Position numbers and translations under genes: made by a program
The notes under the pieces: generated by a model
Told to the model about the DNA's origin: nothing
What the model saw: the letters and a program-made list of their open reading frames with translations, nothing else
The model's database searches: none
In this document: positions 1-64,000 of the stretch, piece by piece
How the letters are laid out: the number at the start of each line of letters is the position of its first letter
Numbering within the stretch: position 1 is the stretch's first letter
NCBI RefSeq assembly: GCF_030286045.1
Contig: NZ_CP127390.1
Span: 1,550,001-1,614,000, forward strand
DNA length: 64,000 nucleotides
Source: Propionimicrobium sp. PCR01-08-3
GTDB lineage: Bacteria > Actinomycetota > Actinomycetes > Propionibacteriales > Propionibacteriaceae
Direction of reading: 5' to 3'

Positions 1-1208
1 TTCTTGGTGTCGCTGCAGCGCTCGCGATCGGGGTGTTCGTCCTCAATCTGGAGCTCGGTGAGGTGCTCGAGAATTGGCCGATCAGCCTGTTCATGACACT
101 GACCGGTGTGACCTTCATGTTCTCCTGCGCTCAAGTCAACGGGACCATGGAGAAGATCACCTCGTATGCCGTCCGGCTGGCCCGGACGAATACAGCCCTC
201 ATCCCGATCATCATCTTCGTGCTGATCGCCGCCATCACCACTGCCGGCCCCGGAAACATTCCGACGGTCGCATTGATGGCTCCGGTGGCAATGGCGATGG
301 CCGGGCGAATCGGTCTGCCCGCCTTCGCGATGACGCTGTTGGTCGTCGGTGCCGCAGATGGCGCAGCATTCTCGCCGATCGCGCCGACCGGCATCATCGC
401 CAACGGGCTGATCTCGAAGATGGCCCCGGAGCTGGGTATCACGATGACGAACGGGTTCGCCTGGACGCTGTACATTGCGTCATTCCTCGCGCAGACCCTC
501 ATCAACTTCGGTGGATTCTTTATCTTCGGTGGCTGGAAATGGATGCGTGAACAACGATCCGGCAAGATCAGCATCGACGATCTGGCGCCGAAGCCGGAGC
601 CGATGACCTGGCGGCAGTGGGTGACGACCGGAGCGATCGTCGCGCTCATCGTGATGGTGTTGTTCTTCGGCTGGGATGTCGGCATGACCGCGTTCATTCT
701 GGGTGCCATCTTCGTGATGTTCACCGTCGCCGACGATGCCGAGGCGATCAAGAAGATGCCCTGGGGTGTCATCGTGATGGTCGGCGGCATGTCGATGATC
801 ATCGCCATCATGGATCTGGCCGGTGGCCTGGATATTCTCACCAGGTCGATCGGCGTCATCTCGACGCCGGTCACGGCAAACGGCGTTCTCGCACTGTTCA
901 GCGGATTCATCTCCGCGTATTCCAGCTCGTCGGGCGTCGTGCTGCCGATGTTCTTGCCGATGGTACCGGGCGTCATCAGCGAGATCGGCGGTGGCGATCC
1001 GCTGTCCTTGATCACCTCTATCTGCGTCGGTTCTCACATTGTCGACACATCTCCGTTGTCGTTGTTCGGCGCGATGTGCCTGGCGACCGCCGACCCGAGT
1101 GAGGACAAGGCAAAGCTCTTCCGTAACCTGCTGATCTGGGGCCTGTCGATGGCCGTCGTCGGCGCGCTGGTGTGCCTGCTCTTCTTCGGAGTTCTGGGGC
1201 TGCCGTGA
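1..1208 (+). CDS. MatC-like dicarboxylate carrier / SLC13-type permease, 5' end outside the window
   Basis: Membrane permease resembling dicarboxylate (malonate or C4-dicarboxylate) carriers with a MatC N-terminal domain. The frame is open from base 3 to the stop at 1208, about 400 residues, so the true start lies upstream; the GTG at 33 is internal to a hydrophobic segment and is unlikely to be the start. Visible are about ten hydrophobic helices, the MatC-type stretch NWPISLFMTLTGVTF, a PGNIPTVALMAP re-entrant-like segment and a second half-repeat with SSSSGVVLPMFLPM. The substrate is inferred from family likeness only. A strong hairpin at 1292-1331 lies downstream. Confidence 0.75.
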   Translation, partial: LGVAAALAIGVFVLNLELGEVLENWPISLFMTLTGVTFMFSCAQVNGTMEKITSYAVRLARTNTALIPIIIFVLIAAITTAGPGNIPTVALMAPVAMAMAGRIGLPAFAMTLLVVGAADGAAFSPIAPTGIIANGLISKMAPELGITMTNGFAWTLYIASFLAQTLINFGGFFIFGGWKWMREQRSGKISIDDLAPKPEPMTWRQWVTTGAIVALIVMVLFFGWDVGMTAFILGAIFVMFTVADDAEAIKKMPWGVIVMVGGMSMIIAIMDLAGGLDILTRSIGVISTPVTANGVLALFSGFISAYSSSSGVVLPMFLPMVPGVISEIGGGDPLSLITSICVGSHIVDTSPLSLFGAMCLATADPSEDKAKLFRNLLIWGLSMAVVGALVCLLFFGVLGLP

Positions 1209-1291
1209 TCCAAGGTCTCTAAGCGGTCAAGGACGCGCCGTTCGCCGGCCTGCGCATCGGTCGGATGCGGTGAGCTCACGTTGACGGCGAA

Positions 1292-1331
1292 GGGGCTGGG
1301 ACCCGGACTGTTGTGGTCGGGTCCCAGCCCC
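1292..1331. terminator. Strong bidirectional hairpin terminator
   Basis: Perfect 14-bp stem, GGGGCTGGGACCCG (1292-1305) with CGGGTCCCAGCCCC (1318-1331), 12-nt loop, followed on the plus strand by CTTTC. It separates the convergent MatC-like gene (ends 1208) and the glycosyltransferase gene (ends 1429) and can serve both. Confidence 0.85.
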
Positions 1332-1428
1332 TTTCATAAGGCCCACGCTCCCGCGGGGAGCAGGGGACCTGGGACGGCAGCATCCCGATCGTCCGGGTAT
1401 GCAGATAGCTGTCAGCGACAGGCGAGAG

Positions 1429-2568
1429 TCATCGTTCTGTTCGTCCGGCTGAGTGCCGGTCGATGGCCAGTTGGTAATAGCCGACCAGCGCTTCGGTGGC
1501 GCTACGCCAGGAGTATCTCTCGGCTTCGGTGCGGGCCGCGCGTCCCATCCGCTCGCGAAGCTGCGGGTTGTCGGCCAGCAACCGCACCTTGCTCGCGAAT
1601 TCGTCCGAATCGTGTGGCGTGACCAAGAAACCCTGCACGCCGTCGTCGAAGAGATGGGGGATGCCGCCGGCATTTGCGCCGATCACCGGCACCCCGGAGG
1701 CCATCGCCTCCAACCCTGCGAACCCGAGAGTCTCGGTCGTCGACGGAAAACAGAAGACGTCGGCGCTGGCATAGGCCTCCGCCAGTTCGTGGCCCCGCAA
1801 ATAGCCGGTGAACACCGTGTTCGTTCCCGAGAACGCATTCTGCAGATGATCTTTGGCCGGCCCCGAGCCCACGAATGCGAACCGGACGCCCGGCATCTGG
1901 TGCACAACCGGCAGCAGATCGTCCAGACTCTTCTCGTGAGAGAGCCTCCCCACGTAGATCGCCAGCGGCAGTTCCGGATGGCCGTCGGTGAGCCTGCGGC
2001 GCATCCGTTTCGAGCGGGCCTGCGGACGATAGGTCACGGTATCGACGGCTTTGGGCCACAACTCGACGTCATGGACGCCATGGTTGAGCGCCGCAGCCAC
2101 CATCTGCGGGGAGGTGCACAAGTTGACCTCGGCTCGATTGTGCAGGGCGGTCGTCCACCGGGTGGCAGTGCTGCTCAGCCACGACAGATGCAGATCTTTC
2201 GTGTAACTGGCCAGCTGAGTGTGATAGGACGCGAGCAACGGAAGGTCACGGTGCTTCGCCGACAGCACACCGTAAGCGGCAAGCCACGCCGGGTTGACGG
2301 CGTGGACAACCTCCGGACGGAAAGCGATCATCTGCTCCGCGATCTTTGGGGTCGGCAGCCCGATCTTGACCTCTGGGTACCACGGGCGGAATCCCACCGA
2401 GCGAACCCGGACGACCTCACATCCTGCATAACTCGGCGGCGGGGATCCCGGTGCGAAGACGATCACCTGGTGGCCCATGGCCGTCAACTCGTCGAGAGTG
2501 CGGAGCACCCGGGTGACCACCCCGTCGATCTTCGGAAGGAAGACCTCGGTGAACATTGCGATGCGCAT
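1429..2568 (-). CDS. sqdX: GT4 glycosyltransferase, probable sulfoquinovosyl-diacylglycerol synthase (SQD2/SqdX type)
   Basis: Predicted to transfer sulfoquinovose from UDP-sulfoquinovose to diacylglycerol at the inner membrane face, the last step of sulfolipid (SQDG) synthesis. The 379-residue protein has the two Rossmann-like domains of GT4 enzymes: N-terminal acceptor side MRIAMFTEVFLPKIDGVV, C-terminal donor side with YVGRLSHEKSLDDL, and the E-x7-E motif in ETLGFAGLEAMASGVPVI. The central LWPKAVDT and the SxEMR/RRRL-like linker resemble plant SQD2 and cyanobacterial SqdX. Length matches SqdX (about 380). The neighbour transcribed just before it is a UDP-sulfoquinovose synthase, which decides the call; alone it could be read as an MgtA/PimB-like mannosyltransferase. 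Confidence 0.75.
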   Translation of the reverse strand: MRIAMFTEVFLPKIDGVVTRVLRTLDELTAMGHQVIVFAPGSPPPSYAGCEVVRVRSVGFRPWYPEVKIGLPTPKIAEQMIAFRPEVVHAVNPAWLAAYGVLSAKHRDLPLLASYHTQLASYTKDLHLSWLSSTATRWTTALHNRAEVNLCTSPQMVAAALNHGVHDVELWPKAVDTVTYRPQARSKRMRRRLTDGHPELPLAIYVGRLSHEKSLDDLLPVVHQMPGVRFAFVGSGPAKDHLQNAFSGTNTVFTGYLRGHELAEAYASADVFCFPSTTETLGFAGLEAMASGVPVIGANAGGIPHLFDDGVQGFLVTPHDSDEFASKVRLLADNPQLRERMGRAARTEAERYSWRSATEALVGYYQLAIDRHSAGRTER

Positions 2569-2680
2569 CGGTATTGGTTGCTCCTGGCGTTCTGATCTTG
2601 CGCTGAATCCGGTTCTATCACGGCCTGGTCACGTCGTTTTATCGGCGGCCGGCCCCTATCGGATCCTGGCCGGCGGCCGC

Positions 2681-3883
2681 TTACCGGTCTCCCGCCCGGG
2701 ATGCGGGTACACCCGCCTGCTGGTTCTTCGTCCACAACGAAGTAGCAGGAATCCGGCTGAGATCGGCGCGCTCGGCGTAGCGTCCGGCTGTTTCGTTGAT
2801 CTCCATCAGCAAGCCCTCGGCCAGGGTGATCGGGTCCAGCCCGAGCGCCAGGAAATTGTCGTTGTGCACGACAAGTTCGTTCTCGGCGGCTTCCTTGCGT
2901 GGGTCGGGCACCTGCTCGATGACCGCGCCGGTGAGTTCGGCGACCAGTTTGGCCAGATCACGCACCCGATGGGTCTCGGTCATCTGGTTGAAGATCTTCA
3001 CCCGATCGCCTGCGGACGGGGGATTGTCCAGCGCGATCTCGATGCAGCGCACCATGTCTTGAAGGTGAATGAAGGCGCGGGTTTGACCGCCGGTACCGTG
3101 CACGGTCAGCGGGTATCCGACAGCGGCCTGCATCAAGAAGCGGTTCAACACCGTGCCGTAGTCACCGTCGTAATCGAATCTGTTGATCAGCCGCTCGTCC
3201 ATCTTGGTCTGAACCGTATTGGTGCCCCAGATGATGCCCTGGTGCAGATCGGTGATGCGCAACTCGTCGTTCTTGGCGTAGTAGGCGAACATCGTCTGAT
3301 CGATCACCTTGGTCATGTGATAGATCGAGCCCGGATTGGTGGGGTAGAGGATCTCGGTTTCGACCACGCCCTCGTCGGTGGGCACCTGAATGTCGAGGTA
3401 TCCCTCGGGGATGGCCATGCCTGCCGTGCCGTAGCCGTAGACACCCATGGTGCCCAAATGCACCAGATGGATGTCCTGGCCCGATTCGACGATCGCGCAC
3501 AGCACGTTGTGGGTGGCGTTGACGTTGTTGTCGATGGTGTAGCGCTTGTGCTTGCCGGACTTCATCGAATAAGGGGCAGCGCGTTGCTCGGCGTAGTGGA
3601 TGATGGCGTCGGGGCGCTCCTCGCGCAGCAATTCGAGAAGACCCTGGTAGTCCTGTGCCACGTCGAGTTCGGTGACCTTGATATCGCGGCCGCTGACCTG
3701 CTGCCAAGCCTGGCGGCGCTCGGTCATCGTCCGAATCGGGGTGAGAGATTGGACGCCCAGTTCTTCATCGATCCGCCGCCTCGAGAAATTGTCGACGATG
3801 ACGACGTCGTCTCCGCGTGCCGACAGGTGCAGGGACGCCGGCCATCCGCAGAATCCGTCGCCGCCCAGTACCAGAACCTTCAT
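2681..3883 (-). CDS. sqdB: UDP-sulfoquinovose synthase (SQD1/SqdB family)
   Basis: Extended short-chain dehydrogenase that makes UDP-sulfoquinovose from UDP-glucose and sulfite. The 400-residue protein carries the NAD-binding glycine motif GGDGFCGW (residues 7-14), the LGTMG block (143-147) with the catalytic Thr, and Tyr188-x3-Lys192 in SIYHMTK. Stretches such as IIHYAEQRAAPYSM, VLNRFLMQAAVGYPLTVHG, GGQTRAFIHLQDMVRCIEIA and the VPDPRKEAAENE tail match Arabidopsis SQD1 almost position for position, separating it from ordinary GalE or dTDP-glucose dehydratases. It precedes the SqdX-type gene by 112 bp in the same direction. Start ATG at 3883 places the Rossmann fold at the N-terminus as in SqdB. 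No cofactor glutamate synthase is adjacent. Confidence 0.9.
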   Translation of the reverse strand: MKVLVLGGDGFCGWPASLHLSARGDDVVIVDNFSRRRIDEELGVQSLTPIRTMTERRQAWQQVSGRDIKVTELDVAQDYQGLLELLREERPDAIIHYAEQRAAPYSMKSGKHKRYTIDNNVNATHNVLCAIVESGQDIHLVHLGTMGVYGYGTAGMAIPEGYLDIQVPTDEGVVETEILYPTNPGSIYHMTKVIDQTMFAYYAKNDELRITDLHQGIIWGTNTVQTKMDERLINRFDYDGDYGTVLNRFLMQAAVGYPLTVHGTGGQTRAFIHLQDMVRCIEIALDNPPSAGDRVKIFNQMTETHRVRDLAKLVAELTGAVIEQVPDPRKEAAENELVVHNDNFLALGLDPITLAEGLLMEINETAGRYAERADLSRIPATSLWTKNQQAGVPASRAGDR

Positions 3884-4064
3884 CTCATCACTTTCGCTCG
3901 ACAGCTATACCTGGCGGAGGCCCACCGGTTCGCGTACTTCGATGATTCGCCGCCGCTCATGAACGCGTTCATTCACCGTCGCACTCTCGGCGCCCCGGCT
4001 GGATGGGCTCCCTTCCGGGATCCATCGGCACCTCAGGGCTCGGCCCACAGCCACACTATCGGGT

Positions 4065-5261
4065 TCAGACCCCGGCATTCACAGTTTCCGGACGCGGGCG
4101 CCGATATCGCAACGGCAGCAAACAGGCCACGATCCCGGCCACCGCAACGAGCGTGAATGCCGCACGGACACTGGCGAGTTCGGCGATTCCACCCATCAGT
4201 GGCGAGTTGAACGTGAGCCCGATCCGGATGGCGAAACCGACGAGAGTGATGCCTGTCCCGGACGCCACTCCGGATAGTCGGCCGGCCGCGCTGAAGGCCA
4301 TCGGAATGATCGGAGCGCAGCCGATGCCCATCAGAACCAGGCCCAGATAGACCAGCGGAGCCACCGGCGTGATGATCATCAATAGACCTCCCGCAGCCAC
4401 CAGGCCGCCGCCGATACTGGCCACGGTCTCCTGACCGAACCGGTCCGACAGCGGGTCGCTGAGCAGTCGTCCGATCACCTGGGCAATGAGCATGACCGTC
4501 ACCGCCAGCCCGGCCAGGGAAAAGCCGACTTCGAAGCGTCCGACCAGATAGAGGGCCGCCCAGTTGTTGGTGGTGTCTTCGGGAATCACGCCTACCACAC
4601 CCAGCAGCGCCAGCGGAATCACGGGCAGCAGCCGGCGCCAGTTCGTGGGGGAGCGATGCGATTGTTTCTCGCGGATCTGCGCGCGCTTCACGTCGTCCGG
4701 AATGACACCCATCCGGTAACAGATCAGGGCCAATGTGATGATCACCAGCGACATGGCGATTCCGTGTGCGTAAAGCGGTATGCCCAGTCCGGACGCCGCC
4801 GACCCCGCCAAGGTCGCCGTCATCGCCCCGAGACTCCAGGTGGCGTGCAGCGAGTTCATAATGGTGCGGCCCGCCCACAGCTGGACGGCAACTCCCTGGG
4901 TGTTCTGTGCCGCATCGATGTGCGCGTCCAACGCACCCATCACCAAGAACGCGAAGGCAAAGAGCACCGGGTTGAGCGCGCAGGCGGCGACACTCAGCAT
5001 GACGGCGGCCGCGATCGTCGCAGTCAAAGCGACCTTGAGCGGGCCGAAGCGCGCAATGAACTTCGCGGGCATCGGCCCGACCACCAGCGCCCCGACTCCC
5101 ATGGCGGCCACCACGATGCCATAGAAACCATCGCTCAGCTCGAACGACTGTTTGATCTCCGGAAGCCTCGGGGTCAACGTGAGCATCAAACCGTTCGTCA
5201 TGAAGTTCAGCGACACGCCGATGCGGGCGCGACGCGGGGTCGGCTGTGATGGTTGGGGCAC
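4065..5261 (-). CDS. MFS transporter upstream of the sulfolipid genes
   Basis: Major facilitator of 398 residues with twelve predicted helices; the first half begins RRARIGVSLNFMTNGLMLTLTPRLPEIKQ, like the FucP/YfkF-type MFS proteins. Same strand as the sqd-like pair with a 181-bp gap, so co-transcription is possible but not shown. Role unknown: it could carry a sugar or sulfonate, or be unrelated to the sulfolipid pathway. A charged, non-conserved central loop (residues about 185-205, DDVKRAQIREKQSHRS) joins the halves. Start ATG at 5261 was taken because it precedes helix 1 by about 12 residues. Confidence 0.75.
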   Translation of the reverse strand: MPQPSQPTPRRARIGVSLNFMTNGLMLTLTPRLPEIKQSFELSDGFYGIVVAAMGVGALVVGPMPAKFIARFGPLKVALTATIAAAVMLSVAACALNPVLFAFAFLVMGALDAHIDAAQNTQGVAVQLWAGRTIMNSLHATWSLGAMTATLAGSAASGLGIPLYAHGIAMSLVIITLALICYRMGVIPDDVKRAQIREKQSHRSPTNWRRLLPVIPLALLGVVGVIPEDTTNNWAALYLVGRFEVGFSLAGLAVTVMLIAQVIGRLLSDPLSDRFGQETVASIGGGLVAAGGLLMIITPVAPLVYLGLVLMGIGCAPIIPMAFSAAGRLSGVASGTGITLVGFAIRIGLTFNSPLMGGIAELASVRAAFTLVAVAGIVACLLPLRYRRPRPETVNAGV

Positions 5262-5446
5262 GCGGGAAGCCTACTCGGCAAGACGATTCGCCGACATCCC
5301 GACATCGGCCGGCTGCCCGGTCGGGCAGCCCATGAACCGCTCGGTTCTTCTTCTCTGGAGAGACCTTAGCGCTGTGTCGACGACTGGTGCCTGTGATGCT
5401 CACGGCTCCGCCAACCGACCTGGTCAAGTCCGGACGATCACCGGGT

Positions 5447-5452
5447 TACAGT
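5447..5452 (+). promoter_or_regulatory. -10 box of a leaderless promoter (ROK kinase)
   Basis: TACAGT followed by 6 nt (TAGCCC) and then the GTG start at 5459. There is no Shine-Dalgarno sequence, so transcription most likely begins at the start codon. Confidence 0.65.
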
Positions 5453-5458
5453 TAGCCC

Positions 5459-6202
5459 GTGCAACTCACCACGTTGACCGTCGACTGCGGAGGGACTGGA
5501 CTCAAGGCCTCAGTGCTTGACGCGGCCGGAACGATGAAGGCCCCCGTCATCCGCATTCCCACCCCCTACCCGCTGCCACCCGAGCGCCTGATCGACTGTT
5601 TCCGTGAGCTCGCAGCCCAACTGCCCAGAGCCGACCGGATCACGGTCGGGATGCCGGGCATGCTGCGGCACGGAGTCGTCATCAGCACCCCGCACTACAT
5701 CACCGATCGGGGGCCTCGCAGCCGAGTGCTTCCTCAGTTGGTCGCGGCCTGGGAAGGGCTCGATTTTCAGGGCGCGGTCGCGGATGAGCTGCAGATCCCG
5801 GCGAAGGTGCTCAACGATGCCGAGGTGCATGGGGCGGGGGTGATCACCGGCAGCGGCATCGAGGTCGTCCTCACCTTGGGGACGGGGCTGGGTTCTGCGC
5901 ATTTCGACGGCGGACGCCTGGCCCCGCATCTGGAGCTATCGCGCGGACCGATCCGGATGTCGACTTACGACGAGTACATCGGTGAGCCGGAGCGCCGCAG
6001 GCTCGGCAACGCGATGTGGTCCAGGAGGGTGCGCCGGGTGGTCGACAGTCTGCGTCCGGTTTTCGTCTGGGATCGCGTCTACCTGGGCGGCGGAAACTCC
6101 CGCTGTGTCACACCGAGCGCCCTCATCGCACTGGGCGACGATGTGGTGATCGTCCCGAACGCCGCAGGCATCGCCGGGGGAGTGCGCGCCTGGGATCTGT
6201 AA
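5459..6202 (+). CDS. ROK-family sugar kinase, polyphosphate-glucokinase-like
   Basis: Probable cytosolic glucokinase, possibly using polyphosphate. The 247-residue protein has the ASKHA phosphate-1 motif VDCGGTGLKAS (residues 8-18), the acceptor-side VGMPGM, an ND pair in VLNDAEVHG, the phosphate-2 LTLGTGLGSA, and the C-terminal VYLGGGNSR. The segment YDEYIGEPERRRLGNAMWSRRVRRVVD matches the helical region of PpgK-type enzymes, and the size equals PpgK (about 250). The usual GHxEx acceptor motif is replaced by HLELSRGP, so glucose specificity is uncertain. It starts with GTG from a leaderless promoter and stands alone. Confidence 0.7.
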   Translation: MQLTTLTVDCGGTGLKASVLDAAGTMKAPVIRIPTPYPLPPERLIDCFRELAAQLPRADRITVGMPGMLRHGVVISTPHYITDRGPRSRVLPQLVAAWEGLDFQGAVADELQIPAKVLNDAEVHGAGVITGSGIEVVLTLGTGLGSAHFDGGRLAPHLELSRGPIRMSTYDEYIGEPERRRLGNAMWSRRVRRVVDSLRPVFVWDRVYLGGGNSRCVTPSALIALGDDVVIVPNAAGIAGGVRAWDL

Positions 6203-6337
6203 TTCATCATTCATTGCCTGAATCGTCGCCAATAGCTCGTCTGTCGTCTCACCGCAGCTGCTATTTGCCGTATCAAAATTTCATGACGTGTTCTAGTAGG
6301 CCTCAGAGTGCACACGTGACAACTGACAGAAATCAAG

Positions 6338-6880
6338 ATGACCGACTATTTTGAAATGTTTAAAGCTTTCTACGAAAGCCTGGATCCGGGTATCCAACAC
6401 ATCTTTCTTGGCATCCTTGGACTTTTCGTACTGCTCATCATTGTCCAGATCGTCGAAAAGTACGTCATCTGGCGACGGAAGCTGAAGATCAAGAGATATA
6501 TGACCCAGCTTGCAGATACTTCCGTCTCGATGACGCCCGAGGCATTTCTTGCGCTTCGCCGAGCAAGTTTTGGTGGACGAGGGCGTCCACAGTATGCGTC
6601 CCGTTATAATTTTACTGGTGTCTACATTCTCTATAATGAGGATCGGGACATGTACTATGTCGGCCAAGCCAAAAAAGTTCTTGATCGCGTCGCCGGGCAT
6701 TTCGAGGGAAGAGGGAATGGCCACATCTTTGCTGACTATGAGCACGGAGACCACTTCACTATTCGTGCCATCGCCCTGTCAAACAGTGGATTCACGAGCA
6801 TAGACGCATTGGAACGCCACTTTATCGACTACTATGATTCATTCGAGCACGGCTATAACCGCAATCGCGGCAATCGGTAA
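6338..6880 (+). CDS. Membrane-anchored GIY-YIG domain protein
   Basis: A 180-residue protein with one N-terminal transmembrane helix (about residues 19-43, IFLGILGLFVLLIIVQIV), a basic juxtamembrane segment (RRKLKIKRYM) and a C-terminal GIY-YIG nuclease-type domain (about 90-178). The motifs GVYILYN and YYVGQA give the two GIY-YIG strands; the arginine helix (KVLDRVAGHF), the metal-binding Glu in ALERHFIDYYDS and the terminal GYNRN are present, so the active site looks intact. Base composition is clearly A+T-richer than both neighbours, and there is no good ribosome-binding site before ATG 6338. Function unknown; a nuclease tethered to the membrane is unusual. Likely acquired. No partner gene adjoins it. 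Confidence 0.75.
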   Translation: MTDYFEMFKAFYESLDPGIQHIFLGILGLFVLLIIVQIVEKYVIWRRKLKIKRYMTQLADTSVSMTPEAFLALRRASFGGRGRPQYASRYNFTGVYILYNEDRDMYYVGQAKKVLDRVAGHFEGRGNGHIFADYEHGDHFTIRAIALSNSGFTSIDALERHFIDYYDSFEHGYNRNRGNR

Positions 6881-6960
6881 TGGTGCAAAGAAGCACGCAA
6901 CAAATTTTGTCTATTGCTGGCCTGGTCACACTCGGCGCGGTATCGCTGTTGTCGCAACGC

Positions 6961-7000
6961 GATGATGGCGCCTCCGGTTAACTCCGAAGACGCCATCATC
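6961..7000. terminator. Hairpin between convergent genes
   Basis: GATGATGGCG (6961-6970) pairs perfectly with CGCCATCATC (6991-7000) around a 20-nt loop. It sits between the GIY-YIG gene (ends 6880) and the PAC2 gene (ends 7029) and probably terminates one or both; there is no U-run. Confidence 0.6.
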
Positions 7001-7028
7001 GATCAGCTTGAGCGATAGGAAGCCCGCG

Positions 7029-7991
7029 TCAGCCTTCCGGGGTATCGGACGATCCGCCGCCCGGCGAGCCACCACCGAACGGGCCGTCGTCCAGGCCGGC
7101 GAGGAACTTCTCGACCTCGGCGCCTATCTCGTCCGCAGTCGGGACGTTCTGCCTTGTGGTGAGCTCACGATGACTCATGTACTGCTCATACTGCTCCTCG
7201 AGCCGGGCCACCACCTGCTGCGCCTCGATGGACGCAGCAACCTGCTGCTCGATCGTCTCGCCGACAGCATGCGCGGCCTGAGCAAGACTGCCGTCAGCCG
7301 GCAACGCCAATCCGCTGACCGAGCTCGCCTGCTCCAGCAGGGCGACCGCGGCCTCCGGGTATCCGGATTCTGCCACGTAGTAGGGCACATGGGCCGTGAG
7401 GCCGATGACCTCTTTGCCGTGTTCACCCAATCGCAGCGTCAGCAAGCCGACGAACGGTGAACTCATCTGGAAGACGCCGGGCAAGCCTGCACGGTCGCCC
7501 AACAGGCTTGGGTCTGATGCGAAACCCGTGACGTAGACGGGCCTGGTGTGCGGTGTCGGGGCGGGCACGGACTGCAAGACAAGCACCTGACCGATGTCGA
7601 GTCCGGACATCACGTTCTCGATGGACGAGATCATCCGTTCCCACTGCAGCGAAGGCTCCGGGCCGGACAGCCAGTAGAAGCCGGTGCCGGCGTCATCGGT
7701 CACCTTGCGCAACGAGATCTCCGGCTTGCGATAGTCGGTGAAATGGTCACGATCGAAGACGATCTGCGGACGCCGTCCGGCGTAGTCATAAACCTGATCG
7801 ATGTCGAAAGTACCTACCTTATGGTTGCCCAGCCGATCCGATATCTGCTGGGCGATCAACTCCTGAGTCTCACCCGCATCGGCGTATCCACCCAGCGTTA
7901 TGACCAGCGTGGGATGCTCACCTTCGGTCTGCGTGCACTCTTCCGGGTCCAGGTGCGCTTCCAGGTTAAACAGTTCAGCAGGGTCGAGCAT
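7029..7991 (-). CDS. PAC2-family protein
   Basis: PAC2 (proteasome assembly chaperone 2-like) proteins are widespread in Actinobacteria; their biochemical role is unsettled. The protein of 320 residues has the PAC2 fold signatures: LVITLGGYADAGETQ near the N-terminus, FDIDQVYDYAGRRP, FYWLSGPEPSLQWE, and the long C-terminal helix VAASIEAQQVVARLEEQYEQYM, ending in a Gly/Ser-rich tail (GGGSPGGGSSD). The start is ATG at 7991, since GGAGGTG lies 4 nt before it; a longer frame to 8036 lacks such a site. Monocistronic, opposite the next MFS gene. Confidence 0.85.
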   Translation of the reverse strand: MLDPAELFNLEAHLDPEECTQTEGEHPTLVITLGGYADAGETQELIAQQISDRLGNHKVGTFDIDQVYDYAGRRPQIVFDRDHFTDYRKPEISLRKVTDDAGTGFYWLSGPEPSLQWERMISSIENVMSGLDIGQVLVLQSVPAPTPHTRPVYVTGFASDPSLLGDRAGLPGVFQMSSPFVGLLTLRLGEHGKEVIGLTAHVPYYVAESGYPEAAVALLEQASSVSGLALPADGSLAQAAHAVGETIEQQVAASIEAQQVVARLEEQYEQYMSHRELTTRQNVPTADEIGAEVEKFLAGLDDGPFGGGSPGGGSSDTPEG

Positions 7992-8139
7992 GTCACCACC
8001 TCCGTTACGTGTTCGACCGGTCAGGATATCAAACAAGAATTACATCTCTCGTATTCCCGGCAAGCAACCTCACGGCATGCCCAGGACCGGGCCCAAGCTC
8101 TTCTCGACAAGACACCTGGCGTAGGGTGTGATCTGTGAT

Positions 8140-8161
8140 CACCCAGCACATTGGCTGGGTG
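8140..8161 (+). other. Hairpin in the presumed 5' leader of the sugar-porter gene
   Basis: CACCCAGC (8140-8147) pairs with GCTGGGTG (8154-8161) over a 6-nt loop, about 100 nt before ATG 8265. A TAGGGT box at 8122-8127 could be the -10, which would put the hairpin within the first nucleotides of a 130-nt leader. No known riboswitch was recognised. Confidence 0.35.
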
Positions 8162-8264
8162 GGGTTGCAGACACAACTGTGATGTCACCGCGCGAGTGAT
8201 GTCTTTCGCAGCTGCCGAAAAGAGCACCGGCGCCCTTCCCGCGGGCCGCTCAAGGAGGAGTGTT

Positions 8265-9611
8265 ATGGCTACGACTGACGTGCAAGATCCCATATCCATG
8301 GACGACGTACCCCTGAGTCGTTTCCATATGAAGCTGTTCTTCTGCAGCGCCGGATGCCCGCTCGTCGACGGCTATGCGCTCGGAATCATCGCCGTCGCCC
8401 TAGCGCAGATGCAAAAGTTCGTGGAACTGTCAGCGCTGATGTCTGCGCTCATCGGGATGGCCACCCTGTGCGGCATGTTCATCGGCAGTCTCATCGGCGG
8501 CCAGCTCACCGATCTGATCGGGCGGCGAAAGATGTTCATCATCGACTTCGCCGTCATCACGACCGTTTGCATTGTCGGATTCTTCTTCACCGACCCGCTC
8601 ATCGTCTTCATCTTCCGGATCCTTCTCGGAGTGGCGATGGGCGCCGATTACCCGGTGGCCGGTCCCTACCTCACCGAGTTCATACCGAGATCCAAGCGCG
8701 GGTCGCTGGTCGGCACCCTCAACGCATTCTGGTACATCGGGTATGCGGCCGCCTTCGTCATCGGATACTTCATGCTCGGTATCGGTGAAACCGCCTGGCG
8801 TTGGATGCTGCTGACCCCCGGCATCTTGTCAGGCGTCTGGCTGATCGAACGATGCCAGGCACCTGAATCGCCCCGTTGGCTGATGAGCAAGGGACGCGAC
8901 GCCGACGCACAGAAGATCCTCACGAAGATCGGACCGAACGTGGTCTTGCCCGAACATGATGATCACGACGGCGATGACAAGCCGCGCGTCCGCCTCGCCG
9001 ATATCTTCAGGAACGGCTCGGGCAAGTGGGTCTTCTTCGTGGCCGCCTTCTGGTCGTTGCAGGTATTGCCGACGTTTGGTATCGGCACCTACGTGCCGAT
9101 CATCATGGAGAGCATGGGATTCGCCGAGGGAAACATGCAGTACCTCGGCTCGGCCCTGATGAACGTCTTCTACCTGCTCGGCCTGGTTCCGGTCTTCTTC
9201 TTGATGGACACCCTCGGACGCAGGCTCACCATGATCTGGGCCTTCGCCATCTCGGGTGCGGCATTGTTCGTGCTCGCCGCCACCTCACATCTCAATATGC
9301 CGTTCTGGTTCATCCTGGTTGTCTTCATCATCTACGGCGCGTTCAACGTCTCGATGGGCGCCCATCAGTGGATCTACCCCAACGAATTGTTCCCCACGCA
9401 CATCCGTGGAACGGCGAGCGGGTTCTGCACGGCGGTCAGCCGCATCGTCTCGGCGGTGGGCACTTTCTTGTTCCCGTTCGTCATGGATCGGTTCGGCATT
9501 GCGGCCACGCTGGGGATTTGCGGTGGACTGTTCATGATCGGGCTCGTTCTGTCGATCATCATGGCTCCGGAGACCCGCAACATGAACCTGGCCGACAGCA
9601 CCCATCTCTAG
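8265..9611 (+). CDS. MFS transporter of the sugar porter type
   Basis: Twelve-helix carrier of 448 residues. Sugar-porter hallmarks are present in order: GRRKMFIID after helix 2, RILLGVAMGADYPVAGPYLTEFIPRSKRG, the PESPRWLMSKGR signature at the end of the first half, GRRLTM in the second half, and the PNELFPTHIRGTASG motif before helix 11. Charged loop residues about 218-240 (EHDDHDGDDK) link the halves. Start ATG at 8265 is preceded by AAGGAGG with good spacing; a longer open frame from 8151 has no such support. Substrate (sugar, polyol or aromatic acid) is not evident; no catabolic genes adjoin. Confidence 0.85.
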   Translation: MATTDVQDPISMDDVPLSRFHMKLFFCSAGCPLVDGYALGIIAVALAQMQKFVELSALMSALIGMATLCGMFIGSLIGGQLTDLIGRRKMFIIDFAVITTVCIVGFFFTDPLIVFIFRILLGVAMGADYPVAGPYLTEFIPRSKRGSLVGTLNAFWYIGYAAAFVIGYFMLGIGETAWRWMLLTPGILSGVWLIERCQAPESPRWLMSKGRDADAQKILTKIGPNVVLPEHDDHDGDDKPRVRLADIFRNGSGKWVFFVAAFWSLQVLPTFGIGTYVPIIMESMGFAEGNMQYLGSALMNVFYLLGLVPVFFLMDTLGRRLTMIWAFAISGAALFVLAATSHLNMPFWFILVVFIIYGAFNVSMGAHQWIYPNELFPTHIRGTASGFCTAVSRIVSAVGTFLFPFVMDRFGIAATLGICGGLFMIGLVLSIIMAPETRNMNLADSTHL

Positions 9612-9799
9612 TCGGCACCAACCCACAGGCATGCCACCCACCGTGGCGTATGTCCGCCCCGGCTGCCGCAGCCGTCTCCTTGACGTCGTCCGGGCCAGTT
9701 GCCCGAGCAACACCCGTTGAGAGCCGATAACACTGCGGATACCACCCGCCCAACTGATCAAGCAGTGAGAGGCAGCGGAGGTCCGGTGAGTTCGGCAGG

Positions 9800-10477
9800 C
9801 TAGGCAGGTTTTCCGTCGGCGAGAAAGGCCAGAATGGCTCGCACCCGGCGGTTTTCCTCGTCCGGCCTCAGTCTGAGTTTCACGAAGATGTTGGCGACGT
9901 GTTTGGCAACCGCAGCATTCGACAGCACCAACTCCTGAGCGATCTGCGAGTTCGATAAACCACGTGCCATCAGCTCGAGCACTTCCAGTTCGCGTGGGCT
10001 GAGGTCGCCGAGTCCCGATCTGCTGGATCGCATCATGGCGCTCGCCACCTGAGGGTCGATGACCATGCCGCCGGCGGCCACCACACGCAAGGATTGAATG
10101 AAGTCGGCAACGTGAGAGACTCTGTCTTTCAGCAGATAGCCCGACCCACCCGAACCTGAAGTCGACGGCAGCGCGAAAAGCTGCTGCGCGTAGACCGGGG
10201 CCACATATTGGCTGAGCACCAGAACGGCCAATTCGGGATACCGCGTCTTGAGGTCGAGCGCTGCCTGCAGGCCATCATTGGTCATGGTCGGAGGCATCCT
10301 GACATCGGTGATGAGCACGTCCGGCAGCTCGCCCTGGTCGGCCAGCCGGGTCATGGTCGACCGCAGCGTGTCGGCCCGGGGTTCCCGCGCGACGACTGTG
10401 AAACCCTGCCGCTCCAATAGACCGATCAGACCCTCGCGCAACAAAGCCGAGTCGTCCGCTATCGCCAATGTCGTCAT
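9800..10477 (-). CDS. NarL/FixJ-type response regulator
   Basis: DNA-binding partner of the histidine kinase encoded just upstream. The receiver domain (residues 1-120) has the acidic pocket Asp8-Asp9, phospho-acceptor Asp58 (ITDVRMPP) and Lys in YLLKDRV; the LuxR-type helix-turn-helix (about 155-215) reads LSPRELEVLELMARGLSNSQIAQEL. Length 225 is typical. Its ATG overlaps the kinase stop by 4 bp (ATGA). The divergent ABC-FtsX pair is the likely target, as in other actinobacterial modules of this kind. Confidence 0.9.
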   Translation of the reverse strand: MTTLAIADDSALLREGLIGLLERQGFTVVAREPRADTLRSTMTRLADQGELPDVLITDVRMPPTMTNDGLQAALDLKTRYPELAVLVLSQYVAPVYAQQLFALPSTSGSGGSGYLLKDRVSHVADFIQSLRVVAAGGMVIDPQVASAMMRSSRSGLGDLSPRELEVLELMARGLSNSQIAQELVLSNAAVAKHVANIFVKLRLRPDEENRRVRAILAFLADGKPA

Positions 10478-11187
10478 AGTCTCACTCCCGGTTCTCCTCG
10501 GTTCAGCAGCAAGGGTATGGACGCACGCAGCTGGGTGGGGCCGCTTTCCGGGCTGGAGATCGTCAACTCACCGCCGACCGCGGCCAGTCTCTCCCGCATT
10601 CCCGCGAGTCCATGCCCACTGACGAAGTGTGCACCGCCGGGTCCGGAGTCAACCACCGACACCCGGAGGCAGTCGTCGGCGGTGAGCAGCACGCTGATGT
10701 CGGCACCCGGCGCGTACTTTGCTCCATTGGCGATGGCCTCGCTGGCGAAGAAGTAGGCCGTTGCCAGCACGCCTTCCGGGATGCGGGGCAGGGGATTGGG
10801 GCAGACGATCCGGACCGGGTTGGCCGAGGCCCGGGCGACGTCTTCCAACGCTGCCGCCAGCCCCTGCTCGCTGAGGATCTGTGGATGGATGCCGCGGACG
10901 GTTGCTCGCAGTGCGTCCAGCCCCCTGTGAAGGGCATTTTGTGCCTCGTCGAGGCGCTTGGCCAGTTCAGCATCGCCTTGCACGCTGGGGGACAGCTGTG
11001 CCTCGCCTATCATCATCGCGGCCGCCACCAGGTACTGCTGGGTACCGTCATGCAGATCACGTTCGATGCGGTGCCGTTCGTTCTCGTAGGCATCGACGAT
11101 GGCACGCCTGGACTGGGTCAGCGCGGCAATAGTGTCGGCAGCCTGTTGTTCATGCGAAACCTGGTTCTTGTGGCGGCGCAATCTCAC
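10474..11187 (-). CDS. Soluble NarL-type sensor histidine kinase
   Basis: HisKA_3 kinase with a HATPase domain. The phospho-acceptor His46 lies in ERHRIERDLHDGTQQ; the ATPase part has FFASEAIANGAKYAPG (N box), VVDSGPGGA (G1) and GHGLAGMRERLAAVGG (G2). At 237 residues it has no transmembrane segment and no sensor domain, only a short basic N-terminus, so it must sense internally or through a partner, plausibly the FtsX-type permease encoded divergently. Translationally coupled to the response regulator by ATGA overlap. Confidence 0.9.
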   Translation of the reverse strand: MRLRRHKNQVSHEQQAADTIAALTQSRRAIVDAYENERHRIERDLHDGTQQYLVAAAMMIGEAQLSPSVQGDAELAKRLDEAQNALHRGLDALRATVRGIHPQILSEQGLAAALEDVARASANPVRIVCPNPLPRIPEGVLATAYFFASEAIANGAKYAPGADISVLLTADDCLRVSVVDSGPGGAHFVSGHGLAGMRERLAAVGGELTISSPESGPTQLRASIPLLLNRGEPGVRL

Positions 11188-11213
11188 AGCCTCAAGCTAT
11201 CTCACGCTTCATT

Positions 11214-11318
11214 GCTCTCGGGGCTTCGTCGGGGTGTTCCGCTGTGCGTTCAACCCCTTCCTTGCCCTCGGCAATCCGAGCAAGCTCGCTTGCGCTCGGG
11301 GCTTCGTCGGGGTATTCC
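11214..11318 (+). repeat. Direct repeat pair in the divergent promoter region
   Basis: Two 27-bp copies at 11214-11240 and 11292-11318 share the core CTCGGGGCTTCGTCGGGG followed by TRTTCC, with three mismatches overall and 78 bp between equivalent positions. They fall in the 217-bp gap between the kinase start (11187) and the ABC gene start (11405). They could be binding sites for the neighbouring response regulator or copies of a small intergenic repeat. Confidence 0.7.
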
Positions 11319-11404
11319 ATCCTCGGTGCCCGTCGTGTCAGCACTACCCTAAGAGGGGTGCTCACACTGTTCGTTTCGCCCGATCCACCGGCTGGAATAG
11401 CACC

Positions 11405-12226
11405 ATGATTCAAGCGCAGTCGTATTCGCAGACCCAGATTCAGGCTCATCCACAGTCCGCGCCGTTGCTGGCCACCCATGACATCACGAAGAGCTTCGGG
11501 ACGGTACGCGCACTCGCCGGCGTGTCCATCGGCATCGGGGCGGGCGACTCGGTGGCGATCATGGGGCCCTCTGGATCGGGCAAATCCACGCTGCTGCACT
11601 GCCTGTCGGGAGTGCTGGTGCCCGAGCAGGGCACGGTCGACTTCGACGGCCATCCGCTCTCGCGTCTTTCCGACAAGAAGCGCTCACATCTACGGCTGTC
11701 GCAATTCGGCTTCGTCTTCCAGGACGGCCAACTGCTGCCCGAGCTCCCGGCGCGCGAGAACGTCGCGCTGCCGCTGATGCTCACCGGAACAAGCCGTGGC
11801 CAGGCCTTGAAGGCAGCCGACGACATGATAGGACGCATCGGTCTGGCCGACTTGCGCGACCGGCGTCCCGGAGACATGTCCGGTGGCCAAGCCCAGCGGA
11901 TTGCCATCGCCCGCGCGATGGTCGGGCGTCCACGAGTGGTGTTCGCGGACGAGCCGAGTGGTGCGCTCGACCAGGCGTCCGGCCACGAGGTCATGCAATT
12001 GCTCACCACCACCTGCCAGATCTCCGGCACCAGCCTGGTCGTGGTGACCCACGACATCAATGTGGCGCGCTGGTGCTCACGCCTGATCGAGATCCGCGAC
12101 GGGCTGGTTCATGCAGACCGCAGGATGCAGATGCCCGAGTCGCAGGGCAGCGGAACCAACGGGTTCAAGCCGACGGGCGCGACCGATGCCGCCGGGGCTG
12201 CTGTGGCGGAGGGGAGTAACCGATGA
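11405..12226 (+). CDS. ABC transporter ATP-binding protein (FtsX/MacB-type exporter)
   Basis: ATPase of 273 residues powering the FtsX-type permease that follows. Walker A GPSGSGKST (residues 54-62), Q-loop FVFQDGQLLPEL, signature MSGGQAQR, Walker B VVFADEPSGAL and switch His in VVVTHD are all present, so it should be active. An N-terminal Gln/Ser-rich extension of about 20 residues and a C-terminal tail (QGSGTNG...AAGAAVAEGS) are poorly conserved. Its stop overlaps the permease start in ATGA at 12223-12226. Together with the divergent two-component system it forms a LolD/BceA-like stress or antimicrobial-peptide response module; substrate unknown. Confidence 0.9.
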   Translation: MIQAQSYSQTQIQAHPQSAPLLATHDITKSFGTVRALAGVSIGIGAGDSVAIMGPSGSGKSTLLHCLSGVLVPEQGTVDFDGHPLSRLSDKKRSHLRLSQFGFVFQDGQLLPELPARENVALPLMLTGTSRGQALKAADDMIGRIGLADLRDRRPGDMSGGQAQRIAIARAMVGRPRVVFADEPSGALDQASGHEVMQLLTTTCQISGTSLVVVTHDINVARWCSRLIEIRDGLVHADRRMQMPESQGSGTNGFKPTGATDAAGAAVAEGSNR

Positions 12227-13701
12227 GCGCCGTGGCAACCTATGCCCAATCTCCGGCATCATCATCCCCAAGCGCCCCCACGGCGAAGGTAAGCGGACTG
12301 CTCGGGTTCACGATCCGGCTGACCAAGGCCAGATTCGCCGCCCGTGAAGGGGAGTCGCTGCTCTACCTCGCGTCCATCGTGGCGTTCGTCATCTCGTCCG
12401 GGCTGGCGCTTACCGTGGCAGGCGGCACCTGGATGTTCTATAACCGCTGGCGGCACCCGTATGGCATCCTGCTCGATGTGCTGGCCGAGGACAGTTCCTT
12501 CGACAGTCTGATTCAGAGCTACTTCATCTTGGCGATCATCGCCTGTGCACTGCTGATACCGGCCGTCTACTCGCTCACCTCGGGAGCCGCGGTGCTTGGT
12601 GCCCGCGGACGCGAGCGCAGGCTTTCGGCGCTTCGGCTGCTTGGCCTGTCATCGGCCGATGTCACCCGGATGTCGCTTCTCGACACCCTCGTCCAGGCCA
12701 CCTTGGGCACCGCGCTCGGTCTGGTGGCATACCTGGTGACGCTGCCGCTGTGGCACAACCTGACCATGACCGCGTTGCCGATCGAGGCGACCGAGATGTT
12801 GCTGCCGTGGTATCTCATCGTCGCGATCTGTATTGCGGTAATCGTCTTGGGCATCGCCTCGGCTGCTTACGGACTTCGGCAGGTGCGCATCTCGCCGCTC
12901 GGGGTGGCCCGGCGCACCTCGCGTCCGGGACTCAAGACCTGGCGCGTGGTGATCTTCGGAGTCGTTCTGGTGATCGGCTCGGTCGCGATGTCGATGCTTC
13001 AGCTGAGCGCACCCGTGATGTTCTTCCTGCTGGCCGGAATCATGCTGCTCATGATCGGTGGGCTCAACGTGGCAGGACCGTGGTTCTTGCAGCAGTTCAG
13101 CAGGCTGATCGCGCAGATCCCGGCGCCCTCGGTGATCTGGGCCGCCCGCAGGATTCAGTCCAATCCGAAGATCACGTGGGGCAGGGTCGTCGGCATCGCA
13201 TTGCTGTCGCTGATCGGCGGATACATGGCTCTCATGCCGATCGAGATCGGGAGTGGCTCCGACGACGGCGCTGCGACCCAGTCCTTCATCGAAGCCGCCC
13301 AATGGGACTTCACCAAGGGCGTCATCATCACACTGGCGGTCGGCTTCGCGCTGACTGCTGCGTCCATCTTCATCAACCAGGCCTCCGCCGTATTCGAGCG
13401 TGCCGAACAGACCGTTGCCATGCACAAGATGGGGGCACCCGTCGCCTTCAACACCAAGGTGATGTGGCTGGAGACGCTCGGGCCGCTGGTCTTCGCAGTG
13501 ATCATCGGCGCCGGCATGGGTGCCTTTATGGGATACCCCATGTACCAGTTGGCCGGCGACATGGGCGTGGCGTCCGACGGCGGGCCGATCGTGATGGCTG
13601 TCGTGCTGGTCGCGGGTATCGCGCTGGCAGTGTTGGCGCTGTCACTGTGCGGCCCGTTGCAGCGCCGAGTGCTGGAGACCCAGCATCGGGCCAACGACTG
13701 A
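12223..13701 (+). CDS. FtsX-like ABC permease
   Basis: Integral membrane subunit of 492 residues with about ten predicted helices arranged as two FtsX-like halves. The first half contains the FtsX signature GARGRERRLSALRLLGLSSADVTRMSLLDTLVQATLG (written here in part: residues about 126-160) and the second ends with a matching ERAEQTVAMHKMGAP. There is no large extracytoplasmic domain, unlike MacB; it resembles permeases of actinobacterial bacitracin-type modules with short loops. Coupled to the ATPase gene by a 4-bp overlap. Confidence 0.85.
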   Translation: MSAVATYAQSPASSSPSAPTAKVSGLLGFTIRLTKARFAAREGESLLYLASIVAFVISSGLALTVAGGTWMFYNRWRHPYGILLDVLAEDSSFDSLIQSYFILAIIACALLIPAVYSLTSGAAVLGARGRERRLSALRLLGLSSADVTRMSLLDTLVQATLGTALGLVAYLVTLPLWHNLTMTALPIEATEMLLPWYLIVAICIAVIVLGIASAAYGLRQVRISPLGVARRTSRPGLKTWRVVIFGVVLVIGSVAMSMLQLSAPVMFFLLAGIMLLMIGGLNVAGPWFLQQFSRLIAQIPAPSVIWAARRIQSNPKITWGRVVGIALLSLIGGYMALMPIEIGSGSDDGAATQSFIEAAQWDFTKGVIITLAVGFALTAASIFINQASAVFERAEQTVAMHKMGAPVAFNTKVMWLETLGPLVFAVIIGAGMGAFMGYPMYQLAGDMGVASDGGPIVMAVVLVAGIALAVLALSLCGPLQRRVLETQHRAND

Positions 13702-13729
13702 TCTGAAAGCCACAGCATGGGACGCAGAT

Positions 13730-13787
13730 GCGCCCGAAATCCGCAAAAGCGCCCGAGATACTTGGCGCGGGAGCCGATTTCGGGCGC
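13730..13787. terminator. Long-arm inverted repeat after the FtsX gene
   Basis: GCGCCCGAAATC (13730-13741) and GATTTCGGGCGC (13776-13787) form a perfect 12-bp stem. The 34-nt loop holds a partial third copy (GCGCCCGAGAT at 13750-13760) and a GGCGCGGG complement, so alternative pairings are possible. It lies 28 bp after the permease stop and probably ends that transcript; it could equally be a small mobile-repeat relic. Confidence 0.6.
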
Positions 13788-13870
13788 GGCAATCTCGAAG
13801 CCGTCACCACCCGCCTCCATGTACCCGAATCATCCGCCTGATCCGGTCGGAAGTGTGCAAGGCTTGACCG

Positions 13871-15193
13871 GTGAGCGATTGGACCGAACTTGAATCCGAG
13901 GCCGTGCGCATCACGCGCGAGTTAATCCGCATCGATACCTCCAACTTTGGCGATGGATCGGGGCCGACCGAACGTCCGGCGGCCGACTATGTGGTCGGCC
14001 TGCTGCGCGAGGTCGGCCTCGATCCTGTCTTGTTCGAGTCCGCTCCCGGACGGGCGAGCGTCGTCGTCCGGATCGCCGGCGCCGACTCGCAGCGTGGGGG
14101 ACTGGTGGTGCACGGTCACCTTGATGTGGTGCCGGCAAATGCGTCCGATTGGAGCGTCGATCCGTTCTCGGCCGACGAGCGCGACGACATGATCTGGGGA
14201 CGCGGCGCCGTCGACATGAAGTCGATGGACGGTATGATGCTCGCCAACCTGCGCCGGATGGCACGCGAAAACATCGTGCCGCCGCGTGACTTGGTCTTCG
14301 CCTTCTTCGCGGACGAGGAGCAGGGCGGCCGGATGGGATCGGAGTGGATGGTCACGAACCACCCGGAGCTGTTTGACGGGTGCGCCGAGGCAATCAGTGA
14401 GGTGGGCGGCTATTCGATCACCTTGCCGGTCGCGGGTTCGGACGAGAAGCGAAGGGCGTATCTGCTGCAGACCGCCGAGAAGGGTTATGCCTGGGTACAT
14501 CTGCGGGCGCTCGGACGGGCGGGCCACGGCTCGCTGCCTAACGATGAGAACGCGATCGTCCGGCTGGCGGAGGCGATCACCCGGATCGACCAGCACGAGT
14601 GGCCGATCGAATACGTGGCCAGCGTGCAGGCGCTGTTCGATGAGGTTCACGAAATCACCGGTGCCTCACCACGCGATGACCTGGAGGGTTTCCTCGACCT
14701 GATGGGCGGGGGCAGAGCCTTCGTGGCGGGGACGCTGCGCGATTCGGCGAACTTCACCAGGCTCGACGCGGGCTACAAGAACAATGTGATTCCCGGCGAG
14801 GCGACCGCGCACATCGACTGCCGTTTCCTGCCCGGGCACCAGGATGAACTGCTCGACACCATCCGCTCATTGGCCGGGCCACAGATCGAACTGATCGTCG
14901 ATCAGCTGGGCATTTCACTGGACGCGCCGCGCGAGTCGGAGTTCGTGGACAAGATGCACCAAGCGATTCTCGCTGAGGATCCGGGTGCCGAGTTGCTGCC
15001 GTATTGCCTGTCGGCGGGCACCGACAACAAGTGGCTGAACACGCTCGGCATCCAGGGCTACGGCTTCGTGCCGCTGCAGTTGCCCGAAGATCTCAACTTC
15101 GCCCTGCTCTTCCACGGTGTGGACGAACGCGTCCCGGTGGACGCCGTCAAGTTCGGTGCCAGGGTCCTGCGCCAGTTACTGGAGGACTGCTGA
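13871..15193 (+). CDS. M20-family metallopeptidase (dipeptidase/deacylase type)
   Basis: Cytosolic zinc hydrolase of 440 residues. The di-zinc site is visible: His83-Leu-Asp85 in VVHGHLDVVP, bridging Asp115 in GRGAVDMKSMDG, catalytic Glu149-Glu150 in FFADEEQGG, and a C-terminal His in LFHGVDERV; the dimerisation domain (about 195-320) starts AEKGYAWVHLRALGRAGHGS. The family includes dipeptidases, succinyl-diaminopimelate desuccinylase and aminoacylases; no pathway neighbours fix the substrate. The GTG start at 13871 gives the normal N-terminus; AAGGCT lies 6 nt before it, a weak leaderless-type box. Confidence 0.88.
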   Translation: MSDWTELESEAVRITRELIRIDTSNFGDGSGPTERPAADYVVGLLREVGLDPVLFESAPGRASVVVRIAGADSQRGGLVVHGHLDVVPANASDWSVDPFSADERDDMIWGRGAVDMKSMDGMMLANLRRMARENIVPPRDLVFAFFADEEQGGRMGSEWMVTNHPELFDGCAEAISEVGGYSITLPVAGSDEKRRAYLLQTAEKGYAWVHLRALGRAGHGSLPNDENAIVRLAEAITRIDQHEWPIEYVASVQALFDEVHEITGASPRDDLEGFLDLMGGGRAFVAGTLRDSANFTRLDAGYKNNVIPGEATAHIDCRFLPGHQDELLDTIRSLAGPQIELIVDQLGISLDAPRESEFVDKMHQAILAEDPGAELLPYCLSAGTDNKWLNTLGIQGYGFVPLQLPEDLNFALLFHGVDERVPVDAVKFGARVLRQLLEDC

Positions 15194-15203
15194 TACCCGC
15201 CGC

Positions 15204-15668
15204 TTAGTTGTCGTCGCTCAGCCGTCCCTCGTTTTGTGCCGCCGGCCACCACTTGGATTCCAAGCTGAAGGACGCGTGGTGCCCATCCGAGGTCCCATCG
15301 ATTTCTACCCGCAACCGCTCGAGTCGCACTTCATCAAGCGTTATGTCATCAGGCACGATTCCTACGAGCCTGTCGAGCTGCGCAATCCTGTTCTCGAGAG
15401 GATCGGATGATTCATCCGGTATGCGCTCGACCGGATATATATCCGCGGTGATCCAGGCGAAGCCGGGTGCCTCGGTATTCGTGGCCTCCGGGTCTCTGGC
15501 GAGCAAGGTCATCGCAACCCTTTCACCGGGGATCAGATTTCTGAACCCGGTGATGCCGCGGATCGTGGAGTAGTGCGCCCACACCGGCTCGCCGTCGTCC
15601 ATGACGATCGTGCCGTAGCCGCGCTCGCCGTCCCAGGAATCGACCACACCAGCCACCATTTTGCGCAT
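15204..15668 (-). CDS. Cold-shock-like (CSD/OB-fold) domain protein
   Basis: Of its 154 residues, about 4-70 form a cold-shock-like OB fold: AGVVDSWDGERGYGTIVMDD corresponds to the GTVKWFNxEKGFGFI core, and VWAHYSTIRGITGFRNLIPGERV to the second RNP region. The aromatic RNA-binding residues are only partly kept (Trp12, Tyr18), and a non-conserved acidic C-terminal half (about 80 residues) follows. Probably binds single-stranded nucleic acid; role unknown. Start ATG 15668 lies 6 nt after a TAGGGT box on this strand, arguing for a leaderless transcript. Confidence 0.65.
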   Translation of the reverse strand: MRKMVAGVVDSWDGERGYGTIVMDDGEPVWAHYSTIRGITGFRNLIPGERVAMTLLARDPEATNTEAPGFAWITADIYPVERIPDESSDPLENRIAQLDRLVGIVPDDITLDEVRLERLRVEIDGTSDGHHASFSLESKWWPAAQNEGRLSDDN

Positions 15669-15674
15669 GCACTC

Positions 15675-15680
15675 ACCCTA
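15675..15680 (-). promoter_or_regulatory. -10 box of a leaderless promoter (cold-shock-like gene)
   Basis: On the minus strand TAGGGT, 6 nt, then ATG at 15668. It lies back to back with the GPP34 promoter at 15697. Confidence 0.55.
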
Positions 15681-15696
15681 CTTCCTTGTGCCTGAC

Positions 15697-15702
15697 TAGG
15701 CT
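15697..15702 (+). promoter_or_regulatory. -10 box of a leaderless promoter (first GPP34 gene)
   Basis: TAGGCT, 6 nt (CGGCGC), then ATG at 15709. The same TAGGCT-N6-ATGGAG arrangement precedes the second GPP34 gene at 22509, so promoter and gene were duplicated together. Confidence 0.65.
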
Positions 15703-15708
15703 CGGCGC

Positions 15709-16389
15709 ATGGAGCCCATTGAGAATCTCGGACACCAGATCGTCTTGCTCGCCATTGATTCGGCGAGCGGTGCACTGCGCAAATCATCGAAGCTGGGCTC
15801 GACAGTCGCGACCGCGGTATTGGCAGAGCTCGTGTTGCAGGAGCGTGTGCGCCGGGTGCCGCCGACGCGCGTGACGCCGTCGAGAAAGATACAGGTCCGG
15901 GACTCGAGGCCCACCGATGAGCCGATGGTCGATGCCATGTTGGCCGACTTGACCGGGCGTCCTGATCGAGACCCGCGCCTGATCATCAAGGAGCCTCGCG
16001 ATACCTACCGCGATCTGGCGATTCAAGAACTTCTGAGCAACGGCTGGCTGGCGCTCGTCTCATCGTCCAGACTCTCTGTCAACCGGTACCGGTTGCCAGA
16101 TGACGACCGAGTCAACGTTGCTCGCAGACTTGCGCTGCAGGGATTCAACGACCCGAAAGGATCGCCGACCAGAGCCGCATACCTGGCAGGAATGGCCTCG
16201 GTCACCGGACTCGATTCCGAGATCGCTCCGGATCTGCGTTTCTTCGGTAGACGCAAGGCACGCTCCGAATTAATCGACAGATTTTGGCTTCTCGACGAAT
16301 TGCAGGCAAGGTTCTCCGCCAACACGGCCGTGTTGGTGACAGCCCCGGCGTCCCGGCAATTCGGTGGACTCGCGCCCGACAAGCGATGA
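15709..16389 (+). CDS. GPP34 (GOLPH3/Vps74-like) family protein, copy 1
   Basis: Prokaryotic relative of the eukaryotic GOLPH3/Vps74 phosphoinositide-binding adaptors; bacterial members are common in Actinobacteria and their function is unknown. The 226-residue protein shows the family order: HQIVLLAIDSASG, TAVLAELVLQERV, RKIQVRDSRPTDEPMVDAML, helical YRDLAIQELLSNGWL, and the winged GSPTRAAYLAGMASVTGLDSEI. A 20-residue C-terminal tail ending RQFGGLAPDKR is absent from copy 2 but recurs as an isolated fragment at 22418-22495. Leaderless start. Confidence 0.85.
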   Translation: MEPIENLGHQIVLLAIDSASGALRKSSKLGSTVATAVLAELVLQERVRRVPPTRVTPSRKIQVRDSRPTDEPMVDAMLADLTGRPDRDPRLIIKEPRDTYRDLAIQELLSNGWLALVSSSRLSVNRYRLPDDDRVNVARRLALQGFNDPKGSPTRAAYLAGMASVTGLDSEIAPDLRFFGRRKARSELIDRFWLLDELQARFSANTAVLVTAPASRQFGGLAPDKR

Positions 16390-16438
16390 CAGCACAACCG
16401 TCACCGATGTAGAGGGTCGAAGGCGTCCGGCGAGAGGC

Positions 16439-16476
16439 ATGGTGAGCGCGGCCTGCCCAGTGGCCGCGCCCACCAT
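16439..16476. terminator. Bidirectional terminator hairpin
   Basis: ATGGTGAGCGCGGCC (16439-16453) pairs with GGCCGCGCCCACCAT (16462-16476) with one mismatch and an 8-nt loop. It separates the convergent GPP34 copy 1 (ends 16389) and the URO-D gene (ends 16497). Confidence 0.8.
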
Positions 16477-16496
16477 TGGGGTGGGGTCCCTGAAAC

Positions 16497-17435
16497 TCAG
16501 TCCAGGGGCAGATCGACCGACTCCCGCAGCGCCTTCAGCACCAGCGGAGAGCCGTCGGAGTGCAGCGTGCAGTTCGGCGCGACGATCAGCCTGTCGTCCG
16601 CGGCTTTGCGCGCCGCCAGAATCTCGTCGCGGGCCTTGCGGGGCGTCCAGTAAAGGCTGTTGATCTCGTCCATGCCGACCATCGGCACCCAGCCATACTT
16701 GGGTTGCGTCTCTTCGATCGTGGGACGAGACACCTTGTCAGACCAGTTCAAAACCTCGAACGGATAGTTGCCGAGCAGGTCGGGGTCGGCGCCTTCACCA
16801 TGCAGATGACCGATCCGCACCAGCCCCTCAGCGGCCTGTAGCACCTGGATGTCGTAGGGTTCGATCCACTCGTGGAACTGCTCATGGCTCAGCCCGAAAC
16901 TGGTCGGATCGGTGCTCGCGCCGTTGATCGCCAGAAACAACCCGTCCACCCCGAGACCGGCGAGAGATGCGGCGTATTTCGCCAAGGCACCCGCCACCCG
17001 GGCGGTCGTGCGATGGGCCAGCGCCGGATCGGCCTTGAAGTAGTCGATCACCGTCTCGCCGAGCGCCCGTACCAGCGTTTGCGTGGGGGAGAAGATGGTG
17101 TCGATGATCGCGGCCTCCGGGGCCTTGGCCCGGATGATCTGCAACACCTCGGCCTGTTTCTTCAAATTCGGCAACGACGCCGACGGGTCCGGCACGACAT
17201 CGTCCAACTGGGCGGGGTCGGTGATCTCTTCCAGGCCCTCGGGCACCTGTAACCGGAAGTCGTCCATCACCTTGATAAAGTCCCAGTCGTACTGGTGGTA
17301 GAAGCGCAGATGAGCCTCGGCCGCCTGCTCGGGCGTCCAATAGCTCGACCCGTAGTGAATCCATGCACCTACCGGTGGACGATCGGTCTGCTCGCCGCGT
17401 GCGGCCTTCAGGAATCGTTCGCGCTTGGTGGTCAT
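16497..17435 (-). CDS. URO-D/MtaA-like methyltransferase, last gene of an ABC importer operon
   Basis: Member of the uroporphyrinogen decarboxylase fold group that includes MtaA/CmuA-type cobalamin methyltransferases. It has 312 residues, starting TTKRERFLKAARGEQTDRPPVGAW as in that group. Possible zinc ligands are HxH in GHLHGEGAD (about 212-216) and Cys in VAPNCTLHSDG (about 291), a variant of the HxC...C pattern; true HemE residues are not evident. The ATG at 17435 overlaps the stop of the LivF-like gene in ATGA, so it belongs to the importer operon. It may demethylate or transmethylate the imported compound; no corrinoid protein is present. Substrate unknown. Confidence 0.75.
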   Translation of the reverse strand: MTTKRERFLKAARGEQTDRPPVGAWIHYGSSYWTPEQAAEAHLRFYHQYDWDFIKVMDDFRLQVPEGLEEITDPAQLDDVVPDPSASLPNLKKQAEVLQIIRAKAPEAAIIDTIFSPTQTLVRALGETVIDYFKADPALAHRTTARVAGALAKYAASLAGLGVDGLFLAINGASTDPTSFGLSHEQFHEWIEPYDIQVLQAAEGLVRIGHLHGEGADPDLLGNYPFEVLNWSDKVSRPTIEETQPKYGWVPMVGMDEINSLYWTPRKARDEILAARKAADDRLIVAPNCTLHSDGSPLVLKALRESVDLPLD

Positions 17436-18175
17436 GCGTGTTCTCCGTTCTCGATTGTCTTGCCCAGGTAGGCCTCCTGGACTCGTGGATTGTTGAGCAA
17501 TTCGGCGGCCGGTCCTTCGAGCACCAATTGGCCGGTGGCCAGCACGTATCCGTAGTGGGCGATCGACAAGGCGAGTTCTGCCTGCTGCTCGACCATCAGC
17601 ACAGCAACGCCCAGCTCGGAATTGAGCGTGGCGATGGTGGCCAGCACCTCGTCGACCAGCCTGGGGGACAGCCCCATGGTCGGCTCGTCCATGCAGATCA
17701 GCCGGGGCCTGCTCATCAGCGCCCGGGCGAAAGCCAGCATCTGCTGCTCGCCTCCCGACAACGTTCCGGCGGCCTGCAGGCGGCGCTCGGCGAGTCTGGG
17801 AAACCGCTCGTATTGCGCCTGCAGGTCTTCGCGGATCCGCGACCGGTCGGTCTGGGTGTAGGCACCCATGATCAGGTTGTCCTCGACGGTCATCGGGCCG
17901 AAGACTCTTCTGGCTTCGGGGACCGATGCAATACCGGACGCGACCCGCCTTGGTGTGTGCCAGGTCGAGATATCCTGGCCCGCCCACACCACCTCACCGG
18001 CTGCGGGTTTGACCAGGCCGAGAATGGTCTTCATCGTGGTCGATTTGCCGGATGCGTTGCCGCCCAGCAGGGAGACGATCTGGCCGGGCGGCACCGCGAG
18101 ATTGATGTGATCGAGCGCCTTGGCCGCGCCGTAGTTCACGTCGATGCCGCGCAGTTCGAGTAGGGTCTCACTCAT
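17432..18175 (-). CDS. HAAT-family ABC ATPase, LivF-like (first system)
   Basis: 247-residue ATPase with Walker A GGNASGKST (Asn-Ala replacing the usual Ala-Gly-Gly pattern but Gly-Lys-Ser kept), signature LSGGEQQM, Walker B RLICMDEPTMGLSP and switch His region VAVLMVEQQAE (no His at the usual place, as is normal for LivF). Energises the fused permease at 19025-20845 together with the LivG-like subunit; overlaps the LivG-like stop by 8 bp and the URO-D start by 4 bp. Confidence 0.88.
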   Translation of the reverse strand: MSETLLELRGIDVNYGAAKALDHINLAVPPGQIVSLLGGNASGKSTTMKTILGLVKPAAGEVVWAGQDISTWHTPRRVASGIASVPEARRVFGPMTVEDNLIMGAYTQTDRSRIREDLQAQYERFPRLAERRLQAAGTLSGGEQQMLAFARALMSRPRLICMDEPTMGLSPRLVDEVLATIATLNSELGVAVLMVEQQAELALSIAHYGYVLATGQLVLEGPAAELLNNPRVQEAYLGKTIENGEHA

Positions 18176-19028
18176 CGTCTTCTCCCGTGCTCGCGTACCG
18201 GCTGCCGAGGTAGGCGTCGATCACCTTCGGGTCTTCTCGTACCTTGGCCGGCGGGCCGGCGGAGATCACCTTCCCCTCGTCCATCACATAGATCCAGTCC
18301 GACAGTCTCATCACCAGATCGAGCTTGTGCTCGACCAGCAGAATCGTCTGGCCGGCGGCCTTCAGTTCGAGCAACTGGGCGAGCATCTCGGCGGTCTCGG
18401 ACTGGTTCATGCCGGCGGTCGGCTCGTCCAACACCAACAGGGTCGGCTCGGCGACCAGGGTGCGGGCGATCTCGGTGCGCCGGCGGTTGGCGTAGCTCAG
18501 CGTGTAAGCGAGGTGGTCGCGCCTGGGCCCCAGGCGCTCGGGGAAGCGTCCGATCTGGGCCCCCACCCGCGCCGCGATATTCGCGCGTTCCCGGCGGACC
18601 GCGGGCAGCGGAACCAGCGCCGTGACGATTTCGGCCAGCGCCGGCAGCCAGCTCATTAGCGGGTTGCCGGCGAACTGCTTGAACGGCCTGGTCGCGGTCA
18701 GCGACAGGTGAGTGCCGACCTCCACGTTCTCGGCGACGCTCAGGTTGCCGAACACCCGGCCGTTCTGGAAGGTGCGGAAGACTCCTGCCTTGGCGACCTG
18801 TTCCGGACGCCTGGCGGCGATGGTCTCGCCGTTGATGGCGATCTCACCCTCGTTCGGACGCAGCACTCCGGTGATCAGGTTCAGCGTGGTGGTCTTGCCC
18901 GAGCCGTTCGGCCCAATGATCGCGACCGTCTGGCCGCGCCGGACATCGATATCGACGCCGTCGACGGCGCGGAGTCCCGCGAATCGGCGGTGCAGGTTGC
19001 GCACCTGCAATACGTAGTCGTCGCTCAT
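18168..19028 (-). CDS. HAAT-family ABC ATPase, LivG-like (first system)
   Basis: 286-residue ATPase. Walker A IIGPNGSGKTT, Q-loop FRTFQNGRVF, Walker B LLVLDEPTAGMNQSE and the LivG-type EHKLDLVMRLSDWIYVMDEGKV tail are clear. The ABC signature reads LSYANRRR where LivG proteins have LSYGxQR, so the conserved Gly and Gln are replaced; activity may rest on the LivF-like partner's site. Start ATG 19028 overlaps the permease stop (ATGA) and is preceded by GGAAGG; an upstream in-frame ATG at 19046 is less likely. Confidence 0.86.
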   Translation of the reverse strand: MSDDYVLQVRNLHRRFAGLRAVDGVDIDVRRGQTVAIIGPNGSGKTTTLNLITGVLRPNEGEIAINGETIAARRPEQVAKAGVFRTFQNGRVFGNLSVAENVEVGTHLSLTATRPFKQFAGNPLMSWLPALAEIVTALVPLPAVRRERANIAARVGAQIGRFPERLGPRRDHLAYTLSYANRRRTEIARTLVAEPTLLVLDEPTAGMNQSETAEMLAQLLELKAAGQTILLVEHKLDLVMRLSDWIYVMDEGKVISAGPPAKVREDPKVIDAYLGSRYASTGEDDE

Positions 19029-20845
19029 GCTGCCTTCCTCGTCCACAGGCCCTGCGGGCGGAACCGGATCATTGCGATCATGATCACGCCGTAGAGCAGG
19101 ATTCTGACATCGGATGCGATGCGCAGGGCCTCGGGCAGCCCGACCAGCACGATGGCTCCGATCACTGCGCCGAAGGGCGCGTTCATGCCGCCGAGCACCA
19201 CGATGGTGAGCACCAGGATCGACATCTGGATCGGGAACACGGTCGGGTCGAGATAGTTGTACTGGTGGGCGAGCAGCGAGCCGGCGATGCCGGCGAAGAA
19301 CGCGGTGATGGCATAGGCCATGATCTTGTAGTCACGGGTGAAGATGCCCAGCGACCTGGCCGCCACCTCGTCGGAGCCGACCGACGATAGCACCGTGCCC
19401 AGATGCGATGTGCGGATCGCGATGACCACCGCGAGCGTGATCGCCAGCAGCGCCAGATCGAGCAGATAGCGTTGCTGCGAGGTCAGGAAGACGATGTCGA
19501 ACAGTTGCGGGGCGGGGATGCCGGTGAGCCCGTAGGCGCCCTGGGTGACCGAATCCCAGTTGCGGATGACGGCCAGCACCACATATCCCAGGGCCAGCGT
19601 GGCCAGCGAAATGTAGTGTCCGCCCAGTCTCCAGATCGGCAGCGTGACGACCGTCGCGATCACGGCAGCAATGACACCGGCCAGCAGCAGGCTGACGCCG
19701 AATGGCAAGCCGATCCGCATCACCAGCAGCGCGGACGCGTACGCCCCGATCGCCACCGGCGCGGCCTGACCCAAGGACACCTGCCCGGCCGAACCGGCCA
19801 GCAGGGTCATCGGCACCGCCATGATCGCGTAGATGATCACCTGGGTGCCCACCGCGCTGGCCACCGGGCCGCCGAACACGGGTACCGCGACGGCGGCCAG
19901 TGCGGCGACGATCAGCCAGTGCCACCAGCGCAGTTCGATGGTTCGTCCGGCGCCGAGGAAGGTGCCGGTCATCGGCTCTTGTGTGACGGTGTGTTTGGCG
20001 CCGAGCAGCCCGTGCGGCCTGACCAGCAGCACGATGATGAACAGCCCGAAGATGAACAGGTCGCGGAAGCCGTCGCCGAAAGCGTAGACCCCGAGCGCCT
20101 CCAGCAGACCGAGCAGCAGGCCGCCGACCACCGCGCCGGTGATCGACCCGAGCCCGCCCACGGCGGCGGCGATGAAGCCGACCGTGCCGGTGAACGAAGC
20201 CGAGATCGGCGAGATGACGCCGGCGAACATGCCGTAGAAGATGCCGCCGATTCCGCCGAGCAGGCTGGCCAGCAGGAACGAGAGATTCTGCACCCGCGCG
20301 ACCGGCACGCCCATCTGGGCTGCCGCGTCCGGGTCGGCGGCGGTGGCCCGGATCGCGCGGCCGTTGCGTCCCAACTTCAGGTAGGCCCACAGGCCGGTCA
20401 TGGCGACGATGGTGAAGCCGAACGACACCAGATCACTGGTGCCGAGGCTGACGCCGCCCAGCCGAAGGTTGCCGGTGGCGAGCGGCTCGGGGAAAGCTCT
20501 GGTTTCGCTGCCGAAAACGATCTGGCTGAGGTTGTCGAGGATCATGGACGCCGCGAAGGTTGCCAGCAGGGCGGCGATCGGTGGGGCGGACAGCAGCGGG
20601 CGGACCGCGCTGATATTGATGAGATAGCCGATGATGGATGCGACCAGCGCCACGGCCGCGAGCGAGACCCACCAGGGCCAGCCGAGCACTCCCATGAACC
20701 ACCAGCCGAGCATCGCCCCCAGCCCCACGATGGAGCCCTGGGCGAAGTTGACCACATTGGTCACGCCGAAGATCAGGGAGATGCCCACGGCGACGAGTGC
20801 ATAAACGTTGCCGTGGACCAATCCCGAGATGATGGTGTCGATCAT
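19025..20845 (-). CDS. Fused LivH-LivM permease of a HAAT ABC importer
   Basis: Single 606-residue polypeptide combining both branched-chain-type permeases. Residues 1-285 are LivH-like (VHGNVYALVAVGISLIFGVTNVVNFAQG; GRAIRATAADPDAAAQMGV), a linker of about 30 residues follows, and 315-606 are LivM-like (AGSAGQVSLGQAAPVAIGAYASA; SDEVAARSLGI; VLGGMNAPFGAVIGA). About sixteen to eighteen helices are predicted. Such fusions are known in this family but the second importer of this window has separate subunits. Overlaps the binding-protein stop by 4 bp. Confidence 0.9.
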   Translation of the reverse strand: MIDTIISGLVHGNVYALVAVGISLIFGVTNVVNFAQGSIVGLGAMLGWWFMGVLGWPWWVSLAAVALVASIIGYLINISAVRPLLSAPPIAALLATFAASMILDNLSQIVFGSETRAFPEPLATGNLRLGGVSLGTSDLVSFGFTIVAMTGLWAYLKLGRNGRAIRATAADPDAAAQMGVPVARVQNLSFLLASLLGGIGGIFYGMFAGVISPISASFTGTVGFIAAAVGGLGSITGAVVGGLLLGLLEALGVYAFGDGFRDLFIFGLFIIVLLVRPHGLLGAKHTVTQEPMTGTFLGAGRTIELRWWHWLIVAALAAVAVPVFGGPVASAVGTQVIIYAIMAVPMTLLAGSAGQVSLGQAAPVAIGAYASALLVMRIGLPFGVSLLLAGVIAAVIATVVTLPIWRLGGHYISLATLALGYVVLAVIRNWDSVTQGAYGLTGIPAPQLFDIVFLTSQQRYLLDLALLAITLAVVIAIRTSHLGTVLSSVGSDEVAARSLGIFTRDYKIMAYAITAFFAGIAGSLLAHQYNYLDPTVFPIQMSILVLTIVVLGGMNAPFGAVIGAIVLVGLPEALRIASDVRILLYGVIMIAMIRFRPQGLWTRKAA

Positions 20846-21987
20846 GACTGCGGATACAAGGCCACGTAGGCGCCATCCTGGACGACGACCGGCACGGTCG
20901 GGACGTCGTTCGGTCGGCGGTTGTCGGCGAAGGTGAACTCGCCGAACTGCACGCTGTCGAAGGAGTCTCCCGACGCCAGGCCTTCGTAGATTCCCTCGCG
21001 GGTGGCCCCACCCTTCTGGGCGGCCTGGACGAGTACGTTGAGCGCGTCATAGGCGTAGGCCGAGAAGGTGCTGGGTTCGTGACCGTACTTGTCTTCGAAC
21101 TTGGCGTAGAAGTCGGTGACCCTGGGGGCGGTGTTGCCGACCAGCAGATTCTCGTTGATGATCGTTCCCTCGGCGGCCTCTCCGGCCGACTCCAAGAACT
21201 CGGGAGTGTTCTGGCCGCCGTAGAAGGTGCCCTCGTAGCCGAGTTCGCGGACCTGCCGCACCACCCGGGCACCGTCTGCCGCGTACCCGATATGGACGAT
21301 GGCGTCCGGCTCGGCGTCGCGCGCCTTGATCAGCACCGGACGGTAGTCCTCGGAGTCGGGCTGGATGGCCGACTCGTAGACGATCTCGGCACCCTGAGCC
21401 TCGGCCTCGGCCTTGAACAGGTCGAAGGACGACTTGCCCCAGTCGGACTGGATGTAGACGATCGACAGCTTGGTGTGATCCTTGGTCACCTCGTCGGCGC
21501 TGAGCTTCTGGTAGTACTCCTGGGTCAGGCTGGTCGTCCACATGTGGTCGCCGCCGTCGGTGAATTGCGGATTCGAGTTGGTGAATCCGAATTGGACGAG
21601 CCCGGCCTGCTGGTAGGTGGCCGAGGCGGCCATCGAGGCACCCGAGCTGAAGTCACCGAGTTCGGCGATGATCGAATCGTCGGCCACGAATTTCTGTGCG
21701 ATCGGCACCGACTGCTTCGGGTCGGATTGCGAATCCTCCCATTTCAGGGCGAGTTGCTTGCCGTCGATGCCGCCGGCAGCATTCACTTCTTCGAGGGCGA
21801 GGTCGAAACCTTCTTGCCAGTAGGTGCCTTGCTCGGCGCTGGCGCCGGTCTGAGGGCCGGATACGCCGAAATAGATGGTGTCCGAATCCGACCCGGACGA
21901 TCCGGATCCCGAGTCAGCGCCGCAGGCGCTCAACAAGGTGATCGAGGCCACTGCGACCGCTGTTAATCGCCGAATGTTCTTATGCAT
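20842..21987 (-). CDS. HAAT-family substrate-binding lipoprotein (first system)
   Basis: Exported solute receptor for the fused importer. Lipoprotein signal: basic MHKNIRRL, hydrophobic AVAVASITLLSAC with lipobox Leu-Ser-Ala-Cys22, then a Ser/Gly/Asp-rich linker. The mature part has type-1 periplasmic-binding features of LivK-like receptors (FGVSGPQTGASAEQG, GFDLALEEVNAAGGIDG, VPIAQKFVADDSIIAELG, VHIGYAADGARVVRQ). 381 residues in total. First gene of a five-gene operon; CTGGAGAATTCATCATG gives a ribosome-binding site. Ligand is not predictable from sequence; the URO-D-like partner suggests a methylated compound. Confidence 0.88.
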   Translation of the reverse strand: MHKNIRRLTAVAVASITLLSACGADSGSGSSGSDSDTIYFGVSGPQTGASAEQGTYWQEGFDLALEEVNAAGGIDGKQLALKWEDSQSDPKQSVPIAQKFVADDSIIAELGDFSSGASMAASATYQQAGLVQFGFTNSNPQFTDGGDHMWTTSLTQEYYQKLSADEVTKDHTKLSIVYIQSDWGKSSFDLFKAEAEAQGAEIVYESAIQPDSEDYRPVLIKARDAEPDAIVHIGYAADGARVVRQVRELGYEGTFYGGQNTPEFLESAGEAAEGTIINENLLVGNTAPRVTDFYAKFEDKYGHEPSTFSAYAYDALNVLVQAAQKGGATREGIYEGLASGDSFDSVQFGEFTFADNRRPNDVPTVPVVVQDGAYVALYPQS

Positions 21988-21997
21988 GATGAATTCT

Positions 21998-22009
21998 CCA
22001 GATATCTGG
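21998..22009. promoter_or_regulatory. 12-bp palindrome at the ribosome-binding region of the importer operon
   Basis: CCAGATATCTGG is a perfect palindrome centred 16-17 bp before the ATG at 21987 and touches the Shine-Dalgarno sequence. A protein bound here would block initiation; no regulator gene is adjacent. Confidence 0.4.
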
Positions 22010-22048
22010 GCATGGTGGAGATACTGCTGATGAATGGTGATCCAATAA

Positions 22049-22070
22049 TTCTTAAATGGTGATTTAAGAA
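22049..22070. promoter_or_regulatory. Candidate operator upstream of the HAAT/URO-D operon
   Basis: TTCTTAAAT (22049-22057), GGTG, ATTTAAGAA (22062-22070): a perfect 9-bp inverted repeat in A+T-rich DNA, 62-83 bp upstream of the binding-protein start. Position and symmetry suit a dimeric repressor or activator, and the low G+C stands out in this genome. Confidence 0.5.
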
Positions 22071-22417
22071 GAGAAATGCCGGCCCGCGGACCTACGGGTG
22101 ATCAGTGGGGGCAATCGACCCTGGTGTGGGGACGCCCAAGAACGGCTATCGCACGAAGGCGATCAGCGCATACAGCAGAGACAACACATGGCCGGGCGAG
22201 GCGTGACCGAAGGGGTCAGGTTCGCTTGCGTGTTCATGGTGTCTCCCATTGTTCAGTCAATCCGAACCCGCGGATCTCGCTTGATACGACGTATCCTTGA
22301 GCCGGATGAATTCTGAAATGAATATATGCCAGCCATTAAAATCAGGCAAATCGCATTCAGCATTCGGACGATTTCGTAACAAACCAGCAATGTCTGCACG
22401 ATCGTTGAGGTCGCGAT

Positions 22418-22495
22418 GCCAGGGCCGGGCTTGCCGTCCTGGTGAGGGCGCCGGTGCCCCGGCAATTCGGTGGTCTCACATCCGACAAGCGATGA
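22418..22495 (+). pseudogene. 3' fragment of a third GPP34 gene
   Basis: One reading frame ends AVLV-RAPVPRQFGGLTSDKR-stop (about 22433-22495), matching the C-terminus of GPP34 copy 1, AVLV-TAPASRQFGGLAPDKR-stop (up to 16389). At the nucleotide level 22448-22496 and 16342-16390 agree at roughly 40 of 49 positions. Upstream of about 22418 the likeness is lost and the frame has a stop at 22406. It sits directly before GPP34 copy 2, whose own C-terminus is different. Confidence 0.8.
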
Positions 22496-22508
22496 TGCGA
22501 TCCACCTC

Positions 22509-22514
22509 TAGGCT
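22509..22514 (+). promoter_or_regulatory. -10 box of a leaderless promoter (second GPP34 gene)
   Basis: TAGGCT, 6 nt (TTGGTC), ATG at 22521; nearly the same arrangement as at 15697. Confidence 0.65.
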
Positions 22515-22520
22515 TTGGTC

Positions 22521-23135
22521 ATGGAGTTCTTTGCAAACCTGACGCATCAGATGGCTCTGCTGGCCATCGACCCGCGCAACGGCCGCGTCCGTGACTTGGG
22601 GCACGCTCGCTTGGCGGCCACCGGTACTACGTTGGCGGAGCTCGCCATGCAGGAACGGGTCACGCTGATCGACAAGAAGGTTCAGGTGCGTGACCTGCGT
22701 CCGACCGGCGACCCGTTGGTGGACGCTCTGTTGCGGGTTCTTGCAACTCATGGCGACCGTAAGCCGGTTCGGATCATTCAAGGCGGCGGGAAGTTCTATC
22801 TCGATCAGTCGCTGGACGATCTGACCAGCGCAGGCTGGGTAGTGAAGACACCGGGCAGCGGGCTTCGTGGCGACCGGTATCGCATCGTCAACGGCGAGGC
22901 GTTGAACTCAGCCAGGGATCTCGCTGTCACCGCGCTGTACGATCCCGTGCAGGCCTCCCCGCGCGCGGTCTGCCTAGGCGGACTCGCGGTCGAACTGCGC
23001 CTCGGAAAGACTTTGGCCTTCGACATCGGCTGGCGGCAACGCGCCAAGGCGCAGAAAGTGCTGTGCCAACGAGACTGGGTGGTGAAGGCGGTGCATGACC
23101 TGATCGCCTCCGAGGCCGCTGCTGCGTCGGCATAA
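22521..23135 (+). CDS. GPP34 (GOLPH3/Vps74-like) family protein, copy 2
   Basis: Paralogue of the gene at 15709: MEFFANLTHQMALLAIDPRNG against MEPIENLGHQIVLLAIDSASG, then TTLAELAMQERV, KKVQVRDLRPTGDPLVDALL, and SPRAVCLGGLAVELRLGKTLAFD. 204 residues, shorter than copy 1 because the RQFGGL tail is missing. In eukaryotic GOLPH3 the fold binds phosphatidylinositol-4-phosphate; whether bacterial members bind an acidic lipid is not known. ATG at 22521 was chosen over the TTG two codons earlier by alignment with copy 1 and by the promoter spacing. Confidence 0.85.
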   Translation: MEFFANLTHQMALLAIDPRNGRVRDLGHARLAATGTTLAELAMQERVTLIDKKVQVRDLRPTGDPLVDALLRVLATHGDRKPVRIIQGGGKFYLDQSLDDLTSAGWVVKTPGSGLRGDRYRIVNGEALNSARDLAVTALYDPVQASPRAVCLGGLAVELRLGKTLAFDIGWRQRAKAQKVLCQRDWVVKAVHDLIASEAAAASA

Positions 23136-23300
23136 GGCCCGCCAAAGCCTCGGCCTCAATTCGAGCCGAGCCACCGGCAAGCGATCAGTCCCGGTCGCCA
23201 TCGAACCAGGACAGTCCTTGAACGAGTCTCATCGCCGTGTTGACGCGGAGACGATCGCCATGCGAATCAAACCGGTCCGGTTACAACCATCTGGACGGCT

Positions 23301-23329
23301 CTTGCGTCGCACATCTTGGACGGCGCAAG
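23301..23329 (-). terminator. Weak hairpin downstream of trmO
   Basis: CTTGCGTC (23301-23308) pairs with GGCGCAAG (23322-23329), one wobble pair. It lies 8 bp past the trmO stop on the minus strand, with no clear U-run. Confidence 0.4.
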
Positions 23330-23336
23330 TTCCCAA

Positions 23337-24014
23337 TCACGTCATCGTCTCGATGCTCACAACGGTGAGGACTCCACCCGCCACCTGGAACCTCACGTTG
23401 AGGCCGGCGAAGCTCATTCCGTAGACGCGTTCGGGGTCGGTTTGGTAAGCCGGACGCGGATTCTCTGCCAACACACCCAGCAATCCGTCGCGTAGCTCAG
23501 CGGGTACCTGGTTCAGCAGCTCGTCCGGGATCTCGACCCGGACGCGGTAGTCCCCGCCCCGTGCGGTGAACCCCAAGGCAGCGTCTTCGTGCATGTCGGC
23601 ACCGATATAGGGCTTGATGTCCAAGATCGGAGTGCCATTCATCAGGTCGGCGCCGCCCACGACCAAGGTGGGTCCAAACGTGGGGGAGTGCTCGACACCG
23701 AGCAGCCGCACCGACGACAGCCCGATCGGGTTCGGACGAAAAGGGGAGCGGGTCGCGAACACTCCGAGCCGTTGCTCACCGCCGAGCCGGGGCGGGCGCA
23801 CCATCGGCTTCCAGTCGTCGCGGCGGGCGGCGGAGAACTCCCAGATCAGCCAGATGTGGCTGAACTCTTCGATGCCGCGGATCGCGTCCGGGTTGCGGAA
23901 ATGCGGTTCGAAGACCACCGCGGCTTGAAGCTCCGGCACCAGGCCGGCTTGCCGGGGGATGCCGAATTTGGCGGGGAAGTCGCTGCGGATATGGGCGATG
24001 GGCTTCATCGTCAT
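23337..24014 (-). CDS. trmO: tRNA (N6-threonylcarbamoyladenosine(37)-N6)-methyltransferase TrmO (YaeB/TsaA family)
   Basis: SAM-dependent enzyme that methylates t6A37 in certain threonine tRNAs. The UPF0066/TsaA fold is clear: IAHIRSDFPAKFGIPRQAGLVPELQA at the N-terminus, GIEEFSHIWLIWEF, the signature FATRSPFRPNPIGLSSVRLL and LDIKPYIGADMHE. 225 residues, near the E. coli length, with a C-terminal domain ending YGMSFAGLNVRFQV. Its ATG overlaps the NIPSNAP-like stop by 4 bp, so the two are co-translated; the functional link is unknown. Confidence 0.88.
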   Translation of the reverse strand: MTMKPIAHIRSDFPAKFGIPRQAGLVPELQAAVVFEPHFRNPDAIRGIEEFSHIWLIWEFSAARRDDWKPMVRPPRLGGEQRLGVFATRSPFRPNPIGLSSVRLLGVEHSPTFGPTLVVGGADLMNGTPILDIKPYIGADMHEDAALGFTARGGDYRVRVEIPDELLNQVPAELRDGLLGVLAENPRPAYQTDPERVYGMSFAGLNVRFQVAGGVLTVVSIETMT

Positions 24015-24658
24015 AGCAGCTGGGTGGCGGGATTGATGGTGTAGTCGGCCATGAAGTCGAAGACGCCGCGCAAGGCGACCCGGTCGTCGTCGTGGTAGTA
24101 GTCGCGCTGGGCGGCCGGAAAGTCCGCCCACTCGCCGTCGAATTCGAATGCCCAGGTGAACATGTTCTCCGGTTCGTCGGCCACCGCGAACAGCGCGCCG
24201 AAACCATATTTTTCGCGCACCTGGAGGATGCGCCGCCAGATGCCGAGAAACTCATCCCACGATCCGACGATCGAATACCGCCGCATCACGGCCAGCGGAT
24301 GCGCATCGGCCGAGGCGTCGAGGTGGCTCAGATACTCGCCGCGTACCGGGCGGATCTTCACGTTGCGGAACACGTGAGGTGCTTTCAGTGCATCGAGTTC
24401 TGCGGTTTCGGGGTCGTCCAGAACGGCCTGATTCCCCGCGTCTGGATCGGCATGCGAGTACAGCCAGGTCAGCTTCGGTTCGGCGTTGGTCTCCAAGAAT
24501 GCGCGGTGAGTGGTGAAGCCGTGCCGGCGGCGAACCTCGACCTCGCGCCGCCACAGCGGCAGATACCGGTCGAGGTGGTGCGGTTTGATCGCGAAACGGT
24601 GCAAGATCAACTGCTCGTCCGGTAGCGGGATGGGGATGATGTCGCCGGTCATGGTCAT
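24011..24658 (-). CDS. NIPSNAP-like protein with two dimeric alpha-beta barrel repeats
   Basis: 215 residues in two similar halves. First half: ILHRFAIKPHHLDRYLPLWRREVEVRRRHGFTTHRAFLE...LTWLYSHADPDAGN; second half: AVMRRYSIVGSWDEFLGIWRRILQVREKYGFGALFAVADE...FTWAFEFDGEWADF. Each has the RRxxxxxG and W-Y/F pattern of NIPSNAP or ferredoxin-like alpha-beta barrel domains. No catalytic motif is recognised and the role is unknown. First gene of a two-gene unit with trmO. Confidence 0.7.
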   Translation of the reverse strand: MTMTGDIIPIPLPDEQLILHRFAIKPHHLDRYLPLWRREVEVRRRHGFTTHRAFLETNAEPKLTWLYSHADPDAGNQAVLDDPETAELDALKAPHVFRNVKIRPVRGEYLSHLDASADAHPLAVMRRYSIVGSWDEFLGIWRRILQVREKYGFGALFAVADEPENMFTWAFEFDGEWADFPAAQRDYYHDDDRVALRGVFDFMADYTINPATQLL

Positions 24659-24728
24659 CGTGTTGCCGGGCTTTCGACTCGAAACGCTCGCTGCGTGCCA
24701 ACCGCTTTGAGTGAGAGCGCAACCACAC

Positions 24729-25454
24729 TCATAGCTCGATCACCTCGAACGAGACAGCATGCCGCACACCGACTTCGTCGCCCACCGATTTCGCGATGGG
24801 TTCCAGAAAGGCCCGCGGATCGCTCATCGTATTCTCGCCCAGCCCGGCCAGATACTCCTGGTGGGCGGCCAGGGACGCGACGCCCGCGTCAAAGCTGTCG
24901 GTGACATCCACCCATCCGTTCGCCTGCGGGCTGCCGGATACCAAGATTCGCTTCGCCGACCACGGCTCCAGATGCTCGTCCGAGACGAGTTCGGGAAAGA
25001 CCCAGCGGTTGGCGGCATCTCGCACACCATCGATCACCGCACGGCCGACCGCGATGTGATCGGCCTGGTTATAGCGTCCGGGCCCGAACTGGTCGTGGTG
25101 ATTGATCGTGATCACCAGGTCTGGGCGAACTCGGCGTACCGCCCGGGCGATGTCGCACCGCAGATCGAGACCGTAGACGATCATTCCGTCCGGGTAGTCG
25201 AGGAACTCGACTTCGTCGACCCCGACCAGCCGGGCCCCGGCGAGTTCTTCTGCCACGCGCAATTCGGCGCAACGGCCCGGATCGATGGCGTCGATGCCCG
25301 CCTCGCCGCACGTCGCCAACAAATAGTCGACCTTCTTGCCCTGTCCGGTCCAGCGGGCAATCGCCGAAGCTGCTCCGTATTCCAGATCGTCGGGGTGAGC
25401 GACGATGGCCAATGCGGACGAGAAATCCTCCGGCACCACGGTTAGCTCAGTCAT
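24729..25454 (-). CDS. PIG-L (LmbE-like) family N-acetylglucosaminyl deacetylase
   Basis: Zinc-dependent deacetylase fold of 241 residues. The metal motif AHPDDLE is at residues 19-25, with the third ligand region NHHDQFGPGRYNQADHIAVGRAV (Hx2-3 pattern). In Actinobacteria relatives include MshB and Mca of mycothiol metabolism and deacetylases of lipid or antibiotic sugars; this one is shorter than MshB (about 300) and its substrate is not determined. The TAAAGT box 6 nt before ATG 25454 indicates a leaderless transcript, divergent from the UPF0371 gene. Confidence 0.82.
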   Translation of the reverse strand: MTELTVVPEDFSSALAIVAHPDDLEYGAASAIARWTGQGKKVDYLLATCGEAGIDAIDPGRCAELRVAEELAGARLVGVDEVEFLDYPDGMIVYGLDLRCDIARAVRRVRPDLVITINHHDQFGPGRYNQADHIAVGRAVIDGVRDAANRWVFPELVSDEHLEPWSAKRILVSGSPQANGWVDVTDSFDAGVASLAAHQEYLAGLGENTMSDPRAFLEPIAKSVGDEVGVRHAVSFEVIEL

Positions 25455-25460
25455 GCGTCC

Positions 25461-25466
25461 ACTTTA
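25461..25466 (-). promoter_or_regulatory. -10 box of a leaderless promoter (PIG-L gene)
   Basis: Minus strand: TAAAGT, 6 nt (GGACGC), ATG at 25454, without a Shine-Dalgarno sequence. Confidence 0.65.
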
Positions 25467-25549
25467 TTGCCGGCGGCTGACGTGCAGGAAGCAGAACCCG
25501 GTGGATTTCGGCTAAGATCTGGCCGTTGATGGGTCGGCAGGGGAGGGCA

Positions 25550-27040
25550 ATGCGCGCCGTAGGTTTTGATCGGGACAAGTACATTGCTCTGCAGACCGAG
25601 CACATCGTGGCCCGGCGCAATGAATTCGGCGGCAAGCTGTATCTCGAATTCGGTGGCAAGCTGTTCGATGACATGCACGCCTCCCGGGTGCTGCCGGGTT
25701 TCACGCCCGACAACAAGATCGTGATGCTCGAGAAGCTCGCCGATGAGGTCGAGGTCGTCATCGTGGTCAGCGCGCTCGATCTCGCCAACAACAAGGTACG
25801 CGCCGATCTCGGCATCTCGTACGAGGCCGACGTGTTTCGGCTGGTCGATGCCTTCCGCTCCTATGGGCTTTATGTGAGTTCGGTGGTGATCTCGCATGTC
25901 ACCGAGTCCAATCCGCAGATCCGCAGCTTCAAGCGCAAGCTGGAGCGCGGCGGCCTCAAGGTCTACAAGCACTACCTCATCAAGGGCTACCCGAACGACG
26001 TTCCGCTGGTCGTCAGCGACGACGGATATGGCCGCAACGAGTACATCGAGACCACCCGCGATCTCGTCGTGGTGACCGCACCGGGGCCTGGCAGCGGCAA
26101 GATGGCCACCTGTCTTTCGCAGGTCTATCACGACTATAAACGCGGCATCACTTCGGGATATGCCAAGTTCGAGACGTTCCCGATCTGGAACCTGCCGCTC
26201 GACCACCCGGTCAACATGGCCTATGAGGCGGCCACCGCCGACCTGGACGACGTCAACATGATCGACCCCTTCCATCTGGCCGCCTACGGCGAGCAGGTGG
26301 TCAATTACAACCGCGATGTCGAGGTCTTTCCGGTGCTCAACCGGCTCTTCGAAGAGATCTTGGGCACCTCGCCCTACAAGTCGCCCACAGACATGGGTGT
26401 CAACATGGCGGGGCTGTGCATCAGCGACGACGAGGTCTGCCGCGAGGCGTCCAAGCAGGAGATCATCCGGCGGCACTACAAGGCCCTGGTGGCCGAGCGC
26501 CGCGACGAGTTGGAGCCCACCCAGTCGGACGCCATCGCGCTTTTGATGAGCTCACTGAAGCTGACCAATGAGGACCGCCCGGTGGTGGCTCCTGCCCTCG
26601 AGGTTGCCAAACGCACCAAGAATCCGGCGTCGGCCATCGAGTTGGCCGACGGACGCATCATCACCGGCAAGACGTCCCCGCTGTTGGGTGCGTGTTCGGC
26701 GATGCTGCTGGACGCGTTGAAGGCGCTCGCCGGGATCGACGAAGACATCAAACTGCTGTCCCCGGAGACCATCGAACCGATCCAAACTCTCAAGACCAAG
26801 CATCTGGGCAGCCACAATCCGAGGTTGCACACCGACGAGGTGCTGATCGCGCTGTCGGTGAGCGCGAATTCGGACGACAACGCCCGCCGCGCGCTGGCCG
26901 AGCTCTCCGGCTTACGAGGCTGCGATGTACATTCCAGCGTGATCCTGGGTTCGGTGGACGAAGGGATCTTCCGCAATCTGGGCGTCCAGGTGACCTGCGA
27001 GCCGGTCTATCAGTCGAAGTCGCTGTACAAGAAGCGCTGA
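25550..27040 (+). CDS. UPF0371 / DUF1846 family protein
   Basis: A conserved protein family of unknown function, typical of Firmicutes and some anaerobic or facultative Actinobacteria. 496 residues, the normal family length, with the diagnostic start [38 protein letters not shown], the very conserved [22 protein letters not shown] (phosphate-loop-like GPGSGK), and [27 protein letters not shown]. The GSGK stretch suggests nucleotide handling, which is inference. Start ATG 25550 has GGGGAGGG just before it; ATG or TTG codons 7-8 codons upstream lack this. Single gene, divergent from PIG-L. Confidence 0.9.
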
Positions 27041-27099
27041 GTGGCCCATCTGGTCGTTCAGCCGCTAGCCATAAGTCCGGCCGCTCACCGTCGGCTCCG

Positions 27100-27171
27100 G
27101 ATGCTCGCCGTCTCGTACGATGCTCGCCATAAGAGAGTTCGCTGCTGTTGCAACGCGAGCCGTCTAGTTTT
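27100..27171 (+). repeat. Dispersed intergenic repeat, copy A
   Basis: About 72 bp that align without gaps to 39352-39423 at roughly two thirds of positions, with a 20-base identical core GCTGCTGTTGCAACGCGAGC (27141-27160). The core contains the palindrome GTTGCAAC. It lies in the 266-bp gap after the UPF0371 gene, in a stretch rich in CTCGCCGT-like words. No transposase or inverted ends. Confidence 0.7.
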
Positions 27172-27306
27172 CAGTAGGCCGCCTGCACGACGGCGAGCGG
27201 CTCGCCGGGTCGACGGCGACACCTTGGGCCGAACCACTGTTCGCCTCGTGGCACGGCCGGGGACCCGCGGAGCGCAAATGCTAACGTCTGGCGCTGGAGG
27301 CTGAGG

Positions 27307-27906
27307 ATGAACGAATGGGTTTATGAGGTCGATCTGCCGATGGGCGCGCTTGTCAAGCGGCATCTGCAGTTGACGACCAGTTGGGTGACCTTCAACGGCA
27401 AATCGATGGCCGTGGCCGATATCTGGTCGATCTCGATCCAGGTCACCCGGCATTTCACCAACGGCATCCCGACCCAGACCACCTACCAGGTGAAGCTCGG
27501 AGATGCCAACGGCAGAGATTTCAAACTGAACTGGTCATTTGGCTCCCTGCAGAAGAAGGCCACCAAAGAACTGTGCGAACAGGCCTACCGGACGCTGATC
27601 GACATGCTGGCCGATCAGGCCGGCCCACGCATCATCGGTTGGCTGGTCAATCAGCCGATGCCGTTCAAGCTCGGGCCGCTCGAGTTCTCGGCCGACGGCA
27701 TCGACGTCTCCGGCCTGCTCAGCGCCAAACGTGCGCCGTGGCCGTCCATCACCCGGGTGGCGATGGAGCAGGGCAATTACAACGTGTTTTACGTCAATGA
27801 GAACGGCAAGGAAGCCCGTTTTGCCACCATGTCGCTGATGCTCCCGAACGCCGTCTTCTTGCCCGAGGTGGTCAGCGGGGTGCGCGCCCGCGTGCTCGCG
27901 CAGTGA
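27307..27906 (+). CDS. Hypothetical protein with PH-like (bacterial pleckstrin-homology type) fold features
   Basis: 199 residues, no signal peptide or membrane helix. The pattern LPMGALVKRHLQLTTSWVTFNGKSMAVADIWSISI, then TYQVKLGDANGRDFKLNWSF, a helix (KKATKELCEQAYRTLIDML), and a second similar stretch MPFKLGPLEFSADGIDVSG...APWPSITRVAMEQGNYNVFYVNENGKEARFATMSLMLPNAVFLPEVV looks like two PH-like barrels each ending in a helix. Family not recognised. Start ATG 27307 has GGAGG ten bases before. Confidence 0.6.
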   Translation: MNEWVYEVDLPMGALVKRHLQLTTSWVTFNGKSMAVADIWSISIQVTRHFTNGIPTQTTYQVKLGDANGRDFKLNWSFGSLQKKATKELCEQAYRTLIDMLADQAGPRIIGWLVNQPMPFKLGPLEFSADGIDVSGLLSAKRAPWPSITRVAMEQGNYNVFYVNENGKEARFATMSLMLPNAVFLPEVVSGVRARVLAQ

Positions 27907-27976
27907 ACACCCGCTAGACTCAACGCGCCGTACCCCTGGCGATAGAAGTCCGTCTCGAATCGAAAGCTGTGTGCCC

Positions 27977-29239
27977 ATGACCGACGCCGTCCGGGGCAGC
28001 TGGCGAGGTTGGACGATCTGGATCGCAGGAACTCTGGCGTTCATCGCGGCCGTGTTCTCGCGCACGTCATTCGGAGTGGCGGGTGTTCAAGCGGCCGAGC
28101 ACTTCGGTGCCCAGGTCGGTGCCATGAGCGCCTTCGTCATCGTTCAGATGCTGGTCTACGCAACCATGCAGATACCCGCTGGCGTGTTGCTCGACAGCCA
28201 CGGCAGCAGAAAGACCATCGCTGCGGGGCTGGCCATCATCTCGGTCGGGCAGATCGGGCTGGCATTGGCGACCAGCTTCCCGCTCGGGCTCGCGGCCCGC
28301 ATCCTGATCGGCGGGGGAGATGCGCTGATCTTCTCGTCCGCGATCAGGCTCATCGTGACCTGGTTCCCGCCCCGCCAAGTGGCCGTGCTCACGCAGTTGA
28401 CGGCGGTGATGGGGCAGGTGGGGCAGTGGCTGTCGGCGGTTCCCCTGGTCTGGATTCTGAACAACCACGGCTGGATGCCGGCATTTCTTACCGTTGCCGG
28501 GGCCTGTCTGCTCGGCTGCCTGATCGACGTGCTGGTCGTGCGCGACGCGCCACGCGGCGTCGACGTCACCTCGCACGGCAGCGGGGGAGCCTTCGCCGGT
28601 GTCCGCGAGGTGATAGCGATGCCTGCCGCCCAGCTCGGCTTCTTCGTCCATATGATTTCGGCTTCGGCGCCGTTGATGTTCACCTTCATGTGGGGCTTCC
28701 CGTACCTCACTCAGGCGCAGGGTTTGAGCGACGCGCAGGCGGGCAGTGTGCTGACCATCATGGTGATCGGTGGAATCATCATCGGGCCGTTGATGGGTGT
28801 GGCCACCAGACGGTCCCAACACCGCCGGGTCTTCTTGGTGTTGGGAGTCGCAGGTGCGACCGCCGTGATCTGGACGCTGATGCTGGTCTGGCCGGGGTCG
28901 GCGCCGACTTGGCTGCTGGTGACACTCGCCATCGCGCTGGCGGCCTGCCCACCGGCCTCGAACATCGCGTTCGACATCAACCGTAGCTATGTGCCCGGTG
29001 ACCGGCTCGGTACCGCGACCGGGGTCGTCATCGTCGGCGGATTCCTGGCGGCCTTGTTCACGGTGGCAGCGATCGGCGCCATCTTGAGCGTTCTGGGTGG
29101 GGGAGACCCGTCACCCGATGATTTCCGGATCGCGATGTCGAGCCAGCTGATCGTTTGGGTCGTCGCCGGCGTCATGGTGGTGCGCAAACGCCGCCAGGTT
29201 CTGCGCGAGAACCCTCCCGGTTCCATCTCTTGGGAGTAA
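27977..29239 (+). CDS. MFS transporter
   Basis: Twelve-helix major facilitator of 420 residues, resembling the NNP/OPA-like actinobacterial group: RTSFGVAGVQAAEHFGAQ in loop 1, LLDSHGSRKTIAAG after helix 2 (motif A), AARILIGGGDALIFSSAIRLIVTWFPPRQVAVLTQL around helix 4. Substrate unknown. ATG 27977 and the GTG two codons upstream (27971) are both possible starts. TAGACT at 27914-27919 is a plausible -10, giving a leader of about 50 nt. It starts 70 bp after the PH-like gene. Confidence 0.8.
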   Translation: MTDAVRGSWRGWTIWIAGTLAFIAAVFSRTSFGVAGVQAAEHFGAQVGAMSAFVIVQMLVYATMQIPAGVLLDSHGSRKTIAAGLAIISVGQIGLALATSFPLGLAARILIGGGDALIFSSAIRLIVTWFPPRQVAVLTQLTAVMGQVGQWLSAVPLVWILNNHGWMPAFLTVAGACLLGCLIDVLVVRDAPRGVDVTSHGSGGAFAGVREVIAMPAAQLGFFVHMISASAPLMFTFMWGFPYLTQAQGLSDAQAGSVLTIMVIGGIIIGPLMGVATRRSQHRRVFLVLGVAGATAVIWTLMLVWPGSAPTWLLVTLAIALAACPPASNIAFDINRSYVPGDRLGTATGVVIVGGFLAALFTVAAIGAILSVLGGGDPSPDDFRIAMSSQLIVWVVAGVMVVRKRRQVLRENPPGSISWE

Positions 29240-29274
29240 GAGGCCTCGTCAAACCGGAACAGATGCCGATCAAA

Positions 29275-29291
29275 AGCCGACCGCGTCGGCT
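29275..29291. terminator. Short hairpin between convergent genes
   Basis: AGCCGAC, CGC, GTCGGCT: a 7-bp perfect stem with a 3-nt loop, 35 bp after the MFS stop and before the convergent metallophosphoesterase end. Confidence 0.45.
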
Positions 29292-29361
29292 CACCGACTT
29301 GCCCCTCAGACGCCAATGGCCTGGACGTAGCAATCCTCTGGCGCGGTGCGACTACTCAGGC

Positions 29362-30342
29362 TCAGCCCACGCTGGGGTGGGCCGATGCCTCGGCGATGAT
29401 CTTCCACCGGTCCAGCGACTTCTCCGGACGCCGGTGCCTGACCGGATCGGGATGCCTGGCAAAATCGGCCAGCGGCCGGGGGCCTGCCATGATCTTCTTC
29501 GCGACATGCAGGTAGCCGTTTGCGTCCGGAACCACCGACCAGCCGACCAGGCTGATGGCGTCATTCACGATCTCAAGCCCGGTGATGTAGTCGGGAAAGA
29601 TGCAAGCTCCCGAGTTGAAGTAGGGGGCGTCGTCGCCGATGGGGAAACGCTCGCGGTGGGTGTGCCCGCAGATCAGCGCCGTGCCGTGCTTGAGGATCCA
29701 GCGCACGTAGTTGCGCTCCACCTTGTGCCGCTGGCCGCTGTTGCGGGTAGGGCTGGAAGGGCTGTGAATGCCGAGGGCATGCAGGTGCCGCCAGAAGATG
29801 CGGAAGGTGAACATGGTCGTCCGCCACGCCTGGTCGTTCGAGAAGTCGCCCTGATGACCGTGCACCGTCAAGATCTCCTGACCAGTGTTCTTGTGACGCA
29901 GCAAGACTGCTTCCTCGACCTTCAAGCCGTCGAGCAGCGGCTCTACTCGTCCGGTGACGTTGTTGATGCGAAGGTAGAGGTGTTCGCGCACATATTCGGG
30001 ATCGCGCAACTGCATGTCGTGATTGCCGAAGATGCGAATATAGCGCTTGTCCAGATGAAATTGCCGGAGTCTGTCGAAGACCTCGGGGTTGGCCTTGATG
30101 ATGTGGTGCGGTTTGCTGTATTCCCACAGCTCGTCGTTGTCGCCGGCCTCGATCAGCGTGTAGCCGTCGTCGTAGTACTGCTGTAAGGCGGCTTCGAAAA
30201 TATCCCGGTCCTTGCGGAATTCGTCGGTCAAGCTACCGTCGCCGCGATGAGAATCGCTGAAGATGACGATCCTGGACGACGAATCAATCTCGACAACTTT
30301 GGCGTTGCGGTATGCCTTGGTTAGCCTCGGCATGGTTCGCAT
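29362..30342 (-). CDS. Metallophosphoesterase
   Basis: Calcineurin-like phosphoesterase of 326 residues. The metal-site motifs are all visible in order: FSDSHRGD (Dx-H), IEAGDNDE (GDxxE), IFGNHDM (GNHD), TVHGHQGDF and CGHTHRERF (GHTH). The overall layout resembles UDP-2,3-diacylglucosamine hydrolase-like enzymes, but lipid A is not expected here, so a cyclic nucleotide, phospholipid or protein substrate is as likely. Start ATG 30342 has GAGGAAAGG about 12 nt upstream; the ATG three codons later is possible. Confidence 0.82.
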   Translation of the reverse strand: MRTMPRLTKAYRNAKVVEIDSSSRIVIFSDSHRGDGSLTDEFRKDRDIFEAALQQYYDDGYTLIEAGDNDELWEYSKPHHIIKANPEVFDRLRQFHLDKRYIRIFGNHDMQLRDPEYVREHLYLRINNVTGRVEPLLDGLKVEEAVLLRHKNTGQEILTVHGHQGDFSNDQAWRTTMFTFRIFWRHLHALGIHSPSSPTRNSGQRHKVERNYVRWILKHGTALICGHTHRERFPIGDDAPYFNSGACIFPDYITGLEIVNDAISLVGWSVVPDANGYLHVAKKIMAGPRPLADFARHPDPVRHRRPEKSLDRWKIIAEASAHPSVG

Positions 30343-30723
30343 AGATTGTGCCCTTTCCTCGGTCCGAGAGCCCACACTTCAATAACCCCCGCGGTGCGGG
30401 TCCTGTATCGGGATGCTTCTTCGTCATCGCATGCGCCCCGTCCAGAAATTGCCCACGGGCAGCCTCTCGTTGTGAGGCCCTCACCTGACCGAGAGTAGCC
30501 GCCGGACCTATGTCCCAGGTAGTGAGTTGCTGTTGTTTTCTTGGATCAGTTAACGGAGTGCAACTCGCTGACCAGCCTATAGCTTTACCAAGTGCCCAAA
30601 AGCGGCTCATGATCCGGGTTGAAAGGCGCGCTGCGGGTGTGTCATCTCCGTCACCCGAATCGAAGGGCAAGCCCCTCAGACCGCGTTCACAACCTCGCGG
30701 GGAAGTACAGCTAGGCCAGCGGC
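30343..30723. other. 380-bp gene-free stretch with a hairpin
   Basis: No open frame here has codon use or family likeness to support it. A long-range inverted repeat is present: AGTGAGTTGC (30521-30530) with GCAACTCGCT (30560-30569), nine of ten paired, 29-nt loop. Just before it is ACCTATGTCCCAGGT (30507-30521), itself partly symmetric. Possibly a relic of a mobile element end or a small RNA; nothing decides it. Confidence 0.4.
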
Positions 30724-31623
30724 TCACCAGTCCGCGCGGTCGCATTCCCTGCGGCTGCCGGATTCGGTTTGCAGGGTGACATGCCCGATGCCGAAGTCAT
30801 CACGTAACAGTCGCTGCGCGGCCAGCATCGTGCCCGGCTCGGTCGTCACGATGTGAGCGGAGGCCACATTCATGCCCGACGTCAGCTGCCAGACGTGCAG
30901 GTCGTGTACCTCCGCCATGCCGGGCAGATCTTCGAGAGCGTCCTGGACCTCGGCGGGCTCGACGCCCAGGGGAGCGGCCTGGGAGAGCACCCGCAGCACC
31001 TCGCGTCCGAGCATGGCGGCGCGGACCGCAACGAAAACCGCGATACCCAAAGCGATGATCGTGTCCCACAACGGACTGCCGGTCGCCTTGACCAGGATCG
31101 CGGCCACGATGACCCCGACCGAGCCGAGTGCGTCGGCGAGTACCTCAAGGTAGGCGCCCTTGACGTTCAGGCTTTCGGACGACCCTTCGCGCAGCAAGAA
31201 CATGCTCACGATATTGATGGCCAGGCCGAGAATGCCGACGGCAAGCATGGTTCCGGACGCGGGCTGGGGCGGGTTGCCGAAGCGCTGCACGGCTTCGAGC
31301 GCGATGAAGATCGCCACAACGAGCATGATGAGCACGGCCAGACCGGACGCAAAGACCTCGGCGCGGTAGTTGCCGAAGGTACGGCGTCCATGCTTGTCCA
31401 CTTTGGGAGCGAGATGAACGGCGAGCAGGGCAGCGCCGAGCGTCGTGACGTCGGCCGCCATGTGCCCGGCATCACCCAGCAGAGCCAGCGAACCAGAACT
31501 GAGCGCGGCCAGCAGCTCGATCACGAAGAAGCCCGCCACCAACGCGAACGTGATGATCAGCCGGGTGCGATGCTTACCGGCTGCCGAGACGGCGTGACCG
31601 TCGGAGTGCGGATGCCCACTCAT
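30724..31623 (-). CDS. Cation diffusion facilitator (CzcD/ZitB-like metal exporter)
   Basis: Proton-driven exporter of Zn2+ or a similar divalent metal. 299 residues, six predicted helices and a cytosolic ferredoxin-like domain (about 205-290, VQDALEDLPGMAEVHDLHVWQLTSG). Helix 2 holds LLGDAGHMAADV with the His54-x3-Asp58 pair; helix 5 has YLEVLADALGSVGV, so ExxxD replaces the HxxxD of ZitB, a form seen in actinobacterial members. N-terminal His-rich SGHPHSDGH. Co-translated with the ArsR-type repressor through an ATGA overlap at 31620-31623. Confidence 0.9.
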   Translation of the reverse strand: MSGHPHSDGHAVSAAGKHRTRLIITFALVAGFFVIELLAALSSGSLALLGDAGHMAADVTTLGAALLAVHLAPKVDKHGRRTFGNYRAEVFASGLAVLIMLVVAIFIALEAVQRFGNPPQPASGTMLAVGILGLAINIVSMFLLREGSSESLNVKGAYLEVLADALGSVGVIVAAILVKATGSPLWDTIIALGIAVFVAVRAAMLGREVLRVLSQAAPLGVEPAEVQDALEDLPGMAEVHDLHVWQLTSGMNVASAHIVTTEPGTMLAAQRLLRDDFGIGHVTLQTESGSRRECDRADW

Positions 31624-31934
31624 GCGTGAACCTCCTCGGTAGCCTCCGAATGTGTGGCGTGCTCGAGAGTGACGTTGAGCAACTCGCGCACGTGCTCGTC
31701 CGACAGCCGATACCAGATCTTGCGGCCGTCTCGGCGGGTGGAGACGACCCCGGAAGCGCGCAGCAGACGCAGCGCCTGCGACACGGTAGATTCACTGTTA
31801 CCCGTTGTCACAGCCAAATCAGAGACATAGAGTTCGCCGGTTTCGAGCAACGCATAGAGCAACGCTGTGCGCGTCGGGTCGCCCAGCAGCTTGAACAGGG
31901 CCGCGACCCGAGCGATCTCGTCCGTGTGGGGCAT
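31620..31934 (-). CDS. ArsR/SmtB-family metal-responsive repressor
   Basis: Winged-helix regulator of about 104 residues: VAALFKLLGDPTRTALLYALLETGELYVSDLAVTTGNSESTVSQALRLLRASGVVSTRRDGRKIWYRLSDEHV is the complete DNA-binding domain, and the C-terminal helix has HVRELLNVTLEHATHSE with Asp/His spacing typical of the alpha-5 zinc site of SmtB/CzrA. The start is ATG 31934 (GAGGTG just upstream) or GTG 31940. First gene of the efflux operon, and its operator lies 23-42 bp upstream. Confidence 0.9.
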   Translation of the reverse strand: MPHTDEIARVAALFKLLGDPTRTALLYALLETGELYVSDLAVTTGNSESTVSQALRLLRASGVVSTRRDGRKIWYRLSDEHVRELLNVTLEHATHSEATEEVHA

Positions 31935-31956
31935 CTGCACCTCGCATTATCAGAAC

Positions 31957-31976
31957 ATCTGAATAGTTGTTCAGAT
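31957..31976. promoter_or_regulatory. ArsR-type operator of the CDF operon
   Basis: ATCTGAA (31957-31963), six bases, TTCAGAT (31970-31976): contains TGAA-N6-TTCA, the half-site arrangement of the SmtB/CzrA repressor family. Position just before the repressor gene indicates autoregulation and metal-induced release. Confidence 0.75.
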
Positions 31977-32148
31977 ATTAGCTCATCGACGATGGATTTA
32001 CCACCACCTTGGTGGGAAACTCTCATCCCGACATCATCGTGGCGCTTCTGAGCCCATGACAGGCGCTTAACCTACACAATGACGCACTGAGGATAGTGAC
32101 GAACCAGAGGCAAGCACCGGCTCAGGCTTCCTCACCGATGTCCTCGGC

Positions 32149-32500
32149 TCACATCTCGGGGCGCTCGGCGATCATCTTCTCCATGAGCGAGACGCAAGTC
32201 GGATCGTCGGCGATGACCAACTCCTTGCCGTTCGACCTCAGCCAGTCTTCGGAGACCTGGAAGTTGCGGTTCTCGCCGATCACGATGCGCGGGATTTCGT
32301 ACAAGATTGCGGCACCGGCACACATAAAGCAGGGGGAGAGGGTGCACTCGCGATAGACCTTGGCCGGCAGCCGCCCGGCATTCTCGAGGCAGTCCGTCTC
32401 ACCATGACGGATCGCACTGTTCATCTGCTCGCGGCGGTTGTGCCCGACGGCCAACACCTTGCCGTTGTGGACGAGTGCCCGCACCGATCGGCACACCACC
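32149..32500 (-). pseudogene. Decayed cytosine/nucleoside deaminase gene
   Basis: The 3' two thirds encode a yeast-Fcy1-like deaminase: LVHNGKVLAVGHNRREQMNSA, the zinc motif HGETDCLENAGRLPAK (HxE), SPCFMCAGAAILYEIPRIVIGENRNF and the end TCVSLMEKMIAERPE. Two defects are seen. The expected CTL-YTT-LSPC reads CTLSPC, a 9-base in-frame loss next to the zinc cysteines. Upstream, GGVPIGA (32480-32500) lies in a different frame from the following ALVHNGK, and that frame runs into stops, so the N-terminal third is lost. The open frame continuing to 32595 is not family-like. Confidence 0.75.
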
Positions 32501-32617
32501 CCTGTCCTGTTCCGGCGGGTTTCACGATCGCCACGGTCACAGCAGCACACCTGAGGTGTTCTCTCGCGCCAGGGGCCCTCGCCGCCACCACTCAACGGTA
32601 GGTAGATGCCTCCGGGT

Positions 32618-33799
32618 TCAGGCTGTGGCGATCACTGCACTGGCTCGGTGCTTGGAGTGATACGCGAAGTAGTAGAGCGGCATGCCCGCCAGCGCCATCA
32701 CCGCGAGTATCTCGAACAGATGCTGGTAGCCGACCGAGGGGACGATCAGCCCGAGCAGATACGGCCCGACCCCCAGGGCGAGGTCGAAGAAGATGAAGTA
32801 GGTGGAGTTGGCTTGGCCGAGACGGCGAGCCGGGGTTGTTCGGGCGATCGCTGATTGCATCGCCGATTGGATGTTGCCGAATCCTATCCCGCATAGTGCT
32901 GCCGCCATCAAAAGTGGAGCGCCCGAGTACGAGAGGCCGATAGCTACCAGCCCGAATGCGAAGACAGCCATCGCGGGATAGATGATGTGGTGCTCGCTGT
33001 GCGCGTCCATCACACGGCCTGCGATCGGCCGCGAGACCAGAACGACCGCAGCATAGACCAGGAAGAAGATGCTCGAATAGGCGGTCAGCCGGCGCTCACT
33101 AGCGAGTAGTGCAAGGTCGACGTTGATGGCGGCGTATCCCATCGACACCCAGGTCATCACTAGTGAGAGCGGCACAGTAGCGGGCTCGATCATGGTGGTC
33201 AGCACGCTGCGCTTCGGTTTGACCGATTTCGCGGCCGGGGGATCGGGGATCGTGCCGGAACGTACGGTAAGCACCGCTGCGAGCCCTATCAGTGCGACGA
33301 CGACCTCGGCGATGAACAGTGCCTGGTAGCCCGACAGATGGACGATCAGCAGTCCGCAGAACGGGCCGAGTGCGGTGGCCACGATATTGCTCAGGGTGAA
33401 GTAGCCGATTCCCTCTCCGCGCCGGGTCGTCGGCAAGGTGAACACGACCGCCGTATTCGACACGGTGCCGATCAATCCCGTGCCCAGACCATGGACGAGC
33501 CGCAGAATCAAAATGAGACCGACGCTTCCGGCAAAGCCGTACAGCGCGACAGCCGGGACGATGACGGCCAGACCTGCGAACAATAGCTGGCGCGAGCTGA
33601 ACCTCGTCCATAAAAAGCCGGAGGCCGCACGGCTGATCAGGATGCCGATGACGGTGATTCCGGCGACCAGTCCGGCGGTGGCGGGGGAGACCTGGAATCG
33701 GTTCATCACATAGGGGCCAATGCCGACCATCAGGCTGTAATAGGTCAGCATCACCGTGAAATTGATGCCCCACAGCTGGACGAACGAGCGACTGAACAA
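32618..33799 (-). CDS. MFS transporter (YfcJ/arabinose-efflux-like)
   Basis: Twelve-helix carrier of 393 residues. Helix 1 begins SFVQLWGINFTVMLTYYSLMVGIGPYVM, motif A-like SRAASGFLWTRFSSRQLL follows helix 2, and the second half has SRPIAGRVMDAHSEHH. Resembles Lactobacillus/Bacillus MFS efflux proteins of the YfcJ type; substrate unknown. No ATG fits: the TTG at 33799 is the only usual initiator in register, preceded by AGGA about 14 bases upstream, so the real start is uncertain by a few codons. Confidence 0.75.
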   Translation of the reverse strand: MFSRSFVQLWGINFTVMLTYYSLMVGIGPYVMNRFQVSPATAGLVAGITVIGILISRAASGFLWTRFSSRQLLFAGLAVIVPAVALYGFAGSVGLILILRLVHGLGTGLIGTVSNTAVVFTLPTTRRGEGIGYFTLSNIVATALGPFCGLLIVHLSGYQALFIAEVVVALIGLAAVLTVRSGTIPDPPAAKSVKPKRSVLTTMIEPATVPLSLVMTWVSMGYAAINVDLALLASERRLTAYSSIFFLVYAAVVLVSRPIAGRVMDAHSEHHIIYPAMAVFAFGLVAIGLSYSGAPLLMAAALCGIGFGNIQSAMQSAIARTTPARRLGQANSTYFIFFDLALGVGPYLLGLIVPSVGYQHLFEILAVMALAGMPLYYFAYHSKHRASAVIATA

Positions 33800-34290
33800 T
33801 GCCGGTTTTTCTATCCTGCTCGTTGTCCCAGCCTTTCTCTCCAGGCGCCCACGACGCGGACGTCAGGAGGCAGCTTAGTTTGCGTCGACACGGGCACGGC
33901 CACAGGATCGCTCTATGACGCATACTTGCTTACGACGACGCTTTGAAGGATCCCTGGGAACGACGTGAGGACCGCTGAGGGAGCATCTCTTTCTCGCGTT
34001 TTGACATAATGTTTCTTATCGGTCATATGTGGGCAGTCATGGGTGTTCGGCTCAGAACCTAAATATGAGCTGCGCCTCTGAGATAACGTCTCATGATCCA
34101 ACCGGCCAAAATCAAACCTCTGGCATCACGGTTCCGCAGATCACTCCCGATACTTTGTCCGGCCACGGCAGAACGGCTGACGGGCTCAACATTCTCGACC
34201 AGAACGGCTCGATTTGATGCGGGCTGCCAGATGCCGGGCCGTCGGGTCGCGCATTCCGACCGTCCGTCCTTCGTCATCCGTGGCATACGA
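33800..34290. other. 490-bp stretch without a supported gene; one orphan promoter-like site
   Basis: No convincing open frame on either strand. A near-consensus plus-strand promoter, TTGACA (34001-34006), 17 bp, CATATG (34024-34029), stands in an A+T-richer patch but no gene follows on that strand for over 2 kb. It may drive a small RNA antisense to the uvrA-like gene, or be a chance match. Confidence 0.35.
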
Positions 34291-36669
34291 TCATGCTTGA
34301 CCGACATAGGACGCCAGATGCTGGCCAGTCAAGGTTGAGCGTCCGGAAACCAGCTCGGCGGGCGTGCCGGCGAAGACGATCTCGCCGCCTTCGGATCCGG
34401 CGCCCGGGCCGAGGTCGATGATCCAATCGGCGTGAGCCATCACGGCCTGATGATGCTCGATGACGATCACCGTCTTGCCTGCGTCTACGAGCTTGTCAAG
34501 CAACCCCAGAAGCTGCTCGACATCGGCCAGGTGCAGACCTGAGGTGGGTTCGTCCAGCACGTAAATGCCGCCCTTCTCCCCCATTCTGCTGGCCAATTTC
34601 AGCCGTTGGCGTTCGCCTCCTGACAAGGTGGTGAGCGGCTGGCCCAGGGTAAGATACCCCAGTCCCACATCGACGAGGTGCTGCAAGATCTTCTTCGCCG
34701 CGGGAGTTTTCGCCTCTCCATCGGAAAAGTATTCCAATGCCTCGGACATCGGCAGATCGAGTACTTCGGCGATGTTACGTCCGGCGACCCGATATTCGAG
34801 CACCGCAGGCTGATAGCGCTTGCCATCGCACTCTTGGCAGCGGCTGGCCACCGTGGCCATGAATCCAAGGTCGGTGTAGATGACCCCTGCGCCGTTGCAG
34901 GCCAGGCAGGCCCCCTCAGAGTTGGCGCTGAACAATGCCGGTTTCACCCCGTTGATCTTGGCGAAGGTCTTGCGGATCGCGTCCAGCGCACCGGTGTAGG
35001 TGGCCGGATTCGACCGCCTGGAACCCTTGATCGCGGTCTGATCGATCTCGATCACGTCGTCCCTGCCGCCGAGCGCTCCGTGAATGAGCGAGCTCTTGCC
35101 CGACCCGGCGACTCCGGTCACCACGGTCAGCACCCCGAGCGGGATATCGACGTCGACATCGCGCAGATTATGGGTGGACGCGCCGCGGATCTCCAACTGC
35201 TCGGACGCCTCCCGCACCCCGGATTTCAACGCGACCCGGTCGTCGATATGGCGTCCGGTCAAGGTGCCGCTGGCGCGCAGTTCGTCAAAGCTACCCTGGA
35301 AGACGATCTGACCGCCGCCGGATCCGGCTCCCGGCCCCAGGTCCACGATCTCGTCGGCTACGGCGATCACCTCGGGTTTGTGTTCGACCACCAGCACCGT
35401 GTTGCCCTTGTCACGAAGCCGCAGCAGCAACCCATTGACCCGCTGAATGTCGTGCGGATGAAGCCCGACGGTCGGCTCATCGAACACGTAGGTCACATCG
35501 GTCAACGACGACCCGAGATGGCGGACCATCTTCGTACGTTGCGCCTCTCCCCCGGACAACGTCCCGGCCGGACGATCCAGACTCAGATACCCCAGACCGA
35601 TCTCAACGAACGAGTCCAGCAGCTGGCCGATCCCGTTCAGCAAGGGTGCAGCCGACGGATCGTCCACCCCACGAATCCAGTCGGCCAGATCCGTGATCTG
35701 CATCGCACAGACATCACCGATCGAGCAGCCATTGATCTTCGAATTGCGGGCAGGTTCCGCGAGCCGGGTGCCGCCGCAGTCCGGGCAAGTTTGAAAAGTC
35801 ACCGCCCGCTCCACGAAGGCCCGGATGTGCGGCTGCATCGACTCCGGATCTTTCTGCAGCATCGATTTGGTGATCTTCGGGATCAGTCCTTCATAGGTGA
35901 CGTTGACGCCCTCAGCCTTGATCCTGGTCGGTTCCCGGTACAGCAGATCGTGCAGCTCGCGCTTCGAATAGTCGCGGATGGGCTTGTCGGGGTCGAAATA
36001 TCCGGACCCCTTGAAGATCCTGCCGTACCAACCGTCCATGGAATAGCCGGGCACCTTGAAAGGCCCCTCGTTGAGCGACTTGGAGTCGTCATAGAGTTCG
36101 GTGAGGTCGAGATCCGAGACCGATCCCATTCCCTCACAGCGCGGACACATGCCTCCGACAAGGGTATATGTCCGCTTTTGCGCCCGGGATTCGTTGTTCT
36201 TCTGAACCCTGACGGCACCCGACCCCGACACAGACGGGGTGTTGAACGAATACGCCTGGGGGCCACCGATATGCGGCGTCGCAAGCCGGCTGAACAGCAG
36301 CCTGAGCAGAGCATTCGCGTCCGTCGCGGTCCCAAGTGTGGAACGCGAATTGGCACCGAGCCGTTCCTGGTCGACGACGATCGCGGTCGTCAACCCCTCC
36401 AGTTGGTCAACGTCGGGACGATCGAGAGCCGGCATGAAGCCCTGCACGAACGCGCTGTAGGTCTCGTTGATCATCCGCTGGGACTCCGCGGCGATGGTGT
36501 CGAAAACCAGCGAGCTCTTTCCCGAACCCGACAATCCGGTGAATACCGTCAGCCGGCGTTTACGGATGTCGACATCAATGCCGGTCAGATTGTTTTCGCG
36601 GGCGCCGCGAACCTTGATTACATCGTGCTGGTCAGCCGAGTGCCCGCCGGTCATTCCAGTTTCAGTCAT
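34291..36669 (-). CDS. UvrA-like ABC ATPase (short paralogue, drug-resistance/UvrA2 type)
   Basis: Tandem ABC ATPase of 792 residues, about 150 shorter than excinuclease UvrA. Both nucleotide sites are intact: Walker [10 protein letters not shown] and GVAGSGKSS, signatures [10 protein letters not shown] and [10 protein letters not shown], Walker [14 protein letters not shown] and [13 protein letters not shown]. Zinc modules are [16 protein letters not shown] and CLACNGAG...CQECDGKR. The UvrB-binding region of true UvrA is reduced, so it probably acts in self-resistance or DNA-drug removal rather than general repair. Start ATG 36669 has GAGGA nine bases upstream; the longer open frame to 36825 is not UvrA-like. 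Transcribed alone. Confidence 0.85.
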
Positions 36670-36918
36670 CGCTGGTGTCCTCACTGCCGCCGGGATTCCC
36701 GGGCTGTTCGTCGAAAGGCCATAGCCACGATATCCAGTCGGTCCAACGCCGGGATTCGACACTCGATAGGCCTGCCAACGTGACGCGCATCGTGGCGCAT
36801 CCCGACAACGAGTAAGAAGCTGCATCGTCGACTGCCGATTCCAGAAATCTGAAGGGCCGCCGCCCGAGGCCTATCTTCTATCCGGCCCAGCAGTACCGCC
36901 GCCGGAAGAGATCTCCAG

Positions 36919-36924
36919 TAGCGT
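36919..36924 (+). promoter_or_regulatory. -10 box close to the yaaA start
   Basis: TAGCGT, 6 nt (AGAGGA), ATG at 36931. The six bases also look like a very close Shine-Dalgarno sequence, so leaderless and leadered initiation are both possible. Confidence 0.5.
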
Positions 36925-36930
36925 AGAGGA

Positions 36931-37713
36931 ATGCTCGTGCTGCTCTCCCCTGCCAAAAGCCTCGACTTCACCTCGCGGCCTGCCACCCGCAAGCACACCG
37001 AGCCCAGGTTCCTCGATCACTCCGCCGAGCTCATCGACGTACTCCGCACCAAGTCACCGGACGAGTTGTCGAAGCTGATGAAGATTTCGGACGAACTGGC
37101 CGTCCTCAATCATGCCCGGTACCGCGACTTCGAGTTGCCGTTCACGACCAAGAACGCACGCGCGGCGATTCTCGCCTTCAACGGTGACGTCTACCGTGGC
37201 ATGGACGCTCCGCACACCTTCGGCGAACGAGACTTCACTGAGGCGCAGAAGACGGTGCGCATCCTGTCCGGACTGTACGGGGTGCTGCGCCCGCTCGACC
37301 TGATTCAGCCCTACCGGCTGGAGATGGGCATCCCGCTCAAGACGGCTCACGCTCGTGACCTCTATCAATATTGGGGCGAGCTACCGAGCGAAATCCTCAA
37401 GCAGGATCTCGCGGACGCACCCGGTGCCGAGGCCGTGATCAACCTCGCGTCCAACGAGTATTTCGGGGTGGTCGATCCAAAGATACTTGACGTTCCGATC
37501 ATCTCCCCCAGGTTCGAGGAGGTCAATCCGTCGGGCAAGCGCCGGATGGTCTCGTTCTTCGCCAAGCAGGCCCGCGGTGCGATGGCCGGGTGGATCGTCC
37601 GTAATCGGGTGCGCAGCGTTCGCAAGCTTCGTGAGTTCGACGCCGATGGTTACCACTTTGACCGGGCGGCCTCCACCGCCGGCCGGCCGGTCTTCGTCCG
37701 GCCGCAAGCCTGA
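36931..37713 (+). CDS. yaaA: Peroxide-stress protein YaaA (UPF0246/DUF328)
   Basis: Family known from E. coli to limit free iron and DNA damage during peroxide stress. 260 residues with the complete signature: MLVLLSPAKSLDF at the N-terminus, FNGDVYRGMDA, RILSGLYGVLRPLDLIQPYRLEMG, NLASNEYF and the helix-hairpin RGAMAGWIVRNRV. Full length. Its stop TGA shares one base with the ATG of the next gene (yigZ), giving translational coupling. Confidence 0.92.
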   Translation: MLVLLSPAKSLDFTSRPATRKHTEPRFLDHSAELIDVLRTKSPDELSKLMKISDELAVLNHARYRDFELPFTTKNARAAILAFNGDVYRGMDAPHTFGERDFTEAQKTVRILSGLYGVLRPLDLIQPYRLEMGIPLKTAHARDLYQYWGELPSEILKQDLADAPGAEAVINLASNEYFGVVDPKILDVPIISPRFEEVNPSGKRRMVSFFAKQARGAMAGWIVRNRVRSVRKLREFDADGYHFDRAASTAGRPVFVRPQA

Positions 37714-38375
37714 TGAATCTATACACGACTCTCAAGCAGGGCGCGCGGCCCGCCAGCGAATTCGAGATCAAGAGATCGCGATTTCTGGGCTTCGCGGCCC
37801 GCGCTTCGACCGAGGAGCAGGCACGCCGGTTTCTCGATGACATTCGTCACGCTCACCGGGAGGCGAGGCACGTATGTCACGCCTTCGTGCTGGGTGCCGC
37901 GCGCGAAACCCAGCGCTCCAGCGACGACGGCGAACCCTCGGGCACGGCAGGCGCACCCATCCTCAAGGCCATCACGGCTCGTCAGATCGCCCACGGCCGC
38001 ACCGATCTGTCGGATGTGGTCGTCGCTGTCGTCCGCTATTTCGGTGGTATCAAGCTCGGCGCCGGCGGTCTGGTGCAGGCCTACTCGGACGCAGCCGCAG
38101 CAGTACTGGACGCCGCGGCATTCGTCACCCGTCAGCGGATGCGTCTGATCACCACGGCACTGCCGATCGCCGAGGCCGCCCGCGTCGAAACCCGCCTGCG
38201 CGCAACCGGAGTGCTCGTCCATTCGGTCGACTACCACGCAGACAATGTCACGCTGACGATCGCGGTACCCGACGATCGGGAGCGATTGAACAAGACGAAA
38301 GCCAACCTTGCCGCGCTCACCGCGGGCGAGGCGGAACCTACGCCAGGTGACCAGATCTGGCGTGATCTGGACTGA
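37713..38375 (+). CDS. yigZ: YigZ/IMPACT family (UPF0029) protein
   Basis: 220 residues, two domains. The N-terminal UPF0029 part has FEIKRSRFLGFAARASTEEQARRFLDDIR, HVCHAFVLG and the signature SSDDGEPSGTAGAPIL, followed by VVVAVVRYFGGIKLGAGGLVQAYSDAA; the C-terminal ferredoxin-like domain (about 140-205) is the DUF1949 type. The eukaryotic relative IMPACT/YIH1 regulates GCN2; the bacterial role is unsettled. Overlaps yaaA by one base. Confidence 0.9.
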   Translation: MNLYTTLKQGARPASEFEIKRSRFLGFAARASTEEQARRFLDDIRHAHREARHVCHAFVLGAARETQRSSDDGEPSGTAGAPILKAITARQIAHGRTDLSDVVVAVVRYFGGIKLGAGGLVQAYSDAAAAVLDAAAFVTRQRMRLITTALPIAEAARVETRLRATGVLVHSVDYHADNVTLTIAVPDDRERLNKTKANLAALTAGEAEPTPGDQIWRDLD

Positions 38376-38542
38376 CCACGGTGCGAGGAATCCTCGCCGA
38401 TTCCCTGACTCGCCTGGTGGCCCGTCGCACAATGAGTGAGCACAGACAAGTCTGTTCGTTGGGTGATTCGACAGCCGGCGGAAACGCGCAGGCTTCGATA
38501 ACTACTCAGACAGCCCCACAGGCGGACGAGAGGAGAAACCAG

Positions 38543-39325
38543 ATGACAGCACCCACATTTACCAAACGAGGCGATCCCCAGCAGATCGAATGGGAGGTAC
38601 GTTGCCTCGACTGGCTGGCCGCGGCCGACGACGGAGCAGCCGTGACACAGGTGATCGACTGGAATGACCACGAACTGATCACCGCCCGCTGCTCACAAAT
38701 CACTCCCCCGCCCCAGGCGGCAGAAGAATTCGGACGAGCGCTCTGGGCGACCCATCAGGCGGGCGCATCGGCTTTCGGTGCCGCGCCGGATGGCTGGGAT
38801 GCCACGACTCCCGGATGGATAGGGCATGCCCGTCTCCAGCTCGGGCACTACGAGCGATGGGGCGAGTTCTATGCGGAACTGCGGCTGCTCCCCCACGCCA
38901 GGGCAGCGCACGAGAAAGGCTCGCTCCACGCGGACGGCATGCGCATCATCGAACGGGTGTGCCAGCGGCTACGCGACGGCGAATTCGACGACGGACGCCC
39001 ACCTGCCCGCATCCATGGCGACCTATGGGCCGGCAACGTGCTGGGCGACGGCGACCGCTACGTGCTGGGCGACGGCGACCGCTACGTGATGATCGATCCG
39101 GCCGCCCATGGCGGTCACGGCCAGACCGACCTCGCCATGCTCGCACTCTTCGGCTTCGGCGAGCTGCGCCGAATAGAAGATGCCTACGCCGAGGCTGCCG
39201 GACTGGACCAGGATTGGCGAGATCGGACCGGCTTGCACCAGCTGCATCCGTTGCTCGTCCACGCCGAACTGTTCGGCGGCTACTACGGCGAAGCCGCAGT
39301 CGAAACGGCCTCCCGCTACGCCTGA
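38543..39325 (+). CDS. Fructosamine-kinase family protein with internal 8-residue duplication
   Basis: Predicted deglycating kinase phosphorylating ketosamines on proteins. 260 residues: N-terminal lobe AEEFGRALWATHQAGAS, GWDATTPGWIG (family: GW...NFIG), WGEFYAELRLLPHARAA, catalytic loop ARIHGDLWAGNV, metal loop MIDPAAHGGHGQTDLAMLALFG and a C-terminal LVHAELFGGYYGEAA. Between the catalytic loop and the DP motif the eight residues VLGDGDRY occur twice in tandem through a perfect 24-bp duplication (39038-39085). Start ATG 38543 is preceded by GAGGAG seven bases before; the frame extends upstream to 38381 without family likeness. Confidence 0.87.
   Translation: MTAPTFTKRGDPQQIEWEVRCLDWLAAADDGAAVTQVIDWNDHELITARCSQITPPPQAAEEFGRALWATHQAGASAFGAAPDGWDATTPGWIGHARLQLGHYERWGEFYAELRLLPHARAAHEKGSLHADGMRIIERVCQRLRDGEFDDGRPPARIHGDLWAGNVLGDGDRYVLGDGDRYVMIDPAAHGGHGQTDLAMLALFGFGELRRIEDAYAEAAGLDQDWRDRTGLHQLHPLLVHAELFGGYYGEAAVETASRYA
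39038..39085 (+). repeat. Perfect 24-bp tandem duplication inside the fructosamine-kinase gene
   Basis: Units 39038-39061 and 39062-39085 are identical and encode VLGDGDRY twice. Being exact and in frame, the copy is recent or still variable. Confidence 0.95.
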
Positions 39326-39351
39326 GCGCGCGGCGATTCCGCGATCCTCCA

Positions 39352-39423
39352 GACGCTCACCGTCGTGCACAACGCCTACTCAAACCGAGTTTGCTGCTGT
39401 TGCAACGCGAGCAACCTAAGTTA
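39352..39423 (+). repeat. Dispersed intergenic repeat, copy B
   Basis: Gap-free counterpart of 27100-27171; shares GAGTTYGCTGCTGTTGCAAC followed by GCGAGC and a CTARGTT-like end. It lies 27 bp after the fructosamine-kinase gene and before the convergent CBS-ACT gene, again intergenic. Confidence 0.7.
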
Positions 39424-39516
39424 CGGCGAGCGTTTGGAATTTTACGCGAGCGTTCGAAGACTTAGGCGCGATAGGAGCGCCCAGCAATGCGTTACGAGCA
39501 CGAAGCGAGCGAACGG

Positions 39517-40158
39517 TCACTCGTTGCGCAGGCGGTACTTCAGAGTGAAGCCTGCGTCCGAGATCTGCTTCTCCAGATCATCGGTGTTGAGGGTGTTCAC
39601 GCCCAACACGACCAGGCTGCGCTCCAGACCACTGCGGTAGACCGCCACATGGGTGATATTGGTGCGGATAGCGCCGGTGATGGACGCGATCCGGGCCAGC
39701 ACGCCGGGCTGATCGTCCGCCTCAATGACCAGCCGGGTGCCCTTCACGCGGGCGCCGTTCAGCTCGATGAAAGCATCCAGCAGATCAGATTCGGTGATGA
39801 CACCGACCAGCTCGCCGTCCTCGACCACCGGCAGGATCTCGATCTTGCGGTCGCGCATGATGATCGCGGCCTCTTCCAGCAGCGCATCGGGCCCGACGGT
39901 AACCACATCGCGGGTCATCACCTTCGAAACTTTCAGCTTCGAGAACAGGTAGACGAGTTCACCGGCGCTGAACGAGGTGGCCATCGACGGCGACGCCCGG
40001 TCAATATCGGACTGCGAAATGATGCCGACCAATTTCCCGTCGGACAGCACCGGCAGTTTGCGCAGGCCATGAGTCTGCATGATCTCGACAGCTTCCGGCA
40101 CCGTCATCGAAGGAGTGACAGTGAAGGGATGAGCCGTCATCCGCCAACGGACGAACAT
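39517..40158 (-). CDS. CBS-ACT domain protein, last gene of the second HAAT operon
   Basis: 213 residues: CBS 1 (about 7-60, MTAHPFTVTPSMTVPEAVEIMQTHGLRKLPVLSDGKLVGIIS), CBS 2 (about 78-130, VMTRDVVTVGPDALLEEAAIIMRDRKIEILPVV), then an ACT domain (about 140-205, LVIEADDQPGVLARIASITGAIRTNITHV). CBS pairs bind adenylates and ACT domains bind amino acids, so it looks like a two-signal sensor, similar in layout to AcuB. Start ATG 40158 has GGGAGG before it and lies 3 bp past the LivF stop, so it is co-transcribed with the importer and may gate or report its activity (inference). Confidence 0.88.
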   Translation of the reverse strand: MFVRWRMTAHPFTVTPSMTVPEAVEIMQTHGLRKLPVLSDGKLVGIISQSDIDRASPSMATSFSAGELVYLFSKLKVSKVMTRDVVTVGPDALLEEAAIIMRDRKIEILPVVEDGELVGVITESDLLDAFIELNGARVKGTRLVIEADDQPGVLARIASITGAIRTNITHVAVYRSGLERSLVVLGVNTLNTDDLEKQISDAGFTLKYRLRNE

Positions 40159-40161
40159 TGA

Positions 40162-40866
40162 TCAACCTCCCAGATACGCTTGGCGCACTTCATCGGCCGC
40201 CATCAGTTTCGCGGATTCTCCGCTCAGCACTATCTTGCCCGTTTCCATCACATATGCGCGACCCGCCACTTGCAAAGCCATGTTCGCGTTCTGTTCGACC
40301 AGCAGAATCGTCGTGCCTGCGGCGTTGATGCCGGCGATGATGTCAAAGATCTCCTGTACCAGAAGCGGCGCAAGCCCCATCGACGGCTCGTCCATCAGCA
40401 GCACCTTCGGCGCCGCCATCAACGCCCTACCCATGGCGAGCATCTGCTGTTCGCCACCCGACAAGGTACCGGCCGCCTGCTGGCGACGATCCGCCAGCAC
40501 CGGGAACCGGCTGAAGACCTCTTCCAGATCCTTGGCGATCTGAGGCCGATCGCGCCGCAAGAAGGCTCCGAGCTCGAGGTTCTCCAGCACCGTCATGGTC
40601 GGGAAGACCCGGCGCCCTTCAGGAATATGAATCAGGCCCCGCTTGACACGATCCTGCGCCGAGACCTTGGTGAGGTCTTGCCCATCGAGCCAAATCGACC
40701 CCGATTCCGGACGCTCCAGTCCCGATGCGGTACGCAACGTCGTCGTCTTGCCTGCGCCGTTGGCACCGATCAACGTGACGATCTCGCCCTCGTCGACATT
40801 CAAGGAGATGCCCTTGAGGGCCTGGATACCGCCGAAGCTGACGGCGAGATCCTTGATCTCAAACAT
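40162..40866 (-). CDS. livF: Branched-chain amino acid ABC ATPase LivF
   Basis: 234 residues. Walker A LIGANGAGKTTTL, signature LSGGEQQMLAMGRAL, Walker B VLLMDEPSMGLAP, and the LivF-type VEQNANMALQVAGRAYVMETG. ATG 40866 has GGAGG six bases upstream and overlaps the LivG stop by 8 bp; the frame continues upstream to 40923 without likeness. Confidence 0.92.
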   Translation of the reverse strand: MFEIKDLAVSFGGIQALKGISLNVDEGEIVTLIGANGAGKTTTLRTASGLERPESGSIWLDGQDLTKVSAQDRVKRGLIHIPEGRRVFPTMTVLENLELGAFLRRDRPQIAKDLEEVFSRFPVLADRRQQAAGTLSGGEQQMLAMGRALMAAPKVLLMDEPSMGLAPLLVQEIFDIIAGINAAGTTILLVEQNANMALQVAGRAYVMETGKIVLSGESAKLMAADEVRQAYLGG

Positions 40867-41647
40867 CACTGACCTCCTCGCCGAGATAGGCCGTAATGAC
40901 CTTCGGATCATGCTGGACCACATCGGCGGTTCCCGACGAGATCACGATGCCGTGGTCGAGCACGTAGATCCGTTCACAAATGCTCATCACCAAACTCATA
41001 TCGTGCTCGATCAACAAGATCGTCAGGTGGTAGTTCTCACGAATCCAACTGATCAACTTGGTCAGCCCGGCTGTTTCGGCCGGATTCATGCCTGCCGCCG
41101 GCTCGTCGAGCAGCAGCAGCTTCGGATTGGTGGCAAGGGCCCTGGCGATCTCCAGATGGCGCTGCTCGCCGTAGGACAGGTTGCGGGCTACGTCGAACGA
41201 TTTGTGGTCGAGCCGGATCAGGCGGAGCAGCTCACGGGCGGCCGTCAACACATCGTCACGCGATTTCGTCCAGGACGGCAGATGAAGAAACGACGACACC
41301 AGCGAATAGTTCTCGTTTTGTTCCAGCGCGATCACGATGTTATCGAGCACCGTCAGGTCTTTGAACAACCGGATGTTCTGAAAGGTCCGGCCTATCCCCG
41401 CGCGGCAGATGTCGAAAGGTTTTTTACCGGCGATCGATACCGGCGACCCCTCCGGGCTGAAGACGATCTCGCCACTCGACGGCGGATAGACCCCGGTCAG
41501 CAGGTTGAAGATCGTGGTCTTGCCGGCGCCGTTGGGGCCGATCAGACCGATCAGTTCACCGTGCTCCAGCTTCATGTTGACATTGGCGACCGCGGCCAGA
41601 CCACCGAAGTTGCGAGTGAGGTCTTTCACTTCGAGAATCGGGCTCAT
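40859..41647 (-). CDS. livG: Branched-chain amino acid ABC ATPase LivG
   Basis: 262 residues. Walker A LIGPNGAGKTTIF, Q-loop RTFQNIRLF, canonical signature LSYGEQRHLEIARAL, Walker B LLLLDEPAAGMNPAE, LivG-type EHDMSLVMSICERIYVLDHG. In contrast to the LivG-like subunit of the first importer, the signature Gly and Gln are kept. ATGA overlap with livM. Confidence 0.92.
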   Translation of the reverse strand: MSPILEVKDLTRNFGGLAAVANVNMKLEHGELIGLIGPNGAGKTTIFNLLTGVYPPSSGEIVFSPEGSPVSIAGKKPFDICRAGIGRTFQNIRLFKDLTVLDNIVIALEQNENYSLVSSFLHLPSWTKSRDDVLTAARELLRLIRLDHKSFDVARNLSYGEQRHLEIARALATNPKLLLLDEPAAGMNPAETAGLTKLISWIRENYHLTILLIEHDMSLVMSICERIYVLDHGIVISSGTADVVQHDPKVITAYLGEEVSDV

Positions 41648-42624
41648 GCGACGGCCCCTTCGGTGGCGTCGTTCTCCTTATGCCGTCTGGGAATGATCCG
41701 GCCCAGAAGCTTCAGCGACAGCTCCTTCGAACCCATGATGCCTTGCGGCCGGAAGACCATCAGAAGCACCAGGACGGCCGAATAGATGATCATCCGGACC
41801 TCGGGGAACGGCTGCAGCATGCTGGACACGATGGCCAGCAGCACCGCCGCGATGATCGATCCGGACACCGAACCCAGCCCGCCGAGAACGACGATGACCA
41901 AGATGTTGATCGACTGCATGAACCCGAACAGGTCCGGTTTCAAGAAATAGAAGTAGGACGCGTAGACCCCGCCGGCGATCGCACCGAAGAAGGCGCCGAC
42001 CATGAAGGCCATCGTCTTCACCTTGGTGGAACGGACGCCGATCGACTCGGCTGCGATCTCGTCCTCTCGCACCGCGAGACTGCCGCGTCCCTGACGGGAG
42101 TTGATGAAGTTCGAGATGAGCACGACCGTGCCAACGGTCAGCACGAACAGCCAGCTCCAGTTCACGAACTGGGGAATGCCGGACAGCCCGGCGGCACCGT
42201 TGGTGAAGCCGACGTTGAGCAGGATCACGCGGATGATCTCGGCCATCCCCAAGGTGGCGATTGCGAGGTAGTCACCGCGTAACCGCAGGGTCGGCACACC
42301 GATCAGGAAACCGAGCAGGGCGGCCAGCACGCCGCCGGTGATCAGCCCCAGGATGAACCCCCAAATGGTGGGGATCGAGATCGTTATCAAGGCGGTCGAG
42401 TAGGCGCCCACCGCCATGAAACCGGCGTGGCCCAAGGACAGCTGACCGGTAAAACCGGTCACCAGGTTGAGGCTCACCGCCAGCATGATGTTGACGCAGA
42501 TGGTGACCAGGGTCGCCTGGATGTAGGCGTTGATCACGCCGACCGAGATCAGCAGCAGGACGATCAGGTAGCTGGCCGCCAAAACGGCGGCCCGGGTCAG
42601 GAAAGTACGTAGACGCGGGTTCAT
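41644..42624 (-). CDS. livM: Branched-chain amino acid ABC permease LivM
   Basis: 326 residues, about nine helices. Family stretches: TGFTGQLSLGHAGFMAVGAYSTAL, LRGDYLAIATLGMAEIIRV, AVREDEIAAESIGVRSTKVK, GLGSVSGSIIAAVLL and the terminal FRPQGIMG. ATG directly follows the livH stop codon. Confidence 0.92.
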   Translation of the reverse strand: MNPRLRTFLTRAAVLAASYLIVLLLISVGVINAYIQATLVTICVNIMLAVSLNLVTGFTGQLSLGHAGFMAVGAYSTALITISIPTIWGFILGLITGGVLAALLGFLIGVPTLRLRGDYLAIATLGMAEIIRVILLNVGFTNGAAGLSGIPQFVNWSWLFVLTVGTVVLISNFINSRQGRGSLAVREDEIAAESIGVRSTKVKTMAFMVGAFFGAIAGGVYASYFYFLKPDLFGFMQSINILVIVVLGGLGSVSGSIIAAVLLAIVSSMLQPFPEVRMIIYSAVLVLLMVFRPQGIMGSKELSLKLLGRIIPRRHKENDATEGAVA

Positions 42625-43509
42625 TTAGACCTTCTCCCGCACGTTCTTGCCCAGCAGCCCGCTGGGTTTGACGATCAGGACGATGATGAGGACGGAGAAG
42701 ACGACGGCGTCCCTGAATGTCGAGAAGCCGAGACCGGACACGATGGTTTCCGCCACCCCGATCAGGTAGCCACCGATGAGCGCGCCGGGGATCAGTCCGA
42801 TACCGCCCAGCACCGCCGCGACGAACGCCTTCAGACCGGGCATGATGCCCATCAGGGGGTTGATGGAGTTGTAGTAGACGCCGACCAGCACTCCGGCGGC
42901 CCCGGCGAGTGCCGAGCCCAGCGCGAAAGTGAATGAGATGGTGTTGTCGACGCTGATGCCCATCAGCCGCGCAGCGTCACGGTCTTGCGAGACCGCGCGC
43001 ATGGCCTTGCCGAGCCGAGTGCGCTTGATGATGAACTGCAAGGCGATCATCAAGATCACCGAGATGGCGACGATGACGATCTGCAGCGAGGTGATGGTCA
43101 CCGAGCCGACGTGGAAGACCTCGCTCATGAAGCCGGGCAGCTCGGGATACGAGCGCACCTGAGCACCGACGAAATACATCATGGTGTATTCGAGCAGCAG
43201 CGACATCCCGATCGCGGTGATCAAGACAGCGATTCGTGTCGAATTGCGCAACGGCTTGTAGGCAATGCGTTCCACCAGCACACCCAGCACCGCGCAAGCC
43301 GCCATCGCCACCACGAGCGACGTGAAGAACCCGAGATTGAGATGCGTCATGCAGGCGTATCCCACGTAGGCGCCGACCATGTAGATGTCGCCATGGGCAA
43401 AGTTGATCAGCTGGATGATGCCGTACACCATCGTGTAACCGAGCGCTATCAGCGCATAGATGCTGCCCAACGACAATCCGTTGACTAGCTGTTGGAGTAT
43501 CTGATCCAT
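42625..43509 (-). CDS. livH: Branched-chain amino acid ABC permease LivH
   Basis: 294 residues, eight predicted helices. LVNGLSLGSIYALIALGYTMVYGIIQLINFAHGDIYM is the LivH start; AMRAVSQDRDAARLMGI is the cytosolic EAA-like loop; the end reads LIVKPSGLLGKNVREKV. ATG 43509 with GGGAAG upstream. Separated from the binding-protein gene by the hairpin at 43535-43575. Confidence 0.92.
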   Translation of the reverse strand: MDQILQQLVNGLSLGSIYALIALGYTMVYGIIQLINFAHGDIYMVGAYVGYACMTHLNLGFFTSLVVAMAACAVLGVLVERIAYKPLRNSTRIAVLITAIGMSLLLEYTMMYFVGAQVRSYPELPGFMSEVFHVGSVTITSLQIVIVAISVILMIALQFIIKRTRLGKAMRAVSQDRDAARLMGISVDNTISFTFALGSALAGAAGVLVGVYYNSINPLMGIMPGLKAFVAAVLGGIGLIPGALIGGYLIGVAETIVSGLGFSTFRDAVVFSVLIIVLIVKPSGLLGKNVREKV

Positions 43510-43534
43510 ATGGTTCTTCCCATCCGGGGCATGA

Positions 43535-43575
43535 GCGTGGGGTGAGGGAGCTGCTCGCCGACCCTCACCCCACGC
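43535..43575 (-). terminator. Intra-operon hairpin between livK and livH
   Basis: GCGTGGGGTGAGGG (43535-43548) pairs perfectly with CCCTCACCCCACGC (43562-43575), 13-nt loop, no U-run. It probably stabilises the upstream binding-protein message and partly terminates, giving more receptor than permease. Confidence 0.7.
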
Positions 43576-43584
43576 AGTGCCTGA

Positions 43585-44742
43585 TTATGCAGCCTCAACC
43601 GCCGATGACGGAACACCGTCGGTCAAACCGATCACCAGTGCCGCCTTATCCGGGTCGTGGTTCTCGTTGATGCTGAAGGTTCCGGTAACGCCTTCGAAGT
43701 CGGTGGTCGACGCCATCGCATCTTTGACGGCCTCGCCACTCAGGTCACCGGCCCGGCCGATCGCGTCGGCAACGAAGTAGGCGGTGTCATAACCCAGCGC
43801 CGCGAAGGCATCGGGCTCGGCGTTGTACTTCTCCTGGAAGTTCTGGGTGAAGTCGGCAACCTTGGTGTTGCCCTCGTCCAGCGAGGAGTAGTGGTTCGTG
43901 TAGTACACGTCGTTCAGCGCATCGGCGCCGGCCAGTTGCAGCAAGGTCGGAGACTCGTATCCGTCACCACCGAGGATGGGTGCGGTGATACCGAGCTCAC
44001 GGGCCTGCTTGATGATCAGGCCGACCTCGTTGTAGTAGCCGGGCAGGTAGATGGCGTCGAAGCTCTGACCCTTGATACGGGTCAGGATCGCCTGAAAGTC
44101 GGTGTCACCGGCAACGTAGCCCTCTTCACCAACGACGCTGCCGCCATTTTCCTGCAGCTGGTTCGTGAAGTTCTCGGCCAGGCCCTTGGCGTAGTCGGAA
44201 GACGTGTCCTTGATGACGACCGCGTTGGTCACGTCCAATTCGTTGGACGCGAAGTTGGCCATCGCGGTGCCTTGGAAGTTGTCGGAGAAGCAGGTACGGA
44301 AGGCGTACTCCTGCACCTGGCCATTGCTGACGGTGGTGTCCTCGGCGGTGGCCGAACCGGAAACAACCGGGATCTCGTTCTGGTTGGCGACGGGAATGGT
44401 GGCCTTGAACGAACCCGAGGTGGCCGGGCCGATGACCGTGACGACCTTGTCCTGGGTCATCAGCTTGGTTGCCAGGGTCGTTGCCTCGGCGGGCTCGGAC
44501 TTGGTGTCGTACTTGACCATCTCAACCTGCTTGCCGTTGATACCGCCGGCAGCGTTGATCTCTTCGAATGCCATCTCGACACCCTTGACGCTGGCGTCAC
44601 CGTAGGTCGCAACATTGCCCGAAAGCTCGTAGTTGACACCGACTTTGACGACATCGCTATCTGCACCATCGGAGCCGCCACAACCGGCCAGCAACGACAG
44701 CGACAGAGTCGCAGCCGCGACCGCGGCCAGACTGCGCTTCAT
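43585..44742 (-). CDS. livK: Branched-chain amino acid-binding lipoprotein LivK
   Basis: 385 residues with a lipoprotein signal: MKRSLAAVAAATLSLSLLAGC, lipobox Leu-Ala-Gly-Cys21, then GGSDGADSD. The mature part has VGVNYELSGNVATYGDASVKGVEMAFEEINAAGGINGKQ, VVTVIGPATSGSFKATIPVA and YLPGYYNEVGLIIKQARELGI, typical of LivJ/LivK receptors. First gene of a six-gene operon livK-H-M-G-F-CBS/ACT; AGAGG precedes the ATG. Confidence 0.92.
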   Translation of the reverse strand: MKRSLAAVAAATLSLSLLAGCGGSDGADSDVVKVGVNYELSGNVATYGDASVKGVEMAFEEINAAGGINGKQVEMVKYDTKSEPAEATTLATKLMTQDKVVTVIGPATSGSFKATIPVANQNEIPVVSGSATAEDTTVSNGQVQEYAFRTCFSDNFQGTAMANFASNELDVTNAVVIKDTSSDYAKGLAENFTNQLQENGGSVVGEEGYVAGDTDFQAILTRIKGQSFDAIYLPGYYNEVGLIIKQARELGITAPILGGDGYESPTLLQLAGADALNDVYYTNHYSSLDEGNTKVADFTQNFQEKYNAEPDAFAALGYDTAYFVADAIGRAGDLSGEAVKDAMASTTDFEGVTGTFSINENHDPDKAALVIGLTDGVPSSAVEAA

Positions 44743-44859
44743 AAAGAACCTCTTTCACAAAGTTTCTCGCCAGGGCCGAGTCTCTTGATCCGTCATGGAT
44801 ACGTTCATCAACAGATCCGCCCCAAGCATCGTGCATCGCACACTATTACTGCACCGTAG

Positions 44860-44889
44860 GTTATACGTGGTCGTCTCAGCCCGGACCAC
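44860..44889. promoter_or_regulatory. Promoter/operator region of the livK operon
   Basis: Minus strand TATAAC (44860-44865) lies next to an inverted repeat GTGGTC (44867-44872) / GACCAC (44884-44889) with an 11-bp spacer, about 120-145 bp before the livK start. A regulator bound here would lie at the -35 region. The regulator is not identified. Confidence 0.4.
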
Positions 44890-44948
44890 TCGATCGAAAT
44901 GTAACCGTAACAGGCGGTCGATCACGCTTCTGCTATCGGACGAGTAAC

Positions 44949-44981
44949 GGCCCGGCAGAGGACGTCTCCTGCTGCCGGGCC
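44949..44981. terminator. Hairpin terminator downstream of lpd
   Basis: GGCCCGGCAG (44949-44958) pairs with CTGCCGGGCC (44972-44981), extended inside by AGGA/TCCT. Located 46 bp past the lpd stop on the minus strand. Confidence 0.75.
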
Positions 44982-45026
44982 GCGTTGTCGACTGAGCACC
45001 CCGCGACGGGGATCAGCCGTGCCGGG

Positions 45027-46430
45027 TCACAGATTGATCATGTGACCGGCGGCGCCCTCGACGACTTCCTTCAAAGCCTCCGACAGGGTCGGGTGTGCGT
45101 GTACGACACGAGCAACTTCGTCCGCCGTCAGATCCCACTGCTGGGCCAGCTGAAGTTCCGGCAGCAATTCGGTGACATCCGGCCCGATCATGGTCAGGCC
45201 CAAGATCTCGTTGTACTGCGCCTCGACGATCAGCTTCACGAAACCGACCGCTTCGCCCAGCCCCCACGCCTTGCCGTTCGCGGAGAAGGGGAACTTCGCG
45301 ACCTTGATGTCGTAGCCGGCGTCCTTGGCCTGCTGTTCCGACAGACCGAAGGAGCCGATCTGCGGCTGGCAGTAAGTGGCACGTGGAATCATCGCGTAGT
45401 TGACCGGCATGGTCTCGACTCCGGCGATGGTCTCGGCCGCCACCACGCCTTGCGCCTCTGCGGCGTGGGCGAGCATCATCTTGGCGGTGACGTCACCGAT
45501 GGCGAAAATGCCCGGCACGCTGGTGCGGCAGTTGTCGTCGATTTCGATGGCGCCCCGCTCGGTGAGTTTCACGCCGGTCTTGTCGAGATCGTATCCGTCG
45601 ATGCGAGGGGCGAATCCCATGGCCTGGAGCATCTTGTCGGCCTTGAGCACCTGCTGCTCGCCACCTTTGGCGGGCTCGACGGTGACCTCGACACCCGAGC
45701 CGGTGTCGACCACGGACTTGACCGCGGTGCTGGTGAGCACCTTGATGCCGAGTTTGCGGTACGCCTTTGCCAGTTCGGCGCTGATTTCCTTGTCCTCGGT
45801 GGGGACCATCCGGTCCAAGAACTCGACGATGGTGACGTCGACCCCGTAGGCGTTCAACACGTAGCCGAACTCGGTCCCGATCGCGCCGGATCCGCCGATG
45901 ATGATGGACGACGGCAGCTGGTCGGCAAGGATCATTTCCTGGTAGGTGAGCACGTTGGCCGACTTCTGGGTGCCGGGCAGCAGTTTGGCGGTGGCACCGA
46001 CATCGATGATGCAGTTGTCAAAGGTGACGTTGTCGACCGAACCGTCGTCGGCGGTGACGGCGATGGTCTTCGCATCGACGAAGTTGCCCCAGCCGTGAAT
46101 CTCGGTAATCTTGTTCTTCTTCATCAAGAAATGAACACCGTTGACCATTCGGTCGGAGACTTGGCGGCTGCGGCTGAAAGCCTTGCCGAAATCGAACGAT
46201 ATGTTGTCGCCGGAGATACCGAAGGTGCTGCCATCGCGGAGCACGATGTTGGCGATCTCGGCGTTACGAAGCAGTGACTTCGTCGGAATGCAGCCGACGT
46301 TGAGACACACACCTCCCCACCATTGCTTCTCGATGACCGCAGTTTTCAGTCCAAGCTGAGCGGCGCGGATCGCGGCTACGTAGCCGCCAGGCCCGGCACC
46401 CAGCACGACGACGTCGAAATGTGAACTCAT
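45027..46430 (-). CDS. lpd: Dihydrolipoyl dehydrogenase (E3)
   Basis: FAD-dependent E3 of the 2-oxo-acid dehydrogenase complexes. 467 residues: FAD motif [20 protein letters not shown] (residues 8-27), redox disulfide in [16 protein letters not shown] (Cys41, Cys46), NAD motif [20 protein letters not shown], second FAD stretch [18 protein letters not shown], and the catalytic base in [21 protein letters not shown]. The WWGG before the redox centre resembles mycobacterial Lpd. Monocistronic here; E1/E2 genes are elsewhere. TAGACT 8 nt before ATG suggests a nearly leaderless transcript. Confidence 0.95.
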
Positions 46431-46438
46431 GGCAGTTG

Positions 46439-46444
46439 AGTCTA
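46439..46444 (-). promoter_or_regulatory. -10 box of the lpd promoter
   Basis: Minus strand TAGACT, 8 nt (CAACTGCC), ATG at 46430; no ribosome-binding site, so initiation is probably leaderless. Confidence 0.6.
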
Positions 46445-46532
46445 TCGGTCATCGCCCGCGGCTGCCCGGCGAACCGATGTTGTATCGTCCGCCGAGAATG
46501 AACACCGGACACGCAGCCTTCTTGCAACGCAT

Positions 46533-46551
46533 CTCACATGTGAGTTACCCT
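46533..46551 (+). promoter_or_regulatory. Palindromic operator plus -10 box of the XRE-MurA gene
   Basis: Perfect 12-bp palindrome CTCACATGTGAG (46533-46544), one base, then TACCCT (46546-46551), 6 nt and the GTG start at 46558. The palindrome fills the spacer next to the -10, so a bound dimer would block the promoter. The encoded protein itself begins with a helix-turn-helix, making autorepression the simplest reading (inference). Confidence 0.65.
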
Positions 46552-46557
46552 CGCGGG

Positions 46558-48084
46558 GTGACTCAATTGACTACTGCGTCAAGCATCGGGCGGCTCGTAC
46601 GGGACGCGCGTAAACAGCGCGGCCTCACCCAAAACGAGCTCGCGTCGTTGCTGAGTACCAGCCAAAGTGCCATCCACCGCATCGAATCGGGCAATCAGAA
46701 TCTCTCCCTCGAGATGATCAATCGCATCGCCCAGGCCCTCGAATCACCGCTGATCGTGCCCGGTGGCCACAATGCGATGAATCTGTCCATCGTGGGAGAA
46801 CGCCCGCTTTCCGGATCGATCACGACCCGCTCGTCCAAGAACGCAGCGGTCGCGCTGCTGTGCGCCAGCCTGCTCAACCGCGGACGCACCCGGCTGCGCG
46901 GTATCGCTCATATCGAAGAGGTCAACCGGCTCATCGAGGTGCTGGAGAGCATCGGGGTCGAGGTGACCTGGTCCACCGACGAGACCGACCTGACGATCGT
47001 GCGTCCCGAGGTGCTCAATCTCGCCAATATGGACGCCGCGGCCGCCCGCCGGACCCGCAGCATCATCATGTTCTTGGGACCGCTGATGCATATCTCCGAT
47101 TCCTTCGAGCTGCCGTATGCGGGCGGCTGCCAGCTGGGAGCGCGCACGGTCGAACCGCATATGCAGGCCCTGCACGCATTCGGCCTCGACGTGGTGGCCA
47201 CCGAGGGCAGCTATCACGCCACCATGTCGCGTACCGTGCCTCAGCATTCGATCGTGCTGACCGAGCGCGGCGACACCGTCACCGAGAATGCCTTGATGGC
47301 CGCCGCCATGACGCCGGGCCAAACCGTGATCCGCAATGCCTCACCGAACTATATGGTGCAAGACCTCTGCGTCTTCTTGACGATGCTGGGCATCGAGATC
47401 GAAGGCATCGGCACGACCACCTTGCGGGTGCAGGGCCAATCCGAGATCAACAAGGATGTCACCTACACCATCTCGGAAGATCCGATCGAGGCCATGAGCC
47501 TGATCACCGCCGCGGTCGTCACCCATTCGGAGATGACGATCACGCGCTCCCCCATCGAATTCTTGGAGATCGAGCTCGCCATCTTGGAAGAGATGGGGCT
47601 GCAATTTCAGGTGAGTCCCGAATACCGGTCCGGTAACGGGTTCACCCGGTTGGTCGATATCACCGTGCAGCCTTCGGCGCTGCACGCTCATAAAGACAAG
47701 ATCCATCCGATGCCGTTCCCCGGCCTCAATATCGACAATCTGCCGTTCTTCGCGGTCATCGCCGCATGCGCGCAGGGGCAGACCCTCATTCACGACTGGG
47801 TTTACGAGAACCGGGCCATCCACCTGGTCGAGTTGAGCAAGCTGGGCGCCAACGTGCAGCTGCTCGACCCGCATCGGTTGAACGTCACCGGACCGACCGC
47901 CTGGCGGGCCCGCGAGATGGTCTCTCCCCCGGCCTTGCGGCCGGCGGTGTGCATCTTGCTGGCCATGTTGGCCGCACGCGGCGATTCGGTGCTGCGCGAC
48001 GTCTATGTGATCAATCGCGGCTACGAGGACCTACCGACCCGGCTCAACGCCCTGGGCGCCCAGATCACACCGTTCTACGACTAG
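46558..48084 (+). CDS. XRE helix-turn-helix fused to a MurA-like enolpyruvyl transferase
   Basis: 508 residues. N-terminal XRE domain (about 8-65): IGRLVRDARKQRGLTQNELASLLSTSQSAIHRIESGNQNLSLEMINRIAQAL. Residues about 75-508 are an EPSP-synthase-like MurA fold: SSKNAAVALLCASLL (the Lys-Asn pair is kept), the loop AGGCQLGARTVEPHMQAL with the catalytic-type Cys and Arg, and ENRAIHLVELSKLGA. The block holding the general acid-base Asp in MurA (FPTDxQAQ) reads FPGLNIDNLPFF, so activity is doubtful. It may be a UDP-sugar-sensing regulator of envelope synthesis or an altered enzyme. The GTG start follows a leaderless promoter with a palindrome. Confidence 0.85.
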   Translation: MTQLTTASSIGRLVRDARKQRGLTQNELASLLSTSQSAIHRIESGNQNLSLEMINRIAQALESPLIVPGGHNAMNLSIVGERPLSGSITTRSSKNAAVALLCASLLNRGRTRLRGIAHIEEVNRLIEVLESIGVEVTWSTDETDLTIVRPEVLNLANMDAAAARRTRSIIMFLGPLMHISDSFELPYAGGCQLGARTVEPHMQALHAFGLDVVATEGSYHATMSRTVPQHSIVLTERGDTVTENALMAAAMTPGQTVIRNASPNYMVQDLCVFLTMLGIEIEGIGTTTLRVQGQSEINKDVTYTISEDPIEAMSLITAAVVTHSEMTITRSPIEFLEIELAILEEMGLQFQVSPEYRSGNGFTRLVDITVQPSALHAHKDKIHPMPFPGLNIDNLPFFAVIAACAQGQTLIHDWVYENRAIHLVELSKLGANVQLLDPHRLNVTGPTAWRAREMVSPPALRPAVCILLAMLAARGDSVLRDVYVINRGYEDLPTRLNALGAQITPFYD

Positions 48085-48121
48085 AGACATCTGCTGCTCT
48101 ACGACCAGAGGCATCTGCCGC
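48074..48121 (+). repeat. Imperfect 24-bp tandem duplication across the stop codon of the XRE-MurA gene
   Basis: Units 48074-48097 and 48098-48121 differ at three of 24 bases. Unit 1 contains the stop TAG (48082-48084); unit 2 has CAG at the same place, and the frame then stays open for about 30 more codons to a TAA. Confidence 0.85.
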
Positions 48122-48200
48122 CGGTGAGCTGCGGGTTGCGGATTGCAGGTCGCCGAAAAGCGCAGCTCTGGTTTCGGTTTGCGCCGGCACCCGCCACGCA

Positions 48201-49055
48201 CTAAGCGATTTGCTCGGCCTCAAATCGGTGGCTCGGCGCGACCATCTCGTCTTGAGCCTGGACGAGCGCGAGTTCGCGGCGTCCGAGCTCATTGGTGCGC
48301 TTGAGCACCGAGTACACCGCAGAGGCGACCGACGAGAGGGCCTCCCCCAGCGATTCGCCGTTCAGTAGGCTCGCCAAGAACAAGGAGCTGGTCAGATCTC
48401 CCGAACCGGTGAACTTCTGGTCGATCATCGGCGTGACGACCTGCCAGGTTTGGGAACCGTTCTGAGCGACCATCCGCATACCGTCGACATCGTCGTCGAA
48501 GCCGACCACCGAGGTCACCAGCACTGTTTCGGGGCCGCGTTCGCGCAGCTTCGCCACGGCGTCCAACACGTCGGTGAATGTCGAGGGCGCGCAGTCGGTG
48601 AGGTACTCCAGTTCAAAGAGGTTCGGGGTCATCACGGTGGCCTCGGCGACCACGCGCTCGCGCATGAACTCGGGGATGCCGGCGGCCGCATAGAAGCCGA
48701 GATCGGCATCGCCCATCACCGGGTCGCAGCAGTAGATCGCCTCCGGGTTGCGTTCCCGGGTCAACCGGACAGCGTCCAAGATGGCCTTGCCCATGTCCGG
48801 CGCACCCTGGTAGCCGGATAGCACCGCGTCCACCCGAGCGAGTACGCCCCGCTCGTCCACGCCCTTGACGACATCGGTGACCTGCTCGATGGTCATTATC
48901 GGGCCGCGCCAAGTGCCGTAGTCGGTGTTGTTGGAGAAGTTCACGGTATCGACCGGCCAGACGTCTATCCCGGCTCGCCGCAGCGCGAATGCCGCACAAG
49001 AATTGCCGACGAATCCGTAGGCGACGGCCGACTGGATGGATAACACTTCAGGCAC
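48201..49055 (-). CDS. pdxY: Pyridoxal kinase PdxY
   Basis: Ribokinase-fold enzyme making pyridoxal 5'-phosphate in B6 salvage. 284 residues: SIQSAVAYGFVGNSCAAFALRRAGIDVWPVDTVNFSNNTDYG at the N-terminus (substrate side), VLSGYQGAPDMGKAIL, YCCDPVMGDADLGFYAA, TPNLFELEYLTD, and the ATP/anion-hole GSGDLTSSLFLA. The GTG at 49055 gives the E. coli length and follows TAAGCT by 7 nt (leaderless). A much longer frame upstream is not family-like. Confidence 0.9.
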   Translation of the reverse strand: MPEVLSIQSAVAYGFVGNSCAAFALRRAGIDVWPVDTVNFSNNTDYGTWRGPIMTIEQVTDVVKGVDERGVLARVDAVLSGYQGAPDMGKAILDAVRLTRERNPEAIYCCDPVMGDADLGFYAAAGIPEFMRERVVAEATVMTPNLFELEYLTDCAPSTFTDVLDAVAKLRERGPETVLVTSVVGFDDDVDGMRMVAQNGSQTWQVVTPMIDQKFTGSGDLTSSLFLASLLNGESLGEALSSVASAVYSVLKRTNELGRRELALVQAQDEMVAPSHRFEAEQIA

Positions 49056-49062
49056 GCGCCAT

Positions 49063-49068
49063 AGCTTA
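49063..49068 (-). promoter_or_regulatory. -10 box of a leaderless promoter (pdxY)
   Basis: Minus strand TAAGCT, 7 nt (ATGGCGC), GTG at 49055. The ATG inside the spacer is out of frame. Confidence 0.55.
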
Positions 49069-49160
49069 GACCGCATCGCCGGGCCGGCGGCGTCGGCGCA
49101 AAGCAATCGACCGATACCTCTCAATTCAGCTTCCCGAATTCGCTGTGGCAAAGTGGATGC

Positions 49161-49631
49161 ATGGGGCAGATCGACTGTTTGCCTCCGTCGCTGAGAGTGG
49201 GCGGGGCCACCCGGCTGGACTACGAGCGTCCGGATCGGCTGAGGTGGCGAGCACGTCTCAAAGCTCACCCGGCAGGACGACGCTGGTTTCGGATCGGCGT
49301 GGCCGTTTTCGGTTTCGCCCTGATCGTCGCCGCCCCTTTGACCGGCTGGATTCCGGGCCCCGGTGGTATCCCGTTGTTCCTCGCAGGGCTGGCCGTACTG
49401 TCCAGCGAATTTCTGTGGGCGAAGTCCATCAATGCCTGGTTGTTGCGTTACGTGCGTGTCTACCTCAACTGGCACGTCAACCAACAGCGGCTGTTCTGGG
49501 TCGGATTCTTCGCCATCCTGGGCGTCATCTGGTGGATCTGGATGGCGATCACGGGGGTTCCCGGATGGCTGCCCGAGTGGGCGGCCAATGTGCTTGCACA
49601 CCTGCCCGGCGTCGATCATCGCCCTGCCTGA
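49161..49631 (+). CDS. PGPGW-type transmembrane protein (TIGR02611-like)
   Basis: 156-residue membrane protein, three or four helices. The family motif is in LTGWIPGPGGIPLFLAGLAVLSSEF (residues about 60-84; the usual PGPGW Trp lies just before), after a cytosolic basic segment (RLRWRARLKAHPAGRRWFRIG). Two more helices follow (LFWVGFFAILGVIWWIWMAI and a short amphipathic end). Function unknown. Six bases before the ATG is CAAAGT, similar to the TAAAGT box of the PIG-L gene. Confidence 0.78.
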   Translation: MGQIDCLPPSLRVGGATRLDYERPDRLRWRARLKAHPAGRRWFRIGVAVFGFALIVAAPLTGWIPGPGGIPLFLAGLAVLSSEFLWAKSINAWLLRYVRVYLNWHVNQQRLFWVGFFAILGVIWWIWMAITGVPGWLPEWAANVLAHLPGVDHRPA

Positions 49632-49655
49632 CCGAGGCTTGGTTTACGGTCGGCC

Positions 49656-49661
49656 TAAACT
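49656..49661 (+). promoter_or_regulatory. -10 box of a leaderless promoter (GDPD gene)
   Basis: TAAACT, 7 nt (TGCCGAC), GTG at 49669; supports that start over the longer open frame. Confidence 0.65.
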
Positions 49662-49668
49662 TGCCGAC

Positions 49669-50457
49669 GTGAATCGTCCGGCCGCGTGCTACCCATACTT
49701 CAGCGAACCTTTCGCAGCGATGGCGCATCGGGGTGGCTATCTCGACCCGAGCGATGCCGGTCGAGAGAACAGCCTCTATGCGTTCGGACGCGCGGTCGAT
49801 CTCGGCTACCGCTACCTCGAAACCGACGTGCACGTCACCGCCGACGGCCACCTCGTCGCTTTCCACGACCAGGTTCTCGACCGGGTCACCGATGCGAACG
49901 GCGTACTCGCCGAACTGAGTTTTGCGGCGGTGCGCGAAGCACGCATCGCAGGCGTGGACCAGATACCGACCTTGGACGAGGTGCTCGAATCTTTCCCGGA
50001 CGTCCGCATCAACATCGACATCAAGGCCCCGGGTGCCACCACCGCACTGGTCAGGGTGCTGCAGCGCCACCGCGCGCAGCACAGGGTGTGCGTGTCTTCT
50101 TTCAGTCGGCAGCGGTTGAGCAAATTCCGCAGCCTGCTGCCCGAGGTGGCTACCGGGATGACCGTGCCCGCGGTTGCTTTCAGCGCGTACGTTCCGTTGC
50201 TTCCGCGCCTTATCCGGCCCAGCGGGCAGGTCTTTCAGATTCCGGTGGCCCAAGATGTGAAGGGCCACCGCGTACGGGTGCTCACTGCGCAGCTGTTGCG
50301 CACCGCACACAAGCTGGGCGCACGCGTCCATGTCTGGACGATCAACGATCCCGGCGAGATGGGCCGGCTGATGGATCTGGGCGTCGACGGAATCATCAGC
50401 GACAGGATCGGGTTGCTTCAAGAGGTAGCCAGAAGCCACCAACTATGGGCAGACTGA
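49669..50457 (+). CDS. Glycerophosphodiester phosphodiesterase
   Basis: Hydrolyses glycerophosphodiesters to glycerol-3-phosphate and an alcohol. 262 residues, TIM barrel: AHRGGYLDPSDAGRENSLYAFGRAVDLGYRYLETDVHVTADGHLVAFHD carries the catalytic His17-Arg and the metal ligands Glu-x-Asp and His; later NIDIKAP, SSFSRQRLSKF, and VHVWTINDPGEM with LGVDGIISDRIGLL. No signal peptide, so cytosolic (UgpQ-like). The leaderless GTG start gives the correct N-terminus. Confidence 0.9.
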   Translation: MNRPAACYPYFSEPFAAMAHRGGYLDPSDAGRENSLYAFGRAVDLGYRYLETDVHVTADGHLVAFHDQVLDRVTDANGVLAELSFAAVREARIAGVDQIPTLDEVLESFPDVRINIDIKAPGATTALVRVLQRHRAQHRVCVSSFSRQRLSKFRSLLPEVATGMTVPAVAFSAYVPLLPRLIRPSGQVFQIPVAQDVKGHRVRVLTAQLLRTAHKLGARVHVWTINDPGEMGRLMDLGVDGIISDRIGLLQEVARSHQLWAD

Positions 50458-50557
50458 AGGTAGGCCCGATTGGGGATGGGCCTGCGACAAGGGAAGAAGT
50501 ACGGCACTTTGGTTGTTGTATACCGTGTTGAGGTAAAGCGAAGGGAGGCTGGTCTGG

Positions 50558-50896
50558 ATGGCTGATCGTGCATTGCGTGGAATGGGTCTGGGGGCCAAGA
50601 GCTTTGAGGACGAAGAAGGCATCGATTTTGCCGGCCGTCGCGTTCTGGGATTCGACTGCCCCAATCATCATCACTTCGATGTGACGTTTTCGGTGGAAGC
50701 GGATCTTCCGGCCGAGTGGGAATGCCCGAGGTGTGGCGCTATCGCCGCCCGCAGCGATGGCACTCCACCCGACGAGAAGAATGAGAAGCCGCCGCGTACC
50801 CACTGGGATATGTTGCTGGAGCGCCGGTCTATCTCTGAATTGGAGGAGTTGCTCGCCGAGCGGCTCGAGGAGGTCCGAAAGGCCCCCCACTACTGA
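50558..50896 (+). CDS. rbpA: RNA polymerase-binding protein RbpA
   Basis: Actinobacterial factor that binds RNA polymerase and the principal sigma factor and stabilises open complexes. 112 residues: MADRALRGMGLGAKSFEDE (N-terminal tail), zinc-ribbon-like core FDCPNHHHFDVTFSVEADLPAEWECPRCG with Cys-x-x-His and Cys-x-x-Cys ligands, basic linker ending in PPRTHWDMLLERRS, and the sigma-binding helix ISELEELLAERLEEVRK. Full length. GGGAGG ten bases before ATG; followed by a strong terminator. Confidence 0.95.
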   Translation: MADRALRGMGLGAKSFEDEEGIDFAGRRVLGFDCPNHHHFDVTFSVEADLPAEWECPRCGAIAARSDGTPPDEKNEKPPRTHWDMLLERRSISELEELLAERLEEVRKAPHY

Positions 50897-50933
50897 GTTT
50901 CTGCTAGCTGTGCCGCGCGAGCGGTGAACAGCG

Positions 50934-50973
50934 AGAGGGCCCGGATCAACGCCATTGTTGGTTCGGGCCCTCT
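50934..50973. terminator. Bidirectional terminator between rbpA and the Ppm gene
   Basis: AGAGGGCCCG (50934-50943) pairs with CGGGCCCTCT (50964-50973), continued inside by CAAC/GTTG. Lies between the convergent ends at 50896 and 50990. Confidence 0.85.
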
Positions 50974-50989
50974 GAGGTTCTGCTATCTG

Positions 50990-51787
50990 CTACTCACCTC
51001 GCGAGTCGAATTTCTGGAAGTTTGCCGCCGCCTTCCGGCCCAATTCCTTGACTTGAGCGGTCCGCTTTTGCACTCCCCATTTGCCGGTGCGGATCAATGC
51101 CTCCTTGATGATCGATCCGCTCATCTTCGATTCACCGAACTCCCGGTCCGGGAAGTAGATCGGCACCTCGCCCACCGTGCCGCCGGCGTCGATCACCCGG
51201 CGGGTCATGTCGACCTGGAAGGTGTATCCCACCGAAGCGACATCGTCCAGGTTGATTTCGCGGAGAATCGAGGCACGGAAGGCATTGAACCCGCCTGTCG
51301 CATCGCGCACCGGAATATCCATGGCGACCTGAATCCAGATATTGGCCAGCCGACTCAGCATTTCGCGGGACTTCGTCTGATCAGTCGAGCCGCCACGCAT
51401 CCACCGTGAACCCTTCACCATGTCCAGGTCGTGGTCACGCATCGCCTGCAGCATTGATGGCAGCAGCTCTGGTTGGTGGGAGCCGTCCGCGTCCATTTCG
51501 ACCAGTACGTCGAAACCGCGCTCCAGGCCCCAATCGAACCCGGCCAGATAGGCGGCGGCCAGGCCGGCCTTCCCCGCCCGGTGCATGACGAAAATATGGT
51601 CATCCTGAGCGGCCATCCGATCGGCTATCGCGCCGGTACCGTCGGGCGAGGCATCGTCGGCGATCAGACTGTAGGCATGGGGGCAAGCAGCCCGCAGCCT
51701 GCCGATGATCGATTCGATATTGTCGGCCTCGTTATACGTCGGTGTAACGACGAGGACGTGGTCGAGAGACTGGGTACGCTGCGCCAT
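50990..51787 (-). CDS. Polyprenol-phosphate mannose synthase (Ppm1/DPM type)
   Basis: GT2 enzyme that forms polyprenyl-phosphate-mannose, the donor for extracytoplasmic mannosylation of lipoglycans and proteins. 265 residues: VVTPTYNEADNIESII, ADDASPDGTGAIAD, KAGLAAAYLAGFDWGL, the metal-binding DADGSHQPE (DxD) and DREFGESKMSG near the C-terminus. Lacks the fused apolipoprotein N-acyltransferase domain of M. tuberculosis Ppm1 and the membrane helices of some DPMs. ATG 51787 follows TAGACT by 7 nt (leaderless), so the longer frame to 51868 is rejected. Confidence 0.9.
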   Translation of the reverse strand: MAQRTQSLDHVLVVTPTYNEADNIESIIGRLRAACPHAYSLIADDASPDGTGAIADRMAAQDDHIFVMHRAGKAGLAAAYLAGFDWGLERGFDVLVEMDADGSHQPELLPSMLQAMRDHDLDMVKGSRWMRGGSTDQTKSREMLSRLANIWIQVAMDIPVRDATGGFNAFRASILREINLDDVASVGYTFQVDMTRRVIDAGGTVGEVPIYFPDREFGESKMSGSIIKEALIRTGKWGVQKRTAQVKELGRKAAANFQKFDSRGE

Positions 51788-51794
51788 GTACGGC

Positions 51795-51800
51795 AGTCTA
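51795..51800 (-). promoter_or_regulatory. -10 box of a leaderless promoter (Ppm gene)
   Basis: Minus strand TAGACT, 7 nt (GCCGTAC), ATG at 51787. Confidence 0.65.
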
Positions 51801-51846
51801 GCCACACCTGCTTTGGCCCGTCTCGCGGACCCTGTGATGCGATCTG

Positions 51847-52317
51847 CTACTGCTGCTTTTCTCCCCATCCGGGAACCTCGTTGACCAGCGGCCGGTGCCG
51901 AAATGCGGTGCGCAGCACGATGGTGGTGACGGTTCGCACATCGAGCTTTCTGCGAATCAGATTCAGCAGCTCATCGAGCTCCTCGGCCGAACCGACCTGC
52001 GCCAGGCACAGGTAGCTGGCGTTGCCCGCCACCGAATAACATGAAGTGATCTGTGGCAGGGCCTCCAAGTATTCGGGTGCGGTGTCGGCCATGGTCGTCG
52101 ACAGCGGTTGAATCTCGATGAAAGCGGTCAGCGGGCGTCCGACCTTGGCGGCGTCCACATCTGCGCGATAGCCCGTGATGATGCCGCGTTGCTCCAATCT
52201 GCGGACCCGCTGTTGAGTGGCAGACGTCGACAGTCCCACTTTGTGTCCGAGCGCGGTGAACGACATCCGTCCGTCACGCGACAACAAGGCAAGAATCTGC
52301 TCGTCTGTTTGTTCCAT
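51847..52317 (-). CDS. Lrp/AsnC-family transcriptional regulator
   Basis: 156 residues: helix-turn-helix MEQTDEQILALLSRDGRMSFTALGHKVGLSTSATQQRVRRLEQRGIITGYRADVD (1-57), then the RAM/ligand domain with FIEIQPL, ITSCYSVAGNASYLCLAQVGSAEELDELLNLIRRKLDVRTVTTIVLRT. Ligand, probably an amino acid, is unknown. Start ATG 52317 is only 25 bp from the start of the divergent exonuclease gene, with a 15-bp palindrome in the gap, so autoregulation and control of the neighbour are likely. Confidence 0.9.
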   Translation of the reverse strand: MEQTDEQILALLSRDGRMSFTALGHKVGLSTSATQQRVRRLEQRGIITGYRADVDAAKVGRPLTAFIEIQPLSTTMADTAPEYLEALPQITSCYSVAGNASYLCLAQVGSAEELDELLNLIRRKLDVRTVTTIVLRTAFRHRPLVNEVPGWGEKQQ

Positions 52318-52322
52318 ACCGA

Positions 52323-52337
52323 CATGGTGGCACCATG
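52323..52337. promoter_or_regulatory. Shared operator between the Lrp and exonuclease genes
   Basis: CATGGTG, G, CACCATG: a perfect 7-bp inverted repeat filling most of the 25-bp gap between the two divergent start codons. Probable Lrp-type binding site covering both starts. Confidence 0.55.
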
Positions 52338-52342
52338 AACAG

Positions 52343-53290
52343 ATGACCGACGCGCTCAGCCTCATCGTGGATACTGCGACGCTTTATTTCAGGGCGTACT
52401 ACGGTGTGCCCACCACGCTCAAGGATTCTGCGGGACGCCCGGTGAACGCTGTGCATGGAATGCTCGACATGCTGGCCCGCCTGATCGGGCAGTATCATCC
52501 CACCGCTGTCGCCTGTTGCCGCGACGACGACTGGCGTCCCGACTGGCGGGTGGCGCTGGTGCCGAGCTACAAGGCTCACCGGGTGGCCGAGGCTCTGCCG
52601 GGAGCGGCTGAGCAAGAGCAGGTCGAAGACGAGTTGGCCCAGCAGGTGCCCTGGATTCTGGATTGTCTGGATGCCGCCGGCATCGCTCATCTCGGCGCTG
52701 CGGACTATGAGTCGGACGATCTGTGTGCCACCTTGGCTCACCGCGCCGCGGGCGCCGGTGAGGACGCCATCGTGGTCAGTGGTGACCGCGACCTTTTCCA
52801 ACTGGTGGCCGATCACATTCGGGTCGCCTACATCGCTCGGGGGGTGGCCAAGCACGAATTGGTGGACGATGCCTGGCTGCAATCCAGGTATGGGCTGACC
52901 GGTGCCCAGTACGCCGATTTCGCCACTCTTCGAGGCGACCCCTCCGACGGCCTGCCGGGCGTCCCGGGCGTCGGAGAGAAGACGGCCGCCACGCTGCTCA
53001 ACAAGTATGGCGATCTAGACGCGATCCTCGCCGCGGCCGATGATCCGGCCGAGCCGATGGCGGCACGACTGCGTCAGCGCCTGGTGGATGCCTCTGAGTA
53101 TCTCGCGCGGGCACAGCAGGTTGTCGCGACCGCGGACGTGGAGTTGAACGATGTCGACACCCGGCTGCAGGTCGGACGAGCCGATCTCGCACGGTGCCGT
53201 CAGCTCGCCGAAGAACACAACAGCCGCGGACCGATGACCAGATTGCTGAAGTCGAACGGTGAGCTTTCGGACGACCAGTCGTTGGCCTAG
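52343..53290 (+). CDS. 5'-3' exonuclease (FEN/Pol I N-terminal domain type)
   Basis: Stand-alone flap-nuclease relative of the Pol I 5' nuclease. 315 residues: LIVDTATLYFRAYYGVP (first metal Asp), FDxxxxxxR-like VACCRDDDWRPDWRVALVPSYKAHR, DYESDDLCATLAHRA and VVSGDRDLFQLV (acidic cluster), then the helix-3-turn-helix DPSDGLPGVPGVGEKTAATLLNKYG. The acidic residues of the two-metal site are kept, so activity is expected in flap or primer removal. Start ATG 52343; another ATG at 52335 reads only three codons. Its stop overlaps the convergent metW stop in CTAG. Confidence 0.9.
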   Translation: MTDALSLIVDTATLYFRAYYGVPTTLKDSAGRPVNAVHGMLDMLARLIGQYHPTAVACCRDDDWRPDWRVALVPSYKAHRVAEALPGAAEQEQVEDELAQQVPWILDCLDAAGIAHLGAADYESDDLCATLAHRAAGAGEDAIVVSGDRDLFQLVADHIRVAYIARGVAKHELVDDAWLQSRYGLTGAQYADFATLRGDPSDGLPGVPGVGEKTAATLLNKYGDLDAILAAADDPAEPMAARLRQRLVDASEYLARAQQVVATADVELNDVDTRLQVGRADLARCRQLAEEHNSRGPMTRLLKSNGELSDDQSLA

Positions 53291-53916
53291 AGCTGTGCCG
53301 GATCCTGGCCGTCGCGCACCAGCACATAGATCGCCGAGCCGGCAAGCAGATTCGCGCCGGCTTGCCCGAGCGCGCGTGGCCTGCCGTGCGGTGACAACGG
53401 GATGCGCTTCTCCAACGCGAGCTTTGTATCGTCGAACAACGGCTCCAGGTCGACCAGGGTGGCGTGGTGCAGGTTCGGCGTGGCATACCAGCTGTAGGGC
53501 AGATCCTTCGATCGGGGCATGTGCCCGCCCAGCAACCGCAACCGGTGCCGCCAGTAGCCGAAGTTCGGCATGGTGACGATGAGTCTCGGGGCGATTCTCC
53601 TCATCTCGTTCAATACGAGGTCAGGACGCAGCACCGCCTGCAAGGTACGGCTGAGCACTACGACGTCATAGGAATCCGATGCGAACAATTCGAGCTGGCT
53701 GTCGATGTCGAGCTCGATCAGCGGGACGCCCCGTTTGATCGCGGCGAGCACTTCCTCTTGGCCACGCTCCACGCCGGTGCCCGTACAGTTGCGGCGGCGG
53801 ATCAGCCAGCTCAGCAGCTCACCGTCACCGCAGCCCAGATCGAGCACGCGGGAGCCCGCCGGAATATTGCGGGCGATGACATGGAGGTCCTCCCGCAGTT
53901 GCATCGACTGGCTCAT
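53287..53916 (-). CDS. metW: Methionine biosynthesis protein MetW
   Basis: Class I methyltransferase-fold partner of MetX. 209 residues: VLDLGCGDGELLSWLIRRRNCTGTGVERGQEEVLAAIKRGVPLIELDID, VVVLSRTLQAVLRPDLVLNEMRRIAPRLIVTMPNFGYWRHRLRLLGGHMPRSKDLPYSWYATPNLHHATLVD; this NFGYW...PYSWYDTPN block is specific to MetW. In MetX/MetW systems it activates homoserine acylation. ATG 53916 overlaps the metX stop in ATGA; the frame upstream of that belongs to metX sequence. Shares 4 bp at its end with the exonuclease gene. Confidence 0.9.
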   Translation of the reverse strand: MSQSMQLREDLHVIARNIPAGSRVLDLGCGDGELLSWLIRRRNCTGTGVERGQEEVLAAIKRGVPLIELDIDSQLELFASDSYDVVVLSRTLQAVLRPDLVLNEMRRIAPRLIVTMPNFGYWRHRLRLLGGHMPRSKDLPYSWYATPNLHHATLVDLEPLFDDTKLALEKRIPLSPHGRPRALGQAGANLLAGSAIYVLVRDGQDPAQL

Positions 53917-55070
53917 GCGCGTCCCCAAGCCGTGTTCTGGTAATTCGTGGAAGCCTCCAAGAATGCCTTCACCGTCGCGAGATAGGGGTCGATCTTCAGC
54001 AGGAAGGAATCGTGCCCCCACGGAGAATGAATGTCACGGAACGTCACCGGCAATTCGGCCGCGGCCAGCTGACGGACGATCCGTCTGCTGTGCTCGGTGG
54101 AAAACCGCCAGTCCGAATCGAAGCTCATCACCAGATAGCGGACCGGATCTTTCTTGACGGCATCGAGTGCCGTGGGATTCGAGAACGGGTCGAAGTAGTC
54201 CATGACCCGGGTGAGGTAGAGGTAACTCAGCGCATCGAACCTGGTCAGGAACGTTTCACCCTGGTGCTCCAGGTAGCCCTCCACTGCGAAGTCGACGCCG
54301 AACCCTGGTTCGGACTCGTCGAATTGCGGATTGCGTCCGAACTTCGTCTGGAAGCCCTCTTCGGAGGTGTAGGTGATGTGAGCCATCATCCGCGCGATCG
54401 ACAGGCCGACATCCGGGTTGTCGCCGCAGTCGGAGAAACGGCCGTCATGGAAGTTCTCGTCCCGGATGATCGCTTCGCGTCCCACCGCCGAGAAGGCGAT
54501 GTTCTGAGCCGTCAGTCTGCTGGAGGCGGCGATAATCACCGAGTTCTCCAGTTCGTCGGGATATGACAGCGACCACTGCAGAGCCTGCATGCCACCCATG
54601 GATCCGCCGATCACGGCATGCAGTTTCCGGACGCCCAGATGGGCGATCAATGCCCGGTGCACGGTCACGAAATCGCAGGTATCCAGCAGTGGAAAGTCGA
54701 GTCCCCAGGGTTTGCCCGTCGCCGGGTTGATCGAGCTGGGCCCGGTGCTGCCCTGACAGCCGCCGAGCAGATTGGACGCGATCACGAACCAGCGGTTGGT
54801 GTCGATGGCCTTTCCCGGCCCGATCATGGTGTCCCACCAGCCCGGGTGCTTGTCGCCTTCATGCCAGCCCGCCGCATGGGCGTCACCGGTCAACGCATGA
54901 CAGATATAGATCGCATTGCTGGCATCGGCATTGAGTTCGCCATAGGTCTCGTAAGCGATCACGACTTCGTCCAGCTGCTGGCCCGCCGTCAATTTCAACG
55001 GTTTGTCGGCGGTGAACAGCTGGACGTATCTGGTCTCGGTGATACCCAGGCCATCCGAAATAGTTGGCAT
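53913..55070 (-). CDS. metX: Homoserine O-acyltransferase MetX
   Basis: Alpha/beta-hydrolase enzyme that acylates (normally acetylates) homoserine in methionine synthesis. 385 residues: nucleophile Ser in the elbow AVIGGSMGGMQALQW, oxyanion/substrate loop LLGGCQGSTGPSSINPATGKPWG, catalytic Asp in SFDSDWRFSTEHSRRI and His in HSPWGHDSFLL. GCQGST is typical for the acetyl-CoA-using group. Lies 16 bp after metY and overlaps metW. Confidence 0.93.
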   Translation of the reverse strand: MPTISDGLGITETRYVQLFTADKPLKLTAGQQLDEVVIAYETYGELNADASNAIYICHALTGDAHAAGWHEGDKHPGWWDTMIGPGKAIDTNRWFVIASNLLGGCQGSTGPSSINPATGKPWGLDFPLLDTCDFVTVHRALIAHLGVRKLHAVIGGSMGGMQALQWSLSYPDELENSVIIAASSRLTAQNIAFSAVGREAIIRDENFHDGRFSDCGDNPDVGLSIARMMAHITYTSEEGFQTKFGRNPQFDESEPGFGVDFAVEGYLEHQGETFLTRFDALSYLYLTRVMDYFDPFSNPTALDAVKKDPVRYLVMSFDSDWRFSTEHSRRIVRQLAAAELPVTFRDIHSPWGHDSFLLKIDPYLATVKAFLEASTNYQNTAWGRA

Positions 55071-55086
55071 CAGTTACCGGCCCGCA

Positions 55087-56388
55087 TCACTTTCCGGTGA
55101 CCGCCAACGCCTGATCGATGTCGGCGATGATGTCGTCCACGTTCTCGATGCCGACCGACAGCCGTACCATCTCCGGCGCGACGCCGGCAGCAATGAGCTC
55201 TTGATCGTTCAGCTGCGAATGCGTGGTCGATGCACTGTGGATGACCAGAGACTTTGCATCACCGATGTTGGCCAGGTGGCTGAACAGTTGCAGGGCTTCG
55301 ACGAAGGTGGCGCCTGCTTGGCGTCCGGCGGTCAATCCGAAGCTGACCAGGCCGCTGTAGCCCTTGCCGGTCAATACTCGGTCTGCGACCTCGTGATATT
55401 CGTTGTCTTCGAGCCCCGGGTAGTTCACCCACGCCACGGCGGGATGCCCCAATAAGTATTCCGCCACCTTTTGGGCGTTCTCGCAGTGCCGGTCCATCCT
55501 GACGTGGAGGCTTTCGATGCCTTGCAGGATGATCCAGGCGTTCATCGGCGACAAGGTGGCTCCGGTGTTGCGCATCAGCACGGTGCGGGCCCGGGTGATG
55601 TAGGCGGCCGGCCCGGCGGCATCTGTCCATACGACATCGTGATAGGAGGCGTCAGGCGTCGCCATCACCGGGAAACGGTCGGCATGAGCGGCCCAATCAA
55701 AAGTGCCCGCGTCGACGATGGCGCCGCCCATCGAGGTGCCGTGCCCGCCCATGTACTTGGTGGCCGAATGCACCACGACATCGGCCCCGTGCTCGATCGG
55801 ACGGCACAGGTAGGGCGTCGCCACCGTGTTGTCGATCATGAACGGCAACCCCAGATCGTGGCTCGCCTTTGCCCAGGCGTCGATGTCGATCACGTTGAGC
55901 TTCGGATTACAGATCGTCTCGCCGAAAACCAGCCTCGTGTGGTCGTCCACCAATCCGGCGAGGTCGCCGGGACGATCGGGATCGATGAGCCGGCATTCGA
56001 TGCCGAACTGTACGAGGGTGTGGGTGAACAGCGCGAAGGTGCCGCCGTACAGCGTCGACAGCGCGACGATGTTGTCGCCCGCCGAGGCGACGTTCAGCAC
56101 GGCATAGGTGATGGCCGCCGCGCCGGTGGCGGTGCCGAGCGCTCCCACGCCGCCTTCCATCGCTGCGATCCGCGTCTCATAGACGTTGGTGGTGGGGTTC
56201 ATCAGCCGGGTGTAGATATTGCCCGGCCTGGCCAGCGCGAACAGGTCGGCGGCGTGCTTCGAGTCGTCGAAGGTGTAGGCGGCGGTCTGGTAGATCGGCA
56301 CGGCGCGCGAGTTGGTCGCCGGGTCGGATTCTTCCTGACCGGCGTGCACAGCCAAGGTTTCCAGCTGATAGGTCGGATGATCGGCCAT
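55087..56388 (-). CDS. metY: O-acetylhomoserine sulfhydrylase (aminocarboxypropyltransferase) MetY
   Basis: PLP enzyme that makes homocysteine from O-acetylhomoserine and sulfide. 433 residues: LAVHAGQEESDPATNSRAVPIYQTAAYTF, YTRLMNPTTNVYETRIAAMEGG, GTATGAAAI, and the PLP lysine in VVHSATKYMGGHGTSMGG. ATG 56388 has AAGGGG upstream. First of three methionine genes (metY-metX-metW) forming a direct sulfhydrylation pathway; 87 bp from the end of ribY, so read-through from the FMN-riboswitch operon is possible. Confidence 0.93.
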   Translation of the reverse strand: MADHPTYQLETLAVHAGQEESDPATNSRAVPIYQTAAYTFDDSKHAADLFALARPGNIYTRLMNPTTNVYETRIAAMEGGVGALGTATGAAAITYAVLNVASAGDNIVALSTLYGGTFALFTHTLVQFGIECRLIDPDRPGDLAGLVDDHTRLVFGETICNPKLNVIDIDAWAKASHDLGLPFMIDNTVATPYLCRPIEHGADVVVHSATKYMGGHGTSMGGAIVDAGTFDWAAHADRFPVMATPDASYHDVVWTDAAGPAAYITRARTVLMRNTGATLSPMNAWIILQGIESLHVRMDRHCENAQKVAEYLLGHPAVAWVNYPGLEDNEYHEVADRVLTGKGYSGLVSFGLTAGRQAGATFVEALQLFSHLANIGDAKSLVIHSASTTHSQLNDQELIAAGVAPEMVRLSVGIENVDDIIADIDQALAVTGK

Positions 56389-56475
56389 CGATGTCCCCTT
56401 TCGGATCGGCGCCAACCAGGCTACCTGCGTCCACCGTCAATTTTGGCTGCGTTCCACTCACCGCGCAGAACCTCT

Positions 56476-57483
56476 TTATCCCTCCACTACCTTCGTTGTG
56501 AAGGCATCGGTGGCGGCCACCGGAGAACTCACCAGCCCTGCTTCGGTGAAGAAGCTTGTCATCTGGTCCCAGCGGTCGGGGGTTTGGACGCCGAATTGTC
56601 CGCCATAAAGGTCGGTCGTCGCGTCCAGCACCGCCAAGGCGTGGGATTGTTGCTCGGAATCCGCCAAGGTCGGCACATAGTCGGCGGCGATCTGAACGAC
56701 CTGCTCCGGGTCGGACGCGCAGAGCTCCGCTCCCCTGGTCATCGCCTCCAGCAGGCCCGTCAGATCGTCGGCTCGCTCGTCGATGGTCTGGTCCATGGCG
56801 CCGAGGCCGACGCTGACCAGTGGCGGATCGTCCAAGCTGATCGTCCGGATGGCGAAGTCGGATTCCGCGAAACGAACGACGTCGTTGTTGAGGAAGCCGA
56901 CCACGGCCTCGACCTTGTTACCGGTGAGGGCCGACAACTGGGTGAAGCCGATCGATTGAATGTCGAGATCATCGCGGGTCAGCCCGGTCTGGGCAAGCAC
57001 GGCGAGTAGGTAGAACCAGTTCTCGCCGTATTCGCCGGGCAGCCCGATGCTGTGTCCGCGCAGGTCGGCAAGGCTTTGGATCGGGGACGCCTCGGGCACG
57101 ATGATGGTCACCGGATAGTTCTGGTAGGCGGTGGCGAAGTTACACACCTCGATGCCTTCGCTGCGGCCCTGCAACATCTCTCCACCACCGGCAAAGACAA
57201 CGTCCTCGTCGCCTGTTTGCAGAGCCCCGAGCAAGGTCTCGTTGGCGCCGTGGTGGCGCAGTGTCACCGATAGTCCTGCCTCGGTGAACCAGCCCAGCGA
57301 GTCGGCCACATACGCGGGAGCAAATTGAATGTCCGGCACGTAGGTGAGGCCGAGCGTGAGTGCCGCCGTCCTTGCTGAAGCCCCGGACGACGCCGAGTTG
57401 GCGCCCTGGCCGGGACGCGAGCAGGCCGCGAGGCCGGCCAACAGCGCCGAACCGAGCAGGGTCCGGCGGGTCATGGATTGCAT
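56476..57483 (-). CDS. ribY: Riboflavin-type ABC substrate-binding lipoprotein (RibY/ThiY-like, NMT1 fold)
   Basis: 335 residues with a signal combining twin Arg and lipobox: MTRRTLLGSALLAGLAAC, cleavage before the Cys. The mature part is the NMT1/THI5-like fold: LTLGLTYVPDIQFAPAYVADSLGWFTEAGLSVTLRHHGANETLLGALQTGDEDVVFAGGGEM, SLADLRGHSIGLPGEYGENWF. Related receptors bind thiamine precursors, but the FMN riboswitch upstream points to riboflavin, as in the RibXY importers. AAGGAG eight bases before ATG; 10 bp after the permease gene. Confidence 0.85.
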   Translation of the reverse strand: MQSMTRRTLLGSALLAGLAACSRPGQGANSASSGASARTAALTLGLTYVPDIQFAPAYVADSLGWFTEAGLSVTLRHHGANETLLGALQTGDEDVVFAGGGEMLQGRSEGIEVCNFATAYQNYPVTIIVPEASPIQSLADLRGHSIGLPGEYGENWFYLLAVLAQTGLTRDDLDIQSIGFTQLSALTGNKVEAVVGFLNNDVVRFAESDFAIRTISLDDPPLVSVGLGAMDQTIDERADDLTGLLEAMTRGAELCASDPEQVVQIAADYVPTLADSEQQSHALAVLDATTDLYGGQFGVQTPDRWDQMTSFFTEAGLVSSPVAATDAFTTKVVEG

Positions 57484-57493
57484 CTGAATCTCC

Positions 57494-58309
57494 TTAATTG
57501 TTATGGCGAAGATGACCGAGCCGATACCAGCGGGAGCTGGACGCGAACGGATTCGCCAGCCATTCGAGAAAGGTCATGCCGAGGTAGATCGCGATCGCCA
57601 GAACGCACAGCACGATCAAGGTACTGAACAGTCCGGTGGTGTCGCTCGACTGGGATTGCACGGCGAGCCGCTGGCCCAGCCCGCTTCCGCCCATCACCAG
57701 CTCACCGACGACGGCGCCGGTGATCGACAGGGTGAAGCCGTTACGAACGCCGGTCAGGGTGGCGGGCAACGCCAGGGGCCATTCGATCCAGCGAGCCAGC
57801 TGCCCGCGTCCGGCCCCGTCGACCAGGGCCGCGTCGATCACTTCGCGATCGATACTGCGTAGTCCGAGCACAGTGGCCAGAACCATCGGAAAGAAGACCA
57901 TGACAGAACACAGCAGGACGACCGGCCACGTTCCGTACCCCACCCAGATCACCAGCAGCGGCGCCAGGGCCACCGCCGGCACGGCCTGGGAGGCAGCCAG
58001 ATAAGGGTTGAGGGTCGCCTCGGCGAGACGCACATGGGCGATGAGATAGGCCACCGGCAACGCAATAACCGTCGCCATCGCGCAGCCACAGGATGCTTCC
58101 AGCAGCGTCGCCCCGATCGGCTTCCACAGCCTGCCCGAGGCCAGCTCGGCGCCGAGACGCTCGACCACCGACAACGGGCTCGGCAGCAGCGTTGCCGGAA
58201 CAGTGCTGAACGAAGCCAGCAACCACCAGACCAACACCAAAACGATGCCGGCGATAACAGGAGCAACAATCCGCAGACCCAACGGCGCCTGCCGTATGCG
58301 GATATCCAT
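57494..58309 (-). CDS. ribX: Riboflavin-type ABC permease (RibX-like)
   Basis: 271 residues, six helices, BPD_transp_1 permease of the SsuC/ThiX type: LLPSPLSVVERLGAEL, ASQAVPAVALAPLLVIWVGYGTWPVVLLCSVMVFFPMVLATVLGLRSIDREVIDAALVDGAGR (EAA loop with the coupling Asp-Gly), FTLSITGAVVGELVMGGSGLGQ. First gene behind the FMN riboswitch; no ATPase gene follows, so it must share an ATPase encoded elsewhere. Confidence 0.87.
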   Translation of the reverse strand: MDIRIRQAPLGLRIVAPVIAGIVLVLVWWLLASFSTVPATLLPSPLSVVERLGAELASGRLWKPIGATLLEASCGCAMATVIALPVAYLIAHVRLAEATLNPYLAASQAVPAVALAPLLVIWVGYGTWPVVLLCSVMVFFPMVLATVLGLRSIDREVIDAALVDGAGRGQLARWIEWPLALPATLTGVRNGFTLSITGAVVGELVMGGSGLGQRLAVQSQSSDTTGLFSTLIVLCVLAIAIYLGMTFLEWLANPFASSSRWYRLGHLRHNN

Positions 58310-58368
58310 GCCGCGTCGCCACCTTCCCGGTCATCATGCCGGGGTCGACGCGTGCGGCAGAGATGCAT

Positions 58369-58390
58369 GCCGACATCAACCGATGCCGGC
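58369..58390 (-). other. Hairpin between FMN aptamer and ribX, likely expression platform
   Basis: GCCGACATC (58369-58377) and GATGCCGGC (58382-58390) form a 9-bp stem with one G-U pair and a 4-nt loop, 25 bases after the aptamer on the minus-strand transcript. No U-run follows, so it more likely acts in alternative folding or weak termination. Confidence 0.5.
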
Positions 58391-58414
58391 CGGCACAATC
58401 TGCCGAGCGCGACG

Positions 58415-58540
58415 TGCGCCTCCCATCCGGACTTTAACCGTCGGTACCGGAATTACACCGGTTCAACCGCATCGCCATTTCTCAATGACATGCGGGTCGC
58501 GGACTATCACCGCCGGTTCGGACTTTCACCGACCCCGGGC
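58415..58540 (-). ncRNA. FMN riboswitch (RFN element)
   Basis: Minus-strand transcript reads GGTGAAAGTCCGAACCGGCG at its 5' side, then GTGATAGTCCGCGACCC, a variable hairpin, GAACCGGTGTAATTCCGGTA, CCGACGGTTAAAGTCCGG and ATGGGAGG at the 3' side. These are the conserved blocks of the RFN aptamer in the right order and spacing, about 125 nt. It precedes ribX and should switch off the importer when FMN is plentiful. Confidence 0.95.
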
Positions 58541-58562
58541 ACGTTCGTTTTGCTCGAACAAG

Positions 58563-58568
58563 ACTATA
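58563..58568 (-). promoter_or_regulatory. -10 box of the FMN-riboswitch transcript
   Basis: Minus strand TATAGT, about 22 nt before the aptamer begins. No good -35 seen. Confidence 0.5.
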
Positions 58569-58606
58569 GCGTGGTTTCACCGCTACCGCATCGCATCCCA
58601 GATTGG

Positions 58607-58612
58607 TACCAT
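58607..58612 (+). promoter_or_regulatory. -10 box of a leaderless promoter (mazE-like)
   Basis: TACCAT, 6 nt (CTAGGC), ATG at 58619. The promoter is divergent from the riboswitch promoter about 40 bp away. Confidence 0.6.
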
Positions 58613-58618
58613 CTAGGC

Positions 58619-58852
58619 ATGAGTATGCAGATCGCAGTCCGGCTTCCCGATGAGCTCGCGCAGTTCGTGGACGCCGAGGTTACCGCCGGCCATGCGCCGA
58701 GTCGCGCGGCGGTTGTGACACGTGCTCTCGAACGCGAGCAGCGCTATCGTGCGGCGCTCGCTGATATCGAGATTCTCAAGAACACTCAACCAGATGACGA
58801 TTTCGATGCGCTCGCCAGGCATGCAGCACATCGGCCGCTCGACTTGGACTGA
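58619..58852 (+). CDS. mazE: MazE-like antitoxin
   Basis: 77 residues with a ribbon-helix-helix start: MQIAVRLPDELAQFVDAEVTAGHAPSRAAVVTRALEREQRYRAALADIEILKN, followed by an acidic/disordered toxin-wrapping tail (QPDDDFDALARHAAHRPLDLD). Typical of actinobacterial MazE antitoxins. Six bases separate it from the toxin gene. Likely represses its own leaderless promoter. Confidence 0.85.
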   Translation: MSMQIAVRLPDELAQFVDAEVTAGHAPSRAAVVTRALEREQRYRAALADIEILKNTQPDDDFDALARHAAHRPLDLD

Positions 58853-58857
58853 TCTAG

Positions 58858-59163
58858 ATGAGGCCCATCTACCTCGCCAGACTCGACAAAACTCGTCCCG
58901 TACTTGTGCTCACCCGTGAACTCGTCCGCCCTTATCTGAACAGCGTTACTGTCGCGCCCATTACTTCGACCATTCGAGGGCTATCCACCGAGCTGCCGGT
59001 CGGTTCACGCAACGGCTTGGACCATGATTGCGTCGTGAGTCTCGACAACATCGTCACGATTACGGTCAAGGACCTGGGCAGACAGATCGGATTCCTGCTG
59101 CCCGATCAAGAAGGAAACCTTACTGAAGCGATGATGAATGCCTTCGATCTCGTGACCTCGTGA
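58858..59163 (+). CDS. mazF: MazF/PemK-like endoribonuclease toxin
   Basis: 101 residues: MRPIYLARLDKTRPVLVLTRELVRPYLNSVTVAPITSTIRGLSTELPVGSRNGLDHDCVVSLDNIVTI. The catalytic Arg (about 13 or 40) and the Thr/Ser of TSTIRGLSTE, plus the family NxDnI block, are kept; length is normal. Cleaves RNA when free of MazE. Second gene of the pair, ending 43 bp before the convergent drug exporter. Confidence 0.88.
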   Translation: MRPIYLARLDKTRPVLVLTRELVRPYLNSVTVAPITSTIRGLSTELPVGSRNGLDHDCVVSLDNIVTITVKDLGRQIGFLLPDQEGNLTEAMMNAFDLVTS

Positions 59164-59206
59164 CAGACAGATGGCCCGGCCCACGAGCGGCATCGGACGG
59201 CGGCCG

Positions 59207-60739
59207 TCAGTGCCGCCCGTCTCTCGGGTAGAGCACCGCGACCGCGACCAGGGCTGCGAGCAGGGCGACGGCGCAGATCAGCATGGAGACCCGCATGCCG
59301 GCAACGAACCCCTGGCTCGCCAACGCGTTGAGTTGAGCAGCGAGCCCGGCCGATAGTTGTTCGGCGGCTCTGGCGGCACCCGCCACCGATTCCAACGCGG
59401 TCTGTTGCAGGTCGCCCAGTTGGGGCCATAGCGAATCGGCCATCAAGACCCCTCGGTAACGGGCCGCCAGCAGCGATCCGATGACCGCCACACCGAGCGC
59501 GCTGCCCACCTGCTGCAAGGCCGTGTTGGTGGCCGAGCCGGCACCGGTGGCATCAGGTGGCAGCGAATCCATCACGGCCTGAGTGGCCGCCGGAACCAAG
59601 AGGCCCGCTCCGAGCCCGAAGAGCAGCACGCCTGGCAGTAGATGCATGAAGTTTGAATTGGCGGACGTGGTCGCGATCAAGGCGTATCCGGCCCCGACAC
59701 ACCCCAGGCCGATCAATACCGTGCGCTTGAGTCGCAGGACGGCGATGAACCGAGGGGCCGCCAATGCGCCGAGCAGCATCGCTGCGGCTACCGGCAGCAC
59801 CCTGACCCCGGTCTGCATCGGTGTGTAGTCGAGCACGAACTGCAGATACTGCGTCAGCACGAACAGCGCGCCTGCTCCCGCCGCGGTCACCAAACCGGCG
59901 ACGCTCACCGCAACGGTGAACGTCCTGATCTTGAAAAGCGACAGCTTCAACAACGGCGCCGAGGCACGTGACTCCCAATAGATGAATGCTGCGAGCAACC
60001 CAACGCCCGCGAGCACGGCGGCCAGGACGAGCGGATTGCCGGCACCCAGACCCGGCGCAGAGATCACCGACCAGCAGATCAACGCCAAGGCGATGGTCGA
60101 CAGTATGGCGCCCAGGTAGTCGATGCCACCTTCGATCTGATGCGGACGACTGCGCGGCAGCACCACCGCGCCGAGGATCACGATGCACAACGCAACCGGC
60201 ACGTTGATCAAGAAAATCGAGCCCCAACCGAAGTGTTCGAGCAAGATTCCCGACAGGACCGGCCCGACCGCTCCCCCGGCGCCGTTGGCGGCCGACCAAA
60301 CAGCGAAAGCCATCGTCCGTTCTTTGGCGTTCGCGAAAAGCAAAGAGACCAGCGACAGCGTGGATGGTGCGAGCAACGCCGCACCCACACCCATCAAAGC
60401 GCGGGCCCCGATCAGCAGCCCCGTCGTCCCGACGAGTCCGGCCATCAGCGAGAAGCCGCCGAATACTGCGGTGCCGACCAGGAAGGTCCGCGATCGTCCC
60501 CATCGGTCGACCAGTCCCCCGGCCACCAGCAGCAAACCCGCATAGGTCACCTGGTAGGCGTCCACCGTCCATTGCAGTTGATCTGTGGACGCCCGAAGTT
60601 CGCGGGCGAGGGTGGGCAGCGCCACATTCAAGATGGTGTTGTCGAGGCTCGCCATGAATAGGCCCAGGGTCAAAACCCCTAGTCCCCACCAGCGCAGCCG
60701 ATGCGTCCGCGAGCTTTCGCGCACCACGGTTGAGGGCAT
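59207..60739 (-). CDS. DHA2-family (EmrB/QacA) drug:proton antiporter
   Basis: 510 residues and fourteen predicted helices. Motifs: LFMASLDNTILNVALPTLARELRAS in helix 1, GRSRTFLVGTAVFGGFS (motif A), GVGAALLAPSTLSLVSLLF, and the motif C-like NGAGGAVGPVLSGILLEHFGWGSIFLINVPVA. The C-terminal region has LPPDATGAGSATNTALQQVGSALGVAVIGS. Multidrug export expected; no regulator adjoins. ATG 60739 with a weak GACAGT box 6 nt before it. Confidence 0.9.
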   Translation of the reverse strand: MPSTVVRESSRTHRLRWWGLGVLTLGLFMASLDNTILNVALPTLARELRASTDQLQWTVDAYQVTYAGLLLVAGGLVDRWGRSRTFLVGTAVFGGFSLMAGLVGTTGLLIGARALMGVGAALLAPSTLSLVSLLFANAKERTMAFAVWSAANGAGGAVGPVLSGILLEHFGWGSIFLINVPVALCIVILGAVVLPRSRPHQIEGGIDYLGAILSTIALALICWSVISAPGLGAGNPLVLAAVLAGVGLLAAFIYWESRASAPLLKLSLFKIRTFTVAVSVAGLVTAAGAGALFVLTQYLQFVLDYTPMQTGVRVLPVAAAMLLGALAAPRFIAVLRLKRTVLIGLGCVGAGYALIATTSANSNFMHLLPGVLLFGLGAGLLVPAATQAVMDSLPPDATGAGSATNTALQQVGSALGVAVIGSLLAARYRGVLMADSLWPQLGDLQQTALESVAGAARAAEQLSAGLAAQLNALASQGFVAGMRVSMLICAVALLAALVAVAVLYPRDGRH

Positions 60740-60882
60740 CAGCCGACTGTCTTTCGCAACGTCACGACAGCAAACGTTACCCGCACAGCTGGGTCGAATC
60801 CGGAACCAAGAGCCAAATTAGGGTTCGCGTGCGGCCCAACCCCAGGTGCCCCCTGCACGTCCGGCCAGATCCATCCCGCAGA

Positions 60883-62337
60883 TCAGCGGGTTTCGGCATG
60901 CAACCTGTGCTGACGAGCCCGGCCGCCCCGAATGGCGAAGAAGTATCCCGCCAGAATCAGCACTCCCAATATCCAGCACCATTTCATCGCCACACGATAG
61001 AGCTGCCAGGGTTGCCCGGCGTCGGCGCCGATCATGCCCGCCGCACTCCAGATCATCGATCCCACGGCCAATCCGAGCGGGTATGCCGAGCCGAGGACAC
61101 CGTAGATCGCCGGATAATCGCGTTGCCCGAAAGCTGCGGCGCAGACCAGCGGTGGAGTGAGCGACCCGATAGCGAACCCGGCGCCGACCAGCGCGGTCAG
61201 GATGAAGATCCACCAACCCGTGGGGAAGAGCACGCTGCCCAGCAGATAACCGGCGACGGCATGCACGATCATCACGATGGCCATCGCCTTGATCATGCCA
61301 ATTGCCTCGGTCAGCGCCCCCAGCAGCGGCTTGGTCACGATCAAGCCGATCATCTGGGCCGTCATCAACGCACCCGCCAGCGCCGGCGTGACGCCCGATC
61401 CCGGGTAGCTTCCCTGATTGATGTAGTACGGCTGGGTGATCTGCCCCATCGCGTAATACACACCCATGATGATCAAGGCAGCGTAGAGCAGCCAGAACCA
61501 GCCGCTGCGGATCGCCTCGCCCACCTTCAACCCGGGCAGCGGCACACCATCGGCCACCTCGTTTTCGAGGACGATGTGGTCGGTTTCGACCACTGTGCGG
61601 CCGTATACCGGCAGCCCGACATCTGAGGGCCGGTTCACCACGAGCAGCCATGCCGGAATCAGACAGAACACCGCGTACAGGGCTGCTCCGATCAGCATCG
61701 ATGCCCGCCATCCCAGACCTCCGTCTTCGACCGGCTGATTGGTGTTCGAGAAGACGAGCGACCCGACCATGCCGCCCACTCCGGTGCCGGCCACGACGGT
61801 GCCCATCGCGACGCCCTTGAACTTGTCGAACCAGGTGTTCACCAAAATGATCGGCACGTAATTGACCGACATCCCGAACCCGAGGCCGGTGATGGCGGAG
61901 AACAGGTAGAGGCCCGCCATGCCTTGTGCGGTGGCCAGCCCTGCGATGCCCAGTGAACTGATCAGGCCGCCGATGACGAGCAGTTTGCGTCCACCCAGCC
62001 TTCCGATCAGACGTCCGGCGATGGGCATCACGGCGATGCCGACCATCAAGATGACCGAATAGAAGCTCTGGACCTGTGCTCGGCTGACCTCGCCGTCGGG
62101 CCATAGGTCGGCCCGGATGCGGTCGGTGAACATCGATAGTCCGCTGAGCACTATTCCCGCCGAAACCTGAATACAGACGGCTCCGATCAACACCAGGACG
62201 TAGCGCAGCCGGTTGGGTGGTGAATCGGATTCGATGATGTGGTCGGCGGAACCGAGCCGTTCGACGATGTCGTCGGGGTGTTGATCGCCTGCGAGCCCGG
62301 GGGGCTGCTCTCTTGCGGCCCCTGACGTCTTCGTCAT
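60883..62337 (-). CDS. MFS transporter of the OFA (oxalate/formate antiporter-like) family
   Basis: 484 residues, twelve helices, an acidic N-terminal tail of about 40 residues. GIVLSGLSMFTDRIRADLWPDGEVSRAQVQSFYSVILM, GRLIGRLGGRKLLVIGG (motif A), TGLGFGMSVNYVPIILVNTWFDKFKGVAMGTVVAGTGVGGMVGS, SGWFWLLYAALIIMGVYYAMGQ and QRDYPAIYGVLGSAYPLGLAVGS are typical of OFA proteins. Substrate probably a small carboxylate; not testable here. AGGAGG eleven bases before ATG 62337. Confidence 0.85.
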   Translation of the reverse strand: MTKTSGAAREQPPGLAGDQHPDDIVERLGSADHIIESDSPPNRLRYVLVLIGAVCIQVSAGIVLSGLSMFTDRIRADLWPDGEVSRAQVQSFYSVILMVGIAVMPIAGRLIGRLGGRKLLVIGGLISSLGIAGLATAQGMAGLYLFSAITGLGFGMSVNYVPIILVNTWFDKFKGVAMGTVVAGTGVGGMVGSLVFSNTNQPVEDGGLGWRASMLIGAALYAVFCLIPAWLLVVNRPSDVGLPVYGRTVVETDHIVLENEVADGVPLPGLKVGEAIRSGWFWLLYAALIIMGVYYAMGQITQPYYINQGSYPGSGVTPALAGALMTAQMIGLIVTKPLLGALTEAIGMIKAMAIVMIVHAVAGYLLGSVLFPTGWWIFILTALVGAGFAIGSLTPPLVCAAAFGQRDYPAIYGVLGSAYPLGLAVGSMIWSAAGMIGADAGQPWQLYRVAMKWCWILGVLILAGYFFAIRGGRARQHRLHAETR

Positions 62338-62391
62338 GAAAAAGGTCCTCCTCGTGGAGGCAGTCTAGCCTCGATTCGCCGACAGGTTCTG

Positions 62392-63735
62392 TTACCGGTC
62401 GTGCCCCGTGACAAGCCAGCTGTTCGTCCGGGCACGCAGCACGAGCACCAGCAGCCGGACGCACATGAACGCCCCGAAGTAGGAGATCCACAACCAGATC
62501 ATCGCCATGGCCGCCGTGGGCTGAATCCACAGCACGAGGGCAATCAGCGCACAGAAACTCAACATGGGCCATAGTCCCGCGATGGCCAGGTAGCGGATGT
62601 CACCTGCGCCGATGAGCACTCCGTCGAGAACGAAGAGCACTCCGCACATCGGCAGGAAGCAGGCCATCATGATGAAGCTGGCAGGCAGCAACCCGCGCAC
62701 TGCTTCGTCCGAGGTGAATGCCGCACCGACAACCGGCGAGATCGCGGCGACCAGCACGGCGAGAACGAGCCCGACGACCGCACCCCACCCGACGATACGG
62801 TTCAGCTGCCGCCTGACTCCGAGACTGTCACCCGCGCCGAGGTCGTGGCCGATCATCGCCTGGGCGGCGATGGCCAACGCGTCCATGGCGTTGACCAAGA
62901 GGTTGTACAGCGACATCGTCACCTGCAGCGCGGCCAGCTCCAAGGTGCCCAGCCGCGCCGCCGCCCAGACGAGCACGACGAGCACGATCCGTAGGGTGAG
63001 GGTGCGCAGCAGCATCAACGAGGACGCGGCTAGCGCCTGCCACCGATTCCCGACCCCGGGCGAGAGCGACACTCGGTGCTCGTGAGCGGCGCGCACGGCG
63101 ACCCGGATGTATGCGGCGGCCATCAGCGTCTGGGTGATGGCCGTGCCGAGTGCCGAGCCCGCAATGCCCATGCCCGCCGGGTAGATGAACAGCCAGTTCA
63201 GCGCGACATTGACCACGGCCCCTGCGGTCGCGACCAGCAGTGGCGTCCGGGTGTCTTGCAGCCCGCGCAATAAGCCGGTGGCCGCGAGCACCAGCAGCAT
63301 GCCCGGCAGGCCCCACACACAGATAGCGATGTAGCGGAAGGCCTGCTCGGCGACCGCCGCGTCCGGAGTGAAGGCCGTTGTCAGAGGCGCCGCCACGGGC
63401 AACCCGATCACGAGCAACAGGACGCCCAGTCCCAGCCCCGTCCACATGCCTTCGATTCCGGCCCGGATCGCTCCGGGTTTGTCCCCGGCGCCAAGCCTTC
63501 GGGCCACCAGTGGCGTGGTGACATAGCTCAAGAAGATGCATAGTCCGATGACGGTCTGCATGACCGTTGAACCGACCGACATGCCGCCCAGGACGGTGGC
63601 GCCCAGGTGGCCGACCATTGCCGTGTCGGTGAGCACGAAGACGGGTTCGGCGATCAATGCACCGAGGGCGGGGATGGCCAGTGCACCCATCCTGCGGTCC
63701 ATGGCGGTGATCCGCCATGATGAAGGTAACGGCAT
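62392..63735 (-). CDS. MATE-family efflux protein (DinF-like)
   Basis: 447 residues and twelve helices: RRMGALAIPALGALIAEPVFVLTDTAMVGHLGATVLGGMSVGSTVMQTVIG (start of MATE domain 1), YVTTPLVARRLGAGDKPGAI, LLRGLQDTRTPLLVATAGAVVNVALNWLFIYPAGMGIAGSALGTAITQT (the conserved MATE block), NLLVNAMDALAIAAQAMIGHDLGAGD in half 2. DinF subgroup. The ATG at 63735 and the internal ATG at 63702 (before DRRMGALA) are both possible; the latter fits the family better. Confidence 0.87.
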   Translation of the reverse strand: MPLPSSWRITAMDRRMGALAIPALGALIAEPVFVLTDTAMVGHLGATVLGGMSVGSTVMQTVIGLCIFLSYVTTPLVARRLGAGDKPGAIRAGIEGMWTGLGLGVLLLVIGLPVAAPLTTAFTPDAAVAEQAFRYIAICVWGLPGMLLVLAATGLLRGLQDTRTPLLVATAGAVVNVALNWLFIYPAGMGIAGSALGTAITQTLMAAAYIRVAVRAAHEHRVSLSPGVGNRWQALAASSLMLLRTLTLRIVLVVLVWAAARLGTLELAALQVTMSLYNLLVNAMDALAIAAQAMIGHDLGAGDSLGVRRQLNRIVGWGAVVGLVLAVLVAAISPVVGAAFTSDEAVRGLLPASFIMMACFLPMCGVLFVLDGVLIGAGDIRYLAIAGLWPMLSFCALIALVLWIQPTAAMAMIWLWISYFGAFMCVRLLVLVLRARTNSWLVTGHDR

Positions 63736-63926
63736 GCAGCTTTCGATTCGGTTTCATCGGTGGGACGCCACGGATGCGCAGATCAGCGGGCGCTCATGGT
63801 GATCTATCCACCAATCTGCACCTTACCGATCAACGAACATATCAGCGGGCACTCGTAGGGCTTTCGTCGTTCGGCACGGTGACCAGTCGCGCGCAAGACC
63901 GTGCGACGTCGAGATAAATCGCCTGA
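63736..63926. other. Short gap before the last gene fragment
   Basis: About 190 bp with no supported gene. No conserved promoter element found; TANNNT boxes near the MATE start are not at leaderless spacing. Confidence 0.4.
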
Positions 63927-64000
63927 TCAGTAGTGGCTGACCACCACAGACCCCATGGGGGCCCAACCGTGGATCCATTGTGCGTCGGCGACCGGCATGT
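63927..64000 (-). CDS. C-terminal end of an unidentified gene
   Basis: On the minus strand a frame enters from the window edge and ends at the TGA at 63927-63929: ...MPVADAQWIHGWAPMGSVVVSHY-stop. Composition and codon use look like coding sequence, but 23 codons are too few to name a family, and the other 5' part lies beyond the window. Confidence 0.35.
   Translation of the reverse strand, partial: MPVADAQWIHGWAPMGSVVVSHY

Follow-up and report, generated by a model that had tools for sequence, protein, structure and literature searches.

Introduction

The sulfolipid SQDG, well known from plant chloroplasts, is usually associated with photosynthetic membranes, but it also occurs in non-photosynthetic rhizobia and in Brevundimonas, and Sinorhizobium meliloti makes it through sqdB. 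The intermediates of the SqdB reaction follow a glucose-5-ene route. Two published accounts have UDP-glucose and sulfite joined by an NAD-dependent synthase (PMC9594981, PMC12890257), and the first of them names Bacillus coahuilensis as a reported non-phototrophic SQDG producer. The following step, transfer of sulfoquinovose to diacylglycerol, is assigned to SQD2/SqdX in another paper (Sato 2021, PMC8227023). Two major SQD1/SqdB clades were already described there, the first with the green plants and several cyanobacterial groups, and the second with red algae, alphaproteobacteria and the cyanobacteria of other groups.

Here we examine a pair of genes in Propionimicrobium sp. PCR01-08-3, located in a stretch of 64,000 nucleotides (contig NZ_CP127390.1, positions 1,550,001 to 1,614,000 of the forward strand) which is referred to as the window and in which all coordinates below are counted. 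The pair probably represents a known pathway in a less described host group; its host is probably a non-photosynthetic actinobacterium.

Results

The gene located at 2681-3883 (minus strand, read from 3883 to 2681; 400 aa) very probably encodes a UDP-sulfoquinovose synthase of the SqdB/SQD1 type, an NAD-dependent SDR of the form II clade described below, on the combined evidence of phmmer, the NF041015 model, motifs and a tree. Among PDB sequences, phmmer placed Arabidopsis SQD1 at the top (1qrr and 1i24; E about 6e-95, 5.9e-95 for 1qrr; residues 2-386), with 43% identity, and the next function after it, UDP-glucuronic acid decarboxylase, followed at E 5.6e-12. The predicted fold is settled by this homology. 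The best NCBIfam model was the UDP-sulfoquinovose synthase NF041015, with 341.8 bits against a cut-off of 575 that is not reached, but this cut-off does not define the whole family, because a cyanobacterial SqdB adjoining sqdX likewise misses it with 466.9 bits. T145 (within LGTMG), Y188, K192 and the motif GGDGFCGW are all present. Across 67 aligned rows selected from the loci (57 of form II and 10 of form I), T145, Y188, K192, R101 and GGDGxCGW are invariant, and the glycine-rich motif varies only at F11, which is Y in some form I rows. We take the Thr/Tyr/Lys residues and the glycine-rich NAD motif to have catalytic and NAD-binding roles. The original prediction had placed an SQD1/SqdB-type synthase at 2681-3883, with the GT4 as the next gene, and had named LGTMG, Tyr188 and Lys192; our analysis bears it out on each of these points and finds both reading frames on the minus strand. 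Searching the genome (3.29 Mb, two contigs) returned a single sqdB match, and third-position GC is high in both genes of the pair (0.81 in sqdB, 0.79 in its GT4 neighbour).

The SqdB tree is divided by a very long branch (support 100) into two forms of 57 and 10 rows, the larger of which, form II, is richly sampled because the query is itself form II. Form II holds the window SqdB, the sampled alphaproteobacteria, Bacillota and Trueperaceae, as well as six cyanobacterial rows, and outside it lie SQD1 and the Tildeniella SqdB found beside sqdX (form I). Our form II fits the second clade of PMC8227023. For SqdB as for the adjoining GT4, the closest rows that carry a name are actinobacterial. The genome of Tildeniella torsiva holds both sqdB forms, form II at one locus (L048) and form I beside sqdX at another (L116).

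The second gene of the pair, at 1429-2568 (minus strand, read from 2568 to 1429; 379 aa), lies 112 bases 3' of sqdB. Its product contains the domains PF13439 and PF00534, with the EX7E motif at 279-287 (E279 to E287), and it is a putative UDP-sulfoquinovose:diacylglycerol sulfoquinovosyltransferase of the SqdX type, an assignment based on reciprocal best match, pairing and diagnostic residues; the GT4 fold alone would not distinguish donors. Used as a query against five cyanobacterial genomes, it found one GT4 in each at 345-362 bits, with all others at 98.3 bits or less, and in the reverse search the Tildeniella copy (L116) retrieved the window GT4 first from the window's genome (357 bits; next 228). 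These cyanobacterial proteins are called SqdX by similarity, not by annotation, and in two cases also by place, given that the Tildeniella gene follows a form I sqdB at a distance of about 45 bases and the Leptothoe gene (L115) follows a form II sqdB; for the other three copies, no sqdB was found within the stretch examined. Identity is 45% to the cyanobacterial copies versus an average of 34% to the MgtA-like proteins. Diagnostic positions were those that set 25 SqdX-like rows, none of them from the window's own group, apart from 14 MgtA-like rows, and at 10 of 10 the window GT4 has the SqdX and not the MgtA state, which is shared by the five relatives checked.

The second-best GT4 of the window's genome, L105, was left out of that choice and agrees with the MgtA-like rows at 9 of 11 positions and with the SqdX-like rows at one. 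It belongs to a different group; twelve genomes were searched for this group, and each of the nine actinobacterial ones has a member. The orthologue of L105 in Corynebacterium minutissimum (L189) is flanked by menG (398.8 bits) and by an end fragment resembling menD (77 bits, below the cut-off), which we take to be the place of mgtA and from which the name MgtA-like is drawn. Another orthologue (L187) had only a menD-like fragment in view nearby, and L105 itself has other neighbours, with no menG/menD setting.

The GT4 trees were made from chosen subsets of 68, 38 and 60 rows, the first of them without L003, L008, L009, L022, L023 and the genome's own paralogues L108, L112 and L114, among others. 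In the three trees the SqdX-like rows occupy one side of a branch with SH-aLRT values of only 91, 91 and 87, and the MgtA-like rows cluster separately at 98, leaving out the window GT4. Approximately unbiased (AU) tests did not reject joining the window group to the MgtA-like group (p 0.052 with 38 rows, 0.507 with 60 rows), nor joining the cyanobacterial and Bacillota copies to it (p 0.118). A sister relation between the window GT4 and SqdX is not firmly given by these trees and tests, because distant outgroups decide the root. The original prediction of an SqdX-like GT4 next to sqdB is supported by homology, the reciprocal best matches, the repeated pairing in several phyla and the diagnostic residues. 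Its proposed phylogenetic check came out divided, since the firm grouping with MgtA that would have spoken against it was not seen, whereas an SqdX clade was recovered only at the values given above. An SqdX-type enzyme is supported by similarity, residues and context, and not firmly by the deep branching order. No assayed enzyme from the window GT4's own group was seen in the literature searched.

All eight genomes of the genus carry sqdB with a GT4 adjoining it on the same strand, and identity of the window sqdB to those of the other seven is 85-93%; in one of them (G006) a contig end interrupts the gene, and its two pieces lie in different frames. In a draw of 97 genomes from the family, 38 gave an sqdB match at E 0.001. 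The match was strong in 16 of these, which come from 6 of 29 genera (E at or below 1.7e-99), each with a GT4 beside sqdB on one strand, and the other 22 were weak epimerase-type matches at E 4.4e-11 or weaker. Among the named loci, which are the best 80 of 588 relatives, the pair is present in 20 of 26 actinobacterial loci (the six without it belong to Prauserella, Saccharomonospora and Nocardioidaceae), 5 of 5 from Trueperaceae, 2 of 6 from Bacillota and 1 of 7 from cyanobacteria, and no alphaproteobacterial locus had a match to the window GT4 of at least 250 bits. Pairing of this GT4 family with sqdB recurs in Actinomycetota, Deinococcota, Bacillota and Cyanobacteriota. The original prediction had described SQDG as a lipid of plastids, cyanobacteria and some rhizobia; homologues of SqdB range through the bacteria far more widely than this implies. 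In Pontibacillus the GT4 gene is 2.8 kb from sqdB on the opposite strand. In Pontibacillus marinus (L041), sqdB is immediately followed by a gene for a LAGLIDADG-domain protein (9359-10447), and the GT4 gene lies beyond it.

In a draw of 396 genomes from the phylum, sqdB was found at E 1e-60 in 99 and the GT4 in 41. Of 35 genomes with a GT4 match of at least 253 bits, 32 have sqdB, versus 99 of 396 overall (Fisher p 2.5e-18), but 34 of the 35 are in one family (f19) and therefore are not independent events. Besides the window's genome, 13 of these genomes have sqdB and GT4 adjacent by their coordinates, in each case with an sqdB that shares 43-47% identity with that of the window; in f19, the form II copies (70-71% identical) do not adjoin the GT4. 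The two genes of the window probably form an operon, although the 112 bases between them exceed the gap of most relatives.

Form II sqdB also occurs without an SqdX-type GT4, in L042 and L051 (Saccharomonospora and Prauserella) and on a Rhodococcus qingshengii plasmid (L229). GT2-domain proteins are encoded near sqdB at these loci (758-772 aa in L042 and L051, 624 aa on the plasmid), and the plasmid further encodes a 639 aa protein without a Pfam family and an alkyl sulfatase. The sulfoquinovose of these three hosts may go to another acceptor.

Upstream of sqdB, an MFS transporter (PF07690, MFS_1; 94.8 bits) is encoded at 4065-5261 on the minus strand and is probably outside the pathway. This reading frame, which the original prediction had tentatively attached to the pair, is real, but as a conserved pathway member it was rejected: of the 17 loci compared, only 4 have a member of its cluster, and these belong without exception to this genus (G000, G002, G003 and, about 2.9 kb from sqdB, G001). 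The ORFs selected near sqdB in G004 and G005 included none, and in G006 and G007 the upstream flank is cut by a contig end. Scanning for a direct repeat that we take to be the actinobacterial PHO box gave no match in 3884-4064 and 11 in the whole window, where 13.1 were expected. A promoter scan returned one site, at chance level, and by inspection no shared upstream element was seen in the regions found for 9 of the 13 loci tried, the window counted. A perfect 14-base palindrome lies at 3959-3972, upstream of sqdB, and is not obvious upstream in relatives.

With regard to sulfite, a search of this genome with PF01507, the family that includes PAPS/APS reductases, gave no match, whereas 14 of 14 control genomes matched. 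Within the genus, 7 of 8 genomes score over the family cut-off, five strongly (best 154-165 bits) and two weakly (41 bits or less), this genome being the one with none; sulfate reduction may have been lost within the genus. SsuD (TIGR03565) also has no match here, and 8 of 14 controls match it, two over the cut-off. On the minus strand of the window, 53913-58309 holds in a row metX, metY and genes for an SsuA-family/NMT1-type binding protein and an SsuC/TauC/SaoP-like permease, with no ATPase gene seen beside them, and this row could be a sign of organosulfur uptake. A plus-strand ORF at 58858-59163 encodes a PemK/MazF-type toxin (Pfam, 45.1 bits), and the ORF preceding it (region 58034-59163) has no Pfam match and an end that by eye resembles a ribbon-helix-helix antitoxin.

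Discussion

Our results indicate that sqdB and its GT4 neighbour most likely constitute a sulfolipid unit in which SqdB would make UDP-sulfoquinovose and the GT4 would transfer it to diacylglycerol, with SQDG as the product; it is the known chemistry of the two families, together with homology, that leads from the gene pair to SQDG synthesis. SqdB would bind NAD and UDP-glucose, oxidize and dehydrate the sugar to a glucose-5-ene intermediate and add sulfite to this intermediate, giving UDP-sulfoquinovose. The SqdX-type GT4 would then pass sulfoquinovose to diacylglycerol and yield SQDG, a phosphorus-free anionic lipid that could replace part of the anionic phospholipid. The gene pair is intact and probably working.

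The acceptor cannot be read from sequence, and UDP-sulfoquinovose could be made in this species while the GT4 passes the sugar to a different acceptor, such as another glycolipid, a glycan of the cell wall or a compound that is secreted, in which case the product would not be SQDG. There are precedents of a kind, as form II sqdB lies near genes for GT2-domain proteins instead of SqdX in the actinobacterial loci L042, L051 and L229, and one archaeon is described as placing sulfoquinovose in N-glycans (PMC9594981). Those GT2-domain partners, however, belong to a different family from the window GT4, which is linked to cyanobacterial copies by best matches in both directions, with two of these copies beside sqdB, and has all 10 diagnostic residues, and we therefore regard another acceptor as improbable.

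About equally improbable is that the pathway stands idle for want of sulfite, as the relic of a sulfate-reducing ancestor. The genome has no PF01507 and no SsuD match in a genus where seven of eight genomes do match PF01507. Sulfite can, however, come from sources other than sulfate reduction, such as thiosulfate, taurine-type sulfonates and cysteine oxidation, and upkeep of sqdB is argued by the fact that the gene is intact, has all its motifs and keeps 85-93% identity across the genus. Finally, it is very improbable that the window GT4 is an MgtA/PimB-type mannosyltransferase or other lipid glycosyltransferase next to sqdB by chance, since, despite the 34% average identity to MgtA-like proteins and AU tests that fail to reject joining the groups, the genome has a separate MgtA-like GT4 (L105) whose orthologue L189 sits in an mgtA-like setting, the MgtA-like group excludes the window GT4 at 98, and pairing of its family with sqdB recurs in four phyla.

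Beyond the synthesis of SQDG by this pair, a wider reading would make SQDG a regular membrane lipid in a broad range of heterotrophic Actinomycetota (Corynebacterium, Brevibacterium, Kocuria, Citricoccus, Gulosibacter and the window's genus), with form II SqdB and SqdX-type GT4 combined in a mixed pathway and with the sulfite of the window species not derived from assimilatory sulfate reduction. We hold this combined reading tentatively, at slightly less than an even chance. If it is true, SQDG would be a general phosphate-sparing anionic lipid in actinobacteria not known to photosynthesize, and such actinobacteria would be a source of sulfoquinovose; some of those with sqdB and sqdX belong to skin and food genera. 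The missing sulfate-reduction step raises the concrete question of where the sulfite originates. The genes are of a known kind, and as far as our searches reach, it is their spread in actinobacteria and the missing step that are less described; in the open-licence literature searched, PMC13086504 and PMC6946739 included, neither SQDG nor the sqdB-sqdX pair was seen reported for actinobacteria, which does not imply absence from print. The surprise is moderate, given that sulfolipid in non-photosynthetic bacteria is already known.

Among the described systems, the MgtA-like actinobacterial GT4 mannosyltransferases are the next nearest GT4 group (about 34% identical), but they form their own group at 98, have another genome context where seen and carry another residue at the 10 diagnostic positions. 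Arabidopsis SQD1 is the closest solved structure and has the same catalytic residues as the window SqdB, from which it differs in being only 43% identical and outside the form II clade. The alphaproteobacterial sqdB genes of Sinorhizobium meliloti, Brevundimonas and Maricaulis are in that clade and are 66-71% identical, but the S. meliloti gene on pSymB (66%) is followed by a GT8 gene and not by a GT4. The cyanobacterial sqdB-sqdX operon, as found in Tildeniella (L116), has the same two families in the same order and on one strand, with a GT4 that is the reciprocal best match of the window's; unlike the form II SqdB of the window, its SqdB is form I and 43% identical.
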